Source of the DNA: Candidatus Solibacter sp.
GTDB taxonomy: Bacteria; Acidobacteriota; Terriglobia; Bryobacterales; Bryobacteraceae
Length of the DNA stretch: 64,000 nucleotides
Assembly (NCBI GenBank): GCA_025361425.1
Contig: JANYAH010000037.1
Coordinates: forward strand, 1 to 64,000
Reading direction: 5' to 3'
This document shows, in pieces, positions 1 through 64,000 of the stretch. Every line of letters begins with the position of its first letter. The first letter of the stretch is position 1. Under the pieces are notes generated by a model. It had not been told where the DNA came from, did not search any database, and saw only the letters and a list, made by a program, of their open reading frames with translations. The position numbers were made by a program, and so were the translations under genes.

Positions 1-123
1 ACTCAGAGATCGCAGAGAGAAGCGCAGAGAAGAGCCGGGCAGGACAAAATTAAAACCTGAGAGTGCGGAGGAGCGTGGCTGGCGCCATCGGCTTTGTGGG
101 GGTGACGCGACTGCTGATTTACT
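1..123. other. Left-edge intergenic stretch
   Basis: Purine-rich start (repeated gcagaga-like words) followed by ordinary sequence up to the stop codon of the first gene. I see no gene, hairpin or convincing promoter in it. Confidence 0.4.
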
Positions 124-2040
124 TCACTTGCGCAAGCAGAAGAACGCCACCATCGAAAAGCCCAGCAAGGTGAACCCGAAGCCCCAGTAAACCGAGGCTG
201 GACGATAACGAAACTCGATCACGTGCCGCCCCGCACCGGCGCGCACCGCGCGCACCGCGTCCAGTTCCTGCACCGGGCGGCGTTCGCCATCCACCCGCGC
301 GCGCCATCCGGGGTAATAGGAGTCGCCGGCCACCACCAGGGCCGGGCACGCCAGTTCGGCTTCGACCACGAAGACCTCCGGCGCGCGCGAAACCACGCGC
401 AAGCGGTCGGGCGCTCCGCAGGGAGCGTTGCGCCACGTCCGGAGCGGCTCGGCGATGCGGGCGTCGCGGTACACCTTAAGCCCGCTACGCGACCGGAACA
501 CTTCTTCCTGCGCCGGGTCCGACGGCTGGCGCGCCACCCGGTAGCGGATACCGAACACCCGCGGCGTCTCCGCGTGCCCTAACAGGCGGTGCGTCCGCAC
601 CGGCAGTGAGGAGCCCACGCCGCCAAACTGCTCAATGGCGTAGAGATTGCCGAAGTTGTACGGCACGTCGCTGTCGTCAAAATCCACGCGGAACCATCCG
701 GGCTGCGCCTTGAGGAACTTGGCGATATCGGCCTGCCCCTGGATCATGGCGGTATAAGATCCGGGCCGGTCGAAACGCGCCAGGTGCGGCGCATCGTAGA
801 CCGCCTCGCTAAGGAAGAGCCCGAGCGCCAAGGGGGCGATCCACCAGCGCCGCCACAAATCCGCGCCGAGCGCCGCCAGCACCGCAATACCCACTTGAGC
901 GAGCACGATGGCCATCGCCGGTTCGCGCGCTTTTTCCACCATCGGCACAAAGCGGTAAATCAGCCAGTAGAGAGGGAAATCCTTGCCGAGCGCCAGGAGC
1001 AGGCCGCCGAGCGCAACCAAGGCAAACCAGCGCACGCGCGCATCGCGCCGCCGGTACCAGAGGGCCGCCAACGCCAGCGCAACGGCGACGAAGCCCACGT
1101 GCGGATTGGCATGCAGCGAGATCCCCGGCAGCACGATTCCGCCGACCGATGGCCAGCCCAGCGAGTAGTGCGCGTGTACTTCGTAAGGCACTGGCTGGCC
1201 CCAGCGCAGGGGTTCGGGGGCGCCCGCCCAGCGCAGCGATTGTTTGGCGTACTCGATGGCCGGCAGCACCTGCACCGCGCTCACCAGCAGCCACACGGCG
1301 GCAAAGATGGCGGCATGGCCCAGGCGCGCCGGAGGTGAGACAGTCCTCCTGGCCTGTCGTTCCGGTAGGGCCAGACGCAAGTGCCGCGCACCAAGTGCGA
1401 TGTACACCAGCCACATACCGCCAAGCAGCACGGCGGTGAATGTGGGCACTACGTGATGCCCGCTGAGGAAGGCCATCCCCAGAGCGGCGCCGCACAGCGC
1501 GGCGTTACTCTGGGCCGCGCGGCCGCGCACTACCCGCGCGAAAAACAAGAGCGCCAGGGGCACCCAGATGGAGCTCATGAGGATCTGCGGCCAGTCGGTA
1601 TGTCCCAGGAATCCGGCCAGCGCGAAGACAGATCCGCCGAGCAGCGAGGCGGTGTATCCCGCCTTCAAATCGCGGCACAGCGCATAACAGAACACGGCAC
1701 CCAGCCAGTGAATCAGCACCCAATACCAGTGCAGCGTGGTGACGGGGATGTGCCCGTCGCGCAGCGGCATGGCGAAGAGAATCCAGTTTAGCGGATTGGC
1801 GATGCCGGGCTGCACCTGGCCGATCAGGGTATGGCCCGCCCACTCGTAGGGGTTCCAGAGGGGAAAGCGCCCGGCGTGAAACTCGCGCGCTTCGAAATCC
1901 AGCCAGGGGCGCACCACGTTGGCCAAGTCGGGACCCTCCAGGAAGGTCCACTCCCGCGACACGGTGAGCTTCCAGTAGAAGCCCGCCGTCAGCAACAGCA
2001 GCACGAGGACCGCGCCCAAAGTGCGCCAGCGCGGAGTCAC
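124..2040 (-). CDS. YfhO-family / GT-C-like polytopic membrane protein
   Basis: Protein of 638 residues starting at a GTG four bases after the stop of the upstream MFS gene, so the two are probably co-transcribed. It begins with a hydrophobic segment (about residues 8-24), then the pattern FLEGPDLANVVRPWLDFEA followed by FPLWNPYEWAGH, which is typical of YfhO proteins. About ten further membrane segments follow, and the last ~200 residues form a soluble, probably external domain that ends in one more helix. In Bacillus YfhO works in glycosylation of lipoteichoic acid; here the substrate is unknown and a lipid-linked sugar transferase role is only inferred. Confidence 0.75.
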   Translation of the reverse strand: MTPRWRTLGAVLVLLLLTAGFYWKLTVSREWTFLEGPDLANVVRPWLDFEAREFHAGRFPLWNPYEWAGHTLIGQVQPGIANPLNWILFAMPLRDGHIPVTTLHWYWVLIHWLGAVFCYALCRDLKAGYTASLLGGSVFALAGFLGHTDWPQILMSSIWVPLALLFFARVVRGRAAQSNAALCGAALGMAFLSGHHVVPTFTAVLLGGMWLVYIALGARHLRLALPERQARRTVSPPARLGHAAIFAAVWLLVSAVQVLPAIEYAKQSLRWAGAPEPLRWGQPVPYEVHAHYSLGWPSVGGIVLPGISLHANPHVGFVAVALALAALWYRRRDARVRWFALVALGGLLLALGKDFPLYWLIYRFVPMVEKAREPAMAIVLAQVGIAVLAALGADLWRRWWIAPLALGLFLSEAVYDAPHLARFDRPGSYTAMIQGQADIAKFLKAQPGWFRVDFDDSDVPYNFGNLYAIEQFGGVGSSLPVRTHRLLGHAETPRVFGIRYRVARQPSDPAQEEVFRSRSGLKVYRDARIAEPLRTWRNAPCGAPDRLRVVSRAPEVFVVEAELACPALVVAGDSYYPGWRARVDGERRPVQELDAVRAVRAGAGRHVIEFRYRPASVYWGFGFTLLGFSMVAFFCLRK

Positions 2041-2044
2041 GGGT

Positions 2045-3331
2045 TCAATCCAGCTTCGCCTGTTCGAGCCTCGGCGAGAGCAAGTGAATGATCCCTAACG
2101 CCACCAGGTAGGCCGAACCGGCGAACATGAACAATAGGAAGTAACTGTTTGTCCAGGTTACGATCAACCCCGCCGCCTTCAGCATCAGCGCATTGCCCAG
2201 CGCGCCCATCGCGGCGCCGATGCCCACCACGCTGCCCACCGCCACCCGCGGAAACATGTCCGAAGTGGTGGTGAACAGGTTGGCCGACCATCCCTGGTGC
2301 GCCGCCATGGCCAGGCTCAGGATGGCTACCAAAACCCACATATTGCCCACGTAGGGGGCGTACAGTACCGGAAGCGCGCACAACGCACAAATCAGCATGG
2401 CTGTCTTGCGTGCCGCATTGATGGACCATCCGCGATTGATCAGGCCGCCCGACAACCACCCGCCACCCACACTGCCCACGTCGGACGCTGTGTAGACGAT
2501 CAGCATAGGTAAGCGGATGTCGTGCAGGATATTCGACGACGCGAGGGGAAGGTGATACGTGTCCTGTAGGTACTTCGGCAGCCAGAAAAGATAGAACCAC
2601 CAGACGGGGTCCGTAAAGAACTTGCCCATCGCGAAAGCCCAAGTTTCCCTCTTCGGAAACACTCGCCGCCACGTTACGGATTCTACCTTGTCGGGCGGAT
2701 CGCTCTGAATCAGCGCTAGTTCCTCCACCGACACTTTGGGATGCAGGTCGACTCGCTTGTACAGCATCATCCACACGGCGAGCCAAACGAAGCCGAGGGC
2801 GCCCGTGGCGAGGAACGCCGATTGCCAACCAAATTTTTCCGCCATCCATGGCACCACCAAAATTGTGAGCACGGCCCCAATATTAGAGCCGCAATTGAAA
2901 ATGCCGGTTGCCAGGCCGCGCTGCCGCTTCGGAAACCATTCCGCCACCGTCTTGATGCACGCCGGAAAGTTGGCTGACTCACCGAACCCCAGAAGTACGC
3001 GTGCCATCCCGAAGGTGAACGCCGTGGTGGCCGCCGCGTGCATCATCGCCGCCGCACTCCACACCGCCACCGCGATCGCAAAGCCGAGCCGCGTGCCGAA
3101 CTTGTCCAGCAACCGGCCCGCTCCCAGCAACCCGATGCCGTAAGCCGCGGCGAACGCCGACGTGATGCTGCCGTATTGGTTGGCGGTCCAGCCGATTTGG
3201 ACCTCCAGCGTTTTCGCCAGCAGGCTGAGCACCTGGCGGTCCACGTAGTTGATGGTGGTGGCAAAAAACAGAAGCGCGCACACCGTCCAGCGGAAGTGTG
3301 AGTGCTCAGGCCGCGCAATAGTCGGTGACAT
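2045..3331 (-). CDS. MFS transporter, anion:cation symporter (hexuronate/galactonate) type
   Basis: Twelve-helix major facilitator protein of 428 residues. The opening NYVDRQVLSLL and the helix-4 pattern LLGFGESANFPA are those of the ExuT/GarP/DgoT group that imports hexuronates and aldonates. I place the start at the ATG at 3331 rather than at the upstream codon at 3361 because a TATAAT -10 box lies ten bases before it at 3342-3347, which leaves almost no leader. It precedes the YfhO-like gene by four bases. It is divergent from the aminotransferase, whose TATAAT box lies 45 bp away. The actual substrate cannot be read from sequence. Confidence 0.85.
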   Translation of the reverse strand: MSPTIARPEHSHFRWTVCALLFFATTINYVDRQVLSLLAKTLEVQIGWTANQYGSITSAFAAAYGIGLLGAGRLLDKFGTRLGFAIAVAVWSAAAMMHAAATTAFTFGMARVLLGFGESANFPACIKTVAEWFPKRQRGLATGIFNCGSNIGAVLTILVVPWMAEKFGWQSAFLATGALGFVWLAVWMMLYKRVDLHPKVSVEELALIQSDPPDKVESVTWRRVFPKRETWAFAMGKFFTDPVWWFYLFWLPKYLQDTYHLPLASSNILHDIRLPMLIVYTASDVGSVGGGWLSGGLINRGWSINAARKTAMLICALCALPVLYAPYVGNMWVLVAILSLAMAAHQGWSANLFTTTSDMFPRVAVGSVVGIGAAMGALGNALMLKAAGLIVTWTNSYFLLFMFAGSAYLVALGIIHLLSPRLEQAKLD

Positions 3332-3335
3332 GGAA

Positions 3336-3402
3336 GCACCGATTATAGCCGCCCTCGCCAAGAATTGCGTGCACCACCAGTTAGTGGGGTTATAATCGGT
3401 TC
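3336..3402. promoter_or_regulatory. Divergent promoter pair with matching -10 regions
   Basis: On the minus strand TATAATCGGTGC (3347 down to 3336) precedes the MFS start. On the plus strand TATAATCGGTTC (3391-3402) precedes the aminotransferase start at 3421. No strong -35 is visible for either; TTGCGT at 3365 with a 20-bp spacer is the best for the plus side. The eleven-of-twelve match extends beyond the -10 box into the presumed +1 region. Confidence 0.55.
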
Positions 3403-3420
3403 AAGAGCCGCAAAAAGCGT

Positions 3421-4629
3421 ATGCAAATCTCCCGCGCAATCGCCGAGCAGATGGAACGCCCCTCCTGGATCCGCCGCATGTTTGAAACCGGCACACAACT
3501 TCGCCGGGAACGCGGCGCCGAAAACGTCTTCGATTACTCCATCGGCAACCCGGACGTGGAACCGCCGGATGCGGTGATCGCCGCCCTGCGCCGCATCGTC
3601 TCGGAGAATCGTCCGCGGAGCCACAGCTACATGCCCAACGCGGGCTACCCGGAGGTCCGCGCCACGCTGGCGCGGCGGCTGGCCGAGCGCTCCGGCATCC
3701 CGTTCACGGGCGACGACATCCTGATGACCAACGGGGCTGCCGGCGCCATCAACACCATCCTCAAGGCCATACTCGACCCCGGCGACGAGGTGATGGTCCT
3801 CAGTCCTTACTTCCCGGAGTACCGCTTCTACATCGAGAACCACGCCGGCCGCGTCGTCCTGGTGGAGACCGATGAGCGGTTTCAGCCCGACCCGGCGCGC
3901 ATTGCCGCCGCCCTCACGCCGCGCACCCGCGCCCTGATCCTCAATTCACCCAATAACCCGACCGGCGTAATCTACAGCGAGGCTGTGCTGCGCGCCGTCA
4001 ACCGGGTGCTCCCGGACCCGGTCCTGGTGATCTGCGACGAGCCTTACCGGCCGATCGCTTTCGATGGAGCCGTAACTCCCGAAGCCGTGCGCATCTTCGA
4101 CCGCGCCGTGATCGCCTGGAGTTGGTCAAAAGCCATGGCGATCCCCGGGGAACGCATCGGGTACCTGGCGCTTCCGCCGCATCTTCCCGGCGTCGCCCAA
4201 CTGCGCGGCGCGTGCACCGTGGCCAACCGCATTCTGGGGTATATCAACGCCCCCGCGATCTGGCAGTGGGTGGTGGGCGCCGAACCGGAGGCCACGGTGG
4301 ACGTGGCGCAATACCAGGCGAAACGCGACCTGCTCTGCGACGCTTTGCAATCCATGGGCTACGACGCGCCGCGCCCCCAGGGAGCCTTCTACGTCTGGGC
4401 CAAGACGCCGATCGCGGACGATATCGCCTTCATCGGCCTGCTGCAACAGGAGGGCATCCTGGCGGTCCCCGGCATCGGGTTCGGCCGCACAGGTTACATG
4501 CGCCTCTCGCTGACAATTACGCGGGACGCGATTGAGCGCTCGCTGCCCGGCTTCGAACGGGCACTGCGGAAGGCGAAGGCAAATTGCCCACCGATGAATG
4601 CGGAGCTCGCTGGCTCAAGACTCTCCTGA
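3421..4629 (+). CDS. PLP-dependent class I/II aminotransferase
   Basis: Protein of 402 residues with the fold type I aminotransferase layout: IGNPDVEPPD near residue 41, LMTNGAAGAINTIL (about 100-113) for cofactor phosphate contact, NSPNNPTGV (about 178-186), the CDEPYR Asp/Tyr pair (about 204) and SWSKAMAIPGERIGY carrying the Schiff-base lysine (about 238). The C-terminal RLSLT arginine that binds the substrate carboxylate is present. It transfers amino groups between an amino acid and a 2-oxoacid; aspartate or a similar acid is likely, but specificity is not decidable. It stands alone, with its own TATAAT box 25 bp before the ATG. Confidence 0.88.
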   Translation: MQISRAIAEQMERPSWIRRMFETGTQLRRERGAENVFDYSIGNPDVEPPDAVIAALRRIVSENRPRSHSYMPNAGYPEVRATLARRLAERSGIPFTGDDILMTNGAAGAINTILKAILDPGDEVMVLSPYFPEYRFYIENHAGRVVLVETDERFQPDPARIAAALTPRTRALILNSPNNPTGVIYSEAVLRAVNRVLPDPVLVICDEPYRPIAFDGAVTPEAVRIFDRAVIAWSWSKAMAIPGERIGYLALPPHLPGVAQLRGACTVANRILGYINAPAIWQWVVGAEPEATVDVAQYQAKRDLLCDALQSMGYDAPRPQGAFYVWAKTPIADDIAFIGLLQQEGILAVPGIGFGRTGYMRLSLTITRDAIERSLPGFERALRKAKANCPPMNAELAGSRLS

Positions 4630-4937
4630 CGGAACGGCAAAATGCCTGCCATGCTTTCAACCGTAGGACAGGAATCCCGGCCTACATTTGGCAAGGGTCT
4701 GCGCCAATCGTGGGGCAGGCGCTTTCGCCTGCCAACCGCGCGCTCGACCAAGGCCAGGCCCGTGGATTCGCTGCCAGGCCAGCGCTGACCGGGTTGTACT
4801 CCACATAGCGAACGATACGGTCCAGCTCCGACACATTCTGGTCAACCCGGCAGCGACGGCGAACAGTAGAATCGGCAGCAGGATCGGCCTACGTGCAGTA
4901 CAGTGGTGGCCTGGCAAACTACGCTACTCTGTTGCCG
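4630..4937. other. Intergenic region with an extragenic palindrome
   Basis: About 300 bp without a supportable gene. It contains the GC hairpin annotated separately at 4710-4736 and an unstructured remainder. Short overlapping frames here look like chance open frames in GC-rich DNA. Confidence 0.5.
4710..4736 (+). repeat. REP-like extragenic hairpin, copy 1
   Basis: A 27-bp word starting GTGGGGCAGGCG and ending CCTGCCAAC that recurs identically at 49969-49995. Its core is a perfect 8-bp stem (4714-4721 with 4726-4733) around a CTTT loop. Both copies lie between genes. This looks like a dispersed extragenic palindrome. Confidence 0.8.
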
Positions 4938-5549
4938 ATGGACCCGCACACTTTCGCCGCCGCCGAACGCGCCGTGTTCCGCCGCCTGACTACTCCGGAG
5001 AAGATCCAGCGCTTTCTGGACGACCTGGCCTACAACAAGGAGAGGGACGGCGAGACCTGCCGCTCGCCCCGCCGCGTGCTGCGCGACCGTACGGCGCATT
5101 GTATGGAAGGCGCGCTCTTCGGCGCGGCGGCGCTGCGCATGCTTGGCCACCCGCCCCTGCTGCTGGATTTCGAGGCGGTGCGCGACGACGACCACGTGCT
5201 CGCCATCTTCCACTTCCGCGGCCACTGGGGGGCTCTGGCCAAATCCAACTACTCCGGCCTGCGCTATCGCGAGCCGGTCTACCGCACCCTCCGCGAGCTT
5301 GCGATGAGCTACTTCGAGCACTACTACAACCGCAAACGCGAGAAAACGCTGCGCAACTATTCGCGGCCGGTCAACCTGCGCCGCTTCGATTCCATCCACT
5401 GGATGACCGCGGAGGAAGACGTCTGGACGGTGCCGGAATATCTGGTAACGATCAACCACACGCCGCTGCTGCGGGCAGGCCTGGCGACGCGCTTAAGCCG
5501 GGTGGACGACCGCTTGTTTGCAGCCGGTCTGGTAGGCCTTGAGAATTGA
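4938..5549 (+). CDS. Transglutaminase-like cysteine protease-fold protein
   Basis: Predicted protein of 203 residues. The segment TAHCMEGALFGAAALRMLGH (about residues 50-69) followed by DDDHVLAIF (about 83-91) gives the Cys and His order of the transglutaminase-like superfamily, where Cys sits at the start of a helix and His opens a strand. The third catalytic residue is not certain; the Asn in KSNYSGLRYRE is a candidate. No signal peptide is present, so it is probably cytoplasmic. I use the ATG at 4938; a GTG at 4893 is open in frame but adds a low-quality extension. The family gives no substrate. Confidence 0.7.
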   Translation: MDPHTFAAAERAVFRRLTTPEKIQRFLDDLAYNKERDGETCRSPRRVLRDRTAHCMEGALFGAAALRMLGHPPLLLDFEAVRDDDHVLAIFHFRGHWGALAKSNYSGLRYREPVYRTLRELAMSYFEHYYNRKREKTLRNYSRPVNLRRFDSIHWMTAEEDVWTVPEYLVTINHTPLLRAGLATRLSRVDDRLFAAGLVGLEN

Positions 5550-5565
5550 CCTGCGCCGTGACTCG

Positions 5566-8304
5566 CTAAATCTTGAATTCGGCGCGCACCACTTCGTCAT
5601 CCAACGAATGCTTCAGCGTGAAGCCGAGCTTTTCGCAAATGCGCATGACTTCGCGGTTGTCGGGCAGAATGTCGGCCGTCAACTTGGTCAGCTTCTCGGC
5701 CGCGCCCACGATCAGCAACCGCGCCATCAGTTCCTTGCCCAGGCCGCGGCCCTGCCACTTGTCGCCGATCACCACCGCGACTTCGGCTTCCGTGGTGCCG
5801 TGGATCTTCGTCATCCGGCCCACGCCAAAGATCTCGCTCTCGCCGGTTTCCGGATTGCGATGCTCTGCCACCAGCGCCATTTCGCGATCGTAATCGATGA
5901 AGCAAATCCTGGTCAGCCGTTCGTGCTGCGTCCTCTGTTCCAGGTTCATCAGGTGGAAGTAGCGCAGGTAGACGGTTCGCTCGCTGAGCGTCTCGTGGAA
6001 GCTCACCATGGCCGGCTCGTCTTCGGGACGGATCGGCCGGATGGTGACCGCGGTGCCGTCTTTCATCGCCCACGGCGCCACGTAGCGCGACGGATAGGCG
6101 CGGATGGCAGCCCTCGGCACCTGATCCAGCGTGACCTCCGGACCATGCACCACCACGCGCGCATCCAGCGCGATCAACCCGTCCGGCGACGCCAATAGTG
6201 GATTGATATCGATTTCCTTAATCCACCGCTGTTCGGCCACCAGCGCGCTGAACCGCACCATTAACACTTCGAGCGCCACAAGATCCACCGGCTTACGCCC
6301 GCGCACGCCCTTCAGCGCCTTGTAGATCTTAGTCTGCTCCATCATCCGCCGGGCCAGCGTGGAATTCAGGGGCGGCAACCCGAGGGCGCGATCCTTAAAA
6401 ACTTCCACCAACTGCCCGCCCGTACCGAACAACAGCACCGGCCCGAACTGCGGGTCCAGACTGCTGCCAATGATCAACTCGTACGCGTCCCGCAGTTTGA
6501 CCATGGGCTGCACGGTCACACCCTGGAAATGCTGCGCGCCCACTTTCGCGGTGACCGAGGTCTGAATCGCGTCGAAGGCCGCGGCCACGGCTTCGGCGCT
6601 GCCCAGATTCAACTGCACGCCGCCGACATCGGTCTTGTGTGTGATGGTCTCCGAATACAGCTTGAGCACAATCGGATAACCGATTTCGTCGGCCGCCTTC
6701 ACCGCATCCGCCTGCTTGGCGGCGATAATCGTCTTCGCCACCGGAATGCCGTACGCCGCCAACACCTGCTTGCTTTCAAACTCGGTGAGGATGGTGCGCC
6801 CTTCGCCACGCGCCCCGGCGACGATCTTCTCCACCAACTGGCGATCCGGTGTCCAGGTGGCGGAATCCTCCGGCATGGCCGGGGTTTCGTAAAGCGCCTT
6901 CAGGTTGTCGGCGTACTGCCACATGTAGTTGAACGCGCGCGCCGCCGTATCGGGGTAGGGGAACGTGGGAATGTTGGCGCGGTTGAGAATTTCCTCGCCC
7001 GCCGCCACGTCCACTCCGCCCATCCAACTGGCCAGCAGCGGCTTGCCTTCCTGCTTCGCCAGCGGCTTCAACTCCTCGGCAATGCGCGTCGGGTCGGTCA
7101 TCGCCTGCGGCGTCAGAATCACCAGCATGCCGTCGGAATTCGGGTCCTTAGCCGCGATCTCCAGCGCCTTTGCGTAGCGCTCCGGCGAGGCGTCCCCGAT
7201 GATGTCCACCGGGTTGTTGTGGCTCCACGTGGCCGGCAGCACGGCGTTGTACGCCGCCATGGTCTCCGGCGTGAGTTCGGCCAGTTCGCCGCCGCCCATG
7301 ATCAGCGCATCCGTCGCCAGCACACCTGGACCGCCGGCGTTGGTCACAATGGTCAGGCGCGGCCCCTTGGGCGTAGGCTGCTTGGAAAGCACTTCCGCCA
7401 TGTAGAACAGGTCTGCGATGTTGTTGACGCGCAGCACCCCGCTGCGCCGGAAGGCCGCTTCCAACACCTCATCGCTCCCGGTCAGCGACCCGGTGTGCGA
7501 CGCCGCCGCCTTGGCCGCCTGCGCCGAACGGCCCGGCTTGATGATGATGATCGGTTTGGTCAGCGCCACTTCCCGCGCCGCCGACAGGAACGACCGCGCA
7601 TTGCCGATGGATTCCATGTAGATCACAATCGACTTGGTCTTCGGATCGTTGCCCAGGTAATAGATCAGATCCCCCCAGCCGACGTCCACCATCGACCCCA
7701 CCGAGATGAACGCGCTGAAGCCCACCATCTCCTTCAAACTCCAGTCCAGCACCGCCGTGCACAACGCGCCACTCTGGCTGATGAAGCCCACCGACCCGGG
7801 CCGCGCCACCGTGGTGGCGAACGTCGCGTTCATCCCCGAAAGCGGGCTCATCACGCCCAGGCAGTTCGGCCCGATGATCCGGATATTGGCCTTCTGGGCT
7901 TCCAGCAGCAGTTGCCGCTCCAGTTCCGCGCCCTCCGGCCCGATCTCCTTGAAGCCGGCCGAAATCACAATCGCGCCCTGCACACCGTTCTCTCCGCATT
8001 CCCGGATCAGCCCCGGAATCGAGGGCGGCGGCGTGATGATCACCGCCAGATCCACCTGCTCCGGAATATCGGAAACCGACGGGTACGCCTTCACGCCCAA
8101 GACGCTAGGTCGCTTCGGGTTAACGGGATAAACCGTGCCACCAAACGGGCTGGTCACCAGGTTCCACAGCACCGTGCGTCCCACTGAACCCGGATTTTCG
8201 GTGGCACCGATGACCGCCACGGTCTTCGGCGAGAAAAATACATCCAGCGGCTGCTTCCGCTTGCGGTTTAATTTCTTCCTTGACGGCTTACTGGTTACTT
8301 GCAT
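5566..8304 (-). CDS. Acyl-CoA synthetase (NDP-forming)-like / GNAT acetyltransferase fusion, Pat/PatZ type
   Basis: Protein of 912 residues. Order: CoA-binding Rossmann domain (about 25-120, [17 protein letters not shown]), succinyl-CoA ligase-like domains (about 165-460, FISQSGAL), ATP-grasp domain (about 500-720, [20 protein letters not shown]) and a C-terminal GNAT domain (about 755-905, with the acetyl-CoA loop in [13 protein letters not shown]). This is the layout of the protein lysine acetyltransferase Pat/PatZ, which acetylates targets such as acetyl-CoA synthetase. The SHTGSLTG loop keeps the His that is phosphorylated in ADP-forming acyl-CoA ligases, so ligase activity is not excluded. 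The start codon lies within the end of the upstream DUF1858 gene (17-bp overlap), suggesting translational coupling. Confidence 0.88.
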
Positions 8305-8521
8305 TTTCGATGTCTGCCTTTGGTCTGAACGCGGCCTGATTCAGCGCCTCGACTACGTCCAGCGAATTGAGTCCGTTCTTGCGCGCAACCGTTTCGATAT
8401 CGCAGTCATCGCACGAAGCGCGATACCGGAATTCTTCGAATACGGGAATGGTTTCAGGATGACGTTGTTTCACATCACGGATGATCATGTCACGGCGGAT
8501 TAACTGATCGAATCGAAACAT
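8288..8521 (-). CDS. DUF1858 / ScdA_N-like small redox-disulfide protein
   Basis: Small protein of 77 residues from the ATG at 8521 (an upstream in-frame codon at 8569 is possible). It shows the DUF1858 pattern: an N-terminal [20 protein letters not shown], a CDDC pair near residue 37, then [19 protein letters not shown]. Such domains occur next to hybrid-cluster and iron-sulfur repair proteins, and the cysteines are thought to be redox active. Its last 17 bp overlap the start of the Pat-like gene. Confidence 0.7.
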
Positions 8522-8805
8522 AGAATTGCGTCCTCGATTGGAAGTAGAATACTGCACCCCGGATTCCAAAAAATCACTGAATGGAATGAAGGGCTTACGG
8601 GGCTGCTGGCGGGAGCGGTTGGGTCATATCGCGCTGCCGGGAGGGGGAGAGCGTAGGATATCGCCAGTGTCGCCGGCTGGCCCCTGCTTTTCATCACCTT
8701 CATTGTAGGCCGTCGCAGCCGGTGAAATCTCTCCGCCGGCATCAGGCGGTGCACCCAAGCCCGAAGCGCATTCTGCTGGTGTATCTTCGCTTGGCTGCTG
8801 GTAAG
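8522..8805. other. Intergenic region
   Basis: About 280 bp between the EgtD-like gene and the DUF1858 gene, both on the minus strand. On the minus strand TATTCT about 25 bp before the DUF1858 start is a possible -10 box. No other structure is evident. Confidence 0.35.
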
Positions 8806-9738
8806 TTACTTCCGGCACACGGCCGTCAAAAAGCGCGCGTCCGGGCTGCCGTATTCTTTCTCGATCTCCAGCCCGCCGTGGTCGTGCAGCAGCCAGCGGA
8901 AGGCCTCCGGCGTATAAGCGTACTGGAAGTTCATCCCCACGCGCTCGCCGCGCTGCAACTGGATCTCTTCCCCGGACACAGTCGCCGAAAGATCGCGTGC
9001 CGCGCGGAAGTAGCGGGTGATCAGGTGCAGTCCCAGGTGCCGCGAATCCGTCTTGTGGTCGAAGCGGATCTCCCCGTCCGGGTCCGAGATGCCTACAGAG
9101 GCCAGCAGCGCCGAGAGAAACTTGCGGGCCGCCGGATTGTCGCGCCGCGCCATGGTCTTCTCGGCATCGTGGATTTCGCCATCGACAATCAGCCGGTCGC
9201 CCGGCTTCATGCACTGTGCCACGTAGCGGATCTCCGCCAGCGGGTCGAAAGAGCCCATCGTGTTGCCGGAAAGAATGAACAACCGCGGTGCTTCGGCCGC
9301 ATCGGCTGCGTAAATCAGGTGTACCGGGCTCGAAATATCGGCCTTGATCCCTGTCGTCTCGATATCTTCATCGTCGGCGCCCGCACAGGCCATTTCGAGC
9401 ATGGTCTGGCTGGCGTCCACCGGGAAGTACTGGCACGTCGCTCCGGCTTCCTTGAGCGCGCCCATCAGCAGCCGGTCGCGCGCCCCGTTGCCAGAGCCGA
9501 AGCTGATCACTGGCACCCGCTCGCCGAAGTGTTTGGCCATCTCCGGAGCCGTGGCCGCGATCTCCTTCCAGGTCTCCCACAGACCGCCGTAAAGCTCCGC
9601 GTGCTCGCCCAGCGCCGCCCACTCCGCGGCCGAGCGGGTGAACCAAAAGAAAAACTTCTCCGGAAGATCGCGAGCTTCCATTGCTTCCGCGAACTCCTGT
9701 GCGATATCCGCTTCGGTGAGAACCACTTCGACTTTCAT
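8806..9738 (-). CDS. EgtD-like SAM-dependent methyltransferase (histidine methyltransferase family)
   Basis: Protein of 310 residues. It has the Methyltransf_33/EgtD core: GSGNGARDRLLMGAL (about residues 75-89) for S-adenosylmethionine, FPVDASQTMLEMA as the acidic ribose-binding strand, LFILSGNTMGSFDP as the EgtD-type motif IV, and a late NFQYAYTPEAF. EgtD trimethylates histidine to hercynine in ergothioneine synthesis, but no EgtB-like sulfoxide synthase is nearby, so the substrate is open. The ATG at 9738 avoids overlap with the end of fabI; the longer frame to 9864 would run 98 bp into it. Confidence 0.72.
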   Translation of the reverse strand: MKVEVVLTEADIAQEFAEAMEARDLPEKFFFWFTRSAAEWAALGEHAELYGGLWETWKEIAATAPEMAKHFGERVPVISFGSGNGARDRLLMGALKEAGATCQYFPVDASQTMLEMACAGADDEDIETTGIKADISSPVHLIYAADAAEAPRLFILSGNTMGSFDPLAEIRYVAQCMKPGDRLIVDGEIHDAEKTMARRDNPAARKFLSALLASVGISDPDGEIRFDHKTDSRHLGLHLITRYFRAARDLSATVSGEEIQLQRGERVGMNFQYAYTPEAFRWLLHDHGGLEIEKEYGSPDARFLTAVCRK

Positions 9739-9766
9739 GTTTGGGACTCGAACCTCTATTATGGCG

Positions 9767-10537
9767 TCAGAAACCCATGATTTGCATACCGGCATCCACA
9801 AACAGGCAATTTCCGGTAACCCCGCGCCCCAGATCGCTCGCCAGGAAGACGGCCGTGTCGGCAACTTCGGCGGGGTCGGTATTGCGCTTCAGCGGTGCGC
9901 GCATCTGAATCGTGTCCAGGATGGTGGAGAAGTCCTTAATCGCCCGCGCCGAGGCGGTCTTGATGGGGCCCGCCGAAATGGCGTTTACGCGAATCCGCTG
10001 CTCGCCCATTTCGCTGGCTAGATAGCGCACCGCCGCTTCCAGCGATGCCTTGGCCACGCCCATCACATTGTAGTTCGGCACCACGCGCGTCGCGCCCAGG
10101 TAGGTCAGGGTGCTCAGGGAGCCGCCTTCGGTCATCGCCGGAGCCACGGCTCGCGCCACCGCCACCAGCGAATAGGCGCTGACGTCCTGCGCCAGTAGAA
10201 ATCCCGACCGGCTGGTCTGGAGAAAGGGCCGCGTCAGATCTTCGCGATTGGCGAAAGCCAGGCTGTGTACCACCGCATGCAACGGCCGGTTCAGCCCCAG
10301 AAGCGATTGCGTAAGCGCCTCCAGGTCGTCATCCTTGGTCACGTCGCACGGCAGAATCGCAGCCACATTCAGGTCCTGGGAGAGATCCTCAATCGCGTCC
10401 TTCTGCCGCTCGCCCAGATAGGTCAACCCGAGCGTGGCGCCCTCCCGCGAGAACGCCTGCGCGATCGCATAAGCCAGACTCCACTTGTTCGCAATTCCCA
10501 GGATGAGGGCAAACTTGCCCTCCAGAAGTTTGGACAT
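9767..10537 (-). CDS. fabI: Enoyl-[acyl-carrier-protein] reductase FabI
   Basis: Protein of 256 residues, the normal FabI length. The NADH-binding start is LILGIANKWSLAYAIAQAF, as in FabI rather than ordinary short-chain dehydrogenases, and the catalytic block is LGATRVVPNYNVMGVAKASL, with Tyr and Lys in FabI spacing. The serine-rich turn and SAGPIKT segment also fit. The enzyme performs the last reduction of fatty-acid elongation and is the triclosan/isoniazid-type target. A clear ribosome site (GGAGG six bases before ATG) supports the start at 10537. The EgtD-like gene follows 28 bp downstream and could be co-transcribed. Confidence 0.95.
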   Translation of the reverse strand: MSKLLEGKFALILGIANKWSLAYAIAQAFSREGATLGLTYLGERQKDAIEDLSQDLNVAAILPCDVTKDDDLEALTQSLLGLNRPLHAVVHSLAFANREDLTRPFLQTSRSGFLLAQDVSAYSLVAVARAVAPAMTEGGSLSTLTYLGATRVVPNYNVMGVAKASLEAAVRYLASEMGEQRIRVNAISAGPIKTASARAIKDFSTILDTIQMRAPLKRNTDPAEVADTAVFLASDLGRGVTGNCLFVDAGMQIMGF

Positions 10538-10762
10538 GAATACCTCCAGTGTATCGAACTCGGGTGGCGGGCAAGTGTGCTTCGGGTATCCGCTCCGCCC
10601 AACCGTTCAAATCGTAGCCGCCGCCCGCCGCCAAAACCGGCAGCTTTCAATTTAAGAATGTCGGCAATTCTGCCGTCAACGCCTGGCGCACAGTACTTCG
10701 ACAACCGGCGGTTCCATCCGCCAGCGCCTGGAACGCCGCGCGCACTCGCACTGGCTTCCGGA

Positions 10763-11785
10763 TCATGCCTTAGGCAGAGGGCCCATCCATTCCAGTTGCC
10801 GCGAAACTCGCGGATGGAGTTTGTATTCTTTCCGGACCGCGGCCACGGGCACTCCGCCGCGCAGGTCGATCAGCGAGGCGTCGTATTGCCCCAGGCCCGC
10901 ATCGCAGCAGTACCCGAGATAGCCGACCCAGCTTGGGTTTACCCCCATGGCCTCCACGCCGATGCGGTCGGCCGCCACGAAATCCGTAGAGGCGATCGCG
11001 ATACGCGACGCTACCGGCGTGCCTTTCAGTGGGCCTTCGCCCTCCATGCCCTCGAAGCCGTCGATCACCGTCGCACCCCAGAACGGGCGCATCCGCCGGG
11101 CGGTGATGGCAAGGTTCATCTGGATCTCGCGGTAGCCCTGGTGGTACTTGGACTTATCGTGCCAGGCCGCGGTCTCTTTGCGCGTACTGTGCAGTGGCGC
11201 CGCCATGACCAGGTTCTTGACCGACAGTGTAGCAACCACATTGTCGTGCGCCTTGAGAAGCGCCGAGCCGAGAATAAACGCGTCGGGGTCGAATAATCTG
11301 GCCGCGAGCCGAACCTGAATCAGATGCAAATTCTTGTCTACGATTTCCTGAACGACGTACTTCTCTTCCTGGTTTAAATCGACGAAGCGCACGTTTGCGC
11401 GCCGATATTCGGCAAGCACGCGGTCGTAGTGGAAGTTCTCATAGGCGTCCCAGGTATTGTCCTTGGAAGAGTCTGCGATCACGACCGGTCCCCGGAACCG
11501 GCCTTCCAGGTAATCGAGAATGCCGCGCAGCGCGTCGGCGTGAGTCGATCCCAGTTGGTAATTCACCGCCACGGTGTTCGGCTTGATCAGCACGTACTTC
11601 TTGCGTTTCAGCACAGGCCGGATCTGGTCGTCGATCGCGGCCAGGGCGTTATAGACGTTCTTGCGGCGGTCCTCACCGCGCACCAGTGAAACTACAGCCC
11701 TCTGGTTGTGGGGGGAAGGTTGCGCGGCAAGCGGCAAACTCCCCGCAGCCATAACAAGGAGGGCGCGGCGAGATAGGTCCGGCAT
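10763..11785 (-). CDS. DUF362 domain protein with Tat-like signal
   Basis: Protein of 340 residues from the ATG at 11785. It starts MPDLSRRALLVMAAGSLPLAAQ, a twin-arginine-like export signal with an AxA-type cleavage site. The rest matches DUF362: YVLIKPNTVA near residue 70, ADSSKDNTWDAYENF, SALLKAHDNVVATLSVKNL and a late VIDGFEGMEGEGP. DUF362 proteins often carry iron-sulfur clusters, but I see no ferredoxin-type cysteine motif here. The reaction is unknown. The longer open frame up to 11980 has a poor N terminus and is not used. Confidence 0.78.
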   Translation of the reverse strand: MPDLSRRALLVMAAGSLPLAAQPSPHNQRAVVSLVRGEDRRKNVYNALAAIDDQIRPVLKRKKYVLIKPNTVAVNYQLGSTHADALRGILDYLEGRFRGPVVIADSSKDNTWDAYENFHYDRVLAEYRRANVRFVDLNQEEKYVVQEIVDKNLHLIQVRLAARLFDPDAFILGSALLKAHDNVVATLSVKNLVMAAPLHSTRKETAAWHDKSKYHQGYREIQMNLAITARRMRPFWGATVIDGFEGMEGEGPLKGTPVASRIAIASTDFVAADRIGVEAMGVNPSWVGYLGYCCDAGLGQYDASLIDLRGGVPVAAVRKEYKLHPRVSRQLEWMGPLPKA

Positions 11786-12094
11786 GAATCCCAGCTTATC
11801 GCACAGCGGCCGGCGCTGCCGTCCGAATCCACGCAGAACCACATATGGCAGCCTCGACGGTGCGATACAGTGGATGGTTAGCGAAACCGGAGCTGATTGT
11901 CCGTTGCGATTGCAACACGAGTGCGGGCAAGCTTTGCCGATTGTCGACCATGAAACGGCAACAACGACGGGCCCGCGCATGGGTCATCGACAGCGACGAT
12001 TACGGCAAGAAACGAAAGTGTCCTCTCCCTTCGCCGGACCTTTCGAGAACCAGGCTCAAGGGAGCCTGAAACTTAAGGTCTGGTAATTAAAGTC
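11786..12094. other. Divergent intergenic region
   Basis: About 310 bp between the DUF362 gene and the sugar porter, transcribed away from each other. A TAATTA box seven bases before the porter start is a possible -10. Open frames exist on both strands but lack recognisable protein character, and I reject them as genes. Confidence 0.4.
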
Positions 12095-13432
12095 ATGTCG
12101 GACACTCGACCGCAAACTCTTGGCTATTCGTATCGCATCTCGTCTGTCACGGCGTTGAGCGGATTCCTGTTCGGTTTCGACACGGCGATCATCAACGGCG
12201 CGATCGTCTTTCTTCGCCGGCATTTCCGGTGGACGGAGATCGAAACCGAATTCGCCGCTGGCAGCCTGCTGGCCGGCTGCGCACTCGGCGCGGCAATAGC
12301 CGGCGCGCTCAGCGACCGTTTCGGCCGCAAGATCGTCTTACTCCTGTCCGCCGTGATTTTTGCGCTCTCCTCGGTAGCGACGGCGCTGCCCAACGGACTG
12401 GGCGAGTTTGTGGCCGCTCGGATTGTCGCTGGGGTCGCCATCGGCATCGCTTCAATGCTGGCCCCGCTCTATATCGCAGAGGTCGCTCCCGCGGCTATCC
12501 GCGGGCGTCTCGTCAGCATGAATCAACTGGCCATCGTACTGGGCATTCTGGTTTCCTATCTGGTGGGCTGGGCCATGGCAGGTCTTGGCGATGCAAGCTG
12601 GAGGTGGATGTTCGCCGTCGCGGCGGTCCCCTCGCTGTTGTTTTTCGGCGCTCTGTTCTTCGTGCCGGAAAGCCCCCGCTGGCTGGTGAAAGAAGGCAGG
12701 TGCGACGAAGCCGCAAAAATACTGGCGAGGTTGGGCGAGCCTCCGTCGCAACTGCGTGAGATTGAGCGCGTGATTGCCGAGGAGAACGGGTCGCTGCGCC
12801 AGTTGCTCGATAAAGGGTTGCGCCGTCCGCTGCTGATCGGCGTTACGCTTGCGATCCTTCAGCAGGTCACAGGCATCAACACGGTTCTCTATTACGGGTC
12901 CATCATCTTCACGGAGCAGGCGGGGGCGCAAAGCACGTCCGCGGCGCTGTGGGCCAACGTTCTGGTGGGTGCAATGAACCTGGTCTTCACCGTTATCGCG
13001 CTGTTCACCATCGACCGCCTCGGGCGCAAAGTGCTGCTGATCTCGGCGGCCGCGGGCATGGGACTGTCATTAACGGTGCTGGGCTTCGTCTTTGCAGCGG
13101 GCTCCGTAACACCCTCTCGCGTCATTGGATTGATTCTCTGCTACGTCGCGTGCTTCTCCTTCGGGATGGGACCCGGCGTATGGGTGGTGATCTCGGAACT
13201 ATTCCCCACGCGAATTCGAGGACGGGCGATGTCGTTGGCAACCGTTGCGCTATGGCTCGCCTGCCTGCTGATCACGCTCACCTTCCTGTCGCTGGTAAGG
13301 GCATTCACGGCGGCCGGGGCGTTCTGGATCTACGCCTTCATGTGCGCCTGCACCGTATGGTTCGTGTGGAAGTTCACGCCCGAGACGAAGGGCAAGAATC
13401 TTGAGGAGATCGAACAGCAGTGGAAAACGTAA
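12095..13432 (+). CDS. Sugar porter MFS transporter (XylE/GalP family)
   Basis: Twelve-helix protein of 445 residues with the sugar porter signatures: GFLFGFDTAIINGA in helix 1, DRFGRK after helix 2, the PESPRWL motif near residue 190, QQVTGINTVLYYG in helix 7, DRLGRK, and PETKGKNLEEIE at the C terminus. These proteins import pentoses or hexoses, usually with protons. The last 13 bp overlap the start of the URO-D gene, and the GH2 gene follows in turn, so this is a transport, processing and hydrolysis operon. The imported sugar cannot be fixed from sequence. Confidence 0.92.
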   Translation: MSDTRPQTLGYSYRISSVTALSGFLFGFDTAIINGAIVFLRRHFRWTEIETEFAAGSLLAGCALGAAIAGALSDRFGRKIVLLLSAVIFALSSVATALPNGLGEFVAARIVAGVAIGIASMLAPLYIAEVAPAAIRGRLVSMNQLAIVLGILVSYLVGWAMAGLGDASWRWMFAVAAVPSLLFFGALFFVPESPRWLVKEGRCDEAAKILARLGEPPSQLREIERVIAEENGSLRQLLDKGLRRPLLIGVTLAILQQVTGINTVLYYGSIIFTEQAGAQSTSAALWANVLVGAMNLVFTVIALFTIDRLGRKVLLISAAAGMGLSLTVLGFVFAAGSVTPSRVIGLILCYVACFSFGMGPGVWVVISELFPTRIRGRAMSLATVALWLACLLITLTFLSLVRAFTAAGAFWIYAFMCACTVWFVWKFTPETKGKNLEEIEQQWKT

Positions 13433-14721
13433 ATAGGATTGCAACCGCGGCGCCCGGCGGCGCCCGGGCCCGCCGCCTCGCCGCCACGCTCCGTCATGAG
13501 CGGCCGGACCGAATCCCGATCGACCTGGGGAGCACGGCGGTCACCGGCATCCACGTCAGCTGCGTCTGCCAGTTACGCGATTACTTCGGGTTGGCGAAAC
13601 GCCCCGTGAAAGTACACGAGCCATATCAAATGTTGGGCTGGATCGACGACGATCTGGTCGAGGCGCTCGGCATCGACACAGTGGGAGTGTTCCCTCGCGA
13701 GAACATGTTCGGATTCCCCAACGAAAACTGGAAAGAGTGGAGCTTTCGCGGACTTGACGTTCTGGTCGGCGGGGGCTTCCGCGTCGTCGAAGACGCTGGC
13801 GGCGACCTGCTGATCTTTCCAAAGGGGGATCCCTCTGCCGCTCCGAGCGGGCGCATGCCACTGGGCGGCGCTTTCTTCGACACGATTGTCCGCCAGCCGC
13901 CGTTCGACGAGGACAGGCTCAATCCGGCGGATAATCTTGAGGAATTCAGCCCAATCTCCGACGCGGACCTTAACCATCTGGCTCGCGGCGTCGAGTGGGC
14001 GAACTCCACCGGGCGGGGGGTGGTCGCCACCTTCGGCGGCACGGCGTTCGGCGACATCGCGCTGGTGCCGGGCCCTTTTATGACCAACCCGAAGGGCATC
14101 CGCGACATCACCGAGTGGTACATATCGACGCGGTCGCGCCGTCCTTACATCCATAAGATCTTCGAACGGCAATGTGAGATCGGCATCGAGAATCTGGCCC
14201 GTATCCACGGGCGCGTTGGCGATGCCGTGCAGGCGGTCTTCGTCTGCGGCACCGACTTCGGCACGCAGACTTCGGCGTTCTGTTCCGACGCCACTTTTCG
14301 AGAACTCTGGCTGCCCTATTACAAGCGCGTGAACGACTGGATTCACACAGACACGGCTTGGAAGAGCTTCAAACATTCCTGCGGCAGCGTGGTGCGGTTC
14401 CTGGACAGCTTCATCGACGCCGGCTTCGACATTTTGAACCCCGTGCAATGCTCGGCCCGCGGCATGGACCCCGCGGCGCTGAAGCGCAAGTACGGCGGAC
14501 GGCTCACGTTCTGGGGAGGGGGAGTCGATACTCAGAAGACGCTGCCGTTCGGAACACCGGAGCAGGTGCGCGAAGAGGTTCTCCGCCGCTGCGAGATATT
14601 CTCAAGCGATGGTGGATTCGTGTTCAACCCGATTCACAACATTCAGGCCGGAACGCCGGTGGAGAATATCGTGGCCATGCTCAATGCGGTGCATGAGTTC
14701 AATGGAGTCCAACATGAATGA
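13420..14721 (+). CDS. Uroporphyrinogen decarboxylase-family (URO-D) protein
   Basis: Protein of 433 residues with a URO-D/methyltransferase TIM-barrel: RHERPDRIPIDLG at residues 25-37, FVCGTDFGTQTS in the middle, KSFKHSCGSVVRFLDSFI (about 313-330), then DILNPVQCSARGMDP and FWGGGVDTQKTLPFG. Members include HemE and corrinoid methyltransferases such as MtaA. The HSCG cysteine and FNPIHNIQAGTPVENI end resemble the methyltransferase side more than HemE, so a role in heme synthesis is unlikely. It overlaps both neighbours (13 bp upstream, 8 bp downstream). Confidence 0.75.
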   Translation: MENVNRIATAAPGGARARRLAATLRHERPDRIPIDLGSTAVTGIHVSCVCQLRDYFGLAKRPVKVHEPYQMLGWIDDDLVEALGIDTVGVFPRENMFGFPNENWKEWSFRGLDVLVGGGFRVVEDAGGDLLIFPKGDPSAAPSGRMPLGGAFFDTIVRQPPFDEDRLNPADNLEEFSPISDADLNHLARGVEWANSTGRGVVATFGGTAFGDIALVPGPFMTNPKGIRDITEWYISTRSRRPYIHKIFERQCEIGIENLARIHGRVGDAVQAVFVCGTDFGTQTSAFCSDATFRELWLPYYKRVNDWIHTDTAWKSFKHSCGSVVRFLDSFIDAGFDILNPVQCSARGMDPAALKRKYGGRLTFWGGGVDTQKTLPFGTPEQVREEVLRRCEIFSSDGGFVFNPIHNIQAGTPVENIVAMLNAVHEFNGVQHE

Positions 14722-16915
14722 TCCGCGAAGATTCTACGCTGCCGTTTTGACCTTGAGCATAGTTGTTCTCGCCGCCCCGCTCTGGGCCGCACAACGGACA
14801 ACTCTGTCGCTTGACGGGCAATGGGAAATTGCCGATTCTGTTGAGGCCGGCAACCTGCCTGCCACCTATTCCCACAAGGCGCCGGTCCCAGGCCTGGCGC
14901 ATTCGGCCGTGCCCGGCTTCAAGGATGTGGACGAATTCGAGAGCCGCCAGTTGATTCAGAATCGTGTCGCGCGGGGCCTCGCGCCCGCATCGGCGCTGGT
15001 TTCCAATGCCGGCGTCTCGCGGCAAGAGCGAAACTGGTTCTGGTATCGACGCCGCTTCGAGGTGCCTGCCCTTCGCAGCGTCTCGACTCTCCGGATCGAC
15101 AAAGCGCAATTCGGCGCCGCCGTCTGGGTGAACGGCCAGAAGGTGGGCGAGCACCTCCCTTGTTTCACGGCCGCGATATTCGACGTCTCGGGCAAACTAC
15201 GGCAGGGTTCCAATGAGATCGTGGTGCGGGTGGGCGCACATCCGGGCGTGCTGCCCTCCACCGTCTCCGCGGGAACGGATTTCGAGAAGAACCGCTGGAC
15301 GCCCGGCATTTATGACAGCGTCTCGCTCGCGCTCAGCGACAACCCCGCCATCGAGACCATTCAAGTGGCGCCCAGCCGCGATCTAAAGTCGATTACCGTG
15401 CAGACGAAACTGCGCAACCACTCCGCGGATGCGGTGGCGTTCGCGCTCACGCAGGCAGTGCACGGATGGAAATCCGATGCGGTGGTGGCCAGCGCGCCTG
15501 CTATGCAAATCCGCCTGGCGGCTCGCGAAGAGCGTACCGTCACGCAGAACATCGCGATACCCGCCGCGAAGTTGTGGACGCCGGAACAGCCGAATCTTTA
15601 CCTTCTCGAAAGCGGCACTGGCGGGGACACCGCCAGCACCCGTTTCGGCATGCGCGAGTTCCACTTCGAAACCGCGACCAAGCGCGCCTATCTCAACGGC
15701 CGTCCTTACTTCATGCGCGGCTCCAACATCACGCTGCATCGCTTCTTCGAAGATCCGAAATCGGGCGTCCTGCCGTGGGATGACAAATGGGTGCGCAAGT
15801 TGCTGATCGACATTCCGAAAGAGATGCACTGGAATTCATTCCGCTTCTGCATCGGTCCGGTACCCGACAAATGGCTCGACATCGCCGATGAGGCCGGACT
15901 GTTGATCCAGAACGAGTACTTCGTGTGGACCGGCGACGCATGGCATGGCGCCGAAAACCAGGTCCGCTTCGATGCCGGTCAGACGATCCGCGAATACGGC
16001 GAATGGATGCGGGACAACTGGAATCACCCGAGCGTCGCCATTTGGGACGCCAACAACGAGACCTTGGATCCGCTGTTCGGCGAGAAGATCATCCCGGCGG
16101 TGCGCGGACTCGACCTTTCCGACAGGCCGTGGGAAAACGGCTACAACCCGCCCGTGGGCCCGGACGACCCGGTGGAAGATCATCCCTACGAGTTTTCCGC
16201 CATGGCACGCCCCGGCGGTCCGGAGTTCAGCATGACGACGTTCGAGCGGCCTAACGGCAAGGCCCCGGGAGCACCCACCAGCCACGCTCTCATTCTGAAT
16301 GAGTATGGGTGGACGTGGCTGAACCGCGATGGTTCCCCCACGGAACTGACCAAGGGTCTCTATCCGCGCCTGTTGCCGCCGAACGCCACAGCCGAGGACC
16401 GGTTAGCACTGAACGCTTACCTGTTGGCCGGCATCACCGAGTTCTGGCGCGCTTACCGGCAATACGCCGCCGTGCTCCATTTCGTGTATCTGATGAGCAG
16501 CGATCCCCTGGGCTACACGGCCGATCACTTCCGCGACGTCGAGAAGCTGGAACTCGAGCCGCACTTCCAAGACTACATGTCGCACGCCTTTGCGCCGCTC
16601 GGCGTGTACCTGAGCTTCTGGCAGCCGAAACTGGCGGCGGGCAAGCGGACATTCCGGGTGATGCTGGTGAACGATGAATACAGCGCGGCCGCGGGCCGCG
16701 TGACCGTGTCGCTCCGGTCTCAGAGTGGGGGCGAGGCGGCGCGCGCGCAGGCGCCTTTCCAGGTCGCCAGCCTGGGGCAGACCACACTCTACATCGAGCT
16801 CGACGTGCCTAACACGCCGGGCGATTTCCTCCTGCAGGCCGAAGCGGATGCGGGGAATGGCAAGCCCACACTGAGCCGGCGCAAGGTCACCATCACTCCT
16901 CTAGCCGGAAAGTGA
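14714..16915 (+). CDS. Glycoside hydrolase family 2 protein, secreted
   Basis: Protein of 733 residues from the ATG at 14714, which has a GGAG ribosome site; longer frames upstream run inside the URO-D gene. A signal peptide ends PLWAAQ near residue 24. Then come the GH2 sugar-binding jelly roll (FWYRRRFEVP, VWVNGQKVGEH), the Ig-like domain (about 225-320) and the TIM barrel. The acid/base Glu is probably in WDANNETLDP and the nucleophile in LILNEYGWTW. GH2 enzymes release beta-galactose, glucuronate or mannose from plant or microbial glycans. NNE replaces the usual GNE, so this is a divergent member. Confidence 0.82.
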   Translation: MNDPRRFYAAVLTLSIVVLAAPLWAAQRTTLSLDGQWEIADSVEAGNLPATYSHKAPVPGLAHSAVPGFKDVDEFESRQLIQNRVARGLAPASALVSNAGVSRQERNWFWYRRRFEVPALRSVSTLRIDKAQFGAAVWVNGQKVGEHLPCFTAAIFDVSGKLRQGSNEIVVRVGAHPGVLPSTVSAGTDFEKNRWTPGIYDSVSLALSDNPAIETIQVAPSRDLKSITVQTKLRNHSADAVAFALTQAVHGWKSDAVVASAPAMQIRLAAREERTVTQNIAIPAAKLWTPEQPNLYLLESGTGGDTASTRFGMREFHFETATKRAYLNGRPYFMRGSNITLHRFFEDPKSGVLPWDDKWVRKLLIDIPKEMHWNSFRFCIGPVPDKWLDIADEAGLLIQNEYFVWTGDAWHGAENQVRFDAGQTIREYGEWMRDNWNHPSVAIWDANNETLDPLFGEKIIPAVRGLDLSDRPWENGYNPPVGPDDPVEDHPYEFSAMARPGGPEFSMTTFERPNGKAPGAPTSHALILNEYGWTWLNRDGSPTELTKGLYPRLLPPNATAEDRLALNAYLLAGITEFWRAYRQYAAVLHFVYLMSSDPLGYTADHFRDVEKLELEPHFQDYMSHAFAPLGVYLSFWQPKLAAGKRTFRVMLVNDEYSAAAGRVTVSLRSQSGGEAARAQAPFQVASLGQTTLYIELDVPNTPGDFLLQAEADAGNGKPTLSRRKVTITPLAGK

Positions 16916-16955
16916 AATGCCCGGATCCCCAGAGCGGCGCAAGCCGCCGTTCATC

Positions 16956-18734
16956 CTATGGCTTCAGCAACCACACACGATACGTCACCGCGTCCGTGAA
17001 CGGCACCAGCGTCAGTTCCTGGGGCTTACCGGCCACTACACCTGCCAGGCTATAGGCTTGGTTGCCGCGCCAGTCGCGGGGTAACTTGGTACTCGCGTCG
17101 ATCAGCTTCACCGCCGCGCCGCGCGGGCCGGCCGCCTGCAAATCCAGGACGCCCGGATTCGCGGCCTGCTCCAGCGCTAGAACCTGAGGCCCGCGCGCGA
17201 TCGCCACGTTGTAGGGATAGCTTGGGCCTCCGGGAAGGATACGCACCGTCATGTCCATATCGACGGTGACCCGGTCGCCCGGTTTCCAATCGCGCTCGAT
17301 CGCCAGGAACTGCCCCGCCACGCCTTTGTACGTCTGCCCGCCGGCGGTGGCGGCGAAGCGCGCGGTCCACTCTGGCACGCGCAGATACAGCGGGAACCGT
17401 GCCGTCTTTGCGGGATTCACCGTTAGCACCGCGCTGCCTTCCCCCGGGTAGTTCGTCTTGACGTCGATGCCAATGCCATCCACACTCACATGGCCCGGCA
17501 CGTAAAACAACACGGCGACGCCGCCGGAGCGCGATCCCCAGGCCAGTTGCGGGATCATCGAAATGCCGCGTGGTTCGCTCGATACGCAGCAGTTGATCCC
17601 CGGCCCGGGAGATTTCTTCCCGTTCAGCGGCGTGAAGTAGCAGATATCGCCGGTCCGCGGGTCTTGCGCGCCTAACAGCGCGTTGTAAACGGTGTGCTCC
17701 AGTTGCTCGGCGTACTGTGGCTCGCCGGTGAGCCGCAGCAATTGCCAGGTGAGTTGCAGCCACGTAACCGTGGCGCAGCCTTCGCCCACGCTGGAGGCTT
17801 CCTCGCCCGGCAGCACGGAATCGTCGGCGAAGTGCTCTTTCGCGCTGGTTGTGCCGGTGACGTAGAGCCGGTGCGCGGCGATGTCCCGCCACGCGGTCTG
17901 CGCGGTTTCGAGGTACGCGGGGTTGCCGGTCACGCGATATAACTCGGCCAGCCCGACCAGATTCGACATCATTTCGTACGCCTTGGCGTTGGCTGTGCGA
18001 AACACGCTTTGGGTGGCGCGCAGCGAGTCGAGAATCTTCGGCCCGTTCGGCTGGCTCCACGTCCGCACCAGGTACTCGCAGAAATCCAGGTACTTGCGGT
18101 CGCCGGTGAACCGGTAGAGGTTCACCATCGCCTCCAGAATGCTGGTGGAGGCCATTCCCACATGCGTCCCGGAAGCGATGATGTCCCGCTGCCCCGGGCC
18201 GGTTCCAAAGGTGCGGCACAGGAGGTCGCCGATCTTCCGCGAGGCATCGAGCGCCGGCTCGTATCCGGTCGCCTGGTAGTAGCTGATGAGACCGATCAGG
18301 TCGTACTTGTGAACCCACACGTCCCAGCTTGTCCAGCGCTTCTCGTCGAGGTACGTGCCCAGGTAGCCGTCGGGACGTTGCGTCGCAACCAGCCCGCGCA
18401 CCACGCGGTCCATCAGGGTCTTCAGCCGTTCGTCGCCGGTGTAAAGCCACGTGTTGGCGGCCGCGTGCAGAAACTTGCCGGCGTGCTCGCCGATCCAATC
18501 CTGTTCCCCAGGGCGCTGTTGAAAGCCTTTGAGGATGCCCTTTTCGTCCACGTGAAGCAGGCGTCCTTCCAGGTTGACACGCATGCGGTCGCCCAGCAGG
18601 CCCTCCATGCGCTGGCCGGCGTAAGGCGCCGGCGTGAACCGGTCGGCCACTTTGTCCGCGACGGCGGCGGGCTTTAGTGGTTGGGCGGCAAACGCCGGCA
18701 GGACACACACGATGACAGACAGCAGAAATCTCAT
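16956..18734 (-). CDS. GH127-family (DUF1680) beta-L-arabinofuranosidase-like enzyme, secreted
   Basis: Protein of 592 residues from ATG 18734 with a signal peptide (MRFLLSVIVCVLPAFAAQ). It is an alpha/alpha-barrel glycosidase: GEHAGKFLHAAANTWLYTGD and VHKYDLIGLISYYQATG are typical of DUF1680. The family's metal site, Glu-x-Cys plus Cys-Cys, is visible as GEGCA (about 330) and GINCCVSSEPRG (about 405-416). In Bifidobacterium HypBA1 these residues bind zinc and the enzyme removes beta-L-arabinofuranose. Its position beside isomerase, ribulokinase and epimerase genes supports L-arabinose as the released sugar. It converges on the GH2 gene 40 bp away. Confidence 0.87.
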   Translation of the reverse strand: MRFLLSVIVCVLPAFAAQPLKPAAVADKVADRFTPAPYAGQRMEGLLGDRMRVNLEGRLLHVDEKGILKGFQQRPGEQDWIGEHAGKFLHAAANTWLYTGDERLKTLMDRVVRGLVATQRPDGYLGTYLDEKRWTSWDVWVHKYDLIGLISYYQATGYEPALDASRKIGDLLCRTFGTGPGQRDIIASGTHVGMASTSILEAMVNLYRFTGDRKYLDFCEYLVRTWSQPNGPKILDSLRATQSVFRTANAKAYEMMSNLVGLAELYRVTGNPAYLETAQTAWRDIAAHRLYVTGTTSAKEHFADDSVLPGEEASSVGEGCATVTWLQLTWQLLRLTGEPQYAEQLEHTVYNALLGAQDPRTGDICYFTPLNGKKSPGPGINCCVSSEPRGISMIPQLAWGSRSGGVAVLFYVPGHVSVDGIGIDVKTNYPGEGSAVLTVNPAKTARFPLYLRVPEWTARFAATAGGQTYKGVAGQFLAIERDWKPGDRVTVDMDMTVRILPGGPSYPYNVAIARGPQVLALEQAANPGVLDLQAAGPRGAAVKLIDASTKLPRDWRGNQAYSLAGVVAGKPQELTLVPFTDAVTYRVWLLKP

Positions 18735-18905
18735 AATCGCTCTTTTCGGGGAAACTTCCGTAAAGTGGATTGTGTTCCGGTTCGCCTCCCGAGTCAAGCG
18801 CCGGCTACCGGCGAAACGAACAGCGGCTGAGCATTTCTCCACGAATCTGCGATTCCAGTGCCCATCCTTGTTTCCAGGTGAGATTATTTCTCCCGGCGAT
18901 TGGCT

Positions 18906-18917
18906 ATATTCGGTGCA
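18906..18917 (+). promoter_or_regulatory. -10 box with leaderless start
   Basis: TATATTCGGTGC lies directly before the ATG at 18917. It matches the TATAATCGGTGC and TATAATCGGTTC regions at 3336-3347 and 3391-3402. With a normal -10 to +1 distance the transcript would begin at or within a base or two of the start codon. Confidence 0.5.
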
Positions 18918-20149
18918 TGGCTCTCAATCGCAGATTCTTCCTTGCCGGCCTGCTGGCCTCGCCTCTGGCGGCGGCTTACCAGAAGGCGGCGCAGAGCGCG
19001 GCCCCGATGCGAATCCGGCGCATCGAGACGGTCTACTGGAAATCGCGCCAAGACGCCCCGTTCTGGCCGCACTGGACCTGGTTGAAGATTGAGACCGAGT
19101 CCGGCGAGTCCGGAATCGGCGAGACCTATCCCCGCAACTCCAACGAGGCGGCGGCCATTCACGGAGTCGCCAGCCAGTTGATGGGCCGCGACCCGCGCGA
19201 CATCGAGAGCATCTGGGCGGACCTCTACCGTTCGTTCGATTACCAGGTGACGGGCGGCGCCGAGATGCGCGCCATGAGCGCCATCGACCTCGCATTGTGG
19301 GATCTGCTGGGGAAATCGCTGAATGCGCCAGTCTACCGGCTCATCGGAGGAAAGACGAATCCGCGGGTGCGGCTCTACAATACCTGTTTTCCCTACAAAT
19401 ACGATTTTCTCCGCGAGCCCGAGAAAATCATGCGCGAGCTGATCGATACCCGCGGCATCAGGGCGATCAAGATCTGGCCCTTCGACGGCGCCGCCGAGCG
19501 CAATGGTCATCAGTACATCACGCAGCAGGACATCGACCAGGCGCTGGCGCCGGTGAGGAAGCTGCGTGACACCTTCGGGAACGAGATCGAAATCGCCATG
19601 GAGTTTCACTCCAATTGGAACCTGCCCGCCGCCGTTCGGATCGCGCGGGCGCTGGAGCCGTACCGGCCGATGTGGCTCGAAGATATGCTTCTGCCCGGAA
19701 ACCCGAATCAGTACCGCGAACTGGCGTTGGCCACCTCGCTGCCCCTGACTATCAGCGAGCGGATGGCGGGCAAGATGCAGTTCGAGCAGCTCCTGGCTGC
19801 GCGCGCAGCCAAATTTGTGATGTTCGACGTCACCTGGTGCGGCGGCCTCACCGAAGCGCGCAAGATCGCCACTATGGCGGACGCCTACCAGCTTCCGGTG
19901 GTTCCGCACACCGCCGGCGGCCCGCTGTTGTTCTACGCGTCCACACACCTCACCACCGCTTCGCCCAACGTGTGGATCCAGGAGAGTTGCCAGCGCTTTT
20001 ACGAACGCGACTGGCCGGCCATGCTGGAGAACCCCATCGTGCCGCGGGACGGATTTATCCAGGTTCCCGAGGAGCCGGGCTTCGGCATGAAGATCAAGCC
20101 CGAGGCGTGGAACCACCCCGCCGCGGTAAGGCAGGTTAGCGGGCGGTAG
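18917..20149 (+). CDS. Enolase-superfamily (mandelate racemase/muconate lactonizing) sugar-acid dehydratase-like enzyme, exported
   Basis: Protein of 410 residues from ATG 18917. It opens MALNRRFFLAGLLASPLAAAYQ, an export signal that could use the Tat route, unusual because most relatives are cytoplasmic. The barrel carries three acidic metal ligands on successive strands, AMEFHSNWN, PMWLEDMLLPGN and TISERMAG, and a later VVPHTAGGPL that may provide the His base. The first-strand motif reads RAIKIWPFD, with one Lys rather than a clear KxK pair. Related enzymes dehydrate aldonic acids. It leads the LacI and symporter genes and may act on an oxidised pentose or hexuronate. Confidence 0.78.
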   Translation: MALNRRFFLAGLLASPLAAAYQKAAQSAAPMRIRRIETVYWKSRQDAPFWPHWTWLKIETESGESGIGETYPRNSNEAAAIHGVASQLMGRDPRDIESIWADLYRSFDYQVTGGAEMRAMSAIDLALWDLLGKSLNAPVYRLIGGKTNPRVRLYNTCFPYKYDFLREPEKIMRELIDTRGIRAIKIWPFDGAAERNGHQYITQQDIDQALAPVRKLRDTFGNEIEIAMEFHSNWNLPAAVRIARALEPYRPMWLEDMLLPGNPNQYRELALATSLPLTISERMAGKMQFEQLLAARAAKFVMFDVTWCGGLTEARKIATMADAYQLPVVPHTAGGPLLFYASTHLTTASPNVWIQESCQRFYERDWPAMLENPIVPRDGFIQVPEEPGFGMKIKPEAWNHPAAVRQVSGR

Positions 20150-20205
20150 CGCCGTTTACCGGCGCGGCTCTCGGGCGCAGGGGCGGCAGATCTAAAGATT
20201 GCTTG

Positions 20206-20211
20206 TACAAT
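20206..20211 (+). promoter_or_regulatory. TACAAT -10 box before the lacI-type gene
   Basis: TACAAT nine bases before the ATG at 20221. No good -35. The expected transcript would have almost no leader, which fits other promoters in the window. Confidence 0.4.
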
Positions 20212-20220
20212 GTTAGGGAG

Positions 20221-21219
20221 ATGACCCTCGAACAGGTGGCCCACCGCGCCAAAGTTTCCACCGCCACGGTCTCGCGGGTACTCAACAATGCAAGCGTGGT
20301 CAAGACATCCACCCGCGCCCGAGTGGTCAAGGCAATCGAGGAGTTAAAGTATCATCCCAATCTCCACGCCCGCCATCTGGCGGGCGGCAAGAGCCGTACC
20401 ATCGGGATGATTGTCTCCAATATGGAGAATCCCTTTTTCTTCGACATTTACAAGACGGTGGAGAGCGATGCGCACGCCGCGGGTTTCGAAGTGGTGGTGG
20501 CCAACACCGACTACCGGAGTGAACAACTGGTGGCCAGCATCCGGCTGATGATCGGACGCCGCGTGGCGGGTTTGGCCGTGGTGGTGTCGGAGATGGAGCC
20601 GGCGCTGATTGAAGAACTCACCGACAGCAACATCCCCGTCGTCTTCTACGACGTCGGCGCGCCGCGGCAGAACATCACCAACATCCGCGTGAACTACGGG
20701 CGGGGCATCGACAAGATCATCGACTACCTCTACAGCCTGGGACATCGCAAACTGGGCTTCGTGGGGCACCATGCGATGCTCGGACCCATCAACGAACGCG
20801 TCAAACCGGTGCTGGACGCGGTGGCGCGCTATCCGGGCGTGGAGGTGCGCACCGCCGCCGATGCCGATACCCTGGACGGCGGCCGCCTGGCCGCGCGCGC
20901 CCTGCTGGCGTCGGGCGAGCAGCCGACGGCCATCGTCTGCGTGAACGATATTATGGCCGTGGGCGCGTTGCGCGAGTTGCGCGAGCGCGGCATCCGCGTT
21001 CCTCAGGATGTCTCGGTCACCGGTTTCGATAACGTGAAGCTTTCGGAGTTCTGCTACCCGGCGCTCACCACGGTGCATATACCACGCGATACAATCGGGC
21101 ATCTGATTTGCGACACGTTGCTTTCGAAATCCGGCAACAACGCGGCGGCGGATCATGAGATGGTAATCGATCCGGAATTCGTTCTGCGCGACTCCACCGG
21201 CCCGGCTCCGGGGCGCTAG
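20221..21219 (+). CDS. LacI-family transcriptional regulator
   Basis: Protein of 332 residues. The N-terminal helix-turn-helix reads MTLEQVAHRAKVSTATVSRVLN, followed by the hinge (KYHPNLHARHLAGG) and a periplasmic-binding-protein-like core (IGMIVSNMENPFF, SVTGFDNVKLSEF). Such proteins repress sugar genes until a sugar or phosphosugar binds. I start at the ATG at 20221; a TTG at 20203 is in frame but overlaps the TACAAT box. A perfect LacI-type operator lies 53 bp after its stop, before the symporter, and is its obvious target. Confidence 0.93.
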   Translation: MTLEQVAHRAKVSTATVSRVLNNASVVKTSTRARVVKAIEELKYHPNLHARHLAGGKSRTIGMIVSNMENPFFFDIYKTVESDAHAAGFEVVVANTDYRSEQLVASIRLMIGRRVAGLAVVVSEMEPALIEELTDSNIPVVFYDVGAPRQNITNIRVNYGRGIDKIIDYLYSLGHRKLGFVGHHAMLGPINERVKPVLDAVARYPGVEVRTAADADTLDGGRLAARALLASGEQPTAIVCVNDIMAVGALRELRERGIRVPQDVSVTGFDNVKLSEFCYPALTTVHIPRDTIGHLICDTLLSKSGNNAAADHEMVIDPEFVLRDSTGPAPGR

Positions 21220-21235
21220 CGCGCAGTACGCATCC

Positions 21236-21285
21236 TTGACACGAAGGTTGAGGTCCCATACGATATGCAGGTGCAAGCGATTACA
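21236..21285 (+). promoter_or_regulatory. Sigma-70 promoter with LacI-family operator over +1
   Basis: TTGACA (21236-21241), a 17-bp spacer, TACGAT (21259-21264), then TGCAAGCGATTACA (21272-21285). The last fits the LacI/PurR-type consensus TGNAANCGNTTNCA at every fixed base and sits at the expected transcription start, an ideal repression position. The regulator gene ends 16 bp upstream of the -35 box. Confidence 0.82.
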
Positions 21286-21321
21286 ACGACTTTTCCGGCG
21301 CTCCTGCTGCAAGCGCGGTTG

Positions 21322-22989
21322 ATGACCCTCTCCGCGGTCGACCTCACAATCATCGTTTTATATTTCATAGCCGTCCTGGGAATCGGCTTTTACCTGAAGC
21401 GGTTCACCAAAACCGGCGAAGATTTCTTCCTCGCGGGACGCGAGATGACGGCCTGGATTGCGGGGTTGAGCTTCCTCGCGGCCAACCTGGGTTCACTCGA
21501 ACTCATGGGGTGGGCGGCCGCCGCCTATCAATACGGCATTCTGGCCGTGCACTGGTATTGGATCGGCGCCATTCCCGCCATGCTCTTCCTGGGGATCGTC
21601 ATGATCCCGTTCTATTACATCTCCAAGACGCACTCTGTCCCCGGCTATCTTAAGCTGCGCTTCGGCGAACCTACGCGCGCCATCTCCGCCGTCTCCTTCG
21701 GGTTGATGACGGTCTTCATGAGCGGCATCAACATGTTCTCCATGGCGCTGGTGATGAAGGTGGTACTCGGCTGGGATATTCACGTCAGCATCTGGATCTC
21801 CTCCATCACGGTGATGCTGTATGTCGGGTTGGGCGGGTTGCTCTCGGCCATCTTTAATGAGGTGCTGCAGTTTGTGCTGATCTGGCTGGGCGCCATGCTG
21901 ATTTCCATCATCGGCCTGGTCGAAGCCGGCGGCTGGGACGGGATGGTGGCCAGAATTCACACCAACTTCCCGCAAGGGGATTACACCCACGCATGGCGCA
22001 CCCTGGGCTCTTTCAACGACAACCCGATGGGCATCAACTGGGTGGGCATTGTGTTCGGACTTGGCGCGGTAATTTCCATGGGCTACTGGACCACCGATTT
22101 CCTGGTGGTGCAGCGCGTCATCGCAGCCAAGGACCTGCGCTCCGCCAAGCTGGCGCCCATCATCGGCGCGGCCTTCAAGATGTGCGTGCCCTTCATCGTG
22201 ATTCTGCCCGGCCTGCTGGGCCTCGCGGTGTTGCCGGAACACCTGCTGCCCGAAAGCGTGGCGCGGGCTACCGGCGGTCACAGCTATAACGAAGTGCTGC
22301 CCATCATGCTGGCTCGCTACTGCGGCCCCGGACTACTGGGGCTCGGCATCACCGCGCTGATCGCGGGTTTCATGAGCGGCATGGCGGGTAACGTCAGCGC
22401 CTTCGCCACCGTGTGGACCTACGATATCTACCGCGCCGTGTTCCGCAAGGACGCCCCTGACGCGCACTACGTGAGCGTGGGCCGCTGGTGTACGGTTTTG
22501 GGCGTGCTGGCCTCCATCGGCACGGCCTATATGGTCATGAGTTTCGCCAGCATCATGGATTACGTACAAGCCCTGTTCAGCTTCTTCATCGCGCCGCTCT
22601 TCGGCACGGTGCTGCTCGGCATGTTGTGGAAGCGGGCTTCCCCGGCCGGCGGTTTCTGGGGGCTGGCAGCGGGCACGGCGTCCTCCATCGGCATGTGGGC
22701 CTGGGTTAAACTGGACCCCACCGCGCTGCAATACGTCGCCATGTCTTCGAACGCCAAGGATATGGCGGAGAACATGTTCCGCGCCCTTTGGTCCTGGATT
22801 GTGTGCGTCGTCGTCACCGTGGTGGTCAGCCTGATGACCAAGCCAAAGCCGGAATCGGAACTGACCAACCTGGTGTACGGCTGCACCGTGATTCCGTCGG
22901 AAGGCCACCTGCCGGTTTGGCAGCGCCCGGCGTTCTGGGCGTGCATAGTGGGTGCGGCTTTCCTCGCATTGAATATTATTTTCTGGTAG
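21322..22989 (+). CDS. Sodium:solute symporter (SSS family)
   Basis: Protein of 555 residues with about 13-14 membrane helices, starting MTLSAVDLTIIVLYF. Family marks are DFFLAGREMTAWIAGLSFLAANLGSLELMGWA in the first helices, GGLLSAIFNEVLQFVLIWLG, and ITALIAGFMSGMAGNVSAF near helix 8, where sodium binds. It imports a sugar or related solute with sodium. The ATG at 21265 is open in frame but would be too close to, or upstream of, the transcript start and its first codons are the operator, so I choose 21322. The isomerase gene follows 21 bp downstream. Confidence 0.88.
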   Translation: MTLSAVDLTIIVLYFIAVLGIGFYLKRFTKTGEDFFLAGREMTAWIAGLSFLAANLGSLELMGWAAAAYQYGILAVHWYWIGAIPAMLFLGIVMIPFYYISKTHSVPGYLKLRFGEPTRAISAVSFGLMTVFMSGINMFSMALVMKVVLGWDIHVSIWISSITVMLYVGLGGLLSAIFNEVLQFVLIWLGAMLISIIGLVEAGGWDGMVARIHTNFPQGDYTHAWRTLGSFNDNPMGINWVGIVFGLGAVISMGYWTTDFLVVQRVIAAKDLRSAKLAPIIGAAFKMCVPFIVILPGLLGLAVLPEHLLPESVARATGGHSYNEVLPIMLARYCGPGLLGLGITALIAGFMSGMAGNVSAFATVWTYDIYRAVFRKDAPDAHYVSVGRWCTVLGVLASIGTAYMVMSFASIMDYVQALFSFFIAPLFGTVLLGMLWKRASPAGGFWGLAAGTASSIGMWAWVKLDPTALQYVAMSSNAKDMAENMFRALWSWIVCVVVTVVVSLMTKPKPESELTNLVYGCTVIPSEGHLPVWQRPAFWACIVGAAFLALNIIFW

Positions 22990-23010
22990 GCAACAAGAGG
23001 TATAAACGAA

Positions 23011-24426
23011 ATGAATAACAACAAATCCCGTCCTATTACGTTCGGCCTGATCGTGGGCAACCGGGGATTCTTCCCGGACCACCTGGCGAAAAGCGGCCGC
23101 GAAGATATGATAGCGGCCATCGAAAAAGCGGGCTACGCAGTACTCACCGTCGGAGTGGAAGAGACCAAGTTCGGCGCCATCGAAAGCCGCAACGAATCGG
23201 CTGTCTGCGCCGACCTCTTCAAGCGCCGCCGCGACGAAATCGACGGCATTATCGTCACGCTGCCGAATTTCGGCGAAGAGCGCGCCATCGCCGACGCGCT
23301 GCGTCAAGCCAATCTGGACGTGCCCGTGCTGGTCCAGGCTACGCCGGACACCCCCGGCTTAATGACCATCCGGGACCGCCGCGATAGCTTCTGCGGCAAG
23401 ATGAGCGCGTGCAATAACCTGAAGCAGTACGGCATTCCGTACTCGCTGACCACGCTGCACACCGAAGCCCCGGATTCCGACCTTTTCCGCAAGGACATCG
23501 CCTGGTTCGCCGCCGTCTGCCGCGTGGTGCGCGGCCTGCGCCGCATCCGCATCGGCGCCATCGGCGCGCGTCCCTCGGCGTTCAACACCGTGCGCTATAG
23601 CGAGAAACTGCTCGAAGCCAGCGGCATCTCTGTGGAACCGATCGACCTCTCGGAGATTCTCGGCCGCATCGTCCGCATGAAGGACAGCGAGGCCGAAGCC
23701 AAGCTGGCCGCCATCAAGAAGTACGTCTCCACCGATCAGGTTCCCGCCGAAGCCCTGATGAAGATGGCCAAGCTCGGCACCGTGATCGATACCTGGATGG
23801 AGCAGACACAAGTCTCCATTAGCGCCATACAGTGCTGGACCTCGCTTGAAGAATTCTTCGGCGTGGTGCCCTGCACGGTGATGAGCATGATGAGCGAAAA
23901 CCTGATGTCGAGCGCCTGCGAAGTGGATATCTGCGGCGTGATCGGCATGCACGCCCTGCAACTCGCCAGCGAAACCCCCAGCGCCCTGCTAGATTGGAAC
24001 AACAATTACGGCGACGACCCGGACAAGGCCGTCTGCTTCCATTGCAGCAACTTGCCGAAGACCTTCTTCAAGAGTGTCAAGATGGACTTCCAGCAGATTA
24101 TCGCCGGCACCGTGGGCCGCGAGAACACCTACGGCACCTGCGAGGGCTTGGTGAAAGCCAGCCCGATGAGCTTCGCGCGCTTCTCCACCAACGATCTGGA
24201 AGGCAGCATCGATGGCTACGTGGGAGAGGGCGAGTTCACCGACGATCCGCTGACCACCTTCGGCGGCGCCGGCGTCGTCAAGATTCCGCATCTCCAAACC
24301 CTGCTGCGCTTCATCTGCGAAAACGGCTTCGAGCATCACGTAGCCGCCAACATGTCCACCGTGGCGTCCGCCGTGCAGGAAGCCACCGGCCACTACCTGG
24401 GCTGGAACGTCGCCATTCACGAGTAG
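23011..24426 (+). CDS. L-fucose/L-arabinose isomerase-fold sugar isomerase
   Basis: Protein of 471 residues with the FucI/AraA-type layout: N-terminal alpha/beta domains (FGLIVGNRGFFPDHLAKSG; IIVTLPNFGEERAIADAL) and a C-terminal domain (AVCFHCSNLPKTFF, YGTCEGLVKASPMSFARFS, HHVAANMSTVASAV). The His, Glu and Asp metal ligands of the family are plausible but cannot be assigned with certainty. Followed by ribulokinase and ribulose-phosphate epimerase genes, it most likely makes L-ribulose from L-arabinose, filling the place of a classical AraA, although other aldose substrates cannot be excluded. AGAGGTATAAACGAA supplies a ribosome site. Confidence 0.8.
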   Translation: MNNNKSRPITFGLIVGNRGFFPDHLAKSGREDMIAAIEKAGYAVLTVGVEETKFGAIESRNESAVCADLFKRRRDEIDGIIVTLPNFGEERAIADALRQANLDVPVLVQATPDTPGLMTIRDRRDSFCGKMSACNNLKQYGIPYSLTTLHTEAPDSDLFRKDIAWFAAVCRVVRGLRRIRIGAIGARPSAFNTVRYSEKLLEASGISVEPIDLSEILGRIVRMKDSEAEAKLAAIKKYVSTDQVPAEALMKMAKLGTVIDTWMEQTQVSISAIQCWTSLEEFFGVVPCTVMSMMSENLMSSACEVDICGVIGMHALQLASETPSALLDWNNNYGDDPDKAVCFHCSNLPKTFFKSVKMDFQQIIAGTVGRENTYGTCEGLVKASPMSFARFSTNDLEGSIDGYVGEGEFTDDPLTTFGGAGVVKIPHLQTLLRFICENGFEHHVAANMSTVASAVQEATGHYLGWNVAIHE

Positions 24427-24466
24427 GGCGCATTGGTATCATGACCGCGAGAAGGTGTTCAACTGT

Positions 24467-24584
24467 GGGGCGGACCCCCTGGTCCGCGCGGGTCCCCCTG
24501 GACCCGCTTCTCGCCAACGAAGTCAGCTATATCTGTACGGCGCCAGCCGACGGGGACGTCGGCTGCGGACCGGGGGTCCGCCCC
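24467..24584. repeat. Cluster of four hairpins bounded by a 20-21 bp inverted repeat
   Basis: The outer arms 24467-24487 and 24565-24584 are inverted copies differing by one deleted base. Each arm is itself a hairpin (24470-24476/24481-24487 with CCCT loop; 24565-24571/24575-24581 with GGG loop). Between them lie two more perfect 8-bp hairpins: 24488-24495/24500-24507 with CCCT loop and 24544-24551/24558-24565 with GGGGAC loop. It fills most of the isomerase-kinase gap. It resembles a compound extragenic palindrome that may stabilise or partly terminate the transcript. Confidence 0.8.
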
Positions 24585-24606
24585 TCAATGCAAGGAGATC
24601 TCTGAC

Positions 24607-26190
24607 ATGAGCATCGTCGCCGGAGTAGATTTCGGCACCCTCAGCGTGCGCGTTTCCATCTTCGACTCTGTCAAGGGCCGTCTGGGCGCGGGCGCCGCCC
24701 CGTACGCGCTGTTCCGCACCCAGGAAGACCCGGACCACGCCACGCAAAGCCACGCCGACCACATGACCGCGCTAGCCGCCGCCACGCGTCTCGCCACCGA
24801 AAACGCGGGTATCGATGGTCACGCAATCCAGGCCATCGCGCTCGATACCACAGGCTCCAGCGTGATCCCGGTGGACGCCCACCTCCAGCCTATAGACGAT
24901 TACTACCTGTGGTGCGACCACCGCGCCTGGCGGGAAGCCGGCGAGATCACCGCCGCCGCGCACGCCGCCAATCTGCCAGCCATCGACTGGTGCGGCGGCA
25001 TCTACTCCAGCGAATGGGGCTTCGCCAAATTGCTCCACTGGCTGCGCCACAATCCCGAGAAGCGCGGGCGCTTCGCCACCGCGTTGGAACATTGCGACAT
25101 GGTGGCCGCCGTCCTCTGCGGCATCACCGACCCCGCGCAGGTATCGCGCAGCATCTGCGCCATGGGCCACAAATGGATGTGGAACTCCGCCCTCGGCGGG
25201 CTGCCTCCGGAAGACTTCCTGGCCGGGCTGGACCCCACACTCGCCGGCGTCCGGGCGCAACTGGGCGGGCGCTACGCCACCAGCGACCAGATCGCCGGAC
25301 ACCTTAGCGAAGAGTGGGCCGTGCGCCTGGGTCTGCGCGCTGGAATCCCCATCCCCACCGGCGCCTTCGACGCCCACTGGGACGCCATCGGCGCCGGCGT
25401 CCGCATCGGCGACGTGGTCAACGTGGTAGGCACGTCCACTTGCATCATGGCGATTAGCGATAAGCCGAGTCTGATTCCCGGCGTCTGCGGCGTGGTGCAA
25501 GGCTCCATCCATCCCGGCTACACCGGGATCGAGGCCGGACTCTCCGCCACCGGCGATATCTTCGAAGCCATCGCGCGCCGCGCCGCCACCTCAGTGGCCG
25601 AGCTTTCCAAAGGCCTGGCGAACTACCGCGCCGGCGAAACCGGTTTGCTCCGCCTCACCTGGGACAATGGCGACCGCACCGTGCTGGTCAATCCCGAACT
25701 CAGCGGCATCACCCTCGGCTGGCGGCTCACCACCACGGCGCAGGACGAACTATTCGCCGCCATCGAAGGCACCGCCTTCCACACGCGCGTCATCCTGGAG
25801 CGCATGGAAGAGCACGGAGTACCCGTGCGGCGCATCATCAACGGCGGCGGCATCCCGCGGAAGAATGCGGTACTCAACCAGGTGTACGCCAACGTGATGG
25901 GCAAACCCATCCTGGTGCCCAAAGGCGATGTTACCAGCCTCGGCTCGGCGATCTTCGCCTTCATGGCCGCCGGCGCCTTCCCCACCATCGAGGCCGCGCA
26001 GGACCAACTCTGCCCCGGCTTCCTGACCATCGAACCAGAGCCCGTGCAGGCGGCCACCAGCCAGCAACTGTTCGCGCTCTATCGCAAGCTTTACTTCGCG
26101 TTTGGGCAGCGCACTTCGCCCGGCGTGAAGGCCGGCGATGTGCTGCCCGAGTTGCGCCGCATCGCCGCTCAATCCAGAGGAGGAAAATAG
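24607..26190 (+). CDS. araB: L-ribulokinase
   Basis: Protein of 527 residues in the FGGY kinase family with AraB character: VAGVDFGTLSVRVSIFD for phosphate 1, ALDTTGSSVIPVD, DDYYLWCDHRAWREA, the WMWNSALGGLPPEDFL segment, VVGTSTCIMAIS for phosphate 2 and INGGGIPRKNAVLNQVYANV for adenosine binding. It phosphorylates L-ribulose to L-ribulose 5-phosphate with ATP in the cytoplasm. AAGGAG nine bases before ATG supports the start. Its stop codon shares one base with the GTG of the next gene (TAGTG), so the kinase and epimerase are coupled. Confidence 0.9.
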   Translation: MSIVAGVDFGTLSVRVSIFDSVKGRLGAGAAPYALFRTQEDPDHATQSHADHMTALAAATRLATENAGIDGHAIQAIALDTTGSSVIPVDAHLQPIDDYYLWCDHRAWREAGEITAAAHAANLPAIDWCGGIYSSEWGFAKLLHWLRHNPEKRGRFATALEHCDMVAAVLCGITDPAQVSRSICAMGHKWMWNSALGGLPPEDFLAGLDPTLAGVRAQLGGRYATSDQIAGHLSEEWAVRLGLRAGIPIPTGAFDAHWDAIGAGVRIGDVVNVVGTSTCIMAISDKPSLIPGVCGVVQGSIHPGYTGIEAGLSATGDIFEAIARRAATSVAELSKGLANYRAGETGLLRLTWDNGDRTVLVNPELSGITLGWRLTTTAQDELFAAIEGTAFHTRVILERMEEHGVPVRRIINGGGIPRKNAVLNQVYANVMGKPILVPKGDVTSLGSAIFAFMAAGAFPTIEAAQDQLCPGFLTIEPEPVQAATSQQLFALYRKLYFAFGQRTSPGVKAGDVLPELRRIAAQSRGGK

Positions 26191-26879
26191 TGTTGGAAAC
26201 ACTGCGAGCCGAAGTCCTGGACGCCAATTTGGAACTGGTTCGCCGCGGACTGGTGATGTTTACGTTCGGCAATGCCAGCGCGGTATCCCGCGAGCACGGC
26301 CTGTGCGTGATCAAGCCCAGCGGCGTGGCCTACGAGAAGATGACGGCCGCCGACATGGTGATCGCAGATCTGGAGGGCAACCCGGTGGAAGGCTCGCTGC
26401 GTCCGTCCTCGGACCTCGCCACGCATGTAGCGCTTTACCGCGCATTCCCCGAAATCGGTGGCGTCGTGCACACCCACTCGCGCCACGCCACCGCCTGGGC
26501 GCAGGCCAACCGCGAGATCCCCTGCTTCGGCACCACCCATGCCGACTACTTCCACGGCGAGATCCCGACCACCGCTCAACTCTCGCGCGAAGAGATCGAG
26601 ACCGAGTACGAGGCCAACACGGGCGCCGCCATCATCGCGCGCATGAAAGGCATGGACCCGCTTGGCTGCCCCGCATGCCTGGTTTCCGGCCACGGGCCTT
26701 TCTGCTGGGGAAAGACGGTGGCCGAGGCCGCGCACACGGCCGCCATCGTGGAAGAGATCGCCGCCATGGCCTGGCAGACCGTCACCATCAACCCCGCGGC
26801 CAGGCCGATCTCCGAAGCGCTCCGCGACAAACACCACTTCCGCAAACACGGCCCCACCGCCTCCTACGGCCAGAAGTAG
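26190..26879 (+). CDS. araD: L-ribulose-5-phosphate 4-epimerase (class II aldolase family)
   Basis: Protein of 229 residues, the usual AraD length, starting at GTG after an AGGAGG site. Visible family motifs: TFGNASAV and KPSGVAYEKM for phosphate binding, SSDLATHVALYRAFP, the zinc ligands in VVHTHSRHATAWAQ and later SGHGPFCWGKTVAEA, and EYEANTGAAI. The enzyme converts L-ribulose 5-phosphate to D-xylulose 5-phosphate, feeding the pentose phosphate pathway. Fuculose aldolases are close relatives, but ribulokinase directly upstream favours the epimerase. Confidence 0.88.
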   Translation: MLETLRAEVLDANLELVRRGLVMFTFGNASAVSREHGLCVIKPSGVAYEKMTAADMVIADLEGNPVEGSLRPSSDLATHVALYRAFPEIGGVVHTHSRHATAWAQANREIPCFGTTHADYFHGEIPTTAQLSREEIETEYEANTGAAIIARMKGMDPLGCPACLVSGHGPFCWGKTVAEAAHTAAIVEEIAAMAWQTVTINPAARPISEALRDKHHFRKHGPTASYGQK

Positions 26880-26943
26880 AACGGGCGTCAAGCGGCAGTG
26901 CACAAGCGCCCGCGCGCCACGCTATGTTAAAAGAGTCAAACCT

Positions 26944-28362
26944 ATGACTCCCGAAGAGTTTCGCCGCGCCGGACACCAGATTATCGACCGCATCGCGGAC
27001 TACCGTGCCACCGTGGCCGCCCGGCCCGTGATGGCGCAGACCCGGCCCGGCGAAATCAAAGCCGCCCTGCCCGCCGACCCGCCGCAATCGCCCGAGCCCT
27101 TCGACGCCATCCTGGCCGATTTCGACCGCGTCGTCATGCCCGGCCTCTTCCACTGGCAGCATCCGAACTTCTTCGGCTACTTCCCGGCCAACGGCGAACT
27201 CTCCAGCGTGCTCGGCGACTACCTCTCCACCGGGCTTGGCGTCCTCGGCCTCTCGTGGCAATCCAGTCCCGCGCTCACCGAAATCGAAGAAGTGGTCACC
27301 GATTGGATGCGCCGCATGACCGGCCTCTCCGCGCAGTGGAGCGGCGTGATTCAGGACACCGCTTCCGCCTGTACGCTGGTCGCGCTCATCTGCGCCCGCG
27401 AACGCGTCACCAATTTTGGGCTGAGCCGCGGCGGACTGCAAGCGGAATCGCAGCCGCTGGTGGTCTACACCTCGGCGCACAGCCACAGCTCCGTGGACAA
27501 GGCGGCACTGCTTGCCGGCTTCGGCCGCGAGAACGTCCGCCACATCCCCAACGACGAGCACTTTGCCCTGCGCCCCGACGCGCTCGAAGAGGCCATCCGC
27601 GCAGATCTCGCAGCCGGGCGCAAACCCTGCGCCATCGTCGGCACCACCGGGACCACCGCCACCACCGCCCTGGACCCCATCGCCGCCATGGCGCGGATTG
27701 CGCGCCAATACGGCCTCTGGCTGCACGTCGATGCCGCCATGGCCGGCTCCGCCATGGTGCTTCCCGAATGCCGCTGGATGTGGCAGGGAATCGAAGGCGC
27801 CGATTCACTGGTGCTCAATCCGCACAAGTGGCTGGGCGTGGCCTTCGATTGCTCGCTCTATTACGTGCGCGACTCCGAGCACTTGATCCGCGTCATGTCC
27901 ACCAGTCCCAGCTATCTGCGGACTGCCGACGACGATAAGGTGAAGAACCTGCGTAACTGGGGTCTGCCCCTGGGCCGACGCTTTCGCGCCTTGAAGCTCT
28001 GGTTCCTGATCCGCGAGCAGGGCGTCACCGGATTGCAGGCGCGCCTGCGCCGCGATCTGGCCAACGCACAGTGGCTGCTCCACACAATCCTCCAGACGCC
28101 CAGTTGGCGCGTGCTGGCCCCGGTTGCGCTCCAGACTCTGTGCGTCAGGCACGAGCCTCCCGGGCTGACCGGCGAGGCGCTCGACCTCCACACGCAGGCG
28201 TGGGCCGACCACATCAATCGCTCGGGCCAGGCGTACCTGACGACGGCAATGCTCGACGGACAGTGGATGGTCCGCGTCTCCATCGGCGCCCTGCTCACCG
28301 AACGCGAACATGTCGAGAGACTTTGGCAGTTGATGCGGACCGAGGCCGAAGGCGTGGCATAA
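26944..28362 (+). CDS. Aromatic-L-amino-acid decarboxylase-like PLP enzyme (group II)
   Basis: Protein of 472 residues. It follows the DDC/TDC layout: FHWQHPNFFGYFPANGE (about 72-88) and LSWQSSPALTEIE resemble the eukaryotic dopa decarboxylase active-site entrance, HVDAAMAGSAM binds the pyridine nitrogen (Asp) and NPHKWLGVAFDCS contains the PLP lysine (about 294). The enzyme decarboxylates tyrosine, tryptophan, phenylalanine or a related amino acid to an amine. The ATG at 26944 is the first credible start; the longer frame upstream lies in another frame of the epimerase gene. Function is unrelated to arabinose use. Confidence 0.85.
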   Translation: MTPEEFRRAGHQIIDRIADYRATVAARPVMAQTRPGEIKAALPADPPQSPEPFDAILADFDRVVMPGLFHWQHPNFFGYFPANGELSSVLGDYLSTGLGVLGLSWQSSPALTEIEEVVTDWMRRMTGLSAQWSGVIQDTASACTLVALICARERVTNFGLSRGGLQAESQPLVVYTSAHSHSSVDKAALLAGFGRENVRHIPNDEHFALRPDALEEAIRADLAAGRKPCAIVGTTGTTATTALDPIAAMARIARQYGLWLHVDAAMAGSAMVLPECRWMWQGIEGADSLVLNPHKWLGVAFDCSLYYVRDSEHLIRVMSTSPSYLRTADDDKVKNLRNWGLPLGRRFRALKLWFLIREQGVTGLQARLRRDLANAQWLLHTILQTPSWRVLAPVALQTLCVRHEPPGLTGEALDLHTQAWADHINRSGQAYLTTAMLDGQWMVRVSIGALLTEREHVERLWQLMRTEAEGVA

Positions 28363-28406
28363 GTTCGTCGGGGGCATCCCCCGCGTTATGCGGTGATTAT
28401 CCGCCA

Positions 28407-28486
28407 CATTCTCCGCACATTTGCGGCGAAAGTTTGACTACTGCGGTGGATACCGCTTATAATCTCCGCAGGAGGCGCGGAGAATG
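28407..28486 (+). promoter_or_regulatory. Fic-gene promoter with dyads and a looped ribosome site
   Basis: TTGACT (28434-28439), 18-bp spacer, TATAAT (28458-28463). CATTCTCCGC at 28407-28416 is the exact inverse of GCGGAGAATG at 28477-28486, which includes the ATG. Within the leader, TCTCCGC (28464-28470) pairs with GCGGAGA (28477-28483), leaving the AGGAGG ribosome site in or at the loop. GCGGT/ACCGC (28443-28455) forms a further small dyad between the -35 and -10 boxes. Confidence 0.75.
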
Positions 28487-29584
28487 TATATCCATGAACT
28501 TCAGGGCTGGCCCCGGTTTTACTCGCACCGGGAGCAGCTCGTCGAGCTTCTGGCTTCTGTGCGTCACCGGCAAGGCCGACTCGTTGGATATATGGAAGCC
28601 CTTGGTTTGAATCTCCAGCAGGAAGCAGCCCTGGAGACCCTTACTGCTGACGTTCTTAAGAGCAGCGATATCGAGGGAGAGAAGCTTGACGCCGAACAGG
28701 TCCGCTCATCAATTGCCCGGCGTCTGGGTATGGACATCGGCGCCCTCAGGCCCGCGGACCGCAACGTTGAGGGTGTCGTCGAAATGATGCTTGATGCCAC
28801 GCGCCACTATGACCAGCCGCTCACTTTCGAACGCCTGTTCGCGTGGCATGCCTCGCTGTTTCCCACCGGCCGCAGTGGCATGACAAAGATCAGGGCAGGT
28901 GCCTGGCGAGACGACACCACAGGACCAATGCAGGTCGTGTCCGGTCCGATTGGAAAGGAGCACGTCCATTTCAAAGCGCCAAGGGCAGATCGTCTCGAAG
29001 CCGAAATTCACGGATTCCTGGACTGGTTCGATACAGATTCCGGCATCGATCCTGTGTTGAAGGCCGGCATGGCCCACCTCTGGTTCGTCACCATTCACCC
29101 TTTCGATGATGGGAACGGCCGGATCGCGCGCGCCATCGCAGACTTGGCTCTCGCGCGATCGGAGAACAGCCCGCAGCGTTTCTACAGCATGTCGGCGCAG
29201 ATCCGGCAAGAGCGCACTGCCTATTACGACATTCTGGAGGAAACGCAGAAGGGGACGATGGACACCACGCCGTGGATGGTCTGGTTCCTCGGCTGCCTCG
29301 GGCGGGCCATCGACGGGGCCCAAACAACTTTGAGTGCAGTTCTTGCCAAGGCTCGCTTCTGGGAGCGCATTCAGGGCATTCCTTTGAATGGTCGTCAGCG
29401 TCTCGTTCTGAACCGGCTGCTTGACGGCTTTGAGGGCAAGCTCACGACGTCGAAGTACGCGAAGCTCGCCAAATGCTCGCAGGACACGGCGCTTCGAGAC
29501 ATTCGGCCGCTCGTCGAACGTGGAATTCTCGTGCTCAATCCTCAAGGAGGGCGCAGTACGAGCTATGCTCTTACGCCAACATAG
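28484..29584 (+). CDS. Fic-domain AMPylase-like protein with DUF4172 N terminus and winged-helix C terminus
   Basis: Protein of 366 residues. N-terminal DUF4172 (WPRFYSHREQLVELL, RHRQGRLVGYMEAL), then SSDIEGEKL near residue 64, the inhibitory helix motif (S/T)xxxE(G/N) that places the autoinhibitory Glu in the ATP site. The catalytic loop HPFDDGNGRIAR (about 206-217) is intact. The C-terminal 70 residues (SKYAKLAKCSQDTALRDIRPLVERGI) look like a winged helix. Fic enzymes transfer AMP, or other phosphate-linked groups, to target hydroxyls. Together with the dyad-rich promoter, the DNA-binding end suggests self-regulation, as an inference. Confidence 0.9.
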   Translation: MYIHELQGWPRFYSHREQLVELLASVRHRQGRLVGYMEALGLNLQQEAALETLTADVLKSSDIEGEKLDAEQVRSSIARRLGMDIGALRPADRNVEGVVEMMLDATRHYDQPLTFERLFAWHASLFPTGRSGMTKIRAGAWRDDTTGPMQVVSGPIGKEHVHFKAPRADRLEAEIHGFLDWFDTDSGIDPVLKAGMAHLWFVTIHPFDDGNGRIARAIADLALARSENSPQRFYSMSAQIRQERTAYYDILEETQKGTMDTTPWMVWFLGCLGRAIDGAQTTLSAVLAKARFWERIQGIPLNGRQRLVLNRLLDGFEGKLTTSKYAKLAKCSQDTALRDIRPLVERGILVLNPQGGRSTSYALTPT

Positions 29585-29986
29585 CTGCGGCTGAATGGTC
29601 CAATTAACCGCAATCGCTGAAACTGCTACTCTCGCCTTCCATGGTTTTTGGTCGTGCTCTCAGGATCAGGCGAGAGAAATCCGCGGCCGCTGCCGCCGGA
29701 GGGCGGAAGACGCTTACTTAACCCCGTTCCGGGGCTGTCCAATGTGCCCACGTGTTTACCCACGGCTGTGCGCCGTGGGCTACCATCTTTCGCCCTCCGG
29801 GCTATTAACTTCCAGAACGATGCCGCGCACGGGGAGTGCCGTCGCGGGCTGTAGTGCCAGGGCATAGACCTGCACTTGTACCGTGCATGATCAGCACGGC
29901 GTTGGTCACGTTGCGGCAGCGTTTCGCCGGGAGGCCTGTCCCACCGCAGCATCCGAAAGGCGCTAATGTGATGCTTCGGGTCGATT
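29585..29986. other. 400-bp intergenic region with hairpin array
   Basis: No credible gene. A set of small GC hairpins occupies 29722-29802 (annotated separately). The remaining sequence before the GH2 gene contains TAATGT at 29964-29969 as a possible -10 box. Confidence 0.5.
29722..29802. repeat. Array of three extragenic hairpins
   Basis: CCCCG/CGGGG around TTC (29722-29734), CCCACGGC/GCCGTGGG around TGTGC (29759-29779) and GCCC/GGGC around TCC (29792-29802). Hairpins of this sort recur in intergenic regions of Acidobacteriota-, Planctomycetota- and Verrucomicrobiota-like genomes; this is recollection, not a search. Confidence 0.6.
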
Positions 29987-32470
29987 ATGCGAAACTTCTC
30001 CCGCTCTTGCCTCACAGCTACGTCATTGCTGCTGGCTCTGGCCGGCGTCTCGGCGGCAGCTTCCACGGAAATCAAGATTGGCGCGGACCGGCGCATCCGC
30101 ATAAATAACGACTGGCGCTTCTTCAAAGGGGAAGCCGTTGGCGCGGAGCAGACCGCGTTCAGCGACGCTGCCTGGCGTCCGCTGGACCTGCCCCACGATT
30201 GGGCTATTGAGGGTCCGTTCGACCGTAAGTTTAGTCCGCAAAGTGGCGCACTGCCCTTCTTCGGCGTCGCTTGGTATCGCAAGCGCTTCACGCTGCCGGC
30301 CAGCGCCAAAGGTAAGTATTTCAGCGTCCAGTTCGATGGCGCCATGTCCAACTCCACCGTCTGGATGAACGGCCAGAAGGTGGGCGGACGCCCCTACGGC
30401 TACGAGAGCTTCGCGCTCGATCTCACGCCCTACATCAAGTTTGGCGAGGACAACGTGCTGGCCGTGCGGCTGGCGCCGGAGGACCAATCCTCGCGCTGGT
30501 ATCCGGGCGCCGGCATCTACCGCAACGTCTGGCTGAACGTCACCGGAGCCGTACGCGTCGCGCAATGGGGCGCCTACATCACCACGCCGTCCGTGACCGA
30601 TGCCAAAGCGACAGTCGTCATCCGTACCGAAGTGGAGAATAAGGGTACACAGCAAGCGCGCGTCACGCTCGAAACCGCCATCCTCGATGCGGCGGGAAAA
30701 CAGGTCGGCCGTGCGACCAATGACGTCATCATCCCCGCCGGCGGCAAGCAGACCGTGCAGGCCAGCATCGACGTCGCCGGCCCGCATCGCTGGGATCTCG
30801 ATACTCCGTACCTCTACAGTGCAACCAGCACTATCCGCGAAGGCGCCCGCCAGTCAGACCGTTACGTGACCCCGTTCGGCATACGCACCATCGAGTACTC
30901 CAAGGACAAGGGCTTCCTGCTCAACGGCCATCAGCGCCGCTTCAACGGCGTCTGCATGCACCACGACCTGGGAGCGCTGGGCGCCGCCATCAATCGCCGC
31001 GCGCTGGAGCGGCAGTTGGAGATCATGAAATCGGCGGGCGTGAACGCCATCCGCACCAGCCACAATCCGCCGGCGCCGGAACTGCTCGAACTCACCGACC
31101 GCATGGGCTTGCTGGTGATGGACGAGGCCTTCGACATGTGGGAGATCCCCAAAATTCGCAACGGGCTTTCCAAATACTGGAAGGAATGGTACGAGGCCGA
31201 CCTGCGCGAATTCATCCGCCGCGACCGCAATCACCCGAGCGTAGTGCTGTGGAGCATCGGCAACGAGATCCCCGAGCAGGGCCGCGCCAATGGCGGCCAG
31301 CTTGCCCAGCGGCTCACCAATATCGTCCACGAAGAAGACCGCACCCGCCCCACCACGGCGGGCTTTAACGACGACACCGGCGCCATTAAGAACGAGCTGG
31401 CCTCCGCGGTGGATATCCCGGCCTTCAATTACAAGCCTGGCAAATACGCCCAGATTCTCAAGGATCACTCCAACTGGATTATTTTCGCTTCCGAGACTTC
31501 GTCCGCCGTCAGTTCGCGCGGCGTTTACCACTTGCCTATCGAGAAGTACCAGAAGCATGCGTCGCTACAACTCACCAGCTACGACGTGATTGCGCCGCCG
31601 TGGGCCTACATCCCCGATGTCGAGTTCGACGCGCAGGAGAAAAACCCCAACGTCCTGGGCGAATTCGTCTGGACCGGTTTTGACTACCTCGGCGAGCCCA
31701 CGCCTTACTTCAATGGCCGGGGCGGCAACGACGCCGACTGGCCCTCGCGCAGTTCCTACTTCGGGATTGTGGACCTCGCCGGCTTCCCGAAGGATCGTTT
31801 CTACCTCTACCAGAGCCACTGGACCAGCAAGCCGATGGTCCACCTGCTGCCGCACTGGAACTGGGCTGGAATGGAAGGCAAGGCGATTCCGGTGATGTGC
31901 TACACCAACGTCGAAGAGGTGGAGCTGTTCGTGAACGGCAAATCGCTGGGGCGGAAGAAGCGCTTCTCCGAACCGGTGGAACTGCCGGTGGGCAACAACG
32001 CCGGCGTGAACGGAAAATTCCAATCCAAGTACCGCCTGATGTGGCAGGTGCCTTACGCACCGGGCACGTTGAAAGCCGTGGCCTACCAGGGGGGCACCCG
32101 CATCGCCACCACTGAAATCAAGACCGCCGGCGCGCCCGCGCGAGTGGTGCTGGTGCCGGACCGGGCGGCCATCGCGGCCGATGGCGACGACCTCTCGTTT
32201 GTCACCGTGCGCGTGGAGGACAAGGACGGCAACTTCTGCCCCACCGCCGACAACCTGGTGAAATTCAAACTTGAAGGTCCGGCCAAAATCGCCGGCGTGG
32301 ACAACGGCAACCCCGCCACCGTGGAGCCCTTCCAGGCGGACTATCGCAAGGCGTTCAACGGACTGGCGCTCTTGATTGTGCGCAGCCAACACGGCAAGGC
32401 AGGACGCGTGAAGATCACCGCCACCGGCGACGGCCTGCGCGCGGGCGAGACCACGGTCACCACGAAATAA
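29987..32470 (+). CDS. Glycoside hydrolase family 2 beta-galactosidase-like enzyme, secreted
   Basis: Protein of 827 residues. A signal peptide ends AGVSAAAST near residue 26. The GH2 order is complete: sugar-binding domain (LPHDWAIEGPF, VAWYRKRFTLP, SSRWYPGAGIYRNVWL), Ig-like domain, TIM barrel with VNAIRTSHNPPAPELLE, acid/base Glu in LWSIGNEIPEQ (about 419) and nucleophile in IFASETSSAVSSRG (about 504), then C-terminal Ig-like modules (VRVEDKDGNFCPTADN). Beta-galactosidase or a related exo-activity on plant polysaccharide is likely. It is transcribed alone; the ABC exporter follows 38 bp downstream. Confidence 0.92.
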   Translation: MRNFSRSCLTATSLLLALAGVSAAASTEIKIGADRRIRINNDWRFFKGEAVGAEQTAFSDAAWRPLDLPHDWAIEGPFDRKFSPQSGALPFFGVAWYRKRFTLPASAKGKYFSVQFDGAMSNSTVWMNGQKVGGRPYGYESFALDLTPYIKFGEDNVLAVRLAPEDQSSRWYPGAGIYRNVWLNVTGAVRVAQWGAYITTPSVTDAKATVVIRTEVENKGTQQARVTLETAILDAAGKQVGRATNDVIIPAGGKQTVQASIDVAGPHRWDLDTPYLYSATSTIREGARQSDRYVTPFGIRTIEYSKDKGFLLNGHQRRFNGVCMHHDLGALGAAINRRALERQLEIMKSAGVNAIRTSHNPPAPELLELTDRMGLLVMDEAFDMWEIPKIRNGLSKYWKEWYEADLREFIRRDRNHPSVVLWSIGNEIPEQGRANGGQLAQRLTNIVHEEDRTRPTTAGFNDDTGAIKNELASAVDIPAFNYKPGKYAQILKDHSNWIIFASETSSAVSSRGVYHLPIEKYQKHASLQLTSYDVIAPPWAYIPDVEFDAQEKNPNVLGEFVWTGFDYLGEPTPYFNGRGGNDADWPSRSSYFGIVDLAGFPKDRFYLYQSHWTSKPMVHLLPHWNWAGMEGKAIPVMCYTNVEEVELFVNGKSLGRKKRFSEPVELPVGNNAGVNGKFQSKYRLMWQVPYAPGTLKAVAYQGGTRIATTEIKTAGAPARVVLVPDRAAIAADGDDLSFVTVRVEDKDGNFCPTADNLVKFKLEGPAKIAGVDNGNPATVEPFQADYRKAFNGLALLIVRSQHGKAGRVKITATGDGLRAGETTVTTK

Positions 32471-32508
32471 TCGCACCGGCCCCCGCCTGCTACCATCGGC
32501 CTGTAGCT

Positions 32509-34398
32509 ATGGCTCAAAACGCGGACAATCTGGGCACGTGGAAAGTTCTGCTCCAACTGGCGCGGCCCTACAGGAAACGATTCATCCTGATCGCCATCCT
32601 GGCGCTCTTGGGAACGGGCGCCAATCTTCTCCAGCCGCTGATTTACCGCGTAGCCATCAACGACGTCGCTGGGTTGTTCGTGGATCGCGTCGAAGAGAAA
32701 GCCGGCCCCCCCGTTGCCCCCCGCGAGGCGCAACCATCGCAGATCGATGAGCAGAAATTGGACCGGCTGGAAAAAACCCAACTGCCCCATCAACCCAACT
32801 ACGTCGCGCCACGCACTCGAGCGCAGGCCGTGGTCACCTTGCTGTGGGCTGTCGGGCTACTCTTTGCCATCAGCGTGGTCGGCTACTTTCTTTCCCTGGC
32901 TGCCGACCTGCAGAGCACGGCGGTGGCCTGCTCCATTGAGTCGAACCTCATCCAGGCCACCTTCGGGCACGTATTGCGCCTGCCGCTCTCTTTCTTCAAC
33001 CGGCGGGCCAGCGGCGGACTCGCCAGGCGCATCGATCAATCCGACCAGGTGGCGCCCATCGTTTCGGCCGTGGCGCGGCAGATTGTCCCGGAAGTGCTGA
33101 GCATCGTGGGAATCTGCGCCATCATGCTGACCCAAAGCTGGAGGCTCACCGTGGCGGCCCTGGCAATCCTGCCGATTTATCTGGTCATCACGCGGCACGC
33201 GGCGCGCCGCCTGGAATCCGGCATGGCGGAGTATTACGTCATGTGGGAGAACGTCTCCGTGCGCATTAACGACGCCCTCGCCGCTATCAAGACCGTCAAG
33301 CTGTCGGGCGCCGAAACCCGCGAGGGGAACTGCCTCCAGGCCGCTTCCCAGGCCGCTTACAGCGATTATCTGGATCGCGCACGCCTCGGCAACCGCTACC
33401 TGTTCCTGCAAAGCGCCCTCAGCCACTTCAGCAAGGCCCTGGTGCTGGGATACGGCGGTTGGATGGTCTTGGACCGGCGGCTCACGCCTGGCGACGTGGT
33501 CATGTTCGTGGCTTATTTGGACCGCATCTACGATCCGATTGACTCGCTGAGCAGCATCGCGGTCAATCTGCAACAACACATGGCCTCCCTGCATCGCGCC
33601 GTCCGCTTGTTGCACACCCACCCCACGGAAATGTCCGGAGCCGAATTGCTGCCCGGCCCCGGCCGAATCGAGTTCCGCCAAGTCGCCTTTAGCTACGGGC
33701 CGCAACGCGAGGTGCTGCGCGGCGTGACGTTCACCGCGGAAGCCGGCAAGGTCACCGCCATTACGGGGCCATCCGGCGCCGGAAAAACTACCGCCGTGGA
33801 CCTGCTCCTCAAACTCTGGGAACCCGGCACCGGCGAGATTTGGATTGACGGACAGTGCCTCTCCCAACTGGACCCGTCTTCGGTGCGCCGCGCCATCGGC
33901 ATGGTTGCCTCCGATGGCGCCGTTTTCCGCGGAACGCTGGCGGAAAACATCCGCTACAAACGGCCCGGTGCGACCGACGAACAAGCCCGCGACGCCGCCC
34001 TAGCCGCGGGCCTCGGCGATCTCCTCGAGCGGCTTCCGCAAGGGCTCGGCACCGAAATCGGAGAGCGTGGCGTGGGCTTGTCGGTGGGAGAACGGCAGCG
34101 CCTGCAGATCGCGCGCATCCTGGTGGATCAGCCGCAAATCCTGGTTTTGGACGAAGCCACGGCCAATCTGGACTATGCCACCGAAGAGGAAGTCAAAAAG
34201 TCGCTCAGCGGCCTCGCCTACCGGCCCACCACCCTGGTGATCGCCCACCGCTACTCCATGGTTAAGAACGCGGACTACGTGATTGTGATGGATCAGGGCC
34301 GAATCGTGGAGCAAGGAACGCCCGATCAACTCATCGCAGCGCGCGGTTGGTTCGCCCATCTTGCCATGCAATCCGCCCCGGACGTACCGGTCGCTTGA
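32509..34398 (+). CDS. ABC transporter, fused permease and ATPase (MsbA-type exporter)
   Basis: Protein of 629 residues: six-helix transmembrane domain (about 20-350) and nucleotide-binding domain with Walker A GPSGAGKTT (about 422-430), signature LSVGERQR, Walker B ILVLDEAT and the H-loop VIAHRYS. A Pro/Glu-rich stretch of about 50 residues after helix 1 (residues 55-110) is an unusual external loop. Such half-transporters dimerise to export lipids, peptides or drugs. The cargo is unknown and neighbours do not help. Confidence 0.9.
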   Translation: MAQNADNLGTWKVLLQLARPYRKRFILIAILALLGTGANLLQPLIYRVAINDVAGLFVDRVEEKAGPPVAPREAQPSQIDEQKLDRLEKTQLPHQPNYVAPRTRAQAVVTLLWAVGLLFAISVVGYFLSLAADLQSTAVACSIESNLIQATFGHVLRLPLSFFNRRASGGLARRIDQSDQVAPIVSAVARQIVPEVLSIVGICAIMLTQSWRLTVAALAILPIYLVITRHAARRLESGMAEYYVMWENVSVRINDALAAIKTVKLSGAETREGNCLQAASQAAYSDYLDRARLGNRYLFLQSALSHFSKALVLGYGGWMVLDRRLTPGDVVMFVAYLDRIYDPIDSLSSIAVNLQQHMASLHRAVRLLHTHPTEMSGAELLPGPGRIEFRQVAFSYGPQREVLRGVTFTAEAGKVTAITGPSGAGKTTAVDLLLKLWEPGTGEIWIDGQCLSQLDPSSVRRAIGMVASDGAVFRGTLAENIRYKRPGATDEQARDAALAAGLGDLLERLPQGLGTEIGERGVGLSVGERQRLQIARILVDQPQILVLDEATANLDYATEEEVKKSLSGLAYRPTTLVIAHRYSMVKNADYVIVMDQGRIVEQGTPDQLIAARGWFAHLAMQSAPDVPVA

Positions 34399-34504
34399 CT
34401 CGCCGGCGCCAGCCTGGTGGTGGCAGCGGCGGGGTTTTACCTACGCGTTCTCCGCGCTTCCAATGCCTCCGCTGCGGTGAATGGCCTTCGTCAAGCGAGG
34501 CTCA

Positions 34505-35992
34505 CTACCTGCGATCCCAAAAGATGGTGCAGCCCTCCAGGTCCACGTGCTGTTTGTAGAGAGTCTTCAACCCGTAGTCGGCGATTTCCTCGTCGTCACA
34601 ACCGTAGGCCGTCGCGAACATCCCCGATTGCACCTGCCGTTTGACTGCGGCTTGGTTGAGGATGTGCATCAGCGCCGCCTCGGCCGGCGGCAGGTTCACC
34701 AGGTGGGTGTAGGACAATTCGTAGCCCGCGGGCGGCGTGCGCCGCGTCAGGAAATAGAGCTGCTCCACGGCGAAAATGGGGGCGTTCGGCGGCGTCACGC
34801 GATCCACCTTTGCCGCCAGGCGTTGGTACGTGCTCCAGGTGTCCAAATCGCGGCGTTCGTACAGCGTTCTACCCAACCCCAACGCAAAAAGCACCGCGAC
34901 CGCCAGCACCGGCCATAACGGGCGACTCGCCTCGAACGCGCGGGAAAGGGCGAACAACCCGGCCACGGCCAGTATCGCCAAAAACGGCACGGTCAGCAGG
35001 AAGTATCGCGCGAAGGTGGGATGGGCGCGGCCAACCTCCGCCGATAGAGCCGCCGCCAGCCAAGCGCACAGGTAAAACTCCGCCTTCAAAGCATGCGGCC
35101 AAGCGCTCTGGCGCACCACGTACAGCAGGCCGCCCAGCGCCAGCAGCCCCAGGATCAGAGCCTGACCGTTATCGATCCAGGAGGTCAGGATCTCCAGGTC
35201 GTGGCGCGTCGTCTCCGGCCAGTACAGCCTGCGAAAGAATGCGTGATATCGAAACAGGTTGAACCACGCCTGCCGGGGTCCCCGGGCAAATAACCAGAAC
35301 ACCGGCGCGAAGGGCAGCGACACCCCAAGGGCGAACGCCACGAATGTTTTCCGCCGGCGGCCGACGCGGTTGTAGAACAACATCCAAAGCAACAGCACCG
35401 GGGCGGCGGCGGCCGAAAGAAGTGACGACGCGGCGGCAACCCCGGCACAGAAGCCCGCCCCGGCGGACGGCAGCCACCGGTCCCCATCCACCGCGCGTAC
35501 CGCCAGCCGGAACCCGGCGGCCAGCCCAAACAGGCAGATGCCATACGCCTGGAGGGGGCCATACACGAACACCATTCCATTCAGCCCGATGCCGAGTGCC
35601 GCGACAAGCGCTCCCGCCGCGCGCCATCCCCGAACCGGGAACCGGCGCAACACATAATCCGCGGTCAGCAGCACCGCACCGATGGTGAACAGCGCCGCCA
35701 GCAGGTGCGGCACCCGCCAGTTCGCGCCCAGGAGGCGCATCCACCCGGCGTTCCAATAAGCGTTTAGCGGCGTCTGCGGGAAGCAGAAATCGATGTATGG
35801 CGTTCTGCCGGCCGCGATCAGTTGCGCCGCCAGCAGATGATAACCTTCATCCCCCGTGAAGGCCCAAGTCTCCGCGTATACCAGAAAAACCGCGGCGTAC
35901 AGCAACAGCACCCCATAGAGCCACAAGTGGGAAGCGCCGCGGGTTTCGGCGTTCCCGGAAGAAGAGGAGTCCACTAACAGGCATTGTGCCAC
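34505..35992 (-). CDS. GT39/ArnT-like GT-C membrane glycosyltransferase
   Basis: Protein of 495 residues with about ten membrane helices. The first external loop, TGDEGYHLLAAQLIAAGRTP, carries the acidic pair of GT-C mannosyl- and arabinosyl-transferases, which use lipid-linked sugars. The C-terminal 130 residues are soluble (VDRVTPPNAPIFAVEQLYFL). It starts at a GTG 12 bp after the stop of the TIR gene, so it may be in the same transcript, though the connection to TIR signalling is unclear. The acceptor is unknown. Confidence 0.75.
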   Translation of the reverse strand: MAQCLLVDSSSSGNAETRGASHLWLYGVLLLYAAVFLVYAETWAFTGDEGYHLLAAQLIAAGRTPYIDFCFPQTPLNAYWNAGWMRLLGANWRVPHLLAALFTIGAVLLTADYVLRRFPVRGWRAAGALVAALGIGLNGMVFVYGPLQAYGICLFGLAAGFRLAVRAVDGDRWLPSAGAGFCAGVAAASSLLSAAAAPVLLLWMLFYNRVGRRRKTFVAFALGVSLPFAPVFWLFARGPRQAWFNLFRYHAFFRRLYWPETTRHDLEILTSWIDNGQALILGLLALGGLLYVVRQSAWPHALKAEFYLCAWLAAALSAEVGRAHPTFARYFLLTVPFLAILAVAGLFALSRAFEASRPLWPVLAVAVLFALGLGRTLYERRDLDTWSTYQRLAAKVDRVTPPNAPIFAVEQLYFLTRRTPPAGYELSYTHLVNLPPAEAALMHILNQAAVKRQVQSGMFATAYGCDDEEIADYGLKTLYKQHVDLEGCTIFWDRR

Positions 35993-36004
35993 AGGCTGGC
36001 CCGG

Positions 36005-36589
36005 TTACTCCGCCAGCAGCGCCGGCGCGGGCCGCCGCCGATCCACTTCCCGCCGCAGCATGGTCAGCAGCCGCTCCATTCCGGCATCCCAATCCGGAAA
36101 TAGGTCGATGTATTGCAGCTCATGCTGGATGGTTCGCGGCACCGCGCACTCATCCAGCCGGACTGGAACGATGTAGATCTCATCCAGGGGCACCTGCCGC
36201 GCGCAATCGAGCGCGTAGCGGATTTCCGACTGGAAACCACCCTTTTTGCGCACCGACTTCCCCGAAAAACAAGCTACAAAAAAGTCTGAGCCCTCGATCG
36301 CCGCCTGAATCGCTCGCGGCCAGTTCTGCCCGGCCAGCAGTTTCCGCACGTCCATCCAGGGACTGAACCCAGCCTGGTTCAGAACTTCGTACAGCCGCCT
36401 GGCGAGCTCTTCGTCCTCCTTAGCGTAGGCGATGAAGACCTGCGGCAGTGCCCGCGGTACAAAGCGGAATCCCCGGCGTGCGTCGGGGTAGAAGATGCCT
36501 AACCCGTCGATCTCCACCGTCTTTCCCTCCGTCACCCCGCGCAGCACGATGCGTGCCACCTGTTGGCAGGAATCGCAGCATTTAGGCAC
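36005..36589 (-). CDS. TIR-domain protein with N-terminal HU-like half-domain
   Basis: Protein of 194 residues if it starts at the GTG at 36589, which overlaps the stop of the HU-like gene by 8 bp. Residues 9-46 (VARIVLRGVTEGKTVEIDGL, then GIFYPDARRGFRF) read like the helix-strand-turn half of HU/IHF. Residues 49-150 form a TIR domain: PQVFIAYAKEDEELARRLYE, the WMDVRKLLAGQNWP loop, SDFFVACFSGKS and GGFQSEIRYALD, in which Glu122 occupies the NADase position known from SARM1 and bacterial TIRs. Longer frames up to 36775 merely run opposite-phase through the HU-like gene. CC-x2-C at residues 4-8 could bind metal. It may be an NAD-cleaving effector. Confidence 0.78.
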   Translation of the reverse strand: MPKCCDSCQQVARIVLRGVTEGKTVEIDGLGIFYPDARRGFRFVPRALPQVFIAYAKEDEELARRLYEVLNQAGFSPWMDVRKLLAGQNWPRAIQAAIEGSDFFVACFSGKSVRKKGGFQSEIRYALDCARQVPLDEIYIVPVRLDECAVPRTIQHELQYIDLFPDWDAGMERLLTMLRREVDRRRPAPALLAE

Positions 36590-36791
36590 GCCGCTTGCCT
36601 CGCTCGCGCCTGAAGGCCAACCGGCCGCCGGCCCCCGGCCGAAAGCACCCCAACCCCGGAAGCCGCGTCTCTTTCCCCTGGCGCACGCCGTCGAGGATCT
36701 CCTGAACCATCCGGTCCAGCCGGTCGGCTGCCGCGCCGCGGGTTCCGCCCGTTTGGCGGGCCATCTTTTTCGCAATTTCAGGCTTCTTCAT
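36582..36791 (-). CDS. HU/IHF-like mini-protein
   Basis: Protein of 69 residues. MKKPEIAKKMARQTGGTRGA, the following helix DRLDRMVQEILDGVRQGKET and RLPGLGCFRPG match the N-terminal half of HU (two helices and the first GFGTF-like strand turn), but the long DNA-binding arms and C-terminal helix are missing; HU is about 90 residues. A similar half-domain opens the TIR protein directly downstream, and the two genes overlap by 8 bp, which argues for coupled translation and perhaps a heteromer. DNA binding is not proven without the arms. Confidence 0.68.
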   Translation of the reverse strand: MKKPEIAKKMARQTGGTRGAAADRLDRMVQEILDGVRQGKETRLPGLGCFRPGAGGRLAFRRERGKRRA

Positions 36792-37019
36792 TCCGATTTC
36801 ACTCTAGCAACCGGAAAACCGCCTAAAGCCCAAAGGCTCTGCCGTATTTAAGATAACTAGCTCTTTATCAACAATTTAGCAAATCGAAAAAAACGGGAAA
36901 CTCGTGTCACTCACACATGAAACGATTTTAATTGTGTTTTAAGCGATACTTCACGTGAGGTTAGATATCATAGCCGCAGACGACATGTTAGTTCGTCAAC
37001 CTCCAAGGAGAACTGCACA
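36792..37019. other. AT-rich divergent intergenic region
   Basis: This is the most AT-rich stretch of the window, between the HU/TIR operon and the first Lys-rich peptide gene. It holds the 45-bp conserved upstream block at 36927-36971 and is a good candidate for promoters on both strands. Confidence 0.5.
36927..36971 (+). promoter_or_regulatory. Duplicated upstream block, copy 1
   Basis: Aligned without gaps to 37349-37393. Shared parts in order: TTTAATTGT, TTAAG, AT, TTCAC, GGTT and a TATnAT -10-like end (TATCAT here). The 35-type spacing points to GCGATA, not a sigma-70 -35, so an activator or alternative sigma factor is possible. Confidence 0.6.
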
Positions 37020-37184
37020 ATGAAAAAATTGATGACGCTGATGCTCGGCATGGCTTTCGTTTTCACCATCGTAGCCCCCACCTTCGCCCAGGAAAAGAAG
37101 GAAGAGACCACGAAGAAGGAAACCACCAAGAAGAAGAGCAGCAAGAAAAAGACCGACACCACCAAGAAAGACACCAGCCGCTAA
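37020..37184 (+). CDS. Small secreted Lys/Thr-rich peptide, copy 1
   Basis: Predicted 54-residue protein, too short for most gene lists. A signal peptide MKKLMTLMLGMAFVFTIVAP ends at TFAQ, and the mature part (about 31 residues) is built almost only of Lys, Thr, Glu, Ser and Asp (KKETTKKKSSKKKTDTTKK). AAGGAG lies about 10 bases before ATG. It is clearly paralogous to the gene at 37440: the signal peptides share MKKLMTLMLG. A highly basic periplasmic or secreted peptide; function unknown. Confidence 0.78.
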   Translation: MKKLMTLMLGMAFVFTIVAPTFAQEKKEETTKKETTKKKSSKKKTDTTKKDTSR

Positions 37185-37213
37185 TCGGCTTGTCTCTGTC
37201 ACTTTGCTGGGAA

Positions 37214-37237
37214 GCCGCGTAGCTCTTGCTGCGCGGC
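37214..37237 (+). terminator. Hairpin after peptide gene 1
   Basis: A 10-bp stem with one G-U pair, 37214-37223 with 37228-37237, loop TCTT. Only a weak T stretch follows (TTTT about 12 bases later). Confidence 0.5.
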
Positions 37238-37348
37238 CATCCGGTATGTTTTGAACCTGCCCGCTTCCCCCCCCCTAATTTTCCTTCGCTTACAGTCCCG
37301 CAGCCGGAACTCTGTCCCCTGTCGCCGTTGTGCCTCAGATGAATCTAC

Positions 37349-37393
37349 TTTAATTGTCCATTAAGGAATCGTTCACATCTGGTTCGCTATGAT
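37349..37393 (+). promoter_or_regulatory. Duplicated upstream block, copy 2
   Basis: Second copy of the block at 36927-36971, ending in TATGAT at 37388-37393. It lies 46 bp before the start of the second peptide gene, close to the 48 bp of copy 1. Confidence 0.6.
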
Positions 37394-37439
37394 GTTTTCG
37401 AAGACGCCCTAAACGTCCACCAAACCAGGAGATTTTGCC

Positions 37440-37595
37440 ATGAAAAAACTGATGACTTTGATGCTCGGCCTTTCGCTTGCCCTCGGCTGCGTGGCCATTA
37501 CTTTTGCGCAGGACACCACCACCACCACCAAGAAGGAAAAGAAGGCCAAGAAGAAGACTGCCAAAAAGAAGAAGAGCGACACCACCAAGAGCTAG
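37440..37595 (+). CDS. Small secreted Lys/Thr-rich peptide, copy 2
   Basis: Predicted 51-residue protein. Signal peptide MKKLMTLMLGLSLALGCVAI with cleavage after TFAQ, then a mature part rich in Thr and Lys (DTTTTTKKEKKAKKKTAKKK). AGGAG ten bases before ATG. The paralogue at 37020 differs in the mature tail but keeps composition and charge, so charge rather than sequence seems to be under selection. Function unknown. Confidence 0.78.
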   Translation: MKKLMTLMLGLSLALGCVAITFAQDTTTTTKKEKKAKKKTAKKKKSDTTKS

Positions 37596-37613
37596 TTCTT
37601 CCATTCGAAAATC

Positions 37614-37641
37614 GCCGGATTGCGGTAACACGCAATCCGGC
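37614..37641 (+). terminator. Hairpin after peptide gene 2
   Basis: Perfect 11-bp stem, 37614-37624 with 37631-37641, loop GTAACA, 18 bases after the stop codon. No U tract follows. It also lies just before the 3' end of the converging PAP2 gene. Confidence 0.6.
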
Positions 37642-37678
37642 ACACCTCCCTCCCCCAACTCCCATGCCTGTGCAGTTT

Positions 37679-38377
37679 CTACTCTTCACTAACGTTCATT
37701 GAGTGCGCACTTCGCGCCTTTTCGAGAAATGCGTTTCTTTTCCCCCGTCCCTGCCAGATATGGTGCGCTACCCGAATCAGCGTAGTCCACACGATACCCG
37801 CCGCATATCCGGCGAGGACGTCGGTGGGATAATGCACGCCCAGGTAGACCCGGGAGAGCCCGACCGTTAGCGTAAACGCCAGCGCCGCGCTCCACATCGC
37901 CACTTTGCCCGCTAGCGGCCACTCGGCGCGAATCAGTATCTCCGCCAGGCAGAGGAAAAAACAAAAAGACACGAGGGCATGACCGCTGGGAAAACCGTAG
38001 GTGGATGGCAGCGGATAGCCAAACCAGGGCGCCGGACGAGCCCGGTGGAAGAACAGTTTCATGGCCTCGCTAAGCAGGTTGGCGCCAACCACGGCGACCG
38101 CAAACAGAGCGGCGTCCCGCCCCCTGGCCGCGCGCGCCAGCAACCCCACAATCAACAAACCGCCCGGCCACAGCCCCCATCCGCCGCCCACCAGACTGGC
38201 GCCTTGCATGACCCACGTCAGCCAGGGTTGGGCAAACGCGTGGACCGCCTCGCGCCCAGCTAGGTCGAATTCGGGAGGAACCCCGCGCGCAGCTTGCTGA
38301 GCGAGCCAGGCGAACAGGAGCACTGCGCCCGCCGCGACTGCCACGTCGCGAGCTGGGTGGAACTTGGATCGGATCAC
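37679..38377 (-). CDS. PAP2-family membrane phosphatase
   Basis: Protein of 232 residues with six membrane segments. The three phosphatase motifs are intact: KLFFHRARP (about 107-115), PSGH (about 129-132) and SRVYLGVHYPTD (about 173-184). The enzyme dephosphorylates lipid phosphates such as undecaprenyl pyrophosphate or phosphatidate at the outer face of the inner membrane. It starts at a GTG, with TACAGT about seven bases upstream as a possible -10. Confidence 0.88.
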   Translation of the reverse strand: MIRSKFHPARDVAVAAGAVLLFAWLAQQAARGVPPEFDLAGREAVHAFAQPWLTWVMQGASLVGGGWGLWPGGLLIVGLLARAARGRDAALFAVAVVGANLLSEAMKLFFHRARPAPWFGYPLPSTYGFPSGHALVSFCFFLCLAEILIRAEWPLAGKVAMWSAALAFTLTVGLSRVYLGVHYPTDVLAGYAAGIVWTTLIRVAHHIWQGRGKRNAFLEKARSAHSMNVSEE

Positions 38378-38430
38378 AGTCTCTACTGTACAATTCGACA
38401 GAAACTACCGTCGTACGAAGCTGTCCCACT

Positions 38431-38643
38431 TCACCGGCGCAACAGCCACATCACCAGCGATGCCACCGCGCTTACGACCAGACACGTCGTCAACGGAAAG
38501 TAGAAGCTCGAATTCTTACCGTGAATCCGTATATCCCCCGGCAGCCGTCCGAACGGTATCGGCAACCGCCCAGCTAGCGTCACCACTACCCCCGCCGCCA
38601 GTAACACCAGCCCCACAATAATCAGCATTCGACCGAGAGGCAT
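38431..38643 (-). CDS. DUF2905 small membrane protein
   Basis: Protein of 70 residues from ATG 38643. Two hydrophobic helices (MLIIVGLVLLAAGVVVTLAG; PLTTCLVVSAVASLVMWLL) joined by PIPFGRLPGDIRIHGKNSSF, the family-defining loop of DUF2905. Function is unknown. The longer frame to 38889 is a GC-rich artefact over the end of xylulokinase. Confidence 0.87.
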   Translation of the reverse strand: MPLGRMLIIVGLVLLAAGVVVTLAGRLPIPFGRLPGDIRIHGKNSSFYFPLTTCLVVSAVASLVMWLLRR

Positions 38644-38750
38644 AATCACAGTATGCGCTTCCTCGCTGCCTTTCTCGCCGTCCTCCCCTTTTCTCGCGTG
38701 AAGAGGGAGCGAGTGGGGCGGAGCGGCGTCTTCCTCCCGAGGAGGGTTCC

Positions 38751-40235
38751 CTACAACCCCGCAATTTCCGCGCAGATCGGCTTCAGCGCCGGATACATCG
38801 ATTGATACACCCGGTGCGCCTTGGCATAGAACGCCGCCTCGCCCGCGTCCGGCGTCACCGCGTCCGTTTCGCGGATCGCCACCCGGCACATCTCCGGCAC
38901 GCTGCCGTACTGCCCCGCCAGCGCCAACAGTGCCGCGCCGTAGGCCGACCCTTCCTGCGTTTCTAGCGTAACCACCCGCTTATTCAGAATCCCCGCCAGC
39001 AGCCCCCGCCAGAACGCGCTCTTCGCCCCGCCGCCGGAGGCGCGCACGTCGCTCACCGCCACGCCCAACTTTTCGATGATGTCCAGACAATCGCGCTGGC
39101 TGTACGACACGCCTTCGATCACCGCGCGAATCAGGTCCGCCCGCGTGCTCCGCGCCGTCAGCCCGACCCATCCGCCGCGGATGGTCGCGTCCAGATGCGG
39201 CGTCCGTTCGCCCATGAGGTAAGGCAGCCAGAACAGCCCCTGCGCGCCCGCCGGCGATTTCGCCGCCTCTTCGGTCAGCGCGTCATACTCCACGCCCGGC
39301 GCCAGTTGATTGCGGAACCACTGCAAGCTCAGCCCCGCGCCCTGCGTGACGCCCATCACGTGCCACTTGTCGCGCACCGCGTGGCAGAAGGTGTGCACGC
39401 GTCCCGCCGGGTCGTATGCCACCTTCTCCATGTGCGCGAACACCACGCCGCTTGTCCCCAGCGTACAGGAGACAATTCCCTCTTCCACAATTCCGTTGCC
39501 CACCGCGCTGGCCGCCTGATCGCCACCGCCGCCCACCACCGGTGTTCCGGCCTTCAAACCCGTCAGCGCCGCCACCTCCGCCGTGATCGCGCCCGTGACT
39601 TCGCTCGATTCGTAGCAGCGCGGCAGAATTGCCCGATCGAGGCCCAGCCCGTCCATCATCTGGTAGCTCCACCGCCGCTTCACGACATCGAACACGCTCG
39701 TCCCCGACGCGTCGGACACCTCGGTCGCGAACTCGCCCGTCAGCCGGAAGCGAACGTAGTCCTTGGGCAGCAGCATCTGGCGCACGCGCTCGAAATTGGC
39801 GGGCTCGTTGTCCCTCACCCACAGCAGTTTGGGCAGCGTGAACCCAGTCAGCACCGGATTCGCCGTGTAGCGCAGCACGTTCTCGCGCCCGATTTTGGCG
39901 TTGACGAAATCCACCTGCGCCTGGCTGCGCTGGTCGCACCAAATCAGCGAAGGTCGAATCACCTGGTGCGCCGCATCCAGAATCACCAGACCGTGCATCT
40001 GCCCGGAAAGCCCGATGCCCTGCACGTCCGCGCCGCGCACGCCGGCTTTGGCTAGCACGCCGCGGATAGCCTCCAAAACGGCGTCCCACCAATTCTCGGG
40101 ACGCTGCTCCGCCCACTGCGGATGTGCCATTTGGATGTCTTCGTGGAGCGCGGTGTACCCCGCGCGTACGCCGCCGCGCTCATCGACTAGAAGCGCGCGT
40201 GAACTACCGGTACCAACGTCAACGCCAAGCCACAT
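38751..40235 (-). CDS. xylB: Xylulokinase
   Basis: Protein of 494 residues in the FGGY kinase family. WLGVDVGTGSSRALLVDERG (phosphate 1), GIGLSGQMHGLVILD and SLIWCDQRSQAQ (the XylB-type substrate segment), TLGTSGVVFAH (phosphate 2), YLMGERTPH and ASGGGAKSAFWRGLLA (adenosine) are all present. It converts D-xylulose to D-xylulose 5-phosphate, the same product that AraD gives, so both pentose routes join. The start ATG at 40235 has a GGGGAGG site; the larger frame to 41060 overlaps the divergent ROK gene and is rejected. Confidence 0.92.
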   Translation of the reverse strand: MWLGVDVGTGSSRALLVDERGGVRAGYTALHEDIQMAHPQWAEQRPENWWDAVLEAIRGVLAKAGVRGADVQGIGLSGQMHGLVILDAAHQVIRPSLIWCDQRSQAQVDFVNAKIGRENVLRYTANPVLTGFTLPKLLWVRDNEPANFERVRQMLLPKDYVRFRLTGEFATEVSDASGTSVFDVVKRRWSYQMMDGLGLDRAILPRCYESSEVTGAITAEVAALTGLKAGTPVVGGGGDQAASAVGNGIVEEGIVSCTLGTSGVVFAHMEKVAYDPAGRVHTFCHAVRDKWHVMGVTQGAGLSLQWFRNQLAPGVEYDALTEEAAKSPAGAQGLFWLPYLMGERTPHLDATIRGGWVGLTARSTRADLIRAVIEGVSYSQRDCLDIIEKLGVAVSDVRASGGGAKSAFWRGLLAGILNKRVVTLETQEGSAYGAALLALAGQYGSVPEMCRVAIRETDAVTPDAGEAAFYAKAHRVYQSMYPALKPICAEIAGL

Positions 40236-40295
40236 GTGGACATAGTAACAACCTCCCCGCGGCGCCGGATGATAAAATCCAGCTTCGCACTCCAA

Positions 40296-41723
40296 ATGTC
40301 CGCTGCCATTTCCGTCTCTCCGAAGTTTCGCCCGGTACTCGACCCGGAGTTCCTGCCGGCATCCCTCTGGAACCGCGCCTATCGCAGACTGGCGCACATC
40401 CGCGGGGCCTGCCCGTTGGCCATTGCCCTGGAGCGCAGCGACGGCTCCGTCTCCGTCTTCCACACCGCCACCCTGCCGCACGAAGGCGCCAACATCGCCG
40501 TCAACCATCGCTACACGGAGCGCCTGCTGAAGTACCTGCTCTGGCAGAAAGGCGGCTGGCGCATCACCATCGCCGGCGAACCGCGAATTGCCGAATACCT
40601 GCGCGCCGTTTACGCGCCGGAAGGCGTGCGCGCCTTCGACTATCGCTTCATGGGTGAACGCGTCTATGGCCGCCCGATGACGTTCGAGAGCGTGCCCTAC
40701 GGCGCGTGCCCCGAAGAGCGCGAATCCGCCACTCCCCTTGGCCGTCATCTGGATGGCTGCCGTATCGGCTTCGACCTGGGCGCCAGCGACCGCAAGTGCG
40801 CCGCCGTCATCGAAGGCAAAGTCGTCTTCAGCGACGAGGTCCCCTGGAACCCGGCCGTGCAGAGCGACCCCCAGTATCACTACGACGGCGTCCACGATTC
40901 CCTGAAGCGCGCCGCCGCCCACCTGCCGCGCGTCGATGCTATCGGCGGCTCTGCCGCGGGCGTCTACGTGGCCAACGAAGTCCGCGTCGGCTCGCTCTAC
41001 CGCGCCGTCCCCCAGGACGTGTTCGACACGCGCATCCGCCGCCTCTTCTTCGACCTGCAAACCGCCTGGAACGGCATCCCCTTCGACGTCGTCAACGATG
41101 GCGAAGTCACCGCGCTCGCTGGGTCTATGGCTCTCGGTTCAAGTGCGCTCAACGCCGGCGCCGTCCTGGGCGTCGCCTTCGGCAGTTCTCTCGCCGCCGG
41201 GTACGTCACCCCACAGGGCAACATCACGTCCTGGCTCAACGAACTCGCCTTCGTCCCCGTGGATTACCGCGAAGACGCCCCCGCCGACGAATGGTCCGGC
41301 GATCCCGGCGTCGGCGCGCAATACTTCTCCCAACAGGCCGTCGGCCGTCTGCTCACTCCCGCCGGTATCGATCTTCCCTCTGAAATGGCGCTCCCCGTCA
41401 AGCTCGAACACGTGCAGAAACTCATGGCCGCCGGCGATGCGCGGGCCCGCAAGATCTACCAGACCATCGGCGTCTACTTCGGCTACAACATCGCCACCTA
41501 TGCCGATTTCTACGAGGTGCGCAATCTTCTTGTGCTTGGCCGCGTCCTGACCGGCGCGGGAGGCGATCTGATCCTCTCCACCGCCACCGAGGTCCTCCGC
41601 GCCGAATTCCCCGAAATCGCCGAGCGCATCCGGTATCACATCCCCGACGAGAAGGAGAAGCGCCACGGCCAGGCCATCGCCGCCGCCAGCCTTCCGTCCA
41701 TTCCCACCCTGGAGACCAACTAA
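40296..41723 (+). CDS. ROK-family sugar kinase-like protein
   Basis: Protein of 475 residues. The ROK/actin-like ATPase core begins near residue 160: GFDLGASDRKCAAVIEG, a phosphate-1 loop, then GGSAAGVYV, NDGEVTALAGSMALGSS and VLGVAFGSSLAAGY. A region of about 150 residues precedes it that is not a recognisable helix-turn-helix. I cannot find the CxCGxxGC zinc motif of many ROK proteins, so kinase activity is uncertain. An ATG at 40269 is possible. It ends one base into the start of the PIG-L gene (TAATG). Confidence 0.7.
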   Translation: MSAAISVSPKFRPVLDPEFLPASLWNRAYRRLAHIRGACPLAIALERSDGSVSVFHTATLPHEGANIAVNHRYTERLLKYLLWQKGGWRITIAGEPRIAEYLRAVYAPEGVRAFDYRFMGERVYGRPMTFESVPYGACPEERESATPLGRHLDGCRIGFDLGASDRKCAAVIEGKVVFSDEVPWNPAVQSDPQYHYDGVHDSLKRAAAHLPRVDAIGGSAAGVYVANEVRVGSLYRAVPQDVFDTRIRRLFFDLQTAWNGIPFDVVNDGEVTALAGSMALGSSALNAGAVLGVAFGSSLAAGYVTPQGNITSWLNELAFVPVDYREDAPADEWSGDPGVGAQYFSQQAVGRLLTPAGIDLPSEMALPVKLEHVQKLMAAGDARARKIYQTIGVYFGYNIATYADFYEVRNLLVLGRVLTGAGGDLILSTATEVLRAEFPEIAERIRYHIPDEKEKRHGQAIAAASLPSIPTLETN

Positions 41724-42571
41724 TGCAATTCCATAAATCCACCGCGGATTTCTTCGTTCCGGACGGCATCGAACCCGGCGCCGCCCTCGCCCGCACCACC
41801 CACCTGTGCATCTCCGCGCATCAGGACGATATCGAAATCATGGCCTACCACGGCGTGGCCGAATGCTTCGGCCGCAAGGACAAGTGGTTCGCCGGCGTGG
41901 TGGCCACCAACGGCGCGGGTAGCCCGCGCACCGGCATCTACGGCGATTACACCGATGAAGAGATGCAGAAGGTGCGCGTCCTGGAGCAGCGCAAAGCCGC
42001 CTACGTCGGCGAGTACGCCTGCCAGATCCAACTCGCCTTCACCAGTTCCGAAGTCAGGGACGCAAAGGAGCGCGTGGTGGTGGAGGATCTGGCCAAGATC
42101 CTGCTCGCCGCCAACCCCGAGTACGTGTACCTGCACAACCCCGCCGATAAACACGATACCCACGTCGGCGTGACCATGCGCTCCATCGCCGCGTTGCGTG
42201 CGGTGCGCGATCGGGTCAAGCCCAAAAAGGTCTACGGCTGCGAAGTCTGGCGCGACCTGGATTGGATGCTCGACGAAGATAAGCAGGTGCTCCCCGTGAG
42301 CGCCCGTTCCAACATCGCCGCCGCTCTGGTGGGGGTTTTCGATTCGCAAGTCAGCGGCGGCAAGCGCTACGATCTGGCCACCGCCGGCCGCCGCCTGGCA
42401 CACGCCACCTATCACGCATCCCACGGCACAGACCAGGAAAGCGCGCTGAGCTTCGCGATGGACCTGACCCCGCTGGTCGAAGACCCGTCGCTCTCCGTCG
42501 CGGATTACGTGCTCTCGCTGGTGGATCGCTTCCGCTCCGACGTGGCCCGCCGCGTGAACGCGCTGGGGTGA
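41723..42571 (+). CDS. PIG-L/LmbE-family deacetylase
   Basis: Protein of 282 residues. SAHQDDIEIMAYHG near residue 31 is the AHxDD metal and catalytic motif (Gln replaces the usual Pro), and HNPADKHDTHVGV carries the later His ligands. The family removes acetyl groups from N-acetylglucosamine derivatives. It overlaps the ROK gene by one base, suggesting an operon for an amino-sugar or glycoside; no substrate is fixed. Confidence 0.85.
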   Translation: MQFHKSTADFFVPDGIEPGAALARTTHLCISAHQDDIEIMAYHGVAECFGRKDKWFAGVVATNGAGSPRTGIYGDYTDEEMQKVRVLEQRKAAYVGEYACQIQLAFTSSEVRDAKERVVVEDLAKILLAANPEYVYLHNPADKHDTHVGVTMRSIAALRAVRDRVKPKKVYGCEVWRDLDWMLDEDKQVLPVSARSNIAAALVGVFDSQVSGGKRYDLATAGRRLAHATYHASHGTDQESALSFAMDLTPLVEDPSLSVADYVLSLVDRFRSDVARRVNALG

Positions 42572-42595
42572 GCACCCCTCAATTCAGCCGCGGAC

Positions 42596-42648
42596 GCCCC
42601 GTACCGCACATGCGGTAGCTCATCGCCGCTGGCGGCGCAGTACGGGGC
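42596..42648. terminator. Compound hairpin between convergent genes
   Basis: GCCCCGTAC (42596-42604) pairs with GTACGGGGC (42640-42648) and encloses two perfect small hairpins, ACCGCA/TGCGGT (42603-42616) and CGCCGC/GCGGCG (42624-42637). The outer and first inner stem share two bases. It lies between two genes pointing at each other and could terminate both. Confidence 0.6.
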
Positions 42649-42677
42649 CAATGAAATGCCCAGGATTCTTGCGCACC

Positions 42678-42944
42678 TCAAAAGAGGCGAGCGCGTTCAG
42701 CAGCACGAAACGATGCACGCAGGCGACGGAGTACGATGATCGCAACCGCCGCGCCCGCTACCACCAGCGCCGCGTCTACGAGCAGGTAACTCCATCCCAG
42801 GCGAAACTCGCCGCTGCCGACGGTGGCGGTTCCGGCGAACAGGCAGACCATCGCCGCCGTAGCCCAAGCCGGTACTCTGCCGCGGCACAAACCGACAATC
42901 GCTCCCAGCGCCATGCCGCTGAGAATCGGAATCGCTTCAGCCAT
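42678..42944 (-). CDS. Small membrane protein, last gene of the propeller operon
   Basis: Protein of 88 residues with three hydrophobic segments (IPILSGMALGAIVGL; WATAAMVCLFAG; YLLVDAALVVAGAAVAIIVL) and a basic tail. No family is recognised. Its start lies inside the end of the preceding low-complexity gene (8-bp overlap), so it is co-translated with it. The longer frame to 43295 is opposite-phase sequence of that gene. Confidence 0.6.
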   Translation of the reverse strand: MAEAIPILSGMALGAIVGLCRGRVPAWATAAMVCLFAGTATVGSGEFRLGWSYLLVDAALVVAGAAVAIIVLRRLRASFRAAERARLF

Positions 42945-43320
42945 GATGCACCTCCGCGGTAGACGTCTCCATGCCGGCTCCGCTGCCCGGGGCGGCTCCG
43001 CCCGATTCGTCGGTCGACCTAGCTCCGCCGCTAGAGTGCGGCAGCACGTTCGCGGCGCGTTGCGCGACGAAAGGCTGCGGGACGCCGGGCTCATAAAAGC
43101 CGCCCATCGCTGGCGCCGGCCCCGCATCCATCGCGCCGGCCGGGGCCTGCGCAGACGTGCTCCCTCTCGCACTGGCGCCGGTTTCCGATGCGTCGCCCAT
43201 GGAGGCCATGGCGTCGCTTGACCCAGCGGCGCCGGCGCTGACGGAGCTTGCTCCAATTTGAACGGAGTTCTCCGAGTGGCCCGCCGGGCCAGCATCCGTG
43301 ATGATGATTTTTATTTCCAT
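42937..43320 (-). CDS. Low-complexity Ala/Gly/Ser-rich protein
   Basis: Protein of 127 residues beginning MEIKIIITDAGPAGHSENSV, then mostly Ala, Gly, Ser and Pro, probably disordered. GAGGAG eight bases before the ATG supports translation. It stands third in the operon that begins with the charged peptide and the propeller protein. No homology recognised. Confidence 0.6.
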   Translation of the reverse strand: MEIKIIITDAGPAGHSENSVQIGASSVSAGAAGSSDAMASMGDASETGASARGSTSAQAPAGAMDAGPAPAMGGFYEPGVPQPFVAQRAANVLPHSSGGARSTDESGGAAPGSGAGMETSTAEVHHG

Positions 43321-43336
43321 ATATACGCTCCTCTAC

Positions 43337-43588
43337 TCACAGAATGGCGTACCGTCCTTCAAACGTGATGGCCACGTTCGTCAGATTCGTCGCCGTGATC
43401 CAGTAAGTGCAGCCCGTCGGACTGTAACGCTCGACGGCTACCGACCATTGAATCTCTGGCGCGCCCGATTTCGGGGTGATAGGCACGACGGTCCAGATGA
43501 TGTGGTTCGCCGGGTTCCACCCAAACGTGAACCACTTCTGGGTGGCGTTCGGTCCAAGGTTTCCTGTGAATTGCAGTCCGGTTGTCAT
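43337..43588 (-). CDS. Stand-alone copy of the propeller protein's C-terminal domain
   Basis: Protein of 83 residues (ATG 43588, AGGAGA ribosome site). TTGLQFTGNLGPNATQKWFT, WTVVPITPKSGAPEIQWSV and NLTNVAITFEGRYAIL parallel the last ~85 residues of the upstream propeller protein, which reads QFTGTLNPSETKRWFTFNW, WTVMPTTVKSGAPEITWSV and NLTNIAVAFEGRYCIL. The two are gene neighbours 16 bp apart, so one is a tandem duplicate of a domain. The fold looks like an all-beta sandwich; function unknown. Confidence 0.78.
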   Translation of the reverse strand: MTTGLQFTGNLGPNATQKWFTFGWNPANHIIWTVVPITPKSGAPEIQWSVAVERYSPTGCTYWITATNLTNVAITFEGRYAIL

Positions 43589-43604
43589 CTCGCTAGTTCT
43601 CCTG

Positions 43605-46262
43605 TCAGTAGCGGCTAAGTATGCAGTAGCGTCCTTCAAACGCCACCGCGATGTTGGTCAGGTTCTGCACCGTGATCCAGTAAGTGAGGAATTCCGCACT
43701 GGCCCGCTCCACTTGAACGGACCATGTTATCTCCGGCGCTCCGGATTTGACCGTGGTCGGCATCACCGTCCACACCATTTGCCATGTGGCCGGCCAGTTA
43801 AACGTGAACCAGCGCTTGGTCTCACTGGGGTTCAGCGTCCCGGTGAACTGCACGGCGCAAATCGGGCTCTCCAGCCAACCGTCCACAGGGATTTCCCAAA
43901 CGCCGCGATTCCGCGTGCCGGCGCGCAACACGCGCGCATGTGGATGAAAGACGAGGTCGCCGATGATCGCGTTCGGCAAAGAAGCCGAGTAGTCGGCCCA
44001 ACTCGCTCCGGCGTTCAGGCTCTGATACACGCCAAGGTCCATCGCGACCCAGACCCGGTTCGAGTTCCATGGGTCCACCTCGATGGCGTTCCCCGGGATG
44101 GCGGGCAGCCCCGCCGACACGTCGGTCCACGACGTCCCGGCGTTGTCGGACCGGAAGACCCGGCCGCCGGGAGGCCGGGTCGAGTACACCGCCCAAATCC
44201 GGTTGGCGTTCGCCGGATCCACCAGCAGATCTGACACGACGGCGTTCGCACGCGGCGTCGTGAGGGCGCTCAGCGCCGTCCACGCCGCGCCGTTCCACGT
44301 GGTACGCAGAATGCGGCCGTCCTGAACGCCGACGAGAATCGTATTGATGTTGGGGATGTACAGGGCGCTTGATCGCGCGGCGCTCGGGAAAGCGACCCGC
44401 GTCCACGTGGTCATGTTGTTACGCGATATGTACAACGCGTCCCCGCCGATCGCTACCGTGTCGCCGCCGTTTGCGCTCGCCTCAAACGGTGGGTAGAACG
44501 GGCTCCCTTCGCCGGCAGGAAGCGTCGGCGGCAGATAGCTCCATGACCCGAAATCCCCTCCCGTGACGGACCGCTCCGGGCTCATGTTGTAGTAGGTGTG
44601 GAAGACGGTAGTGGGCGTGGTGCGGTTCACCGCGCAATCGCCGCCGTCGCCGTCGGCGACGTGAGTCCAAGTGGGCGATCCGGTCCACCGCTCCGTTCCG
44701 TTATCCTGAGTTCCTCCAATGACCCAGCGGGAAGAACCGAAGTTTTGCGCCAGGTACTCGAACTCTGAAATCACCAGACCGTTGTTACAGGAAACCCAAG
44801 TGATGCCGCGGTCCGGGCTGCGGAAGAGGCCGCCGTCGCAGCCCACGTAGATCATGTTCGGATTGCCCGGCTCGAACCCGATCGTGTGCTGGTCGGGATG
44901 AATCGAATCACCTGACGCACCCTTATTACTGATGGTTCGCCAAGTCCAAGTGGAACCCGAAAGATCGCCGCGGTAGCTTTCGATACCAGCGCAATACACC
45001 TGGTTGTCACGGTCGGGCGCCGCAGCCAGGTACCAGTCGTACCAAGCCTGGCTGGTGCTGGCGCCAGGCGGCAGCGGTTGCGCGGTCCAAGCTCCCGCCG
45101 CCCGGCGGAACAAGAACACGGCGCTACCCTGCGCTCCCCACACATAGGCGACGGCTGGATTCGATGGAGCCACCGAGACCGCGACGCGATTGAACGCGCC
45201 CGGACCGCCCGGTAACGCGACACTGGCCCAGGTGGTTCCGCCATCGGTCGAGCGGAAAACGCCGTCCCTACAGCCCGCCAGGATCTCGGCTTTGGGTCCG
45301 CCCGCCGGCGCCATGGAAATCGACCAGGTCGAAGCCGCGTGCCGCTGAGTCCAGGTGACACCGCCGTTCGTAGAAACGTACAGACCGCCAGTGGTCCCTG
45401 CCAGCAGGTGACTGCTATTCGCCGGGTCGACCAACAAATCATAGAAGCCCTGCCCTACGAACGGCGCGGTGCATAGCGTCGACCACGTGGTTCCGCCGTT
45501 GGTCGATTTAAGGATGCCTGCGCCGAATGGCCAATAGAAGTTTCCCTCGCCCGTTCCGCAGTACACATTCGCCGGAGCTTTGCGGTCGAAGGCCAGAGCG
45601 CCGGTGGTAAGCGTTGCGGCGAAATCGGTGCGGGGCGCCCAGCTAGCGCCGCGGTCGAAGCTCTCCCAGACGCCGCCTCCAGCCGCTCCGCAAAGCACAT
45701 GCGCGGGGTTGGAGGGGTCCACCGCGATTGCGGAAACGCGGCCTGATACATTGACGCGGCTTGAGCCATAGGTCTGGCCGTTCGGAATCGTCCAGGGCCC
45801 AAGAGATCTCCACTGAGGGCCTGACGTGGTGGGCGGTCCAGTTGGAGGTCCGGCCGTCGCGGATCCCGGCCCGTCCTCTTCCGCAGCCGCCATGTAGGCG
45901 CTTGAAACAGCCGTCGCGGTCAGTGTTCCGGGCTGTTGCGCCTCGCCCTCCACGCTGCCTTCTTGTATCGCTGCGCCCCCCTCACTCTTGTACGCCTCCG
46001 GTGCCGCGCGCATTCGGAGGGCGGAGCCAGAACCGTATTCGGCCCGGCGCTCTTCGGGAACGGCCATCGCCACGGTGGCCTCGGCGGCTTGCGAGAATCC
46101 GCGCGATTCCAGCAAATCGAGAAGGCGCAAAAGCGCCTTGCCGTCGGGTGGCTTTGCTCTTGGCAACTCGGCACTGCTCGGGGTCGCGCCGCCTTCGGTC
46201 GAGGTTACCCCCATATGGGGAAACTCTTGGTTGTCCTGAATTTCGTCAAATGGACCGCGCAC
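43605..46262 (-). CDS. BNR/Asp-box (sortilin/VPS10-like) beta-propeller protein with C-terminal beta domain
   Basis: Protein of about 885 residues. After an Ala-rich, apparently disordered N terminus (to about 150) come many repeats of the form SxDxGxTW: STNGGTTW, STNGGVTW, STDGGTTW, SPDRGITW, SDNAGTSW and SLNAGASW, the Asp-box blades of ten-bladed or paired propellers. The last ~85 residues form the domain found again in the next gene. No signal peptide is evident, so its location is unclear. Starts at GTG 46262 after AGGAGG; ATG 46214 is an alternative. Confidence 0.75.
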   Translation of the reverse strand: MRGPFDEIQDNQEFPHMGVTSTEGGATPSSAELPRAKPPDGKALLRLLDLLESRGFSQAAEATVAMAVPEERRAEYGSGSALRMRAAPEAYKSEGGAAIQEGSVEGEAQQPGTLTATAVSSAYMAAAEEDGPGSATAGPPTGPPTTSGPQWRSLGPWTIPNGQTYGSSRVNVSGRVSAIAVDPSNPAHVLCGAAGGGVWESFDRGASWAPRTDFAATLTTGALAFDRKAPANVYCGTGEGNFYWPFGAGILKSTNGGTTWSTLCTAPFVGQGFYDLLVDPANSSHLLAGTTGGLYVSTNGGVTWTQRHAASTWSISMAPAGGPKAEILAGCRDGVFRSTDGGTTWASVALPGGPGAFNRVAVSVAPSNPAVAYVWGAQGSAVFLFRRAAGAWTAQPLPPGASTSQAWYDWYLAAAPDRDNQVYCAGIESYRGDLSGSTWTWRTISNKGASGDSIHPDQHTIGFEPGNPNMIYVGCDGGLFRSPDRGITWVSCNNGLVISEFEYLAQNFGSSRWVIGGTQDNGTERWTGSPTWTHVADGDGGDCAVNRTTPTTVFHTYYNMSPERSVTGGDFGSWSYLPPTLPAGEGSPFYPPFEASANGGDTVAIGGDALYISRNNMTTWTRVAFPSAARSSALYIPNINTILVGVQDGRILRTTWNGAAWTALSALTTPRANAVVSDLLVDPANANRIWAVYSTRPPGGRVFRSDNAGTSWTDVSAGLPAIPGNAIEVDPWNSNRVWVAMDLGVYQSLNAGASWADYSASLPNAIIGDLVFHPHARVLRAGTRNRGVWEIPVDGWLESPICAVQFTGTLNPSETKRWFTFNWPATWQMVWTVMPTTVKSGAPEITWSVQVERASAEFLTYWITVQNLTNIAVAFEGRYCILSRY

Positions 46263-46346
46263 ACATCCTCCTGTTGTCGGGCGCAATCATTCGCGCCCGG
46301 CGACCATGCTTCACAGGTCTTCCACTTGGTTAGAGTGGGCCTGGGT

Positions 46347-46538
46347 TTACGGTTTACGACTTGGCTTCTGGCTCCGTCCCGGATCTTGCGGCGCGTCCGC
46401 GCCTTCGTCTTCGTCCTGGGGGTCCGCCGGCGGGGAATCCGGCTCGCGTTTCTTCAACAACTCATCGAGCCGCTGCCGGGCGTGATCCTTGTCGGGATCG
46501 CTTTCATGGATCTCGTCGTCGTGTGGACCTCGCGGCAT
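46347..46538 (-). CDS. Short highly charged protein
   Basis: Protein of 63 residues (ATG 46538, GGGAGG nearby): MPRGPHDDEIHESDPDKDHA, then RQRLDELLKKREPDSPP and acidic repeats. Disordered, no family recognised. It lies 84 bp upstream of the propeller gene in the same direction and may share its promoter. Confidence 0.5.
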   Translation of the reverse strand: MPRGPHDDEIHESDPDKDHARQRLDELLKKREPDSPPADPQDEDEGADAPQDPGRSQKPSRKP

Positions 46539-46846
46539 GTTACTCGCCCTCCCGATAATCAGGAGCTTATTACAGGTGAAAGTTAGAATCAAGCAAATTC
46601 TTGCAAATTCTTTCCTCGCTCGACAATGTTGCCACGGGCCACGGCAATCGGGTCATCTAAGCTCGCCGGCCCCACTGTCCGATAATTTGACACCGAACGT
46701 TCTTCGGACGCTCAGATCGCCAAACAACTGGTCCGCGGCCACTCGCAACTCTTACCATTCACCCACTTATGCCATTGCATGCCAACGTGCCTGTGCCACA
46801 ATGTCAACATAGCTACAGGTATGTAACACCGAAAGGAATTCTTTGG
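46539..46846. other. Divergent intergenic region
   Basis: About 300 bp between the charged-peptide gene and the Rieske gene. On the minus strand TTGCTT with an 18-bp spacer and TAATAA precedes the charged-peptide gene. On the plus strand TATGTA at 46820-46825 is the nearest -10-like word. No gene seen. Confidence 0.4.
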
Positions 46847-47308
46847 ATGCAAGGGAATGCCACCATTTCACCGCCCCCCGATGCCGGCAGGCGCACGCTC
46901 GTCTCCTGGCTTCTCGGCGGAGGCATCGCCGCCTCGCTTGCGTCTTTCTTTTACCCCGTCGTGCGCTTCCTCGATCCGCCTAAGATCGCCGAAGCTTCCG
47001 TCAACGAAGTGGCCGCGGGCAAAGTGCAAGACCTCAAGCCAAACTCGGGCAAGATCGTTAAATTCGGCAACAAACCGGCCCTCCTGATTCGCGTCAACGG
47101 TACCGAGTGGAAGGCATTCTCCGCCGTCTGCACTCATCTCAACTGCACCGTGCAGTATCGGGAAGCGCGCCGCGAAATCTGGTGCGCCTGCCACAACGGC
47201 ACTTACGACCTCGAAGGCAGGGTGGTCTCCGGACCGCCCCCGAAGCCACTCGAAGAATTCGCGGTGAAAATCCGCGGCGACGAAGTCGTAATTTCAAAAC
47301 GCGTGTAA
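46847..47308 (+). CDS. Rieske 2Fe-2S protein of a cytochrome bc-type complex
   Basis: Protein of 153 residues with GRRTLVSWLLGGGIAAS near the N terminus, a Tat-type signal anchor as in other Rieske proteins. The cluster ligands are CTHLNC (about 98-103) and CACHNG (about 117-122), with the disulfide cysteines in place. It passes electrons from quinol to a c-type cytochrome on the outside of the membrane. AAGGA lies 10 bases before ATG. Cytochrome b follows 16 bp later. Confidence 0.93.
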   Translation: MQGNATISPPPDAGRRTLVSWLLGGGIAASLASFFYPVVRFLDPPKIAEASVNEVAAGKVQDLKPNSGKIVKFGNKPALLIRVNGTEWKAFSAVCTHLNCTVQYREARREIWCACHNGTYDLEGRVVSGPPPKPLEEFAVKIRGDEVVISKRV

Positions 47309-47324
47309 CAGGAGGGACTTTCAC

Positions 47325-48404
47325 TTGTCAGCCGCGGAATTCAAAGCAAAGACCTTCGATTGGTTCGACGAACGACTTGGCCTGCGCATCGCGCGCGACA
47401 TGTTAGACCACAAAGTGGTCCCTCTCCATCCTGGAACCGCCTGGTACTACTTCGGCGGCATCACGCTCTTCCTCTTCGGCGTCCAGATGTTCACCGGACT
47501 TCTGCTGCTGCTCTACTACCGCCCCACCGTCGCCGAGGCCTTCGACAGCGTGCGCTTCATCATGACCCGGGTGGAGTTCGGCTGGCTGATTCGCTCCATT
47601 CACAGTTGGAGTGCCAACCTGCTCATCTTCTTCGCCTTCGTGCATATGTTCAGCGTCATGTTCACGCACTCCTACCGGCGCCCGCGCGAGCTTACCTGGC
47701 TCTCCGGCATCGCGCTGCTTGGTCTCATGATGGGCTTCGGCTTCAGCGGCTACTTGCTGCCTTGGAATCAGATCTCCTACTTCGCCACCAAGGTGGGCAC
47801 GGATGTCGCCGGCACCACGCCCTTCATCGGTCCGGTGCTGGCCCGCTTCCTGCGCGGCGGCGAAGATGTGGGTGCCGCCACCCTCACTCGCTTCTTCGCG
47901 TTCCACGTGATGATTCTGCCGCTGATCACCTGCGGACTGGTGGGCCTGCACATTCTGCTGGTGCAGAAGGCGGGCATGAGCACCCCCAAGAACCTCCCGG
48001 CGCAAGACCTGAGCCACATGAAGTTTTTCCCCAACTTCTTCCTGCGCGAACTGATGGTGTGGTACGGCGTGCTGGCCCTGCTTGGTTCGCTGGCCGCCAT
48101 CTTCCCCTGGGAACTCGGTGAGAAGGCCGACCCCTTCGCCTCCGCCCCAGCCGGCATCCGCCCCGAATGGTATTTCCTGGCACAGTTCTACACGCTCAAG
48201 CTGATTCCCAGCCACGTGTGGATCTTCGAGGGCGAACTCCTCGCCCTCGCCGGATTCGGCCTGTTGGCCCTGGTCTGGGTCGCGCTCCCCTTCTGGGCCA
48301 CCATCAAGCCGGATGGCTCGGGCCGCGCCCGTCTCGCCACGGGAGTGGGCATCTTCCTGGTCTGCTATCTCTTCACCTTCACTCTGCTGGGATATTTTAA
48401 ATGA
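47325..48404 (+). CDS. Cytochrome b of a Rieske/cytochrome b complex
   Basis: Protein of 359 residues starting at TTG after GGAGGG. It contains the whole cytochrome b core in one chain: heme ligands in IHSWSANLLIFFAFVHMF and FHVMILPLITCGLVGLH, GYLLPWNQISYFATKVGT at the quinol site, and RPEWYFLAQFYTLKL with the PEWY motif normally in subunit IV. It oxidises quinol and moves protons. Its stop overlaps the nonaheme cytochrome start (ATGA). Confidence 0.93.
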   Translation: MSAAEFKAKTFDWFDERLGLRIARDMLDHKVVPLHPGTAWYYFGGITLFLFGVQMFTGLLLLLYYRPTVAEAFDSVRFIMTRVEFGWLIRSIHSWSANLLIFFAFVHMFSVMFTHSYRRPRELTWLSGIALLGLMMGFGFSGYLLPWNQISYFATKVGTDVAGTTPFIGPVLARFLRGGEDVGAATLTRFFAFHVMILPLITCGLVGLHILLVQKAGMSTPKNLPAQDLSHMKFFPNFFLRELMVWYGVLALLGSLAAIFPWELGEKADPFASAPAGIRPEWYFLAQFYTLKLIPSHVWIFEGELLALAGFGLLALVWVALPFWATIKPDGSGRARLATGVGIFLVCYLFTFTLLGYFK

Positions 48405-49630
48405 GAGCGCCTGCCATTCTCTTCCTTCTGTGCTTCCTCCCCGGCAGCGCCGCCGCCGTGGATTCCTGCGTGACCTGCCACGCCGCCATCGATGACTCCG
48501 CCAAGGGGCCCGCCGCCCTCATCAAAAACGACGTCCACGTCGCCCACGGACTGAGTTGCGCCGATTGCCACGGTGGCGACCGCACCAGCGAAGATCCCGA
48601 ACTTGCCATGAATAAGGCCAAAGGCTTCAAGGGCAAGCCCGCGCGCGCCGCCATCCCGAAATTCTGCGCCACCTGCCACAGCAGCCCCGACTACATGCGC
48701 AAGTACGCCCCCCGCCAACGCGTGGATCAGTGGGATCTCTACCAGACCAGCGTCCACGGAAAACGCCTCGCCGCCGGCGATGCAGCCGTCGCCACTTGCA
48801 TCGATTGCCACAGCGTGCACGATATCCGCGCGGTCAAGGACAGTGCGGCGCCGGTGCACCCCCTGCATGTCGCCGAGACCTGCTCGCACTGCCACTCCGA
48901 TGCGCAGAAGATGGCGCCCTACAAAATCCCCACCAATCAGTTTGAGGAATACAAGACCAGCGTCCACTGGGAAGCGCTTGCCAAACGCGGCGATCTGTCC
49001 GCGCCCAGTTGCGCCTCTTGTCACGGCAACCACGGCGCCAAGCCTCCGCAAGTGGAATCCGTCGCCGCGGTCTGCGGATCTTGCCACGTGCTGTTTGAGC
49101 AGCTCTACGAAAAGAGCGTGCATCACGCCGTCTTCTCGGGCGCCGGCGGCGGCGGTGGCTGCATGGTCTGCCATTCCAACCATGCCGTCCACTATCCGTC
49201 CACTGCCATGCTCGCCGGGCCTAAGTCCGTCTGTTCGGGCTGCCACGATGCCGGCACCGCGCCGGCCGGGGCCGCCACTCAAATGGCCGGCTGGCTGGAT
49301 GGCCTGGACACGGCGCTGAAGCAGTCGGAGACCGTCCTGTCGCGCGCCGAAAAATCCGGTATGGAAGTCTCCGAAGCTCAGGTGCGCCTCATCGACGGCC
49401 GCGAAAACCTGGTCAAGGCGCGCCTCGCGCTCCACTCCATGAAGCCCGCGGAAATGCAGATGCCCGTGGATGCGGGCATGGCCATCGCCAAGGCGACCCA
49501 AAGAGCCGGCGACTTCGCGCTTCGCGAAAAGGACACGCGCCGCATCGGGCTGGCGGTTTCCGTGCTGCTCATCGGCATCGCCATTCTCGCTATCCGCCTC
49601 CTGCTTCGCCGCATGGAGAGCAATAAGTGA
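48401..49630 (+). CDS. Membrane-anchored nonaheme c-type cytochrome
   Basis: Protein of 409 residues with signal peptide (MRAPAILFLLCFLPGSAAA). I count nine CxxCH heme sites: CVTCH, CADCH, CATCH, CIDCH, CSHCH, CASCH, CGSCH, CMVCH and CSGCH. A helical region and one C-terminal membrane helix (IGLAVSVLLIGIAILAIRLL) follow. Overlapping cytochrome b by four bases, it probably replaces cytochrome c1 as the electron acceptor of the complex. Similar multiheme partners are known in Geobacter bc-type complexes. Confidence 0.9.
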   Translation: MRAPAILFLLCFLPGSAAAVDSCVTCHAAIDDSAKGPAALIKNDVHVAHGLSCADCHGGDRTSEDPELAMNKAKGFKGKPARAAIPKFCATCHSSPDYMRKYAPRQRVDQWDLYQTSVHGKRLAAGDAAVATCIDCHSVHDIRAVKDSAAPVHPLHVAETCSHCHSDAQKMAPYKIPTNQFEEYKTSVHWEALAKRGDLSAPSCASCHGNHGAKPPQVESVAAVCGSCHVLFEQLYEKSVHHAVFSGAGGGGGCMVCHSNHAVHYPSTAMLAGPKSVCSGCHDAGTAPAGAATQMAGWLDGLDTALKQSETVLSRAEKSGMEVSEAQVRLIDGRENLVKARLALHSMKPAEMQMPVDAGMAIAKATQRAGDFALREKDTRRIGLAVSVLLIGIAILAIRLLLRRMESNK

Positions 49631-49633
49631 TTT

Positions 49634-49948
49634 ATGAAAAACACAATCGTCGCAACCCTGGTTCTTATCGCTACCGCCGGTTTCTCCTGGGCCGGCGCCC
49701 CCGAAGGTAAGGAGGTCTACACCGCAAAGTGCGCGCCCTGTCACGGCCCGAATGGAGAAGGCAAGGCCGCCATCGCCAAGATGTATAACGTCACACTGCC
49801 CCCGCTGGCATCCAAGGAAGTGCAGGCCAAGACCGACAACCAGTTGAAGCAGGTGATGCTGAAGGGGCAAGGAAAAATGAAGCCGGTTTCCACCATTACG
49901 GAGAAACAGGCAGCGGACGTAGTCGCTTTCGTGCGCACGCTGAAGTAG
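49634..49948 (+). CDS. Small class I cytochrome c
   Basis: Protein of 104 residues with a signal peptide cleaved near WAGA. One heme site CAPCH (about 33-37), followed by GPNGEGK, and a probable Met ligand in GQGKMKPV. It is the usual periplasmic electron carrier and stands three bases after the nonaheme cytochrome, so it is probably its partner. Confidence 0.9.
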   Translation: MKNTIVATLVLIATAGFSWAGAPEGKEVYTAKCAPCHGPNGEGKAAIAKMYNVTLPPLASKEVQAKTDNQLKQVMLKGQGKMKPVSTITEKQAADVVAFVRTLK

Positions 49949-49968
49949 AGAGAGCGTGCTGCGTTCAT

Positions 49969-49995
49969 GTGGGGCAGGCGCTTTCGCCTGCCAAC
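49969..49995 (+). repeat. REP-like extragenic hairpin, copy 2
   Basis: Identical over 27 bp to 4710-4736, with the same perfect 8-bp stem and CTTT loop. It lies 20 bp after the cytochrome c stop and could also act as a terminator, since TTTTT-like bases follow at 49999. Confidence 0.8.
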
Positions 49996-50063
49996 TAGTT
50001 TTTCTCAGCTTCTCAGAAAGCGCCTGCGCGGCGCGTCGCGTGCCGCGTGCATACTCCGTCCGC

Positions 50064-50548
50064 ATGGCCGCGATCGGTAAACGCTCGCAGTTCCTGCTTT
50101 GGTGACAGTCATCGGCGGGCATCGCTCCGTTGCGCAACATGCCACCTACCTGACCGGTTTCCCCGAAAAGGGAGCCGCCCTTTTCTACGGGAAGAAGCAC
50201 TGCTCCGTCTGCCACGCCGTCAATGGATCCGGCGGACGGGTTGCCCCAGATCTCGGCGCCACGGCTGCTCCCGACCTTTCGAAGGTCGCGACCGGCGGCG
50301 ATCGCCAGGCCTGGATGCACGCCATGTGGAACCACGCGCAGTCCATGATTGAGCCGGTCACCAAGGAACTCGGCGCCTGGCCGCGGTTCACCGGCGCCGA
50401 GAGGAACGATCTGGTGGCCTACCTCAACGGCGCACCTTCGGCCGCCATTCAAGAAGATGGCGCGCTACGCGGCAGTGCGGATCACGGTTGGGAAGCCTTC
50501 CAGGCCAAGTGCATCCAATGCCGAGGCGCAACAATGTTTGTTAAATAA
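50064..50548 (+). pseudogene. Frameshifted, truncated diheme cytochrome c remnant
   Basis: ATG at 50064 opens MAAIGKRSQFLLW, then a TGA at about 50103. One inserted G in the GG at 50101-50102 restores LLWVTVIGGHRSVAQHATYL, a plausible membrane anchor, and joins the frame that continues to 50548. That frame has one good heme site, CSVCH, in a class I domain, then a second domain that stops early at KCIQCRGATMFVK, where CxxCH has become CxxCR. Both defects point to decay. Sequencing error could explain the frameshift but not the lost His. Confidence 0.7.
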
Positions 50549-50604
50549 CAATGGCTCATCGTATGCATCCATGATCCCGGTAGATCACACTTAAGGGAGA
50601 AAAT

Positions 50605-50874
50605 ATGCCGGACATGTTGGAACGAGAACCTAAGACTAAGCCTCAGGTCGACCATCGAGAGGGCGCCGTTGCCCGAAGCATTGAGCAACAGACTGCCAAG
50701 TTGCCATCTGACACATTCTTATGGGCCGCCCTGGGATCAATTGGGGCATCTTTGCTTATGATGGCACTAGGTCACGAGAAAAAGGCGAATTTTATAGGAC
50801 AGTGGGCGCCCACTATCTTAATACTGGGCTTGTACAATAAGATGGTGAAATTGCACGGCTCTGAAGGCGTGTAG
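50605..50874 (+). CDS. Small membrane protein of unknown family
   Basis: Protein of 89 residues: a charged N terminus (PDMLEREPKTKPQVDHREGA) and two hydrophobic stretches (LWAALGSIGASLLMMALGH; WAPTILILGLYNKMV). GGGAG about nine bases before the ATG. Base composition is less GC-rich than its neighbours. It directly follows the broken cytochrome and might mark an insertion junction. Confidence 0.6.
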   Translation: MPDMLEREPKTKPQVDHREGAVARSIEQQTAKLPSDTFLWAALGSIGASLLMMALGHEKKANFIGQWAPTILILGLYNKMVKLHGSEGV

Positions 50875-51005
50875 GCAAATTTTTCAGGTGCGCTAAGGCA
50901 TCCCACGCGCACCTGCCTTGCCAGCCGTTCCCGAAGTTCGGTTTCGCATAGGCGGAGTTTTGCGCAGTCTACCAGGATGGCGCGTTCAACCTGCAGTGCC
51001 AATGC

Positions 51006-51125
51006 TCACATCTGCTGCCGCCTGCTTGTGAAGATGAACACCAACCGATCCGCCCCGCCCGCGTGGCTGCGCACTTCCACCTCGCCGCCCGAAACGGGCA
51101 ACCAAAATTCCGCCTCCTTGAGCAA
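51006..51125 (-). CDS. Possible small ORF after the pseudouridine synthase
   Basis: A frame of 39 residues starting at TTG, LLKEAEFWLPVSGGEVEVRS then HAGGADRLVFIFTSRR, has protein-like composition and begins four bases after the rluA-type stop. No ribosome site is convincing. It could be a small protein or the remnant of a longer C-terminal part. Confidence 0.25.
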   Translation of the reverse strand: MLKEAEFWLPVSGGEVEVRSHAGGADRLVFIFTSRRQQM

Positions 51126-51128
51126 TTT

Positions 51129-52022
51129 CTACAACCTCTCCAGCCACGCCTCCAGTTCCGGCGCCAGCGGGGACACCACCACAATCTTCTCCCCCGTGCT
51201 TGGCTGCTGAAACTCGATGCGATGCGCATGCAGGAAGTAGCGCCCCAGATCCGGCTGCGCCGCCGCCCCGTAGAGGGTGTCCCCCACCACCGGGTGTTTG
51301 ATGCTCGACAGATGCACCCGGATCTGGTGCGTGCGGCCGGTCCCGATGCGCACCTCCAGCAGGGTGAAGCCCTTAAACCGGCGCAGCACGCGATACTCGC
51401 TCCACGCCGCGCGGCCTTCCGCCAGGCGCGCCGTCATGCGCGTGCGATGCACCGGATCGCGCGCGATCGGGCGGTCAATCCGCCCGCTCTCGGTTTTCAA
51501 TTCGCCTTGCACCAGCGCCAGGTAGATCTTTCTGACCTGCCGGCCGGAGAACTGTTCGGCGAGGCTGCGATGCGCCGCGTCGTTCTTGGCCACCAGCAGC
51601 ACGCCGCTGGAGAAGCGGTCCAACCGGTGTACAATTCCCGGCCGCATCGCGCCTCCCACGCCCGAAAGCTCGGCAAAACGGTGCAGCAGAGCATTCACCA
51701 GCGTCCCCGAATGCACCCCCGCGCCCGCATGCACCACCATGCCGGCGGGCTTATCGATCGCCACCACGTCCGCGTCTTCGTAAAGCGTGGCCAGCGGAAT
51801 CGCCTCCGCCGTCGCCTGTAGCGGGGCCGGTTCGGCGGGTTGCACATCGATTGTTTCGCCCCCACGCAAAGTATAAGAAGGGCGCGATGCGGCGCCGTTC
51901 ACCTGCACATAGCCGCGCTTGATCCAATCCTGAATTCGGGAGCGGCTGTAATCTGGCAGACGCACGTTCAGCCAGTTGTCGAGCCGTTGGCCCGCATCCG
52001 GGGATTCTACCTGGAAGAGCAC
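51129..52022 (-). CDS. RluA-family pseudouridine synthase (RluD-like)
   Basis: Protein of 297 residues. N-terminal S4 RNA-binding domain (RLDNWLNVRLPDYSRSRIQ, about 12-30), then the catalytic domain with GIVHRLDRFSSGVLLVAKN, whose Asp is the nucleophile, and GRTHQIRVHLSSIKHPVVGD, both RluA-group marks. It isomerises uridines in 23S rRNA. It starts at a GTG one base after the zinc-ribbon gene's stop, with no clear Shine-Dalgarno, suggesting coupled translation. Confidence 0.92.
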   Translation of the reverse strand: MLFQVESPDAGQRLDNWLNVRLPDYSRSRIQDWIKRGYVQVNGAASRPSYTLRGGETIDVQPAEPAPLQATAEAIPLATLYEDADVVAIDKPAGMVVHAGAGVHSGTLVNALLHRFAELSGVGGAMRPGIVHRLDRFSSGVLLVAKNDAAHRSLAEQFSGRQVRKIYLALVQGELKTESGRIDRPIARDPVHRTRMTARLAEGRAAWSEYRVLRRFKGFTLLEVRIGTGRTHQIRVHLSSIKHPVVGDTLYGAAAQPDLGRYFLHAHRIEFQQPSTGEKIVVVSPLAPELEAWLERL

Positions 52023-52023
52023 G

Positions 52024-52416
52024 TTATTGCGTGGGTTCGACAGTCTTCTCCACTTCCGGCATTACTTGGGCCATTGGTGCGGCGCGCTTGACCTCGGCCG
52101 CCAGCCCGCGCCGGTCGAAAAATTGTAACCGGCACCAGCGGCAGTGAAAGAGGCGGCCTTTGCCGGCCAGGCGTTCCAGCAAGTTAAGCAACCCGCCATG
52201 CTTCCCGTCGATCTTGTCGGGCTGCTTGAGACTTACTACCCGGTACGTGCCGCACACCGGGCAGCGGCAGGTGGGACCCAGGTGGTACCGGAAGCGGCGC
52301 GGCGCGAACTCTTCGCGTTGGCACTTACGGCACTCATAAATCGCCATATAGCTGAAATGCTCGAAGAATGTCCGGTGGATCCGTCGCAGCTTTCCACCGC
52401 ACTGTCCGCATCTCAT
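52024..52416 (-). CDS. Double zinc-ribbon protein
   Basis: Protein of 130 residues from ATG 52416. Four CxxC pairs are spaced as two zinc ribbons: CGQCGG, CRKCQR, CPVCGT and CRWCRL. No other domain is recognisable. A TATAAC box about 20 bp upstream could be its -10. It sits one base before the pseudouridine synthase gene, so a role in RNA modification is possible but unproven. Confidence 0.6.
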
Positions 52417-52468
52417 ACCATGTCTGTTATAACCCAATTTGCGGAAGCGGCACAAGCCGCGCGACAAT

Positions 52469-52490
52469 GAAAGGGCCTCCTGGCCCTTTC
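52469..52490. promoter_or_regulatory. Perfect hairpin just upstream of uvrA
   Basis: GAAAGGGCC (52469-52477), loop TCCT, GGCCCTTTC (52482-52490): a 9-bp perfect stem ending ten bases before the uvrA ATG, in the place of a Shine-Dalgarno. It may restrict ribosome entry, or be a transcription-regulator dyad. Confidence 0.55.
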
Positions 52491-52500
52491 ACAACTTTCT

Positions 52501-55248
52501 ATGCTGGACCGCATCACTGTGCATGGCGCGCGCCAGCACAATCTCAAGAACATCGATGTCGAAATCCCCAGGAACTCCCTCACGGTCGTCACCGGACTCA
52601 GCGGATCTGGCAAATCCTCGTTGGCTTTCGATACCATTTACGCCGAGGGCCAGCGGCGCTACGTCGAGACCCTCTCCACCTACGCCCGGCAGTTCCTGGA
52701 CCGGATGGAGCGCCCCGACGTCGATTCCATCGACGGGCTGAGCCCCGCCATTTCCATCGAGCAGAAAACCACCAGCCGCAGCCCGCGCTCCACCGTCGGT
52801 ACCATCACCGAGATTTACGACTACCTGCGCCTCCTCTACTCCTCCATCGGCGTGCCGCATTGCCCGGTCTGCGGCAACGAAATCTCGCGCCAGACCACCG
52901 AGCAGATTTTGCAACACGTGCTGGCGCTGAAATCCGACGATCGCCTCATGGTGATGGCGCCAATGGTCCGCGGCCGCAAGGGCGAATACAAGAAAGATTT
53001 GGAGAAACTTGGCCGCCAGGGCTTTGTCCGCGCGCGCATCGATGGCGTTCTGCGTTCCCTGGATGAGGACATCGCGCTCGACAAACGCAAGAATCACACC
53101 ATCGAAGTGGTGGTGGACAGGCTGCTGGTAAAACCGGGAATCGAGAAGCGCTTGGAGGCGTCCATTGAGACCGCCACCAAGCTCGCCAACGGCCTGGTGC
53201 TGATCGTCGTAGTCAACGGCGAGGAACGCCTGTACTCGCAGAAGCTCGCGTGTACCGAATGCGGCGCCAGCATTCCCCAGTTGGAGCCGCGATCGTTCTC
53301 CTTCAACAGCCCGTACGGAGCTTGCGAGGAATGCCATGGACTGGGCAGCAAATGGACGTTCGACCCCGCCAAGGTGATTGTGGATTCCGCCAAGCCGCTG
53401 TTGGATGGCGGCCTGGGCCCCGGCGCGGGCTCCTGGCAGATGAAGCAGCGCATCGAGGAACTCGCCAAAAAGAACCGCATCAATCTTTCCAAGCCGTTCG
53501 AAGATCTCACCAAAAAGGCGCGCGAAACGCTGGTGGATGGCGCCGGCGGATTGCCCGGCATCCTCGCCATTCTGGACGAGACGCACCAAGCCTCGTCCGA
53601 AGCCTATCGCGAGTGGCTCACCGATTACATGTCGCCCGCCGAGTGTCCGGCCTGCCACGGCAAGCGCCTGCGTCCGGCCAGCCTCGCGGTCCGCGTGAAG
53701 AATTTCGCCATCGGCGAATTCACCGGCCTGGCGATTTCCCGCGCGCTCCTGACGGTGCGCAATTGGGAACTTACCGATCGCGAGAACCAGATCGCCGGCC
53801 GCGTGGTTGACGAAATCCGCCGCCGTCTGGAATTTCTCTCCGCCGTGGGCCTGGACTATCTCAGCCTGGACCGCGGCTCCGCCACGCTCTCCGGCGGCGA
53901 GGCGCAGCGCATCCGTCTGGCTACCCAGATCGGCTCCAAACTGCGCGGCGTGCTCTACGTGCTCGACGAGCCTTCCATCGGCCTGCATCCCCGCGACAAC
54001 AATCGCCTGCTCGATACCCTCACCCACCTGCGCGACATGGGCAACACCGTGCTTGTGGTGGAGCACGACGCCGAAACCATCGAGCGCGCGGATTACGTCA
54101 TCGATCTCGGCCCCGGCGCGGGACGGCTGGGCGGTGAGTTGGTGGCCAGCGGCACGCCCGCCGAGATTGAGCACAACCCGGCATCGCTCACCGGCCAGTA
54201 TCTCTCCGGCGCGCGGAGCATTCCCGTTCCCGCGTCGCGCCGTAAGGCCAACGGCAAGAAGCTGGTCATCCGCGGCGCACGCGAGCACAATCTGAAAGAG
54301 GTGGATGCCGAAATCCCTCTCGGCCTATTCACCGTGGTCACCGGCGTTTCCGGCAGCGGAAAATCCACCCTGATCAACGAGATTCTTTACCGCGCGCTGG
54401 CCAAGCAGGTCTACGGATCGCACGAAGAGCCCGGCGCTCACGATTCCATCGAGGGCATCGAGCTTCTGGACAAGGTGGTCCGCATCGACCAGGCCGCCAT
54501 CGGCCGTACCCCGCGCTCCAATCCCGCCACCTACACCGGCCTCTTCACCCCCATCCGCGACCTCTACGCCATGCTGCCCGAATCGCGCGAGCGCGGCTAC
54601 AAGCCGGGCCGCTTCAGCTTCAACGTCAAGGGCGGCCGCTGCGAGGCATGCCAGGGCGACGGGCTCAAACGCATCGAGATGAACTTCCTGCCGGACGTGT
54701 ACGTGACCTGCGATCTGTGCCGCGGGCGCCGCTACAATCGCGAAACCTTGCAGGTGAAGTTCAAGGGCTATTCCATCGCCGACCTGCTGGAAGCCACCGT
54801 CGAGGATGCGCTGCCGCTGATGGAGAATCTGCCGCAAATCCGCATCAAGCTGCAGACGCTGCACGACGTGGGTCTGGGCTACGTCCACCTCGGACAATCC
54901 GCCACCACGCTCTCTGGCGGCGAGGCGCAGCGCATCAAACTGGCCAAGGAATTGAGCAAGCGCCAGACCGGCCGCACCTTCTACCTGCTGGATGAGCCCA
55001 CCACCGGCCTGCACTTCGACGACGTCCGAAAACTGCTCGACGTTTTGCAGCGCCTGGTGGACCTGGGCAACACGGTGGTGGTGATCGAGCATAATCTGGA
55101 TGTAATGAAGACTGCGGATTGGATCATCGACCTGGGCCCCGATGGCGGCGAGTACGGCGGCCGCATCGTGGTATCCGGCACCCCCGAGCTGGTGGCTCGC
55201 CACAAGAAAAGTTACACCGGCGAAGCCCTGCGCAAGGTGCTCAAATGA
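52501..55248 (+). CDS. uvrA: Excinuclease ABC subunit A
   Basis: Protein of 915 residues. Two ABC ATPase halves: Walker [11 protein letters not shown] (about 33-42) and GVSGSGKST (about 616-624), signatures [12 protein letters not shown] and [12 protein letters not shown], Walker [14 protein letters not shown] and [13 protein letters not shown]. The zinc modules CTECG..CEECHG and [15 protein letters not shown] are intact. UvrA scans DNA for bulky lesions and loads UvrB in nucleotide excision repair. It overlaps the next gene by four bases. Confidence 0.96.
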
Positions 55249-56207
55249 GCCGCTACGCGCAGCAGCCGTTAGATTTCGCAAACTTGAAGACCGTCGGTCT
55301 GGAAGAGCGCGGCGGCAAGGTGAAGGTCTCTGATTTCGCCACACCGTACCAACCCGGGTCCGGCGTTGCGGGCCTGCTGGATTCGCTGCCGCACCTGCTC
55401 GCCGCCGATAGCTTTCGCGCCGTGGTGGATGCGCTGGCCCGCGCGCGCCAGCGTCAGCGGGCCATCCTGTGGGGCATGGGCGGGCATGTCGTCAAGTGCG
55501 GCCTCGCGCCCGTGTTGCTCGGTCTGATGCGCCGCGGCTACGCCACCGGCTTCGTGCTCAACGGGTCGGCCGCGATTCACGATTTCGAGATCGCGCTGGC
55601 TGGACACACCAGCGAAGACGTCGAGGCGGTCCTCCCCGACGGGCGTTTCGGCGCGGCCGAAGAGACCGGGGGCGAGATGAACCGCGCCATCGTCAATGGC
55701 GATGGCGACGGCATCGGCATGGGGGAAGCACTGGGGCGCGCGCTGGACCAGCGCGGTGTCCCCAACGCCCATCCGGAAGCCAGCCTGCTGCTCAATGCGT
55801 ACCGCGCCCGCGTCCCTGTCACCGTGCACGTCGCCATCGGCACCGATACGCCGCATATCCATCCGGCGGCCGACGGCGCGGCCATCGGCAGCACCACCCT
55901 CCGCGATTTCCGCCTCTTTTGCGGCTTGGTCACGGAACTCCACCAGGGCGGCATCTATCTCAACATCGGATCCGCCGTCCTGCTCCCGGAGGTCTTCCTC
56001 AAGGCCGTGTCCGCGGTGCGCAATCTGGGGCATCCGCTCGCCGAATTTACCACCGCGAATTTCGATTTCCTTCAGCACTACCGGCCGCGCGTCAATGTGG
56101 TGGAGCGCCCTCACGCCGCGTCCGGTGGCAAAGGCTACGCCATCACCGGGCATCACGAGCTGATGCTTCCCCTGCTGGCGGCCGCGCTGATCGAGAAACA
56201 TCCATGA
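55245..56207 (+). CDS. Deoxyhypusine synthase-like protein of unknown function
   Basis: Protein of 320 residues with a Rossmann-like core: [20 protein letters not shown] (about 75-94), [20 protein letters not shown] (about 103-122), [19 protein letters not shown], and [18 protein letters not shown]. The order of GSAAIHDFE, a substrate-binding loop and [11 protein letters not shown] resembles deoxyhypusine synthases, but the lysine of that enzyme is not assignable. I do not recognise a specific family. It overlaps uvrA at its start and the CPBP gene at its end, both by four bases (ATGA). Confidence 0.62.
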
Positions 56208-56989
56208 TCCAACTGCCGGAAGGGCCGGAAGGGCCGGAGGCGCCGGCGCCACTGGAAGCGCTGGAAGCGCTGGAACCGCCGCCTCCGCCAGAGCGCGACC
56301 CCTTCTGGAGCTACGCCGACCTCCTGATCTTCGCCGGCCTGGCGATTCCCTGCATGCTGCTGGGTTATGGCGTGGTGAAGGCTGCGTTCTGGATCTTGCA
56401 TCTTCATCCCGCCGTGAAAACCTGGGAACTGGTGGCCGCGCAATTCGCCGGCTATGCGCTCCTCTTCGCCGTGCTGATGGCCCTCTTCCGCATGGAGTAC
56501 GATCGCCCGTTCTGGCGCTCGCTCGGCTGGGTTAAAATGCGTCTGCCGTTCTACTCCGCGGTAGCCGGCGGAGTCGGCCTCGCCATGGCGGTATTGCTGC
56601 TCGGCGCGCTGCTGCGAACTCCCCGCACCGAGAATCCCCTGACGGAGCTGCTCAAGAACCCGACTTCGCTGATCCTGGTGGCTATCTTCGGAAGCATCGT
56701 GGCCCCGGTTTGTGAAGAACTCGTGTTCCGCGGGTTCCTGCAGCCTCTGCTGGTGCGCAGTTGGGGCGCCGTCGCCGGCATTCTGTCCGCCGCCCTACTC
56801 TTCGGCTTGCTCCATTTTCAGGAGTACGGCAACTCCTGGCGCCACGTGCTGCTGATTTCGGTCTCCGGCGCCGCCTTCGGTTGGATGCGGCAGGCCACCG
56901 GGTCCACCAAAGCCGCGGCCGGCATGCACTCCGCCTACAACGCGTTTCAGTTCGTGCTGTTGCTCATGGCCAAGGGCCTGCCGCACTAG
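56204..56989 (+). CDS. CPBP-family intramembrane (CAAX-like) protease
   Basis: Protein of 261 residues with about seven membrane helices after a Pro/Glu-rich N terminus. The CPBP motifs EELVFRG (about 167-173), FGLLHFQEYGN and AGMHSAYNAFQF give the Glu and His residues that bind metal. Relatives cleave prenylated or membrane proteins. The N terminus holds short direct repeats (GAAGGGCCG and CTGGAAGCG). It overlaps the previous gene by four bases. Target unknown. Confidence 0.85.
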   Translation: MIQLPEGPEGPEAPAPLEALEALEPPPPPERDPFWSYADLLIFAGLAIPCMLLGYGVVKAAFWILHLHPAVKTWELVAAQFAGYALLFAVLMALFRMEYDRPFWRSLGWVKMRLPFYSAVAGGVGLAMAVLLLGALLRTPRTENPLTELLKNPTSLILVAIFGSIVAPVCEELVFRGFLQPLLVRSWGAVAGILSAALLFGLLHFQEYGNSWRHVLLISVSGAAFGWMRQATGSTKAAAGMHSAYNAFQFVLLLMAKGLPH

Positions 56990-57013
56990 CGGTCAGTTTT
57001 CAATCGAACAGTG

Positions 57014-57535
57014 CTACTTCTTAGCCGGAGTTGCCGCCGGCGCGCCCGCCAGCACCTTATCAATCTCGCGCGTGAGGCCGCTGCCCTCGAAAATGTCCTT
57101 CGTAAGCACGCCATACTGCCACTGGTTGCGAATCATTCCGTTGGCGTCGATCAGATACACTGCCGGCAGATCGATGGATTGCGAGCGCACGTAGGACGCC
57201 GCCACCTGGCCCTGATCGAACAGCAGCGGGTAGGCGAGTTTGTGCCCGTTGACGAACTGGCTCATGGTTTGCGGATTATCCGGCGGATTGGCTATGGCGA
57301 TAACGGCCAGCTTATCGGCGTACTTCAACTTCAGGCCGTTGAGCACCGTGCTGAAAGACGCGCAGTGCGGGCAATCGGTCTTCATGAACTCCACCAGCAC
57401 GATCTTGCCGCGGTAATCGGCGACATCCTTCCATTCTCCGCTGGTATCGATCAGGCAAAAGCCCGGCGCGCGGCGCAGCGGGCTGGCGGCAAACAGGGCA
57501 ACTCCGCAGAGCAGTGTAGCTACGATTTTCATCAT
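57014..57535 (-). CDS. TlpA/AhpC-like thioredoxin-fold protein, secreted
   Basis: Protein of 173 residues with an N-terminal signal peptide (MKIVATLLCGVALFAASPLR). The thioredoxin motif is CPHC in EFMKTDCPHCASF (about residues 50-62), and LPAVYLIDANG is the cis-Pro and following strand. It resembles periplasmic TlpA/ResA-type disulfide reductases. It stands 25 bp after mtnA in the same direction. Confidence 0.83.
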   Translation of the reverse strand: MMKIVATLLCGVALFAASPLRRAPGFCLIDTSGEWKDVADYRGKIVLVEFMKTDCPHCASFSTVLNGLKLKYADKLAVIAIANPPDNPQTMSQFVNGHKLAYPLLFDQGQVAASYVRSQSIDLPAVYLIDANGMIRNQWQYGVLTKDIFEGSGLTREIDKVLAGAPAATPAKK

Positions 57536-57560
57536 GAAGATTTTACCTTAACACGCGTCT

Positions 57561-58586
57561 TCAGCCTACTATTTTCTTGAGCGATTCCTCATAGGGTGCG
57601 CGCGCCACCCCGTTCTCAGTGATGATGGCCGTGACGTAGCGTGCCGGCGTCACATCGAAGGCCGGGTTCTGCACCTCCGTGCCTTCCGGCGCCACCGCGT
57701 GACCGAACACGTGCGTGACTTCGGCTGCCGGACGCTGTTCGATGGGGATCTGGTCGCCGGAAGCCAGCCTAAGATCGAGCGTCGAAACGGGCGCGGCGAC
57801 GAAGAACGGCACGCCGTTTTCCTTGGCCAGCACGGCCACCGAGTAGGTGCCGATCTTGTTGGCGACGTCGCCGTTGCCGGCGATGCGGTCCGCTCCCACC
57901 ACCACGCAACCAATTCGGCCCGACTTCAGGAAGTGACCCGCCATATTGTCGGTAATCAAAGTGGTCGGGATGCCATCCTGCTGGAGTTCCCAAACCGTGA
58001 GACGCGCGCCTTGCAGAAAGGGGCGGGTCTCATCGGCAAAGACATCGATCTGCTTGCCGCTCTCGCGGGCGGCGCGGATCACGCCCAGCGCCGTGCCGTA
58101 CCCGGCGGTGGCCAGCGCCCCGGCATTGCAGTGCGTCAGCACGGTCTTGTGGTCCGGTACCAGCGCGGCGCCGTGGCGCCCGATGGCGCGGTTGATGGCG
58201 ATATCTTCCTCGCGTACCAATTGCGCCTCCTGAATCAGCCGCTCGCGGATCTCGCCGAGAGCCTGGCCGCGAAGCGTGGTGTACAGGCGCTTCATGCGGT
58301 CGATCGCCCAGAAGAGATTCACAGCGGTGGGGCGCGTCTTGGCGAGGGTCTCGCAGATCTCGTCCACCTGGGCGTCCAGATCCACTTCGCTCGCATACTG
58401 CACGCCGATGGCGACTCCCATGGCGGCGGCCACCCCGATGGCCGGCGCTCCGCGAATGATCATGTCGCGGATGGCCGTGGCCACCTCCTGGTAATTCCGG
58501 CAGGTCACGTATTCTTCATGCTGCGGCAAGCGCGTCTGGTCGATCATGACCACGCCCCGCGGCGTCCATTCGATTGTTTCTACCAT
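57561..58586 (-). CDS. mtnA: S-methyl-5-thioribose-1-phosphate isomerase
   Basis: Protein of 341 residues. [17 protein letters not shown] (about 43-59), the catalytic Cys in [19 protein letters not shown] (about 151-169) and the catalytic Asp in [19 protein letters not shown] (about 237-255) are the MtnA signature and separate it from eIF2B. It isomerises methylthioribose 1-phosphate to the ribulose form in methionine salvage. The other mtn genes are not in the window. Confidence 0.95.
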
Positions 58587-58864
58587 GTGTGGGCTTACTC
58601 TCAGACTATCACTGGAGGGGTAGCGGCTTGATTTTTCCGGCGGGACGCACTCCCGGAAGGCTCGCGATAGTGGGAGTCTGGGTCGCCAGCCAGGTATCCG
58701 CGGCTGCCGCGCCGCCGGCTGCGCCTGAGAATGAATTGTCGTCCTTGGCCGTCGGCGGCAGTTGGCTCATCCGCGGATCCAGGGCGGGCAAGGGAAGACC
58801 GGGTCGTGGCACTGCCGCGAGGCTCGGGGCCCATTACCGGCGCCCCGAGACTTGCGGCAAAGGT
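58587..58864. other. Intergenic stretch with a weak ORF
   Basis: On the minus strand a frame 58609-58770 (53 residues starting [16 protein letters not shown], ending [10 protein letters not shown]) is open and lies 94 bp downstream of the decaheme gene. It has no convincing ribosome site and a disordered composition. I do not call it a gene. Confidence 0.3.
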
Positions 58865-60913
58865 CTAACGGGCGTGTGCCTTGACTACCGAGGACCCCGA
58901 GTTCGGGCCATGGCACGCGTCGCATGCTTCGCCCAGCGTGGGCGACGTCATGGTCGCGGCGTGAGCAGCGGTGGCCTTGGTGGTGTGGCACGAAAGGCAG
59001 GCGGCGGTGGCCGGGCCCTGCGTGGTCAGGTAATCGCGCGGCGTGGTCTGGTTGATCAGGCCGTCGGGAAGCGGAAGATCGTAGGTGCCGGGCAGATGGC
59101 AACGCTCGCAACTGCGGCGGTCGCCCACATAGCCCACGCCGTTGTAGTTGTTGACGCTGCCACCGTGTCCGATCACCGTGAAATCGGTGGTCAGATTCGA
59201 GCCGGTGTGGATCTTATGGATCAGGGTCTTGAAGTTGATCGACTCCGGAATATCGCCCGTTTTGCGGACACCGGCATCGGTCACGGTCGGGTTGTGGCAG
59301 ACCACGCAGTATTCCACGCTCTGGCGGATCCCGCCATGCAGCAGCAGCTTATCGTGGCAAGTGGCGCAGAGTGCCTGGGTGACAATCTGGCGGCGGGCCA
59401 CCACTTTGGCGCCGTCCACCGGGAAGTAGAAAACCTTGTTGAAGCCCACATCGCGGACCACTACGGATTTCACCGTGCCCGGGTTGATGGTGACGTTCTT
59501 AAAGCCTTCGATGCCCACCGCATAGCTGCCCTTGGCAGCCGCGGGTAGCGCGGCGTTGAACGTGTAAACGAACTGGCCGCCCACCACCGGAGCCTTGCGG
59601 ACATCCTCGGAGACGTAGCCGTTGTAGTCTAAGGTGGAACCGGTCATGACCAGGTTGAGGAAGTCCATCTTGGCGATGTCGACCGAGGTGCCGGTCTTAT
59701 CGCGGACCGTAAACGTCACGCTCGGCTTCTGGCCGGGCTTGGCGTTGTCCACTCCGGTGATCTCAAACATGACGCCGGGTAGTTGCTGGGAGCGGGTGGC
59801 TACCGTGTGCCCACCCTTGATGGAAGCGTCGAATTCGGTCTCGCCCGAAGGCCTGTGGCAGTTGGCGCATTGGTTATCGCTCACCTGCGGCAGATTGACG
59901 TGATTTTCGCCGGTGGCGAAATTCACATTATCGTGGCAGGAGCCGCACGCGGCCCGCGATGGGGCGGTGGCGTAAACGCCCGCTTGGGGAGCCTTCTGGT
60001 GGCAGACCTCGCAGGTCTTCAGCTCGTTCACGCCCGACGGGAACCCAACCTCGGAGAAGTCCGACCATTTGCCGCGGTGCCAGATGCGGTACGGCGTCCC
60101 GGCCTTCACGCTGGGCAGATTCTTACCCATGTGGATTTTGTGAATCAGCACCGGCATGTCCTGGCTAAGTTTGGTGTCGGGATTGATCGTCTGCGGGGTG
60201 TGGCAGAGAATGCAAAGCTCCACCGTGGTGCGCGAGCCGCCGTGGCCGATCATCGGGTCGTGGCAGTTGTTGCACACCGCGGTCGGAACGATGGAGCGGG
60301 TGACTTTCACCACCGAACCGTCCGGCACGAAGTTGTAAACGTCATTGGATACCTGTGCCCATTCCTCCTGAGTGAGGAACTCGCTCAGGTCTCGCCTGGC
60401 GGAGATGCCGATGGCGTGGGTGACGGTAGCGTCGAAGGTGGTGGGCGCCTTGGTCTTGAACGTGTAGGTGTAGTCGCCGTCGGCATTCTTGGTCCAGATG
60501 CCGCCGGAATCGTTGGCCGCCTGAATCTGCGACGGGTTGGTGTTGCCTGGTTGGCTCGCTTTCGCGGTGTTGGTGGTGTAGGAAAGATACTGTTTCTGTC
60601 CGGCCGGAATGTAGGCCGCGATCAGACTCATCGAAACTGTCCCCGGAGTGGTGATGCCGTCGCGGTCGAGCGGCAGACCCTTGGGATCGGTGATGTTGAC
60701 GCGGGCGGTGATGGTGCCATCCTTGGCGATGGCTGCGGACGCGATCTTGACTTTGACGCCCGGTCGGACGAAGTTGACCAGATTCTGGTCCAGGTAGGCT
60801 GCTTTCTCGTGCTTGCTGTAGCCGGCATTCGGCGCCTTTTGCGCCGCCAGCGGCATCAGCAACACCGCAAGCACCACAATCGCCGCACCCAAAAATAGTT
60901 TCTTCGAAGACAT
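58865..60913 (-). CDS. OmcA/MtrC-type decaheme c-type cytochrome
   Basis: Protein of 682 residues with signal peptide (MSSKKLFLGAAIVVLAVLLM). Ten CxxCH sites fall in two groups of five: CNNCH, CILCH, CEVCH, CGSCH, CANCH; and CATCH, CVVCH, CERCH, CLSCH, CDACH, each after a beta-rich domain, the staggered-cross layout of MtrC/OmcA. KIHMGKNLP and KIHTGSNLTT repeats fit too. No lipobox Cys is present, so it is not a lipoprotein. It may carry electrons to extracellular acceptors. AAGGAG lies before the ATG. Confidence 0.88.
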   Translation of the reverse strand: MSSKKLFLGAAIVVLAVLLMPLAAQKAPNAGYSKHEKAAYLDQNLVNFVRPGVKVKIASAAIAKDGTITARVNITDPKGLPLDRDGITTPGTVSMSLIAAYIPAGQKQYLSYTTNTAKASQPGNTNPSQIQAANDSGGIWTKNADGDYTYTFKTKAPTTFDATVTHAIGISARRDLSEFLTQEEWAQVSNDVYNFVPDGSVVKVTRSIVPTAVCNNCHDPMIGHGGSRTTVELCILCHTPQTINPDTKLSQDMPVLIHKIHMGKNLPSVKAGTPYRIWHRGKWSDFSEVGFPSGVNELKTCEVCHQKAPQAGVYATAPSRAACGSCHDNVNFATGENHVNLPQVSDNQCANCHRPSGETEFDASIKGGHTVATRSQQLPGVMFEITGVDNAKPGQKPSVTFTVRDKTGTSVDIAKMDFLNLVMTGSTLDYNGYVSEDVRKAPVVGGQFVYTFNAALPAAAKGSYAVGIEGFKNVTINPGTVKSVVVRDVGFNKVFYFPVDGAKVVARRQIVTQALCATCHDKLLLHGGIRQSVEYCVVCHNPTVTDAGVRKTGDIPESINFKTLIHKIHTGSNLTTDFTVIGHGGSVNNYNGVGYVGDRRSCERCHLPGTYDLPLPDGLINQTTPRDYLTTQGPATAACLSCHTTKATAAHAATMTSPTLGEACDACHGPNSGSSVVKAHAR

Positions 60914-61209
60914 TACTTACTCCTTCTACCAAACTCAGGAATCGAGCGAAACCTGACCTGCCGCAGGCGCGGCGTTATCCCCTGACAAGGTCGCTGTTGC
61001 GAAACTCGTACGAAATTCGCGACAGAATACCATTAAAGACCACAATATCTCAATTACGGGCTCGCAACAATCTGGAAGATTTCTACACTTGCATGAGAAA
61101 TCGATAGAGGAGGTGTGGCTGTTTACAACAGTTGGCGGATTTCGGCTTGCCCAAAGAGGCGTGGAACCGATCCACGCCGAGACAAGACTCCTAACTGCGG
61201 CGGGGACCC
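60914..61209. other. Leader/intergenic region between tadC and the decaheme gene
   Basis: About 300 bp, both genes on the minus strand. It includes the decaheme gene's upstream region; CGAAACTCGTACGAAATTCGCG near 61010 is a loosely palindromic word. No gene seen. Confidence 0.4.
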
Positions 61210-62154
61210 TTACCGTCCCCCGCCCAGCATCTTCAGATCCCTCAGCACGCTCAGCATGCCCGGCACCAGCGTGATCACGAATAGCACCGGCAAGATGAAT
61301 ATCACGATCGGGAACAGCATCTTGATCCCCGCCTTCCCCACCGCCGCTTCCGCGCGCAGACGGCGCCGCGTGCGCAACGCGTCGGCGTACACCTTCAGCG
61401 CCTGCGCCAGGCTGGTGCCGAATTTCTCGCTCTGGATGATCATCGCCGCCAAACTCTTGATGTCCTCAATCCCCGTCCGCCGCACGAACTGCTTGAAGCT
61501 CTTGCCGCGCTCCTGCCCCGCACGCACCTGCATCACCACCGTGGCGAATTCGTTGGCCAGTTCCGGGTAGATGTACTGCATCTCCTCGCTCACCCGCATC
61601 ATCGCCTGATCGAGGCCCAACCCCGTGCCCAGCACGATCCCCAGCAAATCCACCGTGTCGGGCAGCGCCTCCTGCAACTTGGTGCGATAGCTCTTCACCA
61701 GTCGGTACAGAATCTGCTTGGGGAGGATGAAGCCCAGCAGCAGCGCCGCAACCAGACCGCCCACCAGCGACACCGGGCCGTTGGGGTTGCCGCGTTGCAG
61801 GTAGACCGTGCCGGCCGAAAGCGCGAACACGAACAGCAGCACGAAAATGCAATATAGCGCCAGCGCGCTCTTGCGCCTGATGCCCGCCTGCGCCAGCAGT
61901 TTTTCCGTCCCGTTCATCCAATCTTCGCCGCCGGGGACCAGCGCGACGATGTACAGGAACCGGTCCAGGCCCTGCGCAGATTTCTTGCGCCGCGTGGCCC
62001 GCGCCGCCACCACCATGGCCTGCGATTGCAGTGCCTCCAGGCGGTCGCCCAGCGGGTCTTCCTGCGCGCGGAATAGTTCGATGCCGGTCCACAAAAGCAG
62101 GGTTAGGGTCCCCCCTGTGAACAGGAAGAGGAGCAGGCCGGTCACGATCGCCAT
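61210..62154 (-). CDS. tadC: Tad pilus membrane protein TadC (T2SS F domain)
   Basis: Protein of 314 residues. Membrane helices at the N terminus, middle and C terminus enclose the cytoplasmic F domain with LPDTVDLLGIVLGTGLGLDQAMMRVSEE and EKFGTSLAQALKVYADALR, typical of TadC. It forms the inner-membrane platform of a type IVc (Flp) pilus with TadB and the ATPase. The genes tadB and cpaF lie directly upstream in the same direction. Confidence 0.88.
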   Translation of the reverse strand: MAIVTGLLLFLFTGGTLTLLLWTGIELFRAQEDPLGDRLEALQSQAMVVAARATRRKKSAQGLDRFLYIVALVPGGEDWMNGTEKLLAQAGIRRKSALALYCIFVLLFVFALSAGTVYLQRGNPNGPVSLVGGLVAALLLGFILPKQILYRLVKSYRTKLQEALPDTVDLLGIVLGTGLGLDQAMMRVSEEMQYIYPELANEFATVVMQVRAGQERGKSFKQFVRRTGIEDIKSLAAMIIQSEKFGTSLAQALKVYADALRTRRRLRAEAAVGKAGIKMLFPIVIFILPVLFVITLVPGMLSVLRDLKMLGGGR

Positions 62155-62167
62155 TTCGTCATCCTCC

Positions 62168-63145
62168 TCATACCTTGACGTTGGCCAGCTTGCGGATCAC
62201 CAGAATGCCCACAATCTCCGAACAGATCGCGTAGATGAAAAATTTGATGCCCACCGGATCGGTCCACAACAGCCGCACATAATCCGGCTTTAAAATATAG
62301 AAGCCGATGCCCACCACCAGCGGCAGGCAGCACAACAGGGCGGCGGAAAAACGCTGCTGCGCAGTGTGCGCCTTCATTTTGGCCGCCATGTTCAGGCGCT
62401 CACGCACCAGGGTCGAAAGGTTCTCCAGCACGCTGACCATGTTGGCGCCGGTCTGCCGCTGCAAGATCAGGCTGGTGATGAAAAACTTCAGGTCGAGCAG
62501 CGGTACGCGCTTGCCCAGCCCGTGTAGCGCCGGTTCCACCTGAGAGCCCAGCGCCAGTTCTTCCATCAGCTTCTTGAACTCCATCTTCACCGGGTCGCTG
62601 GTCTCCGTGGCGATGGTCTCCAGACCTGAGTGGATATTGTGGCCGGCGCGCATGGTGCGGGTGAACAGATCGATGGCGTCGGGCAGCATCTCTTCGAACT
62701 TTTTCATCCGGTGCGCCCGTTTTTCCATGATGTAGACTACCGGCGCAAAGCCCAGGATCACCGCGAACAGAATCCGTAGGAAGAAAATCATGCCGAACAG
62801 CGTCGTCAACAGAAAACAGCACACCGCCAGCGCCACGCTGAGCCCGAAGACGTCGGCCGCGCGGTACTTCAAATTGGCCTGTTCGATGATGGTCTGCAAA
62901 CGGCGCAGCACCCCCACCCAGGTCACCAGGTCGCCCAGAAAGGCGAACTGTCCGCGGTGCTCCCGGCGCAGCAGTTCCGGCGCCTTCTGGCTGCGGCTGC
63001 GCATGTGCGCGCGCAGTTCGCGCAAGCGGCCGCCCAGCCGGTCCGAGGCTTCCTGCTCCGGCACGCTCCACACGTAATAGCCCGCCGCGTATAACGCGAT
63101 CGAGAAGAGCACCCCCGTAATCAGGAAGAAGCCCAAACTGCTCAT
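62168..63145 (-). CDS. tadB: Tad pilus membrane protein TadB (T2SS F domain)
   Basis: Protein of 325 residues: two N-terminal and two C-terminal helices around the F domain (LPDAIDLFTRTMRAGHNIHSGLETIA, about 154-179; TGANMVSVLENLSTLVRERLN). It pairs with TadC to form the pilus assembly platform. Its ATG follows the stop of the ATPase gene at once (TAGATG). Confidence 0.88.
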   Translation of the reverse strand: MSSLGFFLITGVLFSIALYAAGYYVWSVPEQEASDRLGGRLRELRAHMRSRSQKAPELLRREHRGQFAFLGDLVTWVGVLRRLQTIIEQANLKYRAADVFGLSVALAVCCFLLTTLFGMIFFLRILFAVILGFAPVVYIMEKRAHRMKKFEEMLPDAIDLFTRTMRAGHNIHSGLETIATETSDPVKMEFKKLMEELALGSQVEPALHGLGKRVPLLDLKFFITSLILQRQTGANMVSVLENLSTLVRERLNMAAKMKAHTAQQRFSAALLCCLPLVVGIGFYILKPDYVRLLWTDPVGIKFFIYAICSEIVGILVIRKLANVKV

Positions 63146-64000
63146 CTATTTCTCTTTCACCTCGTGCGTCTCGTTGAAGATGGAAAGCGGAAGATGGATG
63201 CCGTAGGATTTCAGGCGCTCCAGGCAGACCGGATGATTGCCGCTGCCGCGAAAGAAGCCCACCACCTTGCCGCGCGGGCTGATGCCGGTGCGCTCGAACT
63301 CGAAGATATCCTGCATCTCCACCAGATCGTTCTCCACCCCCATCACCTCGGCGATGCCCGTCACCCGGCGCGTACCGTCCGCCAGGCGCGAGCAGTGCAC
63401 CACAATGTTAATCGCGCTGGCCAGTTGCTGGCGGATGACCTTATCCGGCACGTGCTGGCTGGCCATCATGACCATGGTCTCCAGCCGCGAGAACGCGTCG
63501 CGCGCGGTGTTGGCGTGCACCGTGGTCATGGACCCGTCGTGCCCCGTGTTCATGGCTTGCAACATGTCCAACGCTTCGGGTCCGCGCGATTCGCCCACGA
63601 TGATGCGGTCGGGCCGCATACGCAGCGTGTTGATCAGCAGATCGCGCTGCGTGATGGCGCCGGCGCCTTCGATGTTGGCCGGGCGCGTTTCCAACCGCAC
63701 CACGTGTCCCTGTTGCAGATTCAGCTCGGCGGTATCTTCGATGGTGACGATGCGCTCTTCCTCCGGGATGAACCGGGAGAGCGTGTTCAGCATGGTGGTT
63801 TTGCCGGAGCCCGAACCGCCCGAAATCACAATGTTCAAGCGCGCTTCCACGCAGCCGCTCATGAAATCCAGCATGCCGGTGGTGAAGGTCTCATTCTTGA
63901 TCAAGTCCTCGGTGGTGAGCACCCGCTTGCCGTAGCGCCGAATCGACATCACCGGACCGATCAGCGAGAGCGGCGGGATCACCGCGCAGACGCGCGAGCC
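63146..64000 (-). CDS. cpaF: Tad/Cpa pilus ATPase CpaF/TadA, C-terminal part (cut by window end)
   Basis: The visible ~285 residues include Walker [13 protein letters not shown], the Asp box [14 protein letters not shown], Walker [13 protein letters not shown] and the His box [12 protein letters not shown], all marks of the VirB11/CpaF secretion ATPases. The protein runs past position 64000 (the frame is open to the edge, reading [15 protein letters not shown]), so the N terminus is missing. It powers assembly of Flp pili. Confidence 0.93.

Follow-up and report, generated by a model that had tools for sequence, protein, structure and literature searches.

Inverted REP hairpins in intergenic DNA are familiar from the BIME/REP sequences of Escherichia coli. 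The repeat analysed here likewise consists of inverted REP hairpins in intergenic DNA, with a sequence and tag that differ from those of E. coli. It lies in a 64,000-nt stretch (hereafter the window) of contig JANYAH010000037.1 of Candidatus Solibacter sp., a bacterium of the same order as Solibacter usitatus. REPINs, as described by Bertels and Rainey (2011, PMC3116915), are dispersed intergenic units of two inverted, tagged REP hairpins approximately 100 nt apart that are tied to RAYT transposases and have two alternative folds, a long hairpin and a clover. The element in the window resembles them in all these respects, and differs from that description in having a second adjoining hairpin at each end and the tag GTGG. 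For TIRtrons and TIR repeats, the 2013 account (PMC3733652) describes RAYT-like genes between longer inverted ends, some of them doubly palindromic, with related repeats elsewhere, and Acidobacteria, Koribacter versatilis among them, are mentioned in it. The arrangement found here is similar, except that the outer hairpin keeps a GT[AG]G tag, a comparison made by description only; by the definitions of that account, the ends found here sit between REP and TIR. The class 3 TnpA(Y1) repeats of S. usitatus are also described as high-copy hairpins beside Y1 transposase genes (PMC6006769), whereas their CnGA foot and Y----Q motif differ from the GT[AG]G foot and the YIEENP RAYT found here. Among the papers listed on REPIN, RAYT and TIRtron repeats and on Acidobacteria/Solibacter, no title or opening of an abstract mentions this repeat family.

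The element is located in the 180-nt gap between an isomerase gene and a kinase gene (Table 1). A first-pass annotation of the window had placed it in an ara operon, and this is roughly right: the kinase and the epimerase pass the corresponding family models, whereas the isomerase matches Fucose_iso_C (PF02952) and no AraA family was reported for it in the family-model search. The four hairpins and the near-exact inverted repeat noted there between isomerase and kinase were confirmed from the sequence and the fold energy: a near-perfect inverted repeat bounds a 122-nt, four-hairpin element with stems of 7–8 bp. The pattern of GC stems with CCCT- or GGG-type loops, ascribed at that stage to three hairpins, is shared by all four. 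The natural limits exceed the 118 bp given there (24467–24584) by two bases on each side, because the family consensus starts with GTGG and ends with CCAC. The 20–21-bp inverted repeat arises because H1 and H4, the outer hairpins, repeat a single sequence in opposite orientations; its arms (24467–24487 and 24565–24584) are perfectly complementary apart from a base that the right loop lacks. The loop of H4 is one base short of that in most copies. An inverted-repeat search reported a 16-nt part of these arms (94%).

Table 1 Features of the isomerase–kinase region, in positions of the window.
Feature	Start	End	Strand	Remark
Isomerase, Fucose_iso_C family	23011	24426	+	Stop 38 nt ahead of the element
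Whole element (REPIN/TIR-repeat copy)	24465	24586	+	End-to-end match of covariance model R1
Left GTGG tag	24465	24468	+	G1, T2 and G4 invariant in 23/23 aligned copies
Hairpin H1 (left REP), 7-bp stem, CCCT loop	24470	24487	+	
Hairpin H2, 8-bp stem, CCCT loop	24488	24507	+	Both-sided changes at 5/8 pairs
Spacer between H2 and H3, 37 nt	24508	24544	+	Copies differ, poor conservation
Hairpin H3, 8-bp stem, GGGA loop	24545	24564	+	
Hairpin H4 (right REP, inverted), 7-bp stem, GGG loop (3 nt)	24565	24581	-	
Right tag, degenerate	24583	24586	-	GAGG on the minus strand, not GTGG
AAGGAG, presumed ribosome-binding site of the kinase	24592	24597	+	Outside the element
Ribulokinase-like FGGY kinase	24607	26190	+	Passes ribulokinase model PRK04123
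L-ribulose-5-phosphate 4-epimerase-like gene	26190	26879	+	Passes AraD model PRK08193

The covariance model was built from an alignment (A1) of 23 copies, 17 from the same genome and six from relatives; two internally deleted copies (L015 and L016) and copies missing one of the arms were left out, and one copy (L013) was added by hand. The window copy, itself part of this alignment, scored 126 bits (E = 6.1e-25). It is the sole row ending in TC, the other 22 of the 23 ending in CCAC. Together with the left tag, this gives the family the GT[AG]G tetranucleotide of REPINs at the hairpin foot, and the two REPs are inverted and a short distance apart. An Rfam scan reported no family above its gathering threshold, with two chance-level miRNA matches (the best 18.3 bits against 268 needed).

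The region 24460–24595 folds with an energy of -88.5 kcal/mol (z = -6.8), a value reached by none of 200 shuffled sequences. Under the RNA energy model, pairing of arm to arm in a long outer stem gave -87.0 as against -58.5 for four separate hairpins, and the outer stem was again preferred with DNA parameters (-52.2 versus -37.3). The base changes among the 23 copies favour the four separate hairpins much more than the outer stem. In the four-hairpin model 95.5% of the cells are paired, and both-sided changes occur in 8 pairs and 25 cells, compared with 3.2 and 6.9 after shuffling; none of 500 shuffles reached either count under this control, which is lenient towards related sequences. Over the 14 pairs of the outer stem, one cell was changed on both sides, and 85 of 500 shuffles did as well. 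The outer stem was rejected as a maintained structure on these pair counts; its covariation score was reached by 17 of 500 shuffles, that is, some residual signal exists. RAYTs have been proposed to recognise single-stranded REP DNA, and the pattern agrees better with separate recognition of each hairpin than with selection on a long RNA stem.

The arms were sought elsewhere in the genome, where their absence would have told against a dispersed element, and they were found in many places. BLAST with the element gave at least 54 matches in the same genome (40 of 114 candidates scored), and the covariance model gave at least 136 matches at no fewer than 96 distinct places (150 of 5703 candidates scored), at least 73 of which are 95 nt or longer. 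Among 70 fetched places, both arms were present in 41 and one arm in 29 when five edits in 23 were allowed. Another REP family (GGCAGGCG type) overlaps 3 of the 70, so that the weak tail of the 96 places may be mixed. The family thus comprises many dispersed copies in one genome, as REPINs do. DNA matches were obtained in 14 of the 41 genomes of the relatives set (own genome included); within the genus, the family was matched in seven of nine genomes, in G005 only once and weakly, and G004 and G007 have no match. The exact 25-mer of the left end occurs in at least 114 stretches of the public genome collection. Among the matches listed, these fall in 17 MAGs, many with peatland names, which are labelled Bryobacterales, Bryobacteraceae, Solibacteraceae, Candidatus Solibacter, Terriglobia or Acidobacteriia.

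A different GTGG-tagged hairpin, GTGGGGCAGGCGCTTTCGCCTGCC, has two copies in the window (4710–4733 and 49969–49992) and 68 places in the genome within three mismatches, 20 of them exact (control 0). It or a variant lies close to several of 30 inspected copies of the four-hairpin element.

Placement was scored for 70 of the 96 places, one copy per locus. With a home-made, codon-based gene caller, 57 of the 70 copies are intergenic, as compared with 4.9% of 3618 random positions in the same loci, and 13 lie inside called genes; for copies with both arms, the intergenic count is 34 of 41. This extragenic location is again that of REPINs. An earlier caller always placed the start of an ORF at its first possible position and put 21 of 30 copies between genes (random positions, 12.3% of 1323); because of this crude rule it was replaced by one that selects the best-scoring start. 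Called genes stand on both sides of 48 copies, of which 31 lie between co-directional, 15 between convergent and two between divergent genes. At one other site, a related MAG (L160, Bryobacterales) lacks the element, and its flanks align at 79–80% identity; one flank is presumably mutS. In one pair of species (L120 and L223), the element occupies the same intergenic gap in opposite orientation, by inversion in place or by independent insertion. No copy was seen to move, nor was an exact pair of empty and occupied sites with undisturbed flanks found. Five copies (L002, L004, L006, L011 and L012) sit within longer flanking repeats (AATGCCGCATAC...), which in L006 are inverted on the two sides of the copy. 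Some copies in longer flanking repeats, near contig ends, may reflect assembly effects.

The genome yielded two Y1 transposases. L031 has the scores of an IS200-type protein, and no end of this repeat family was found around it, judged partly by eye. The other (P0001, on contig C306) has a Y1 domain with the HUH and Y..NP motifs expected of a RAYT: it matches PF01797 with 34.8 bits (cut-off 23), and NHVH and YIEENP are present in its sequence. Its score against NCBIfam REP_Tyr_transpos (NF047646) is 60 bits, under the cut-off of 80, yet this is the best-scoring NCBIfam model. A phmmer search with P0001 returned chains named TRANSPOSASE, the best being 2xm3 (E = 8.8e-5), together with a weak match to the TnpA-REP structure 4er8 (E = 0.023). 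The ORF is flanked by ends as in the repeats. Downstream, the end is intact, with hairpins of the sequences GGGCGACC and GCGGACC followed by CCAC. The upstream end is interrupted by another mobile element; it has a GGCCGACC hairpin, and its outer hairpin is truncated. In four relatives (L306, L307, L075 and L309), both ends are present around the RAYT. Association with a RAYT gene that has the repeat's own REP in its flanks is a trait of REPINs. Read on the minus strand, 7 bp of the H3 stem (AGCCGAC/GTCGGCT) are identical to the stem of the second 5'-end hairpin in the RAYT loci L306 and L308, and the window element therefore resembles the paired ends of such a unit from which the gene is missing.

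An IS110-like element has one end that occurs seven times in the genome (L288–L294; C306:109–133), and six of the seven junctions lie within an outer hairpin of the four-hairpin family, directly after GACC or GGCC. One of these junctions adjoins the RAYT of C306. The seventh copy (L292) encodes a C-terminal fragment that matches NF033542 below the cut-off (E = 5.6e-5) and PF02371 with E = 0.096. Targeting of REPs by IS110 members is on record (PMC1525189).

The association of tagged ends with RAYT genes extends beyond this contig. We examined 54 RAYT loci, 45 of them with full flanks. A GT[AG]G-tagged hairpin was found upstream in 25, downstream in 23 and on at least one side in 32 of the 45, and a second adjoining hairpin in 22; in 1015 single control windows the corresponding numbers were 18 and 3. 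A stricter earlier count over 20 loci gave 10 upstream and 7 downstream (control 10/1488). At 16 loci with two ends, the ends of one RAYT are more alike (0.75) than those of different loci (0.32), a result matched by 0 of 2000 permutations. Over the 35 of the 54 loci in which an end was found, more similar RAYTs have more similar ends (Mantel r = 0.44, 0 of 5000). All 35 RAYTs that have tagged ends show the HUH pattern, and 30 of them show Y[IV]..NP. Ends of the GGCGGACC type occur on six of the eight RAYTs that are at least 68% identical to P0001. L077, 82% identical to it, has a downstream end of another family; L076 has no end downstream, and its upstream flank is cut. Among the repeat-rich genomes of the genus (G000, G001, G002, G003, G006 and G008), whose assemblies are fragmented, a close RAYT was found only in G000 and G001 (78%). 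The RAYT of G001 has no end in its downstream flank, the upstream flank being cut; the best RAYT of G008 reaches 58%, but its ends are of a different type, and identities of 43–49% are the highest in G002, G003 and G006. No RAYT relative was detected in 107 searched public left-end loci (of at least 114).

Isomerase relatives are present in 27 of 61 genomes. We examined 30 isomerase loci and counted the 20 with an adjacent kinase, leaving out the 10 without an adjacent kinase match. The element occupies this gap in its own genome and in none of the 19 relatives that have the two genes adjacent, a comparison proposed with the first-pass annotation that bears out its guess of an insertion. The non-coding flanks of the window site gave no match to relatives by eye. 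The gap measures 20 nt or less in 11 of the 20 genomes and 38 nt or more in nine; all nine long gaps fold more strongly than the shuffle mean, two of them weakly (z = -1.9 and -2.0). Dispersed repeats occupy it in four other genomes. That of G057, outside the genus, is a multi-hairpin repeat of which 16 near-complete copies, this one counted, are at least 83% identical, and that of G003 is another repeat with 53 matches (itself and both strands included). G005 has a GTAGGACAGG REP with 149 places within three mismatches (control 0), whose GTAG tag overlaps the stop codon of the isomerase, and G004 has a GTAGCGCAGG REP with at least seven other places sharing the first 22 bases among the matches listed; the REPs of G004 and G005 have a common core. 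With the inverted repeat in G007, a repeat or inverted repeat lies in the gap of five of the six genus genomes with the gene pair (own, G003, G004, G005 and G007; not G006), and the occupants are mostly of different families. Loci at which different species have different repeats or inverted repeats in this gap are L045, L046, L049, L052 and L069. The gap between transporter and isomerase is -5 to 21 nt in six measured genus genomes (own, G001, G003, G004, G005 and G006) and 219–249 nt in ten more distant loci; this comparison of two gaps was made post hoc, after the data had been seen, and the numbers are small. In G019, a GC-rich hairpin with T runs was seen by eye in the gap after the isomerase (L062), a possible intrinsic terminator between isomerase and kinase.

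These observations lead us to assign a probability of approximately 0.9 to the reading that the cluster is a REPIN/TIR repeat without a RAYT gene of its own, which was inserted between isomerase and kinase by a RAYT encoded elsewhere and affects the operon only as a by-product. The first-pass annotation had offered a mobile REP-type insertion as one of its guesses, and this guess gains strong support from the genome-wide recurrence of the arms, from the relatives without the element in this gap and from the same ends beside RAYT genes. The element would represent both ends of a RAYT-bearing unit from which the transposase gene is absent. The ends are inverted, and each has a REP hairpin with the GTGG tag and, immediately next to it, a second hairpin. 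A RAYT, that of C306 being one candidate, would act on the tagged hairpins in single-stranded form, recognising them and copying or moving the unit chiefly to intergenic positions. The window copy would have landed in this lineage just 5' of the ribosome-binding site of the kinase and then decayed slightly, its right tag becoming GAGG and one loop base being lost. Both the movement by a RAYT and its chemistry are proposed here, as is the by-product nature of any effect on the operon.

The first-pass annotation had also suggested that the cluster attenuates or protects the mRNA, so that isomerase and kinase would be made in unequal amounts. In this reading it would be a cis-acting RNA element of the operon, whose long stem or hairpins attenuate transcription or shield the isomerase mRNA at its 3' end. 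REP sequences are reported to affect mRNA, and the very stable fold, the length of this gap relative to that of most genomes with the gene pair and the repeats or inverted repeats in the gaps of five of the six genus genomes would agree with such a role, which as the reason for the presence of the element is nevertheless unlikely and unsupported by the data. An intrinsic attenuator would require a GC-rich stem followed by a T run, and no such terminator-like site was found in 24380–24700. The family has many copies elsewhere in the genome, the element is absent from this site in all 19 relatives, and the local hairpins are retained through base changes far better than is the long stem preferred in RNA folding. 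Relative to co-directional genes, 16 copies have the same and 15 the opposite orientation, showing no bias; a regulator read as RNA might be expected to favour one orientation, though the two halves of the element are almost symmetrical. The mRNA may be affected secondarily: the element would probably lengthen the spacer at the cost of tight coupling between isomerase and kinase, and mRNA decay may be altered. Repeated occupation of the junction could reflect simple tolerance or selection. That it is a recurrent docking site, at which different repeats were captured separately and maybe kept to uncouple kinase translation or to stabilise the upstream mRNA, seems to us improbable; if true, it would amount to convergent domestication of selfish repeats as an operon tuner.

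Two further explanations have very little probability in our judgement. A MITE unconnected with RAYTs, derived instead from a conventional DDE insertion sequence or an IS200-type element, would account for the terminal inverted repeats and the internally deleted look, and the genome does encode the IS200-like Y1 transposase L031; such ends are found around the RAYT of C306 and not around L031, however, no target duplication stood out by eye in the 30 inspected copies, and the end sequence tracks the RAYT sequence. A binding site or chromosome-structuring repeat kept for the benefit of the host would agree with the high copy number, the intergenic location and the excess of convergent over divergent positions, and is equally hard to maintain: this placement is expected as well from insertion followed by purifying selection, and the family is patchy within the genus. 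The cluster belongs to the REPINs, a known kind of element, and does not resemble a purpose-built switch of this operon.

The analysis settles the identity of the cluster and is a caution against taking intercistronic structures of this sort for regulators. Should the recurrence of repeats at the junction exceed permissiveness, it would provide a testable example in which selfish repeats have been recruited to set the ratios of proteins. The searched genomes of the Bryobacteraceae type, with dozens of RAYTs, many of which have their own tagged double-hairpin ends, constitute a natural data set for RAYT–repeat recognition.

Follow-up and report, generated by a model that had tools for sequence, protein, structure and literature searches.

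Two small genes lie one after the other in the stretch of Candidatus Solibacter DNA analysed here (64,000 nucleotides, called the window), each behind a copy of the same upstream block, and the question is what these genes make and what switches them on. The open reading frames of 54 and 51 amino acids, both opening with MKKLMTLMLG, were found where the original prediction had placed them (Table 1). The 45-nt blocks before them (36927-36971 and 37349-37393) aligned without a gap, as had been described, and ended in TATCAT, 48 nt before the ATG, and in TATGAT, 46 nt before it. In the source genome, a 5.3-Mb draft, the window pair were the only copies of the family, and the named relatives found by peptide query were assemblies of Candidatus Solibacter, Solibacteraceae, and Bryobacterales. 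Leaders of the gene-1 type and of the gene-2 type both recurred across several genomes of the genus, and the twins therefore look like old paralogues.

Table 1. Features of the twin peptide genes and of the divergent operon, with positions counted from the first nucleotide of the window.
Feature	Position	Strand	Details
HU-half-domain/TIR protein	36005..36589	-	194 aa; GTG start; 8-nt overlap with HU gene
HU-like protein	36582..36791	-	69 aa; first gene of divergent operon
Operator, gene 1	36917..36954	+	ATGAA 36917-36921, TTAAT 36928-36932, TTAAG 36939-36943, TTCAC 36950-36954; period 11 bp
-10 element, gene 1	36966..36971	+	TATCAT; 16 bp from start of last half-site; no -35 hexamer
5' hairpin, mRNA 1	36979..36997	+	GACGA ... 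TCGTC; at inferred 5' end
Shine-Dalgarno, gene 1	37005..37010	+	AAGGAG; read from sequence
Peptide gene 1	37020..37184	+	54 aa; signal peptide MKKLMTLMLGMAFVFTIVAPTFA; predicted mature part QEKKEETTKKETTKKKSSKKKTDTTKKDTSR, net +7
3' hairpin, gene 1	37206..37245	+	terminator-like; no long T run
Operator, gene 2	37339..37376	+	ATGAA 37339-37343, TTAAT 37350-37354, TTAAG 37361-37365, TTCAC 37372-37376
-10 element, gene 2	37388..37393	+	TATGAT; 16 bp from start of last half-site
5' hairpin, mRNA 2	37403..37417	+	GACG ... CGTC; at inferred 5' end
Shine-Dalgarno, gene 2	37427..37431	+	AGGAG; read from sequence
Peptide gene 2	37440..37595	+	51 aa; signal peptide MKKLMTLMLGLSLALGCVAITFA; predicted mature part QDTTTTTKKEKKAKKKTAKKKKSDTTKS, net +9
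3' hairpin, gene 2	37614..37641	+	GCCGGATTGCG...CGCAATCCGGC

A family match was found in 33 of the 101 genomes searched (the source genome and 100 relatives) and in 7 of the 8 other genomes of the same genus, and the carriers often had two or three copies, which stood in tandem in several genomes. Conservation of the frame in relatives was a point on which the original prediction was to be judged, and the frame proved to be conserved. Over codons 1-16, pN was 0.26 and pS was 0.59, with pN below pS in 97% of 1953 pairs, and the frame is therefore translated and selected. Pfam gave nothing of weight for the family members, and no match to such acidobacterial peptides appeared in the literature searched. 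The data showed that the family is real, specific, and coding, and that it is without description in the libraries and literature searched. One member came from another family of the class (L017, genome G100), where a short family peptide stood with HU and HU-TIR genes behind a degenerate operator; this may reflect an old association or a transfer.

The export pattern was analyzed across 62 members. Residue -1 was Ala, Gly, or Ser in all 62 and residue -3 was Ser, Thr, Ala, or Val in 57, while the mature part began with Gln at +1 in 48 and had Asp or Glu at +2 in 54. This pattern is of the signal peptidase I type, and secretion, as originally proposed, is predicted for nearly all members. The mean charge of the first six mature residues was -0.4 and that of the remainder was +7.7, a layout that suits Sec export. 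The mature part is a disordered chain of about 30 residues (range 22-60, median 28), with 38% Lys, 2.4% hydrophobic residues, and no Cys, and its net charge was +4 to +13 throughout the family. The earlier description of these chains as almost pure Lys, Thr, Ser, Glu, and Asp held for the window pair, but Ala, Gly, Pro, and Gln were also present family-wide. Genome G045 carried a second operator-linked copy (L143:2238-2735) with a long chain of 11-residue repeats (AAAEKKAAGTQ, AAAEKKAAGTK, and VAAEKKAAGTK), which recall the repeats of LEA group 3 or of Asr.

Charge density had a standard deviation of 0.055 between members, in comparison with a mean of 0.127 and a minimum of 0.094 in 500 random redistributions of the residues, a comparison that treats related sequences as independent and ignores phylogeny. 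That the density varied less than in all 500 redistributions supports the proposed selection on charge. Small, cationic peptides of exported type, which several genomes carry as tandem pairs or triplets, might also be antimicrobial or signalling peptides aimed at other cells. However, so few hydrophobic residues and the lack of cysteines do not suit that role, the tails are without the conservation expected of a receptor ligand, and no recurring processing protease, transporter, or immunity gene was recognised nearby; we consider such a role very unlikely.

The upstream regions of family genes picked by protein alone were then aligned, and they gave the consensus ATGAA-N6-TTAAT-N6-TTAAG-N6-TTCAY, that is, four elements at an exact 11-bp period, followed by TATnAT. 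The TATnAT lies 16 bp beyond the point where the last element begins, or one base less in some genera. Across 38 genes, identity was 93% in the half-sites and 41% in the spacers. The operator is thus longer than the 45-nt block that was first seen, and its first element, ATGAA, lies outside that block; this element was overlooked earlier because the block began in the neighbourhood of element 2. The exact 11-bp period and the hairpins at the two ends of the message had likewise gone unnoticed. The claim that the block is not a normal sigma-70 promoter was right as to the -35, since no TTGACA-like hexamer was found 16-18 nt from a -10 in 36500-38000, but the block does contain a -10. A perfect palindrome (ATGAA...TTCAT) was also considered and rejected: the outer arms do form an inverted repeat, whereas the TTAA elements between them miss the centre by half a base pair; the 11-bp direct period, by contrast, is exact.

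Searching the 5.3-Mb genome with a 17-position core, allowing up to 3 mismatches, gave two exact sites, both in the window. The block also precedes homologous genes in many relatives and, as had been argued, is not due to chance. The sole 2-mismatch site lay inside an ECF sigma-factor gene, and further targets in this genome were rejected because sites with 2-3 mismatches were not commoner than in the reversed control (8 matches in all against 19). A scan of 61 genomes with a model of the block sequence, used on its own, gave strong matches, one or two per carrier genome. Among 399 genomes of the class, the model matched 47, all in the window's own bacterial family. All 24 loci taken from this class scan had a gene for a Lys-rich peptide of exported type 92-140 nt downstream; the protein search had already turned up three of these genomes, G042, G044, and G045. 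At L091, L092, L025, L015, L065, L066, and L097, a peptide was found after an initial lack of one, and the frame at L065 looks broken. From the locus scans together with the peptide search, it follows that operator and peptide predict each other, one to one. What is new here is this tight pairing of an operator with a polycation across one bacterial family, as read from the genome sequences. In genome G036, a weaker operator match (E=3e-4; L093:6555-6969, minus strand) preceded a different protein, of 117 aa, with a hydrophobic N-terminus and the ending SKKK, which is possibly a second target of the regulator.

Activators of the OmpR/PhoB family use promoters in which half-sites repeat in tandem every 11 bp and stand immediately upstream of the -10. 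The peptide promoters have this layout: tandem direct half-sites, the 11-bp period, a -10, and no -35. Each therefore looks like an activator-dependent promoter in which OmpR-type half-sites replace the -35. Support for this reading came from the pst genes of the same genomes, because their promoters share the layout, with GTAAC-N6-GTAAC at an 11-bp period about 15-16 bp before an AT-rich -10. A probable Pho box, GTAAC-N6-GTAAC or a close variant, was seen upstream of pstS in L131, L132, L134, L135, and L138. However, the half-site of the pst promoters is GTAAC, in contrast with TTAAT, TTAAG, and TTCAY in the peptide operator, and this difference rules out the peptide operator as a member of the Pho regulon.

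The published PmrA box is HTTAAD-N5-HTTAAD, and elements 2-3 fit it in both window operators (TTTAAT-TGTGT-TTTAAG and TTTAAT-TGTCC-ATTAAG). The PmrA (BasR) regulon thus has tandem hexamers at the same 11-bp period, and both outputs would alter the charge of the envelope. However, the peptide operator has four elements, with ATGAA and TTCAT at its flanks, and abuts the -10, and neither LPS-modification genes nor a PmrA orthologue was identified. RstA and PmrA both bind tandem sites of this layout (RstA: PMC4117788), but the RstA box has neither four half-sites nor the flanking ATGAA and TTCAT of the peptide operator.

The source genome had 13 Trans_reg_C matches, and no response regulator gene was conserved beside the peptides. 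Profiling 11 of these 13 over 28 genomes (12 candidates scored per genome) gave no clear cognate for the operator. The orthologue of one regulator, L168, was present in 8 of 14 operator-positive genomes in comparison with 1 of 14 operator-negative genomes, which makes it a weak lead. We infer a regulator of the OmpR class from the layout of the operator.

The peptide genes diverge from an operon for HU and HU-TIR proteins, as first reported; the arrangement is recurrent, but the neighbour is not obligate. HU/TIR genes adjoined the peptide in 17 of the 24 operator-found loci and in many others, and in most loci the HU start was 125-141 bp from the operator. The HU-TIR protein itself came close to being a core protein of the bacterial family, with matches at E<=1e-48 in 50 of 61 genomes. 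HU and TIR were also considered as a single frameshifted gene; this was rejected, since both overlapping reading frames recur as a pair in relatives. Sharing of the operator with the HU gene was likewise rejected, because within the genus the HU gene has a separate promoter-like sequence close to its start, and gene 2 retains the complete operator with no HU gene beside it. Shortly before the HU start, a sequence conserved in the genus resembles a -10 (GGTTGCTAGAGTGAAATCGG, 36792-36815, minus strand), and the HU mRNA is perhaps leaderless. Recognised neighbours of the TIR gene included HU, the peptides, and a UvrC-like gene, among others. A TIR protein that probably binds DNA and has no recognised defence genes around it is uncommon in its own right.

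This adjacency might mean that the peptide is a functional partner of the HU/HU-TIR operon, for example in a TIR-based defence or stress module, since the TIR domain is closest to those of short Argonaute systems; no Argonaute was noticed among those neighbours of the TIR gene that carry annotation. However, HU-TIR occurred without a recognisable peptide alongside in about 20 genomes, and peptide plus operator occurred without a nearby HU-TIR in G039, G011, G016, G026, G029, G060, G063, and others. Gene 2, moreover, has a separate operator away from HU, and vertical synteny suffices as an explanation. We read the adjacency as conserved synteny, which needs no functional link, although one may exist, and we give the partnership itself only a small chance. 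The neighbouring HU-like genes, together with the 11-bp phasing of the TTAA-containing elements, might also point to a different role for the block, as bent DNA or as an element for a nucleoid protein such as these HU-like ones. However, each element is conserved base by base at a fixed distance of 16 bp to the -10, pst promoters share the layout, and the block exists where HU-TIR is absent, so that a structural element of this kind seems quite improbable.

Potential RNA structures at both ends of the transcripts were also investigated. In 45 of 60 leaders the best 5' stem started at +6 to +10, where 12 were expected and at most 20 were found in 100 shuffled sets, and the mean stem score was 13.1 in comparison with 8.5 (sd 0.5) in shuffled leaders. 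The 5' hairpin also covaries, and the arms GACGA/TCGTC, GGCGAT/GTCGCC, GTAGTCC/GGGCTAC, GAAGTTAT/ATAGCTTC, and TGACGGC/GCCGTCA still pair across genera. At the 3' end, a hairpin followed the stop codon in 59 of 61 genes (mean -26.8 kcal/mol, against -13.5 kcal/mol in shuffles). For gene 1 the best 42-nt fold was about -28.8 kcal/mol against a shuffle mean of -11.8 kcal/mol, and for gene 2 the values were -23.5 and -7.7 kcal/mol. Messenger RNAs of the ompA type carry stabilising stem-loops at their 5' ends. The peptide mRNA likewise has a stem-loop at, or a few nucleotides from, its inferred 5' end, but it is very short, and the stem-loop may stabilise it. The message is short, one-gene, and probably stable.

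Conserved hairpins at both ends of the transcript might suggest that the RNA, as a small or dual-function RNA, is the main product and the peptide secondary. However, no Rfam 15 family matched at E<=1, which rules out a family known to that library, and the coding selection in the signal peptide, the strong Shine-Dalgarno, and the constancy of charge all speak for the peptide; an RNA as the main product is highly improbable.

Asr of E. coli is a disordered periplasmic chaperone that is important for outer-membrane integrity and is induced about 1000-fold at pH 4.4 (PMC10746267), and asr is activated via an RstA box under acid (PMC11135836; PMC4117788). Like Asr (NF033636), the family peptides have a signal peptide followed by a disordered, basic, Lys-rich mature part of low hydrophobicity that is predicted to be exported. 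Each also has a separate promoter whose tandem half-sites are of the kind that OmpR-family regulators use (RstA and PhoB in the case of Asr), and the longest members, such as that of G045 with KKAAAEKKAAGT repeats, are similar to Asr in make-up. However, the mature part of the family is shorter (about 30 aa) and rich in Thr, Glu, and Asp, the Asr repeats are absent from most members, and the operator has other half-sites, four instead of two. The family was also confined to one acidobacterial family in these scans, with one exception. Against the Asr model, 5 of 24 members matched weakly at E<=0.01 (best 1.7e-4) and none was seen above the curated NCBIfam cut-off of 50 bits; window peptide 2 scored 13.5 bits and peptide 1 was not listed. 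The parallel with Asr is one of anatomy, not of membership. The signal peptide region also resembles that of Spy (NF007769), and 18 of 24 members matched the Spy model at E<=0.01 because of it, but the match was limited to the N-terminal stretch of the model, the peptides have no Spy domain, and window peptide 2 scored 29.7 bits against a cut-off of 174.

On the reading that we prefer, each gene would form a transcription unit of its own that depends on an activator and yields a small exported polycation. The hairpin at or beside the mRNA start should shield the 5' end and, combined with the strong ribosome site and the strong 3' hairpin, would make output high once the regulator is active. 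The product would be exported by Sec and cleaved after a small-x-small motif such as TFA, and the released peptide would be unstructured, about 30 residues long, with a net charge of about +7. Such an abundant, disordered polycation could bind anionic envelope surfaces or client proteins and so shield the envelope when acid or a related stress acts on it. By analogy with Asr, the peptides would thus be highly expressed, envelope-protecting polycations that act as Asr does and stand outside the Asr family, possibly with acid as the inducing signal; we put the probability of this reading at roughly 0.45.

A positive charge this constant, on chains that lack a conserved sequence and contain hardly any hydrophobic residues, would also fit purely electrostatic binding outside the cell, and the export pattern agrees with it. 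The peptides might then serve as a matrix or surface glue, a polycation that cross-links anionic exopolysaccharide, extracellular DNA, or soil particles in response to a surface or nutrient cue. However, among the recognised recurring neighbours there were no genes for exopolysaccharide or adhesins, and the chain is short for a cross-linker, although some members are longer (G045, L143). We regard a glue as unlikely, yet worth keeping in view.

Envelope protection remains the reading that we favour, and the peptides are probably a stress-driven coating or protection of the cell envelope. Taken at the level of the regulon, the data tentatively suggest a dedicated system in which one to three secreted polycations are essentially the sole target per genome. 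This would be an undescribed acidobacterial system of envelope charge, with an operator stricter than its peptide, analogous to, but independent of, the enterobacterial Asr and PmrA systems.

Acidobacteria dominate many soils, and few of their stress regulons are known. The near-absolute conservation of the half-sites predicted a tiny exported polycation at 24 of 24 loci, one that protein-family libraries miss, and the operator offers a route to such peptides where sequence search fails. The two-component system that drives the operator is open to direct testing, as is the idea that selection on a bacterial envelope protein may act on charge alone, without conserved sequence.
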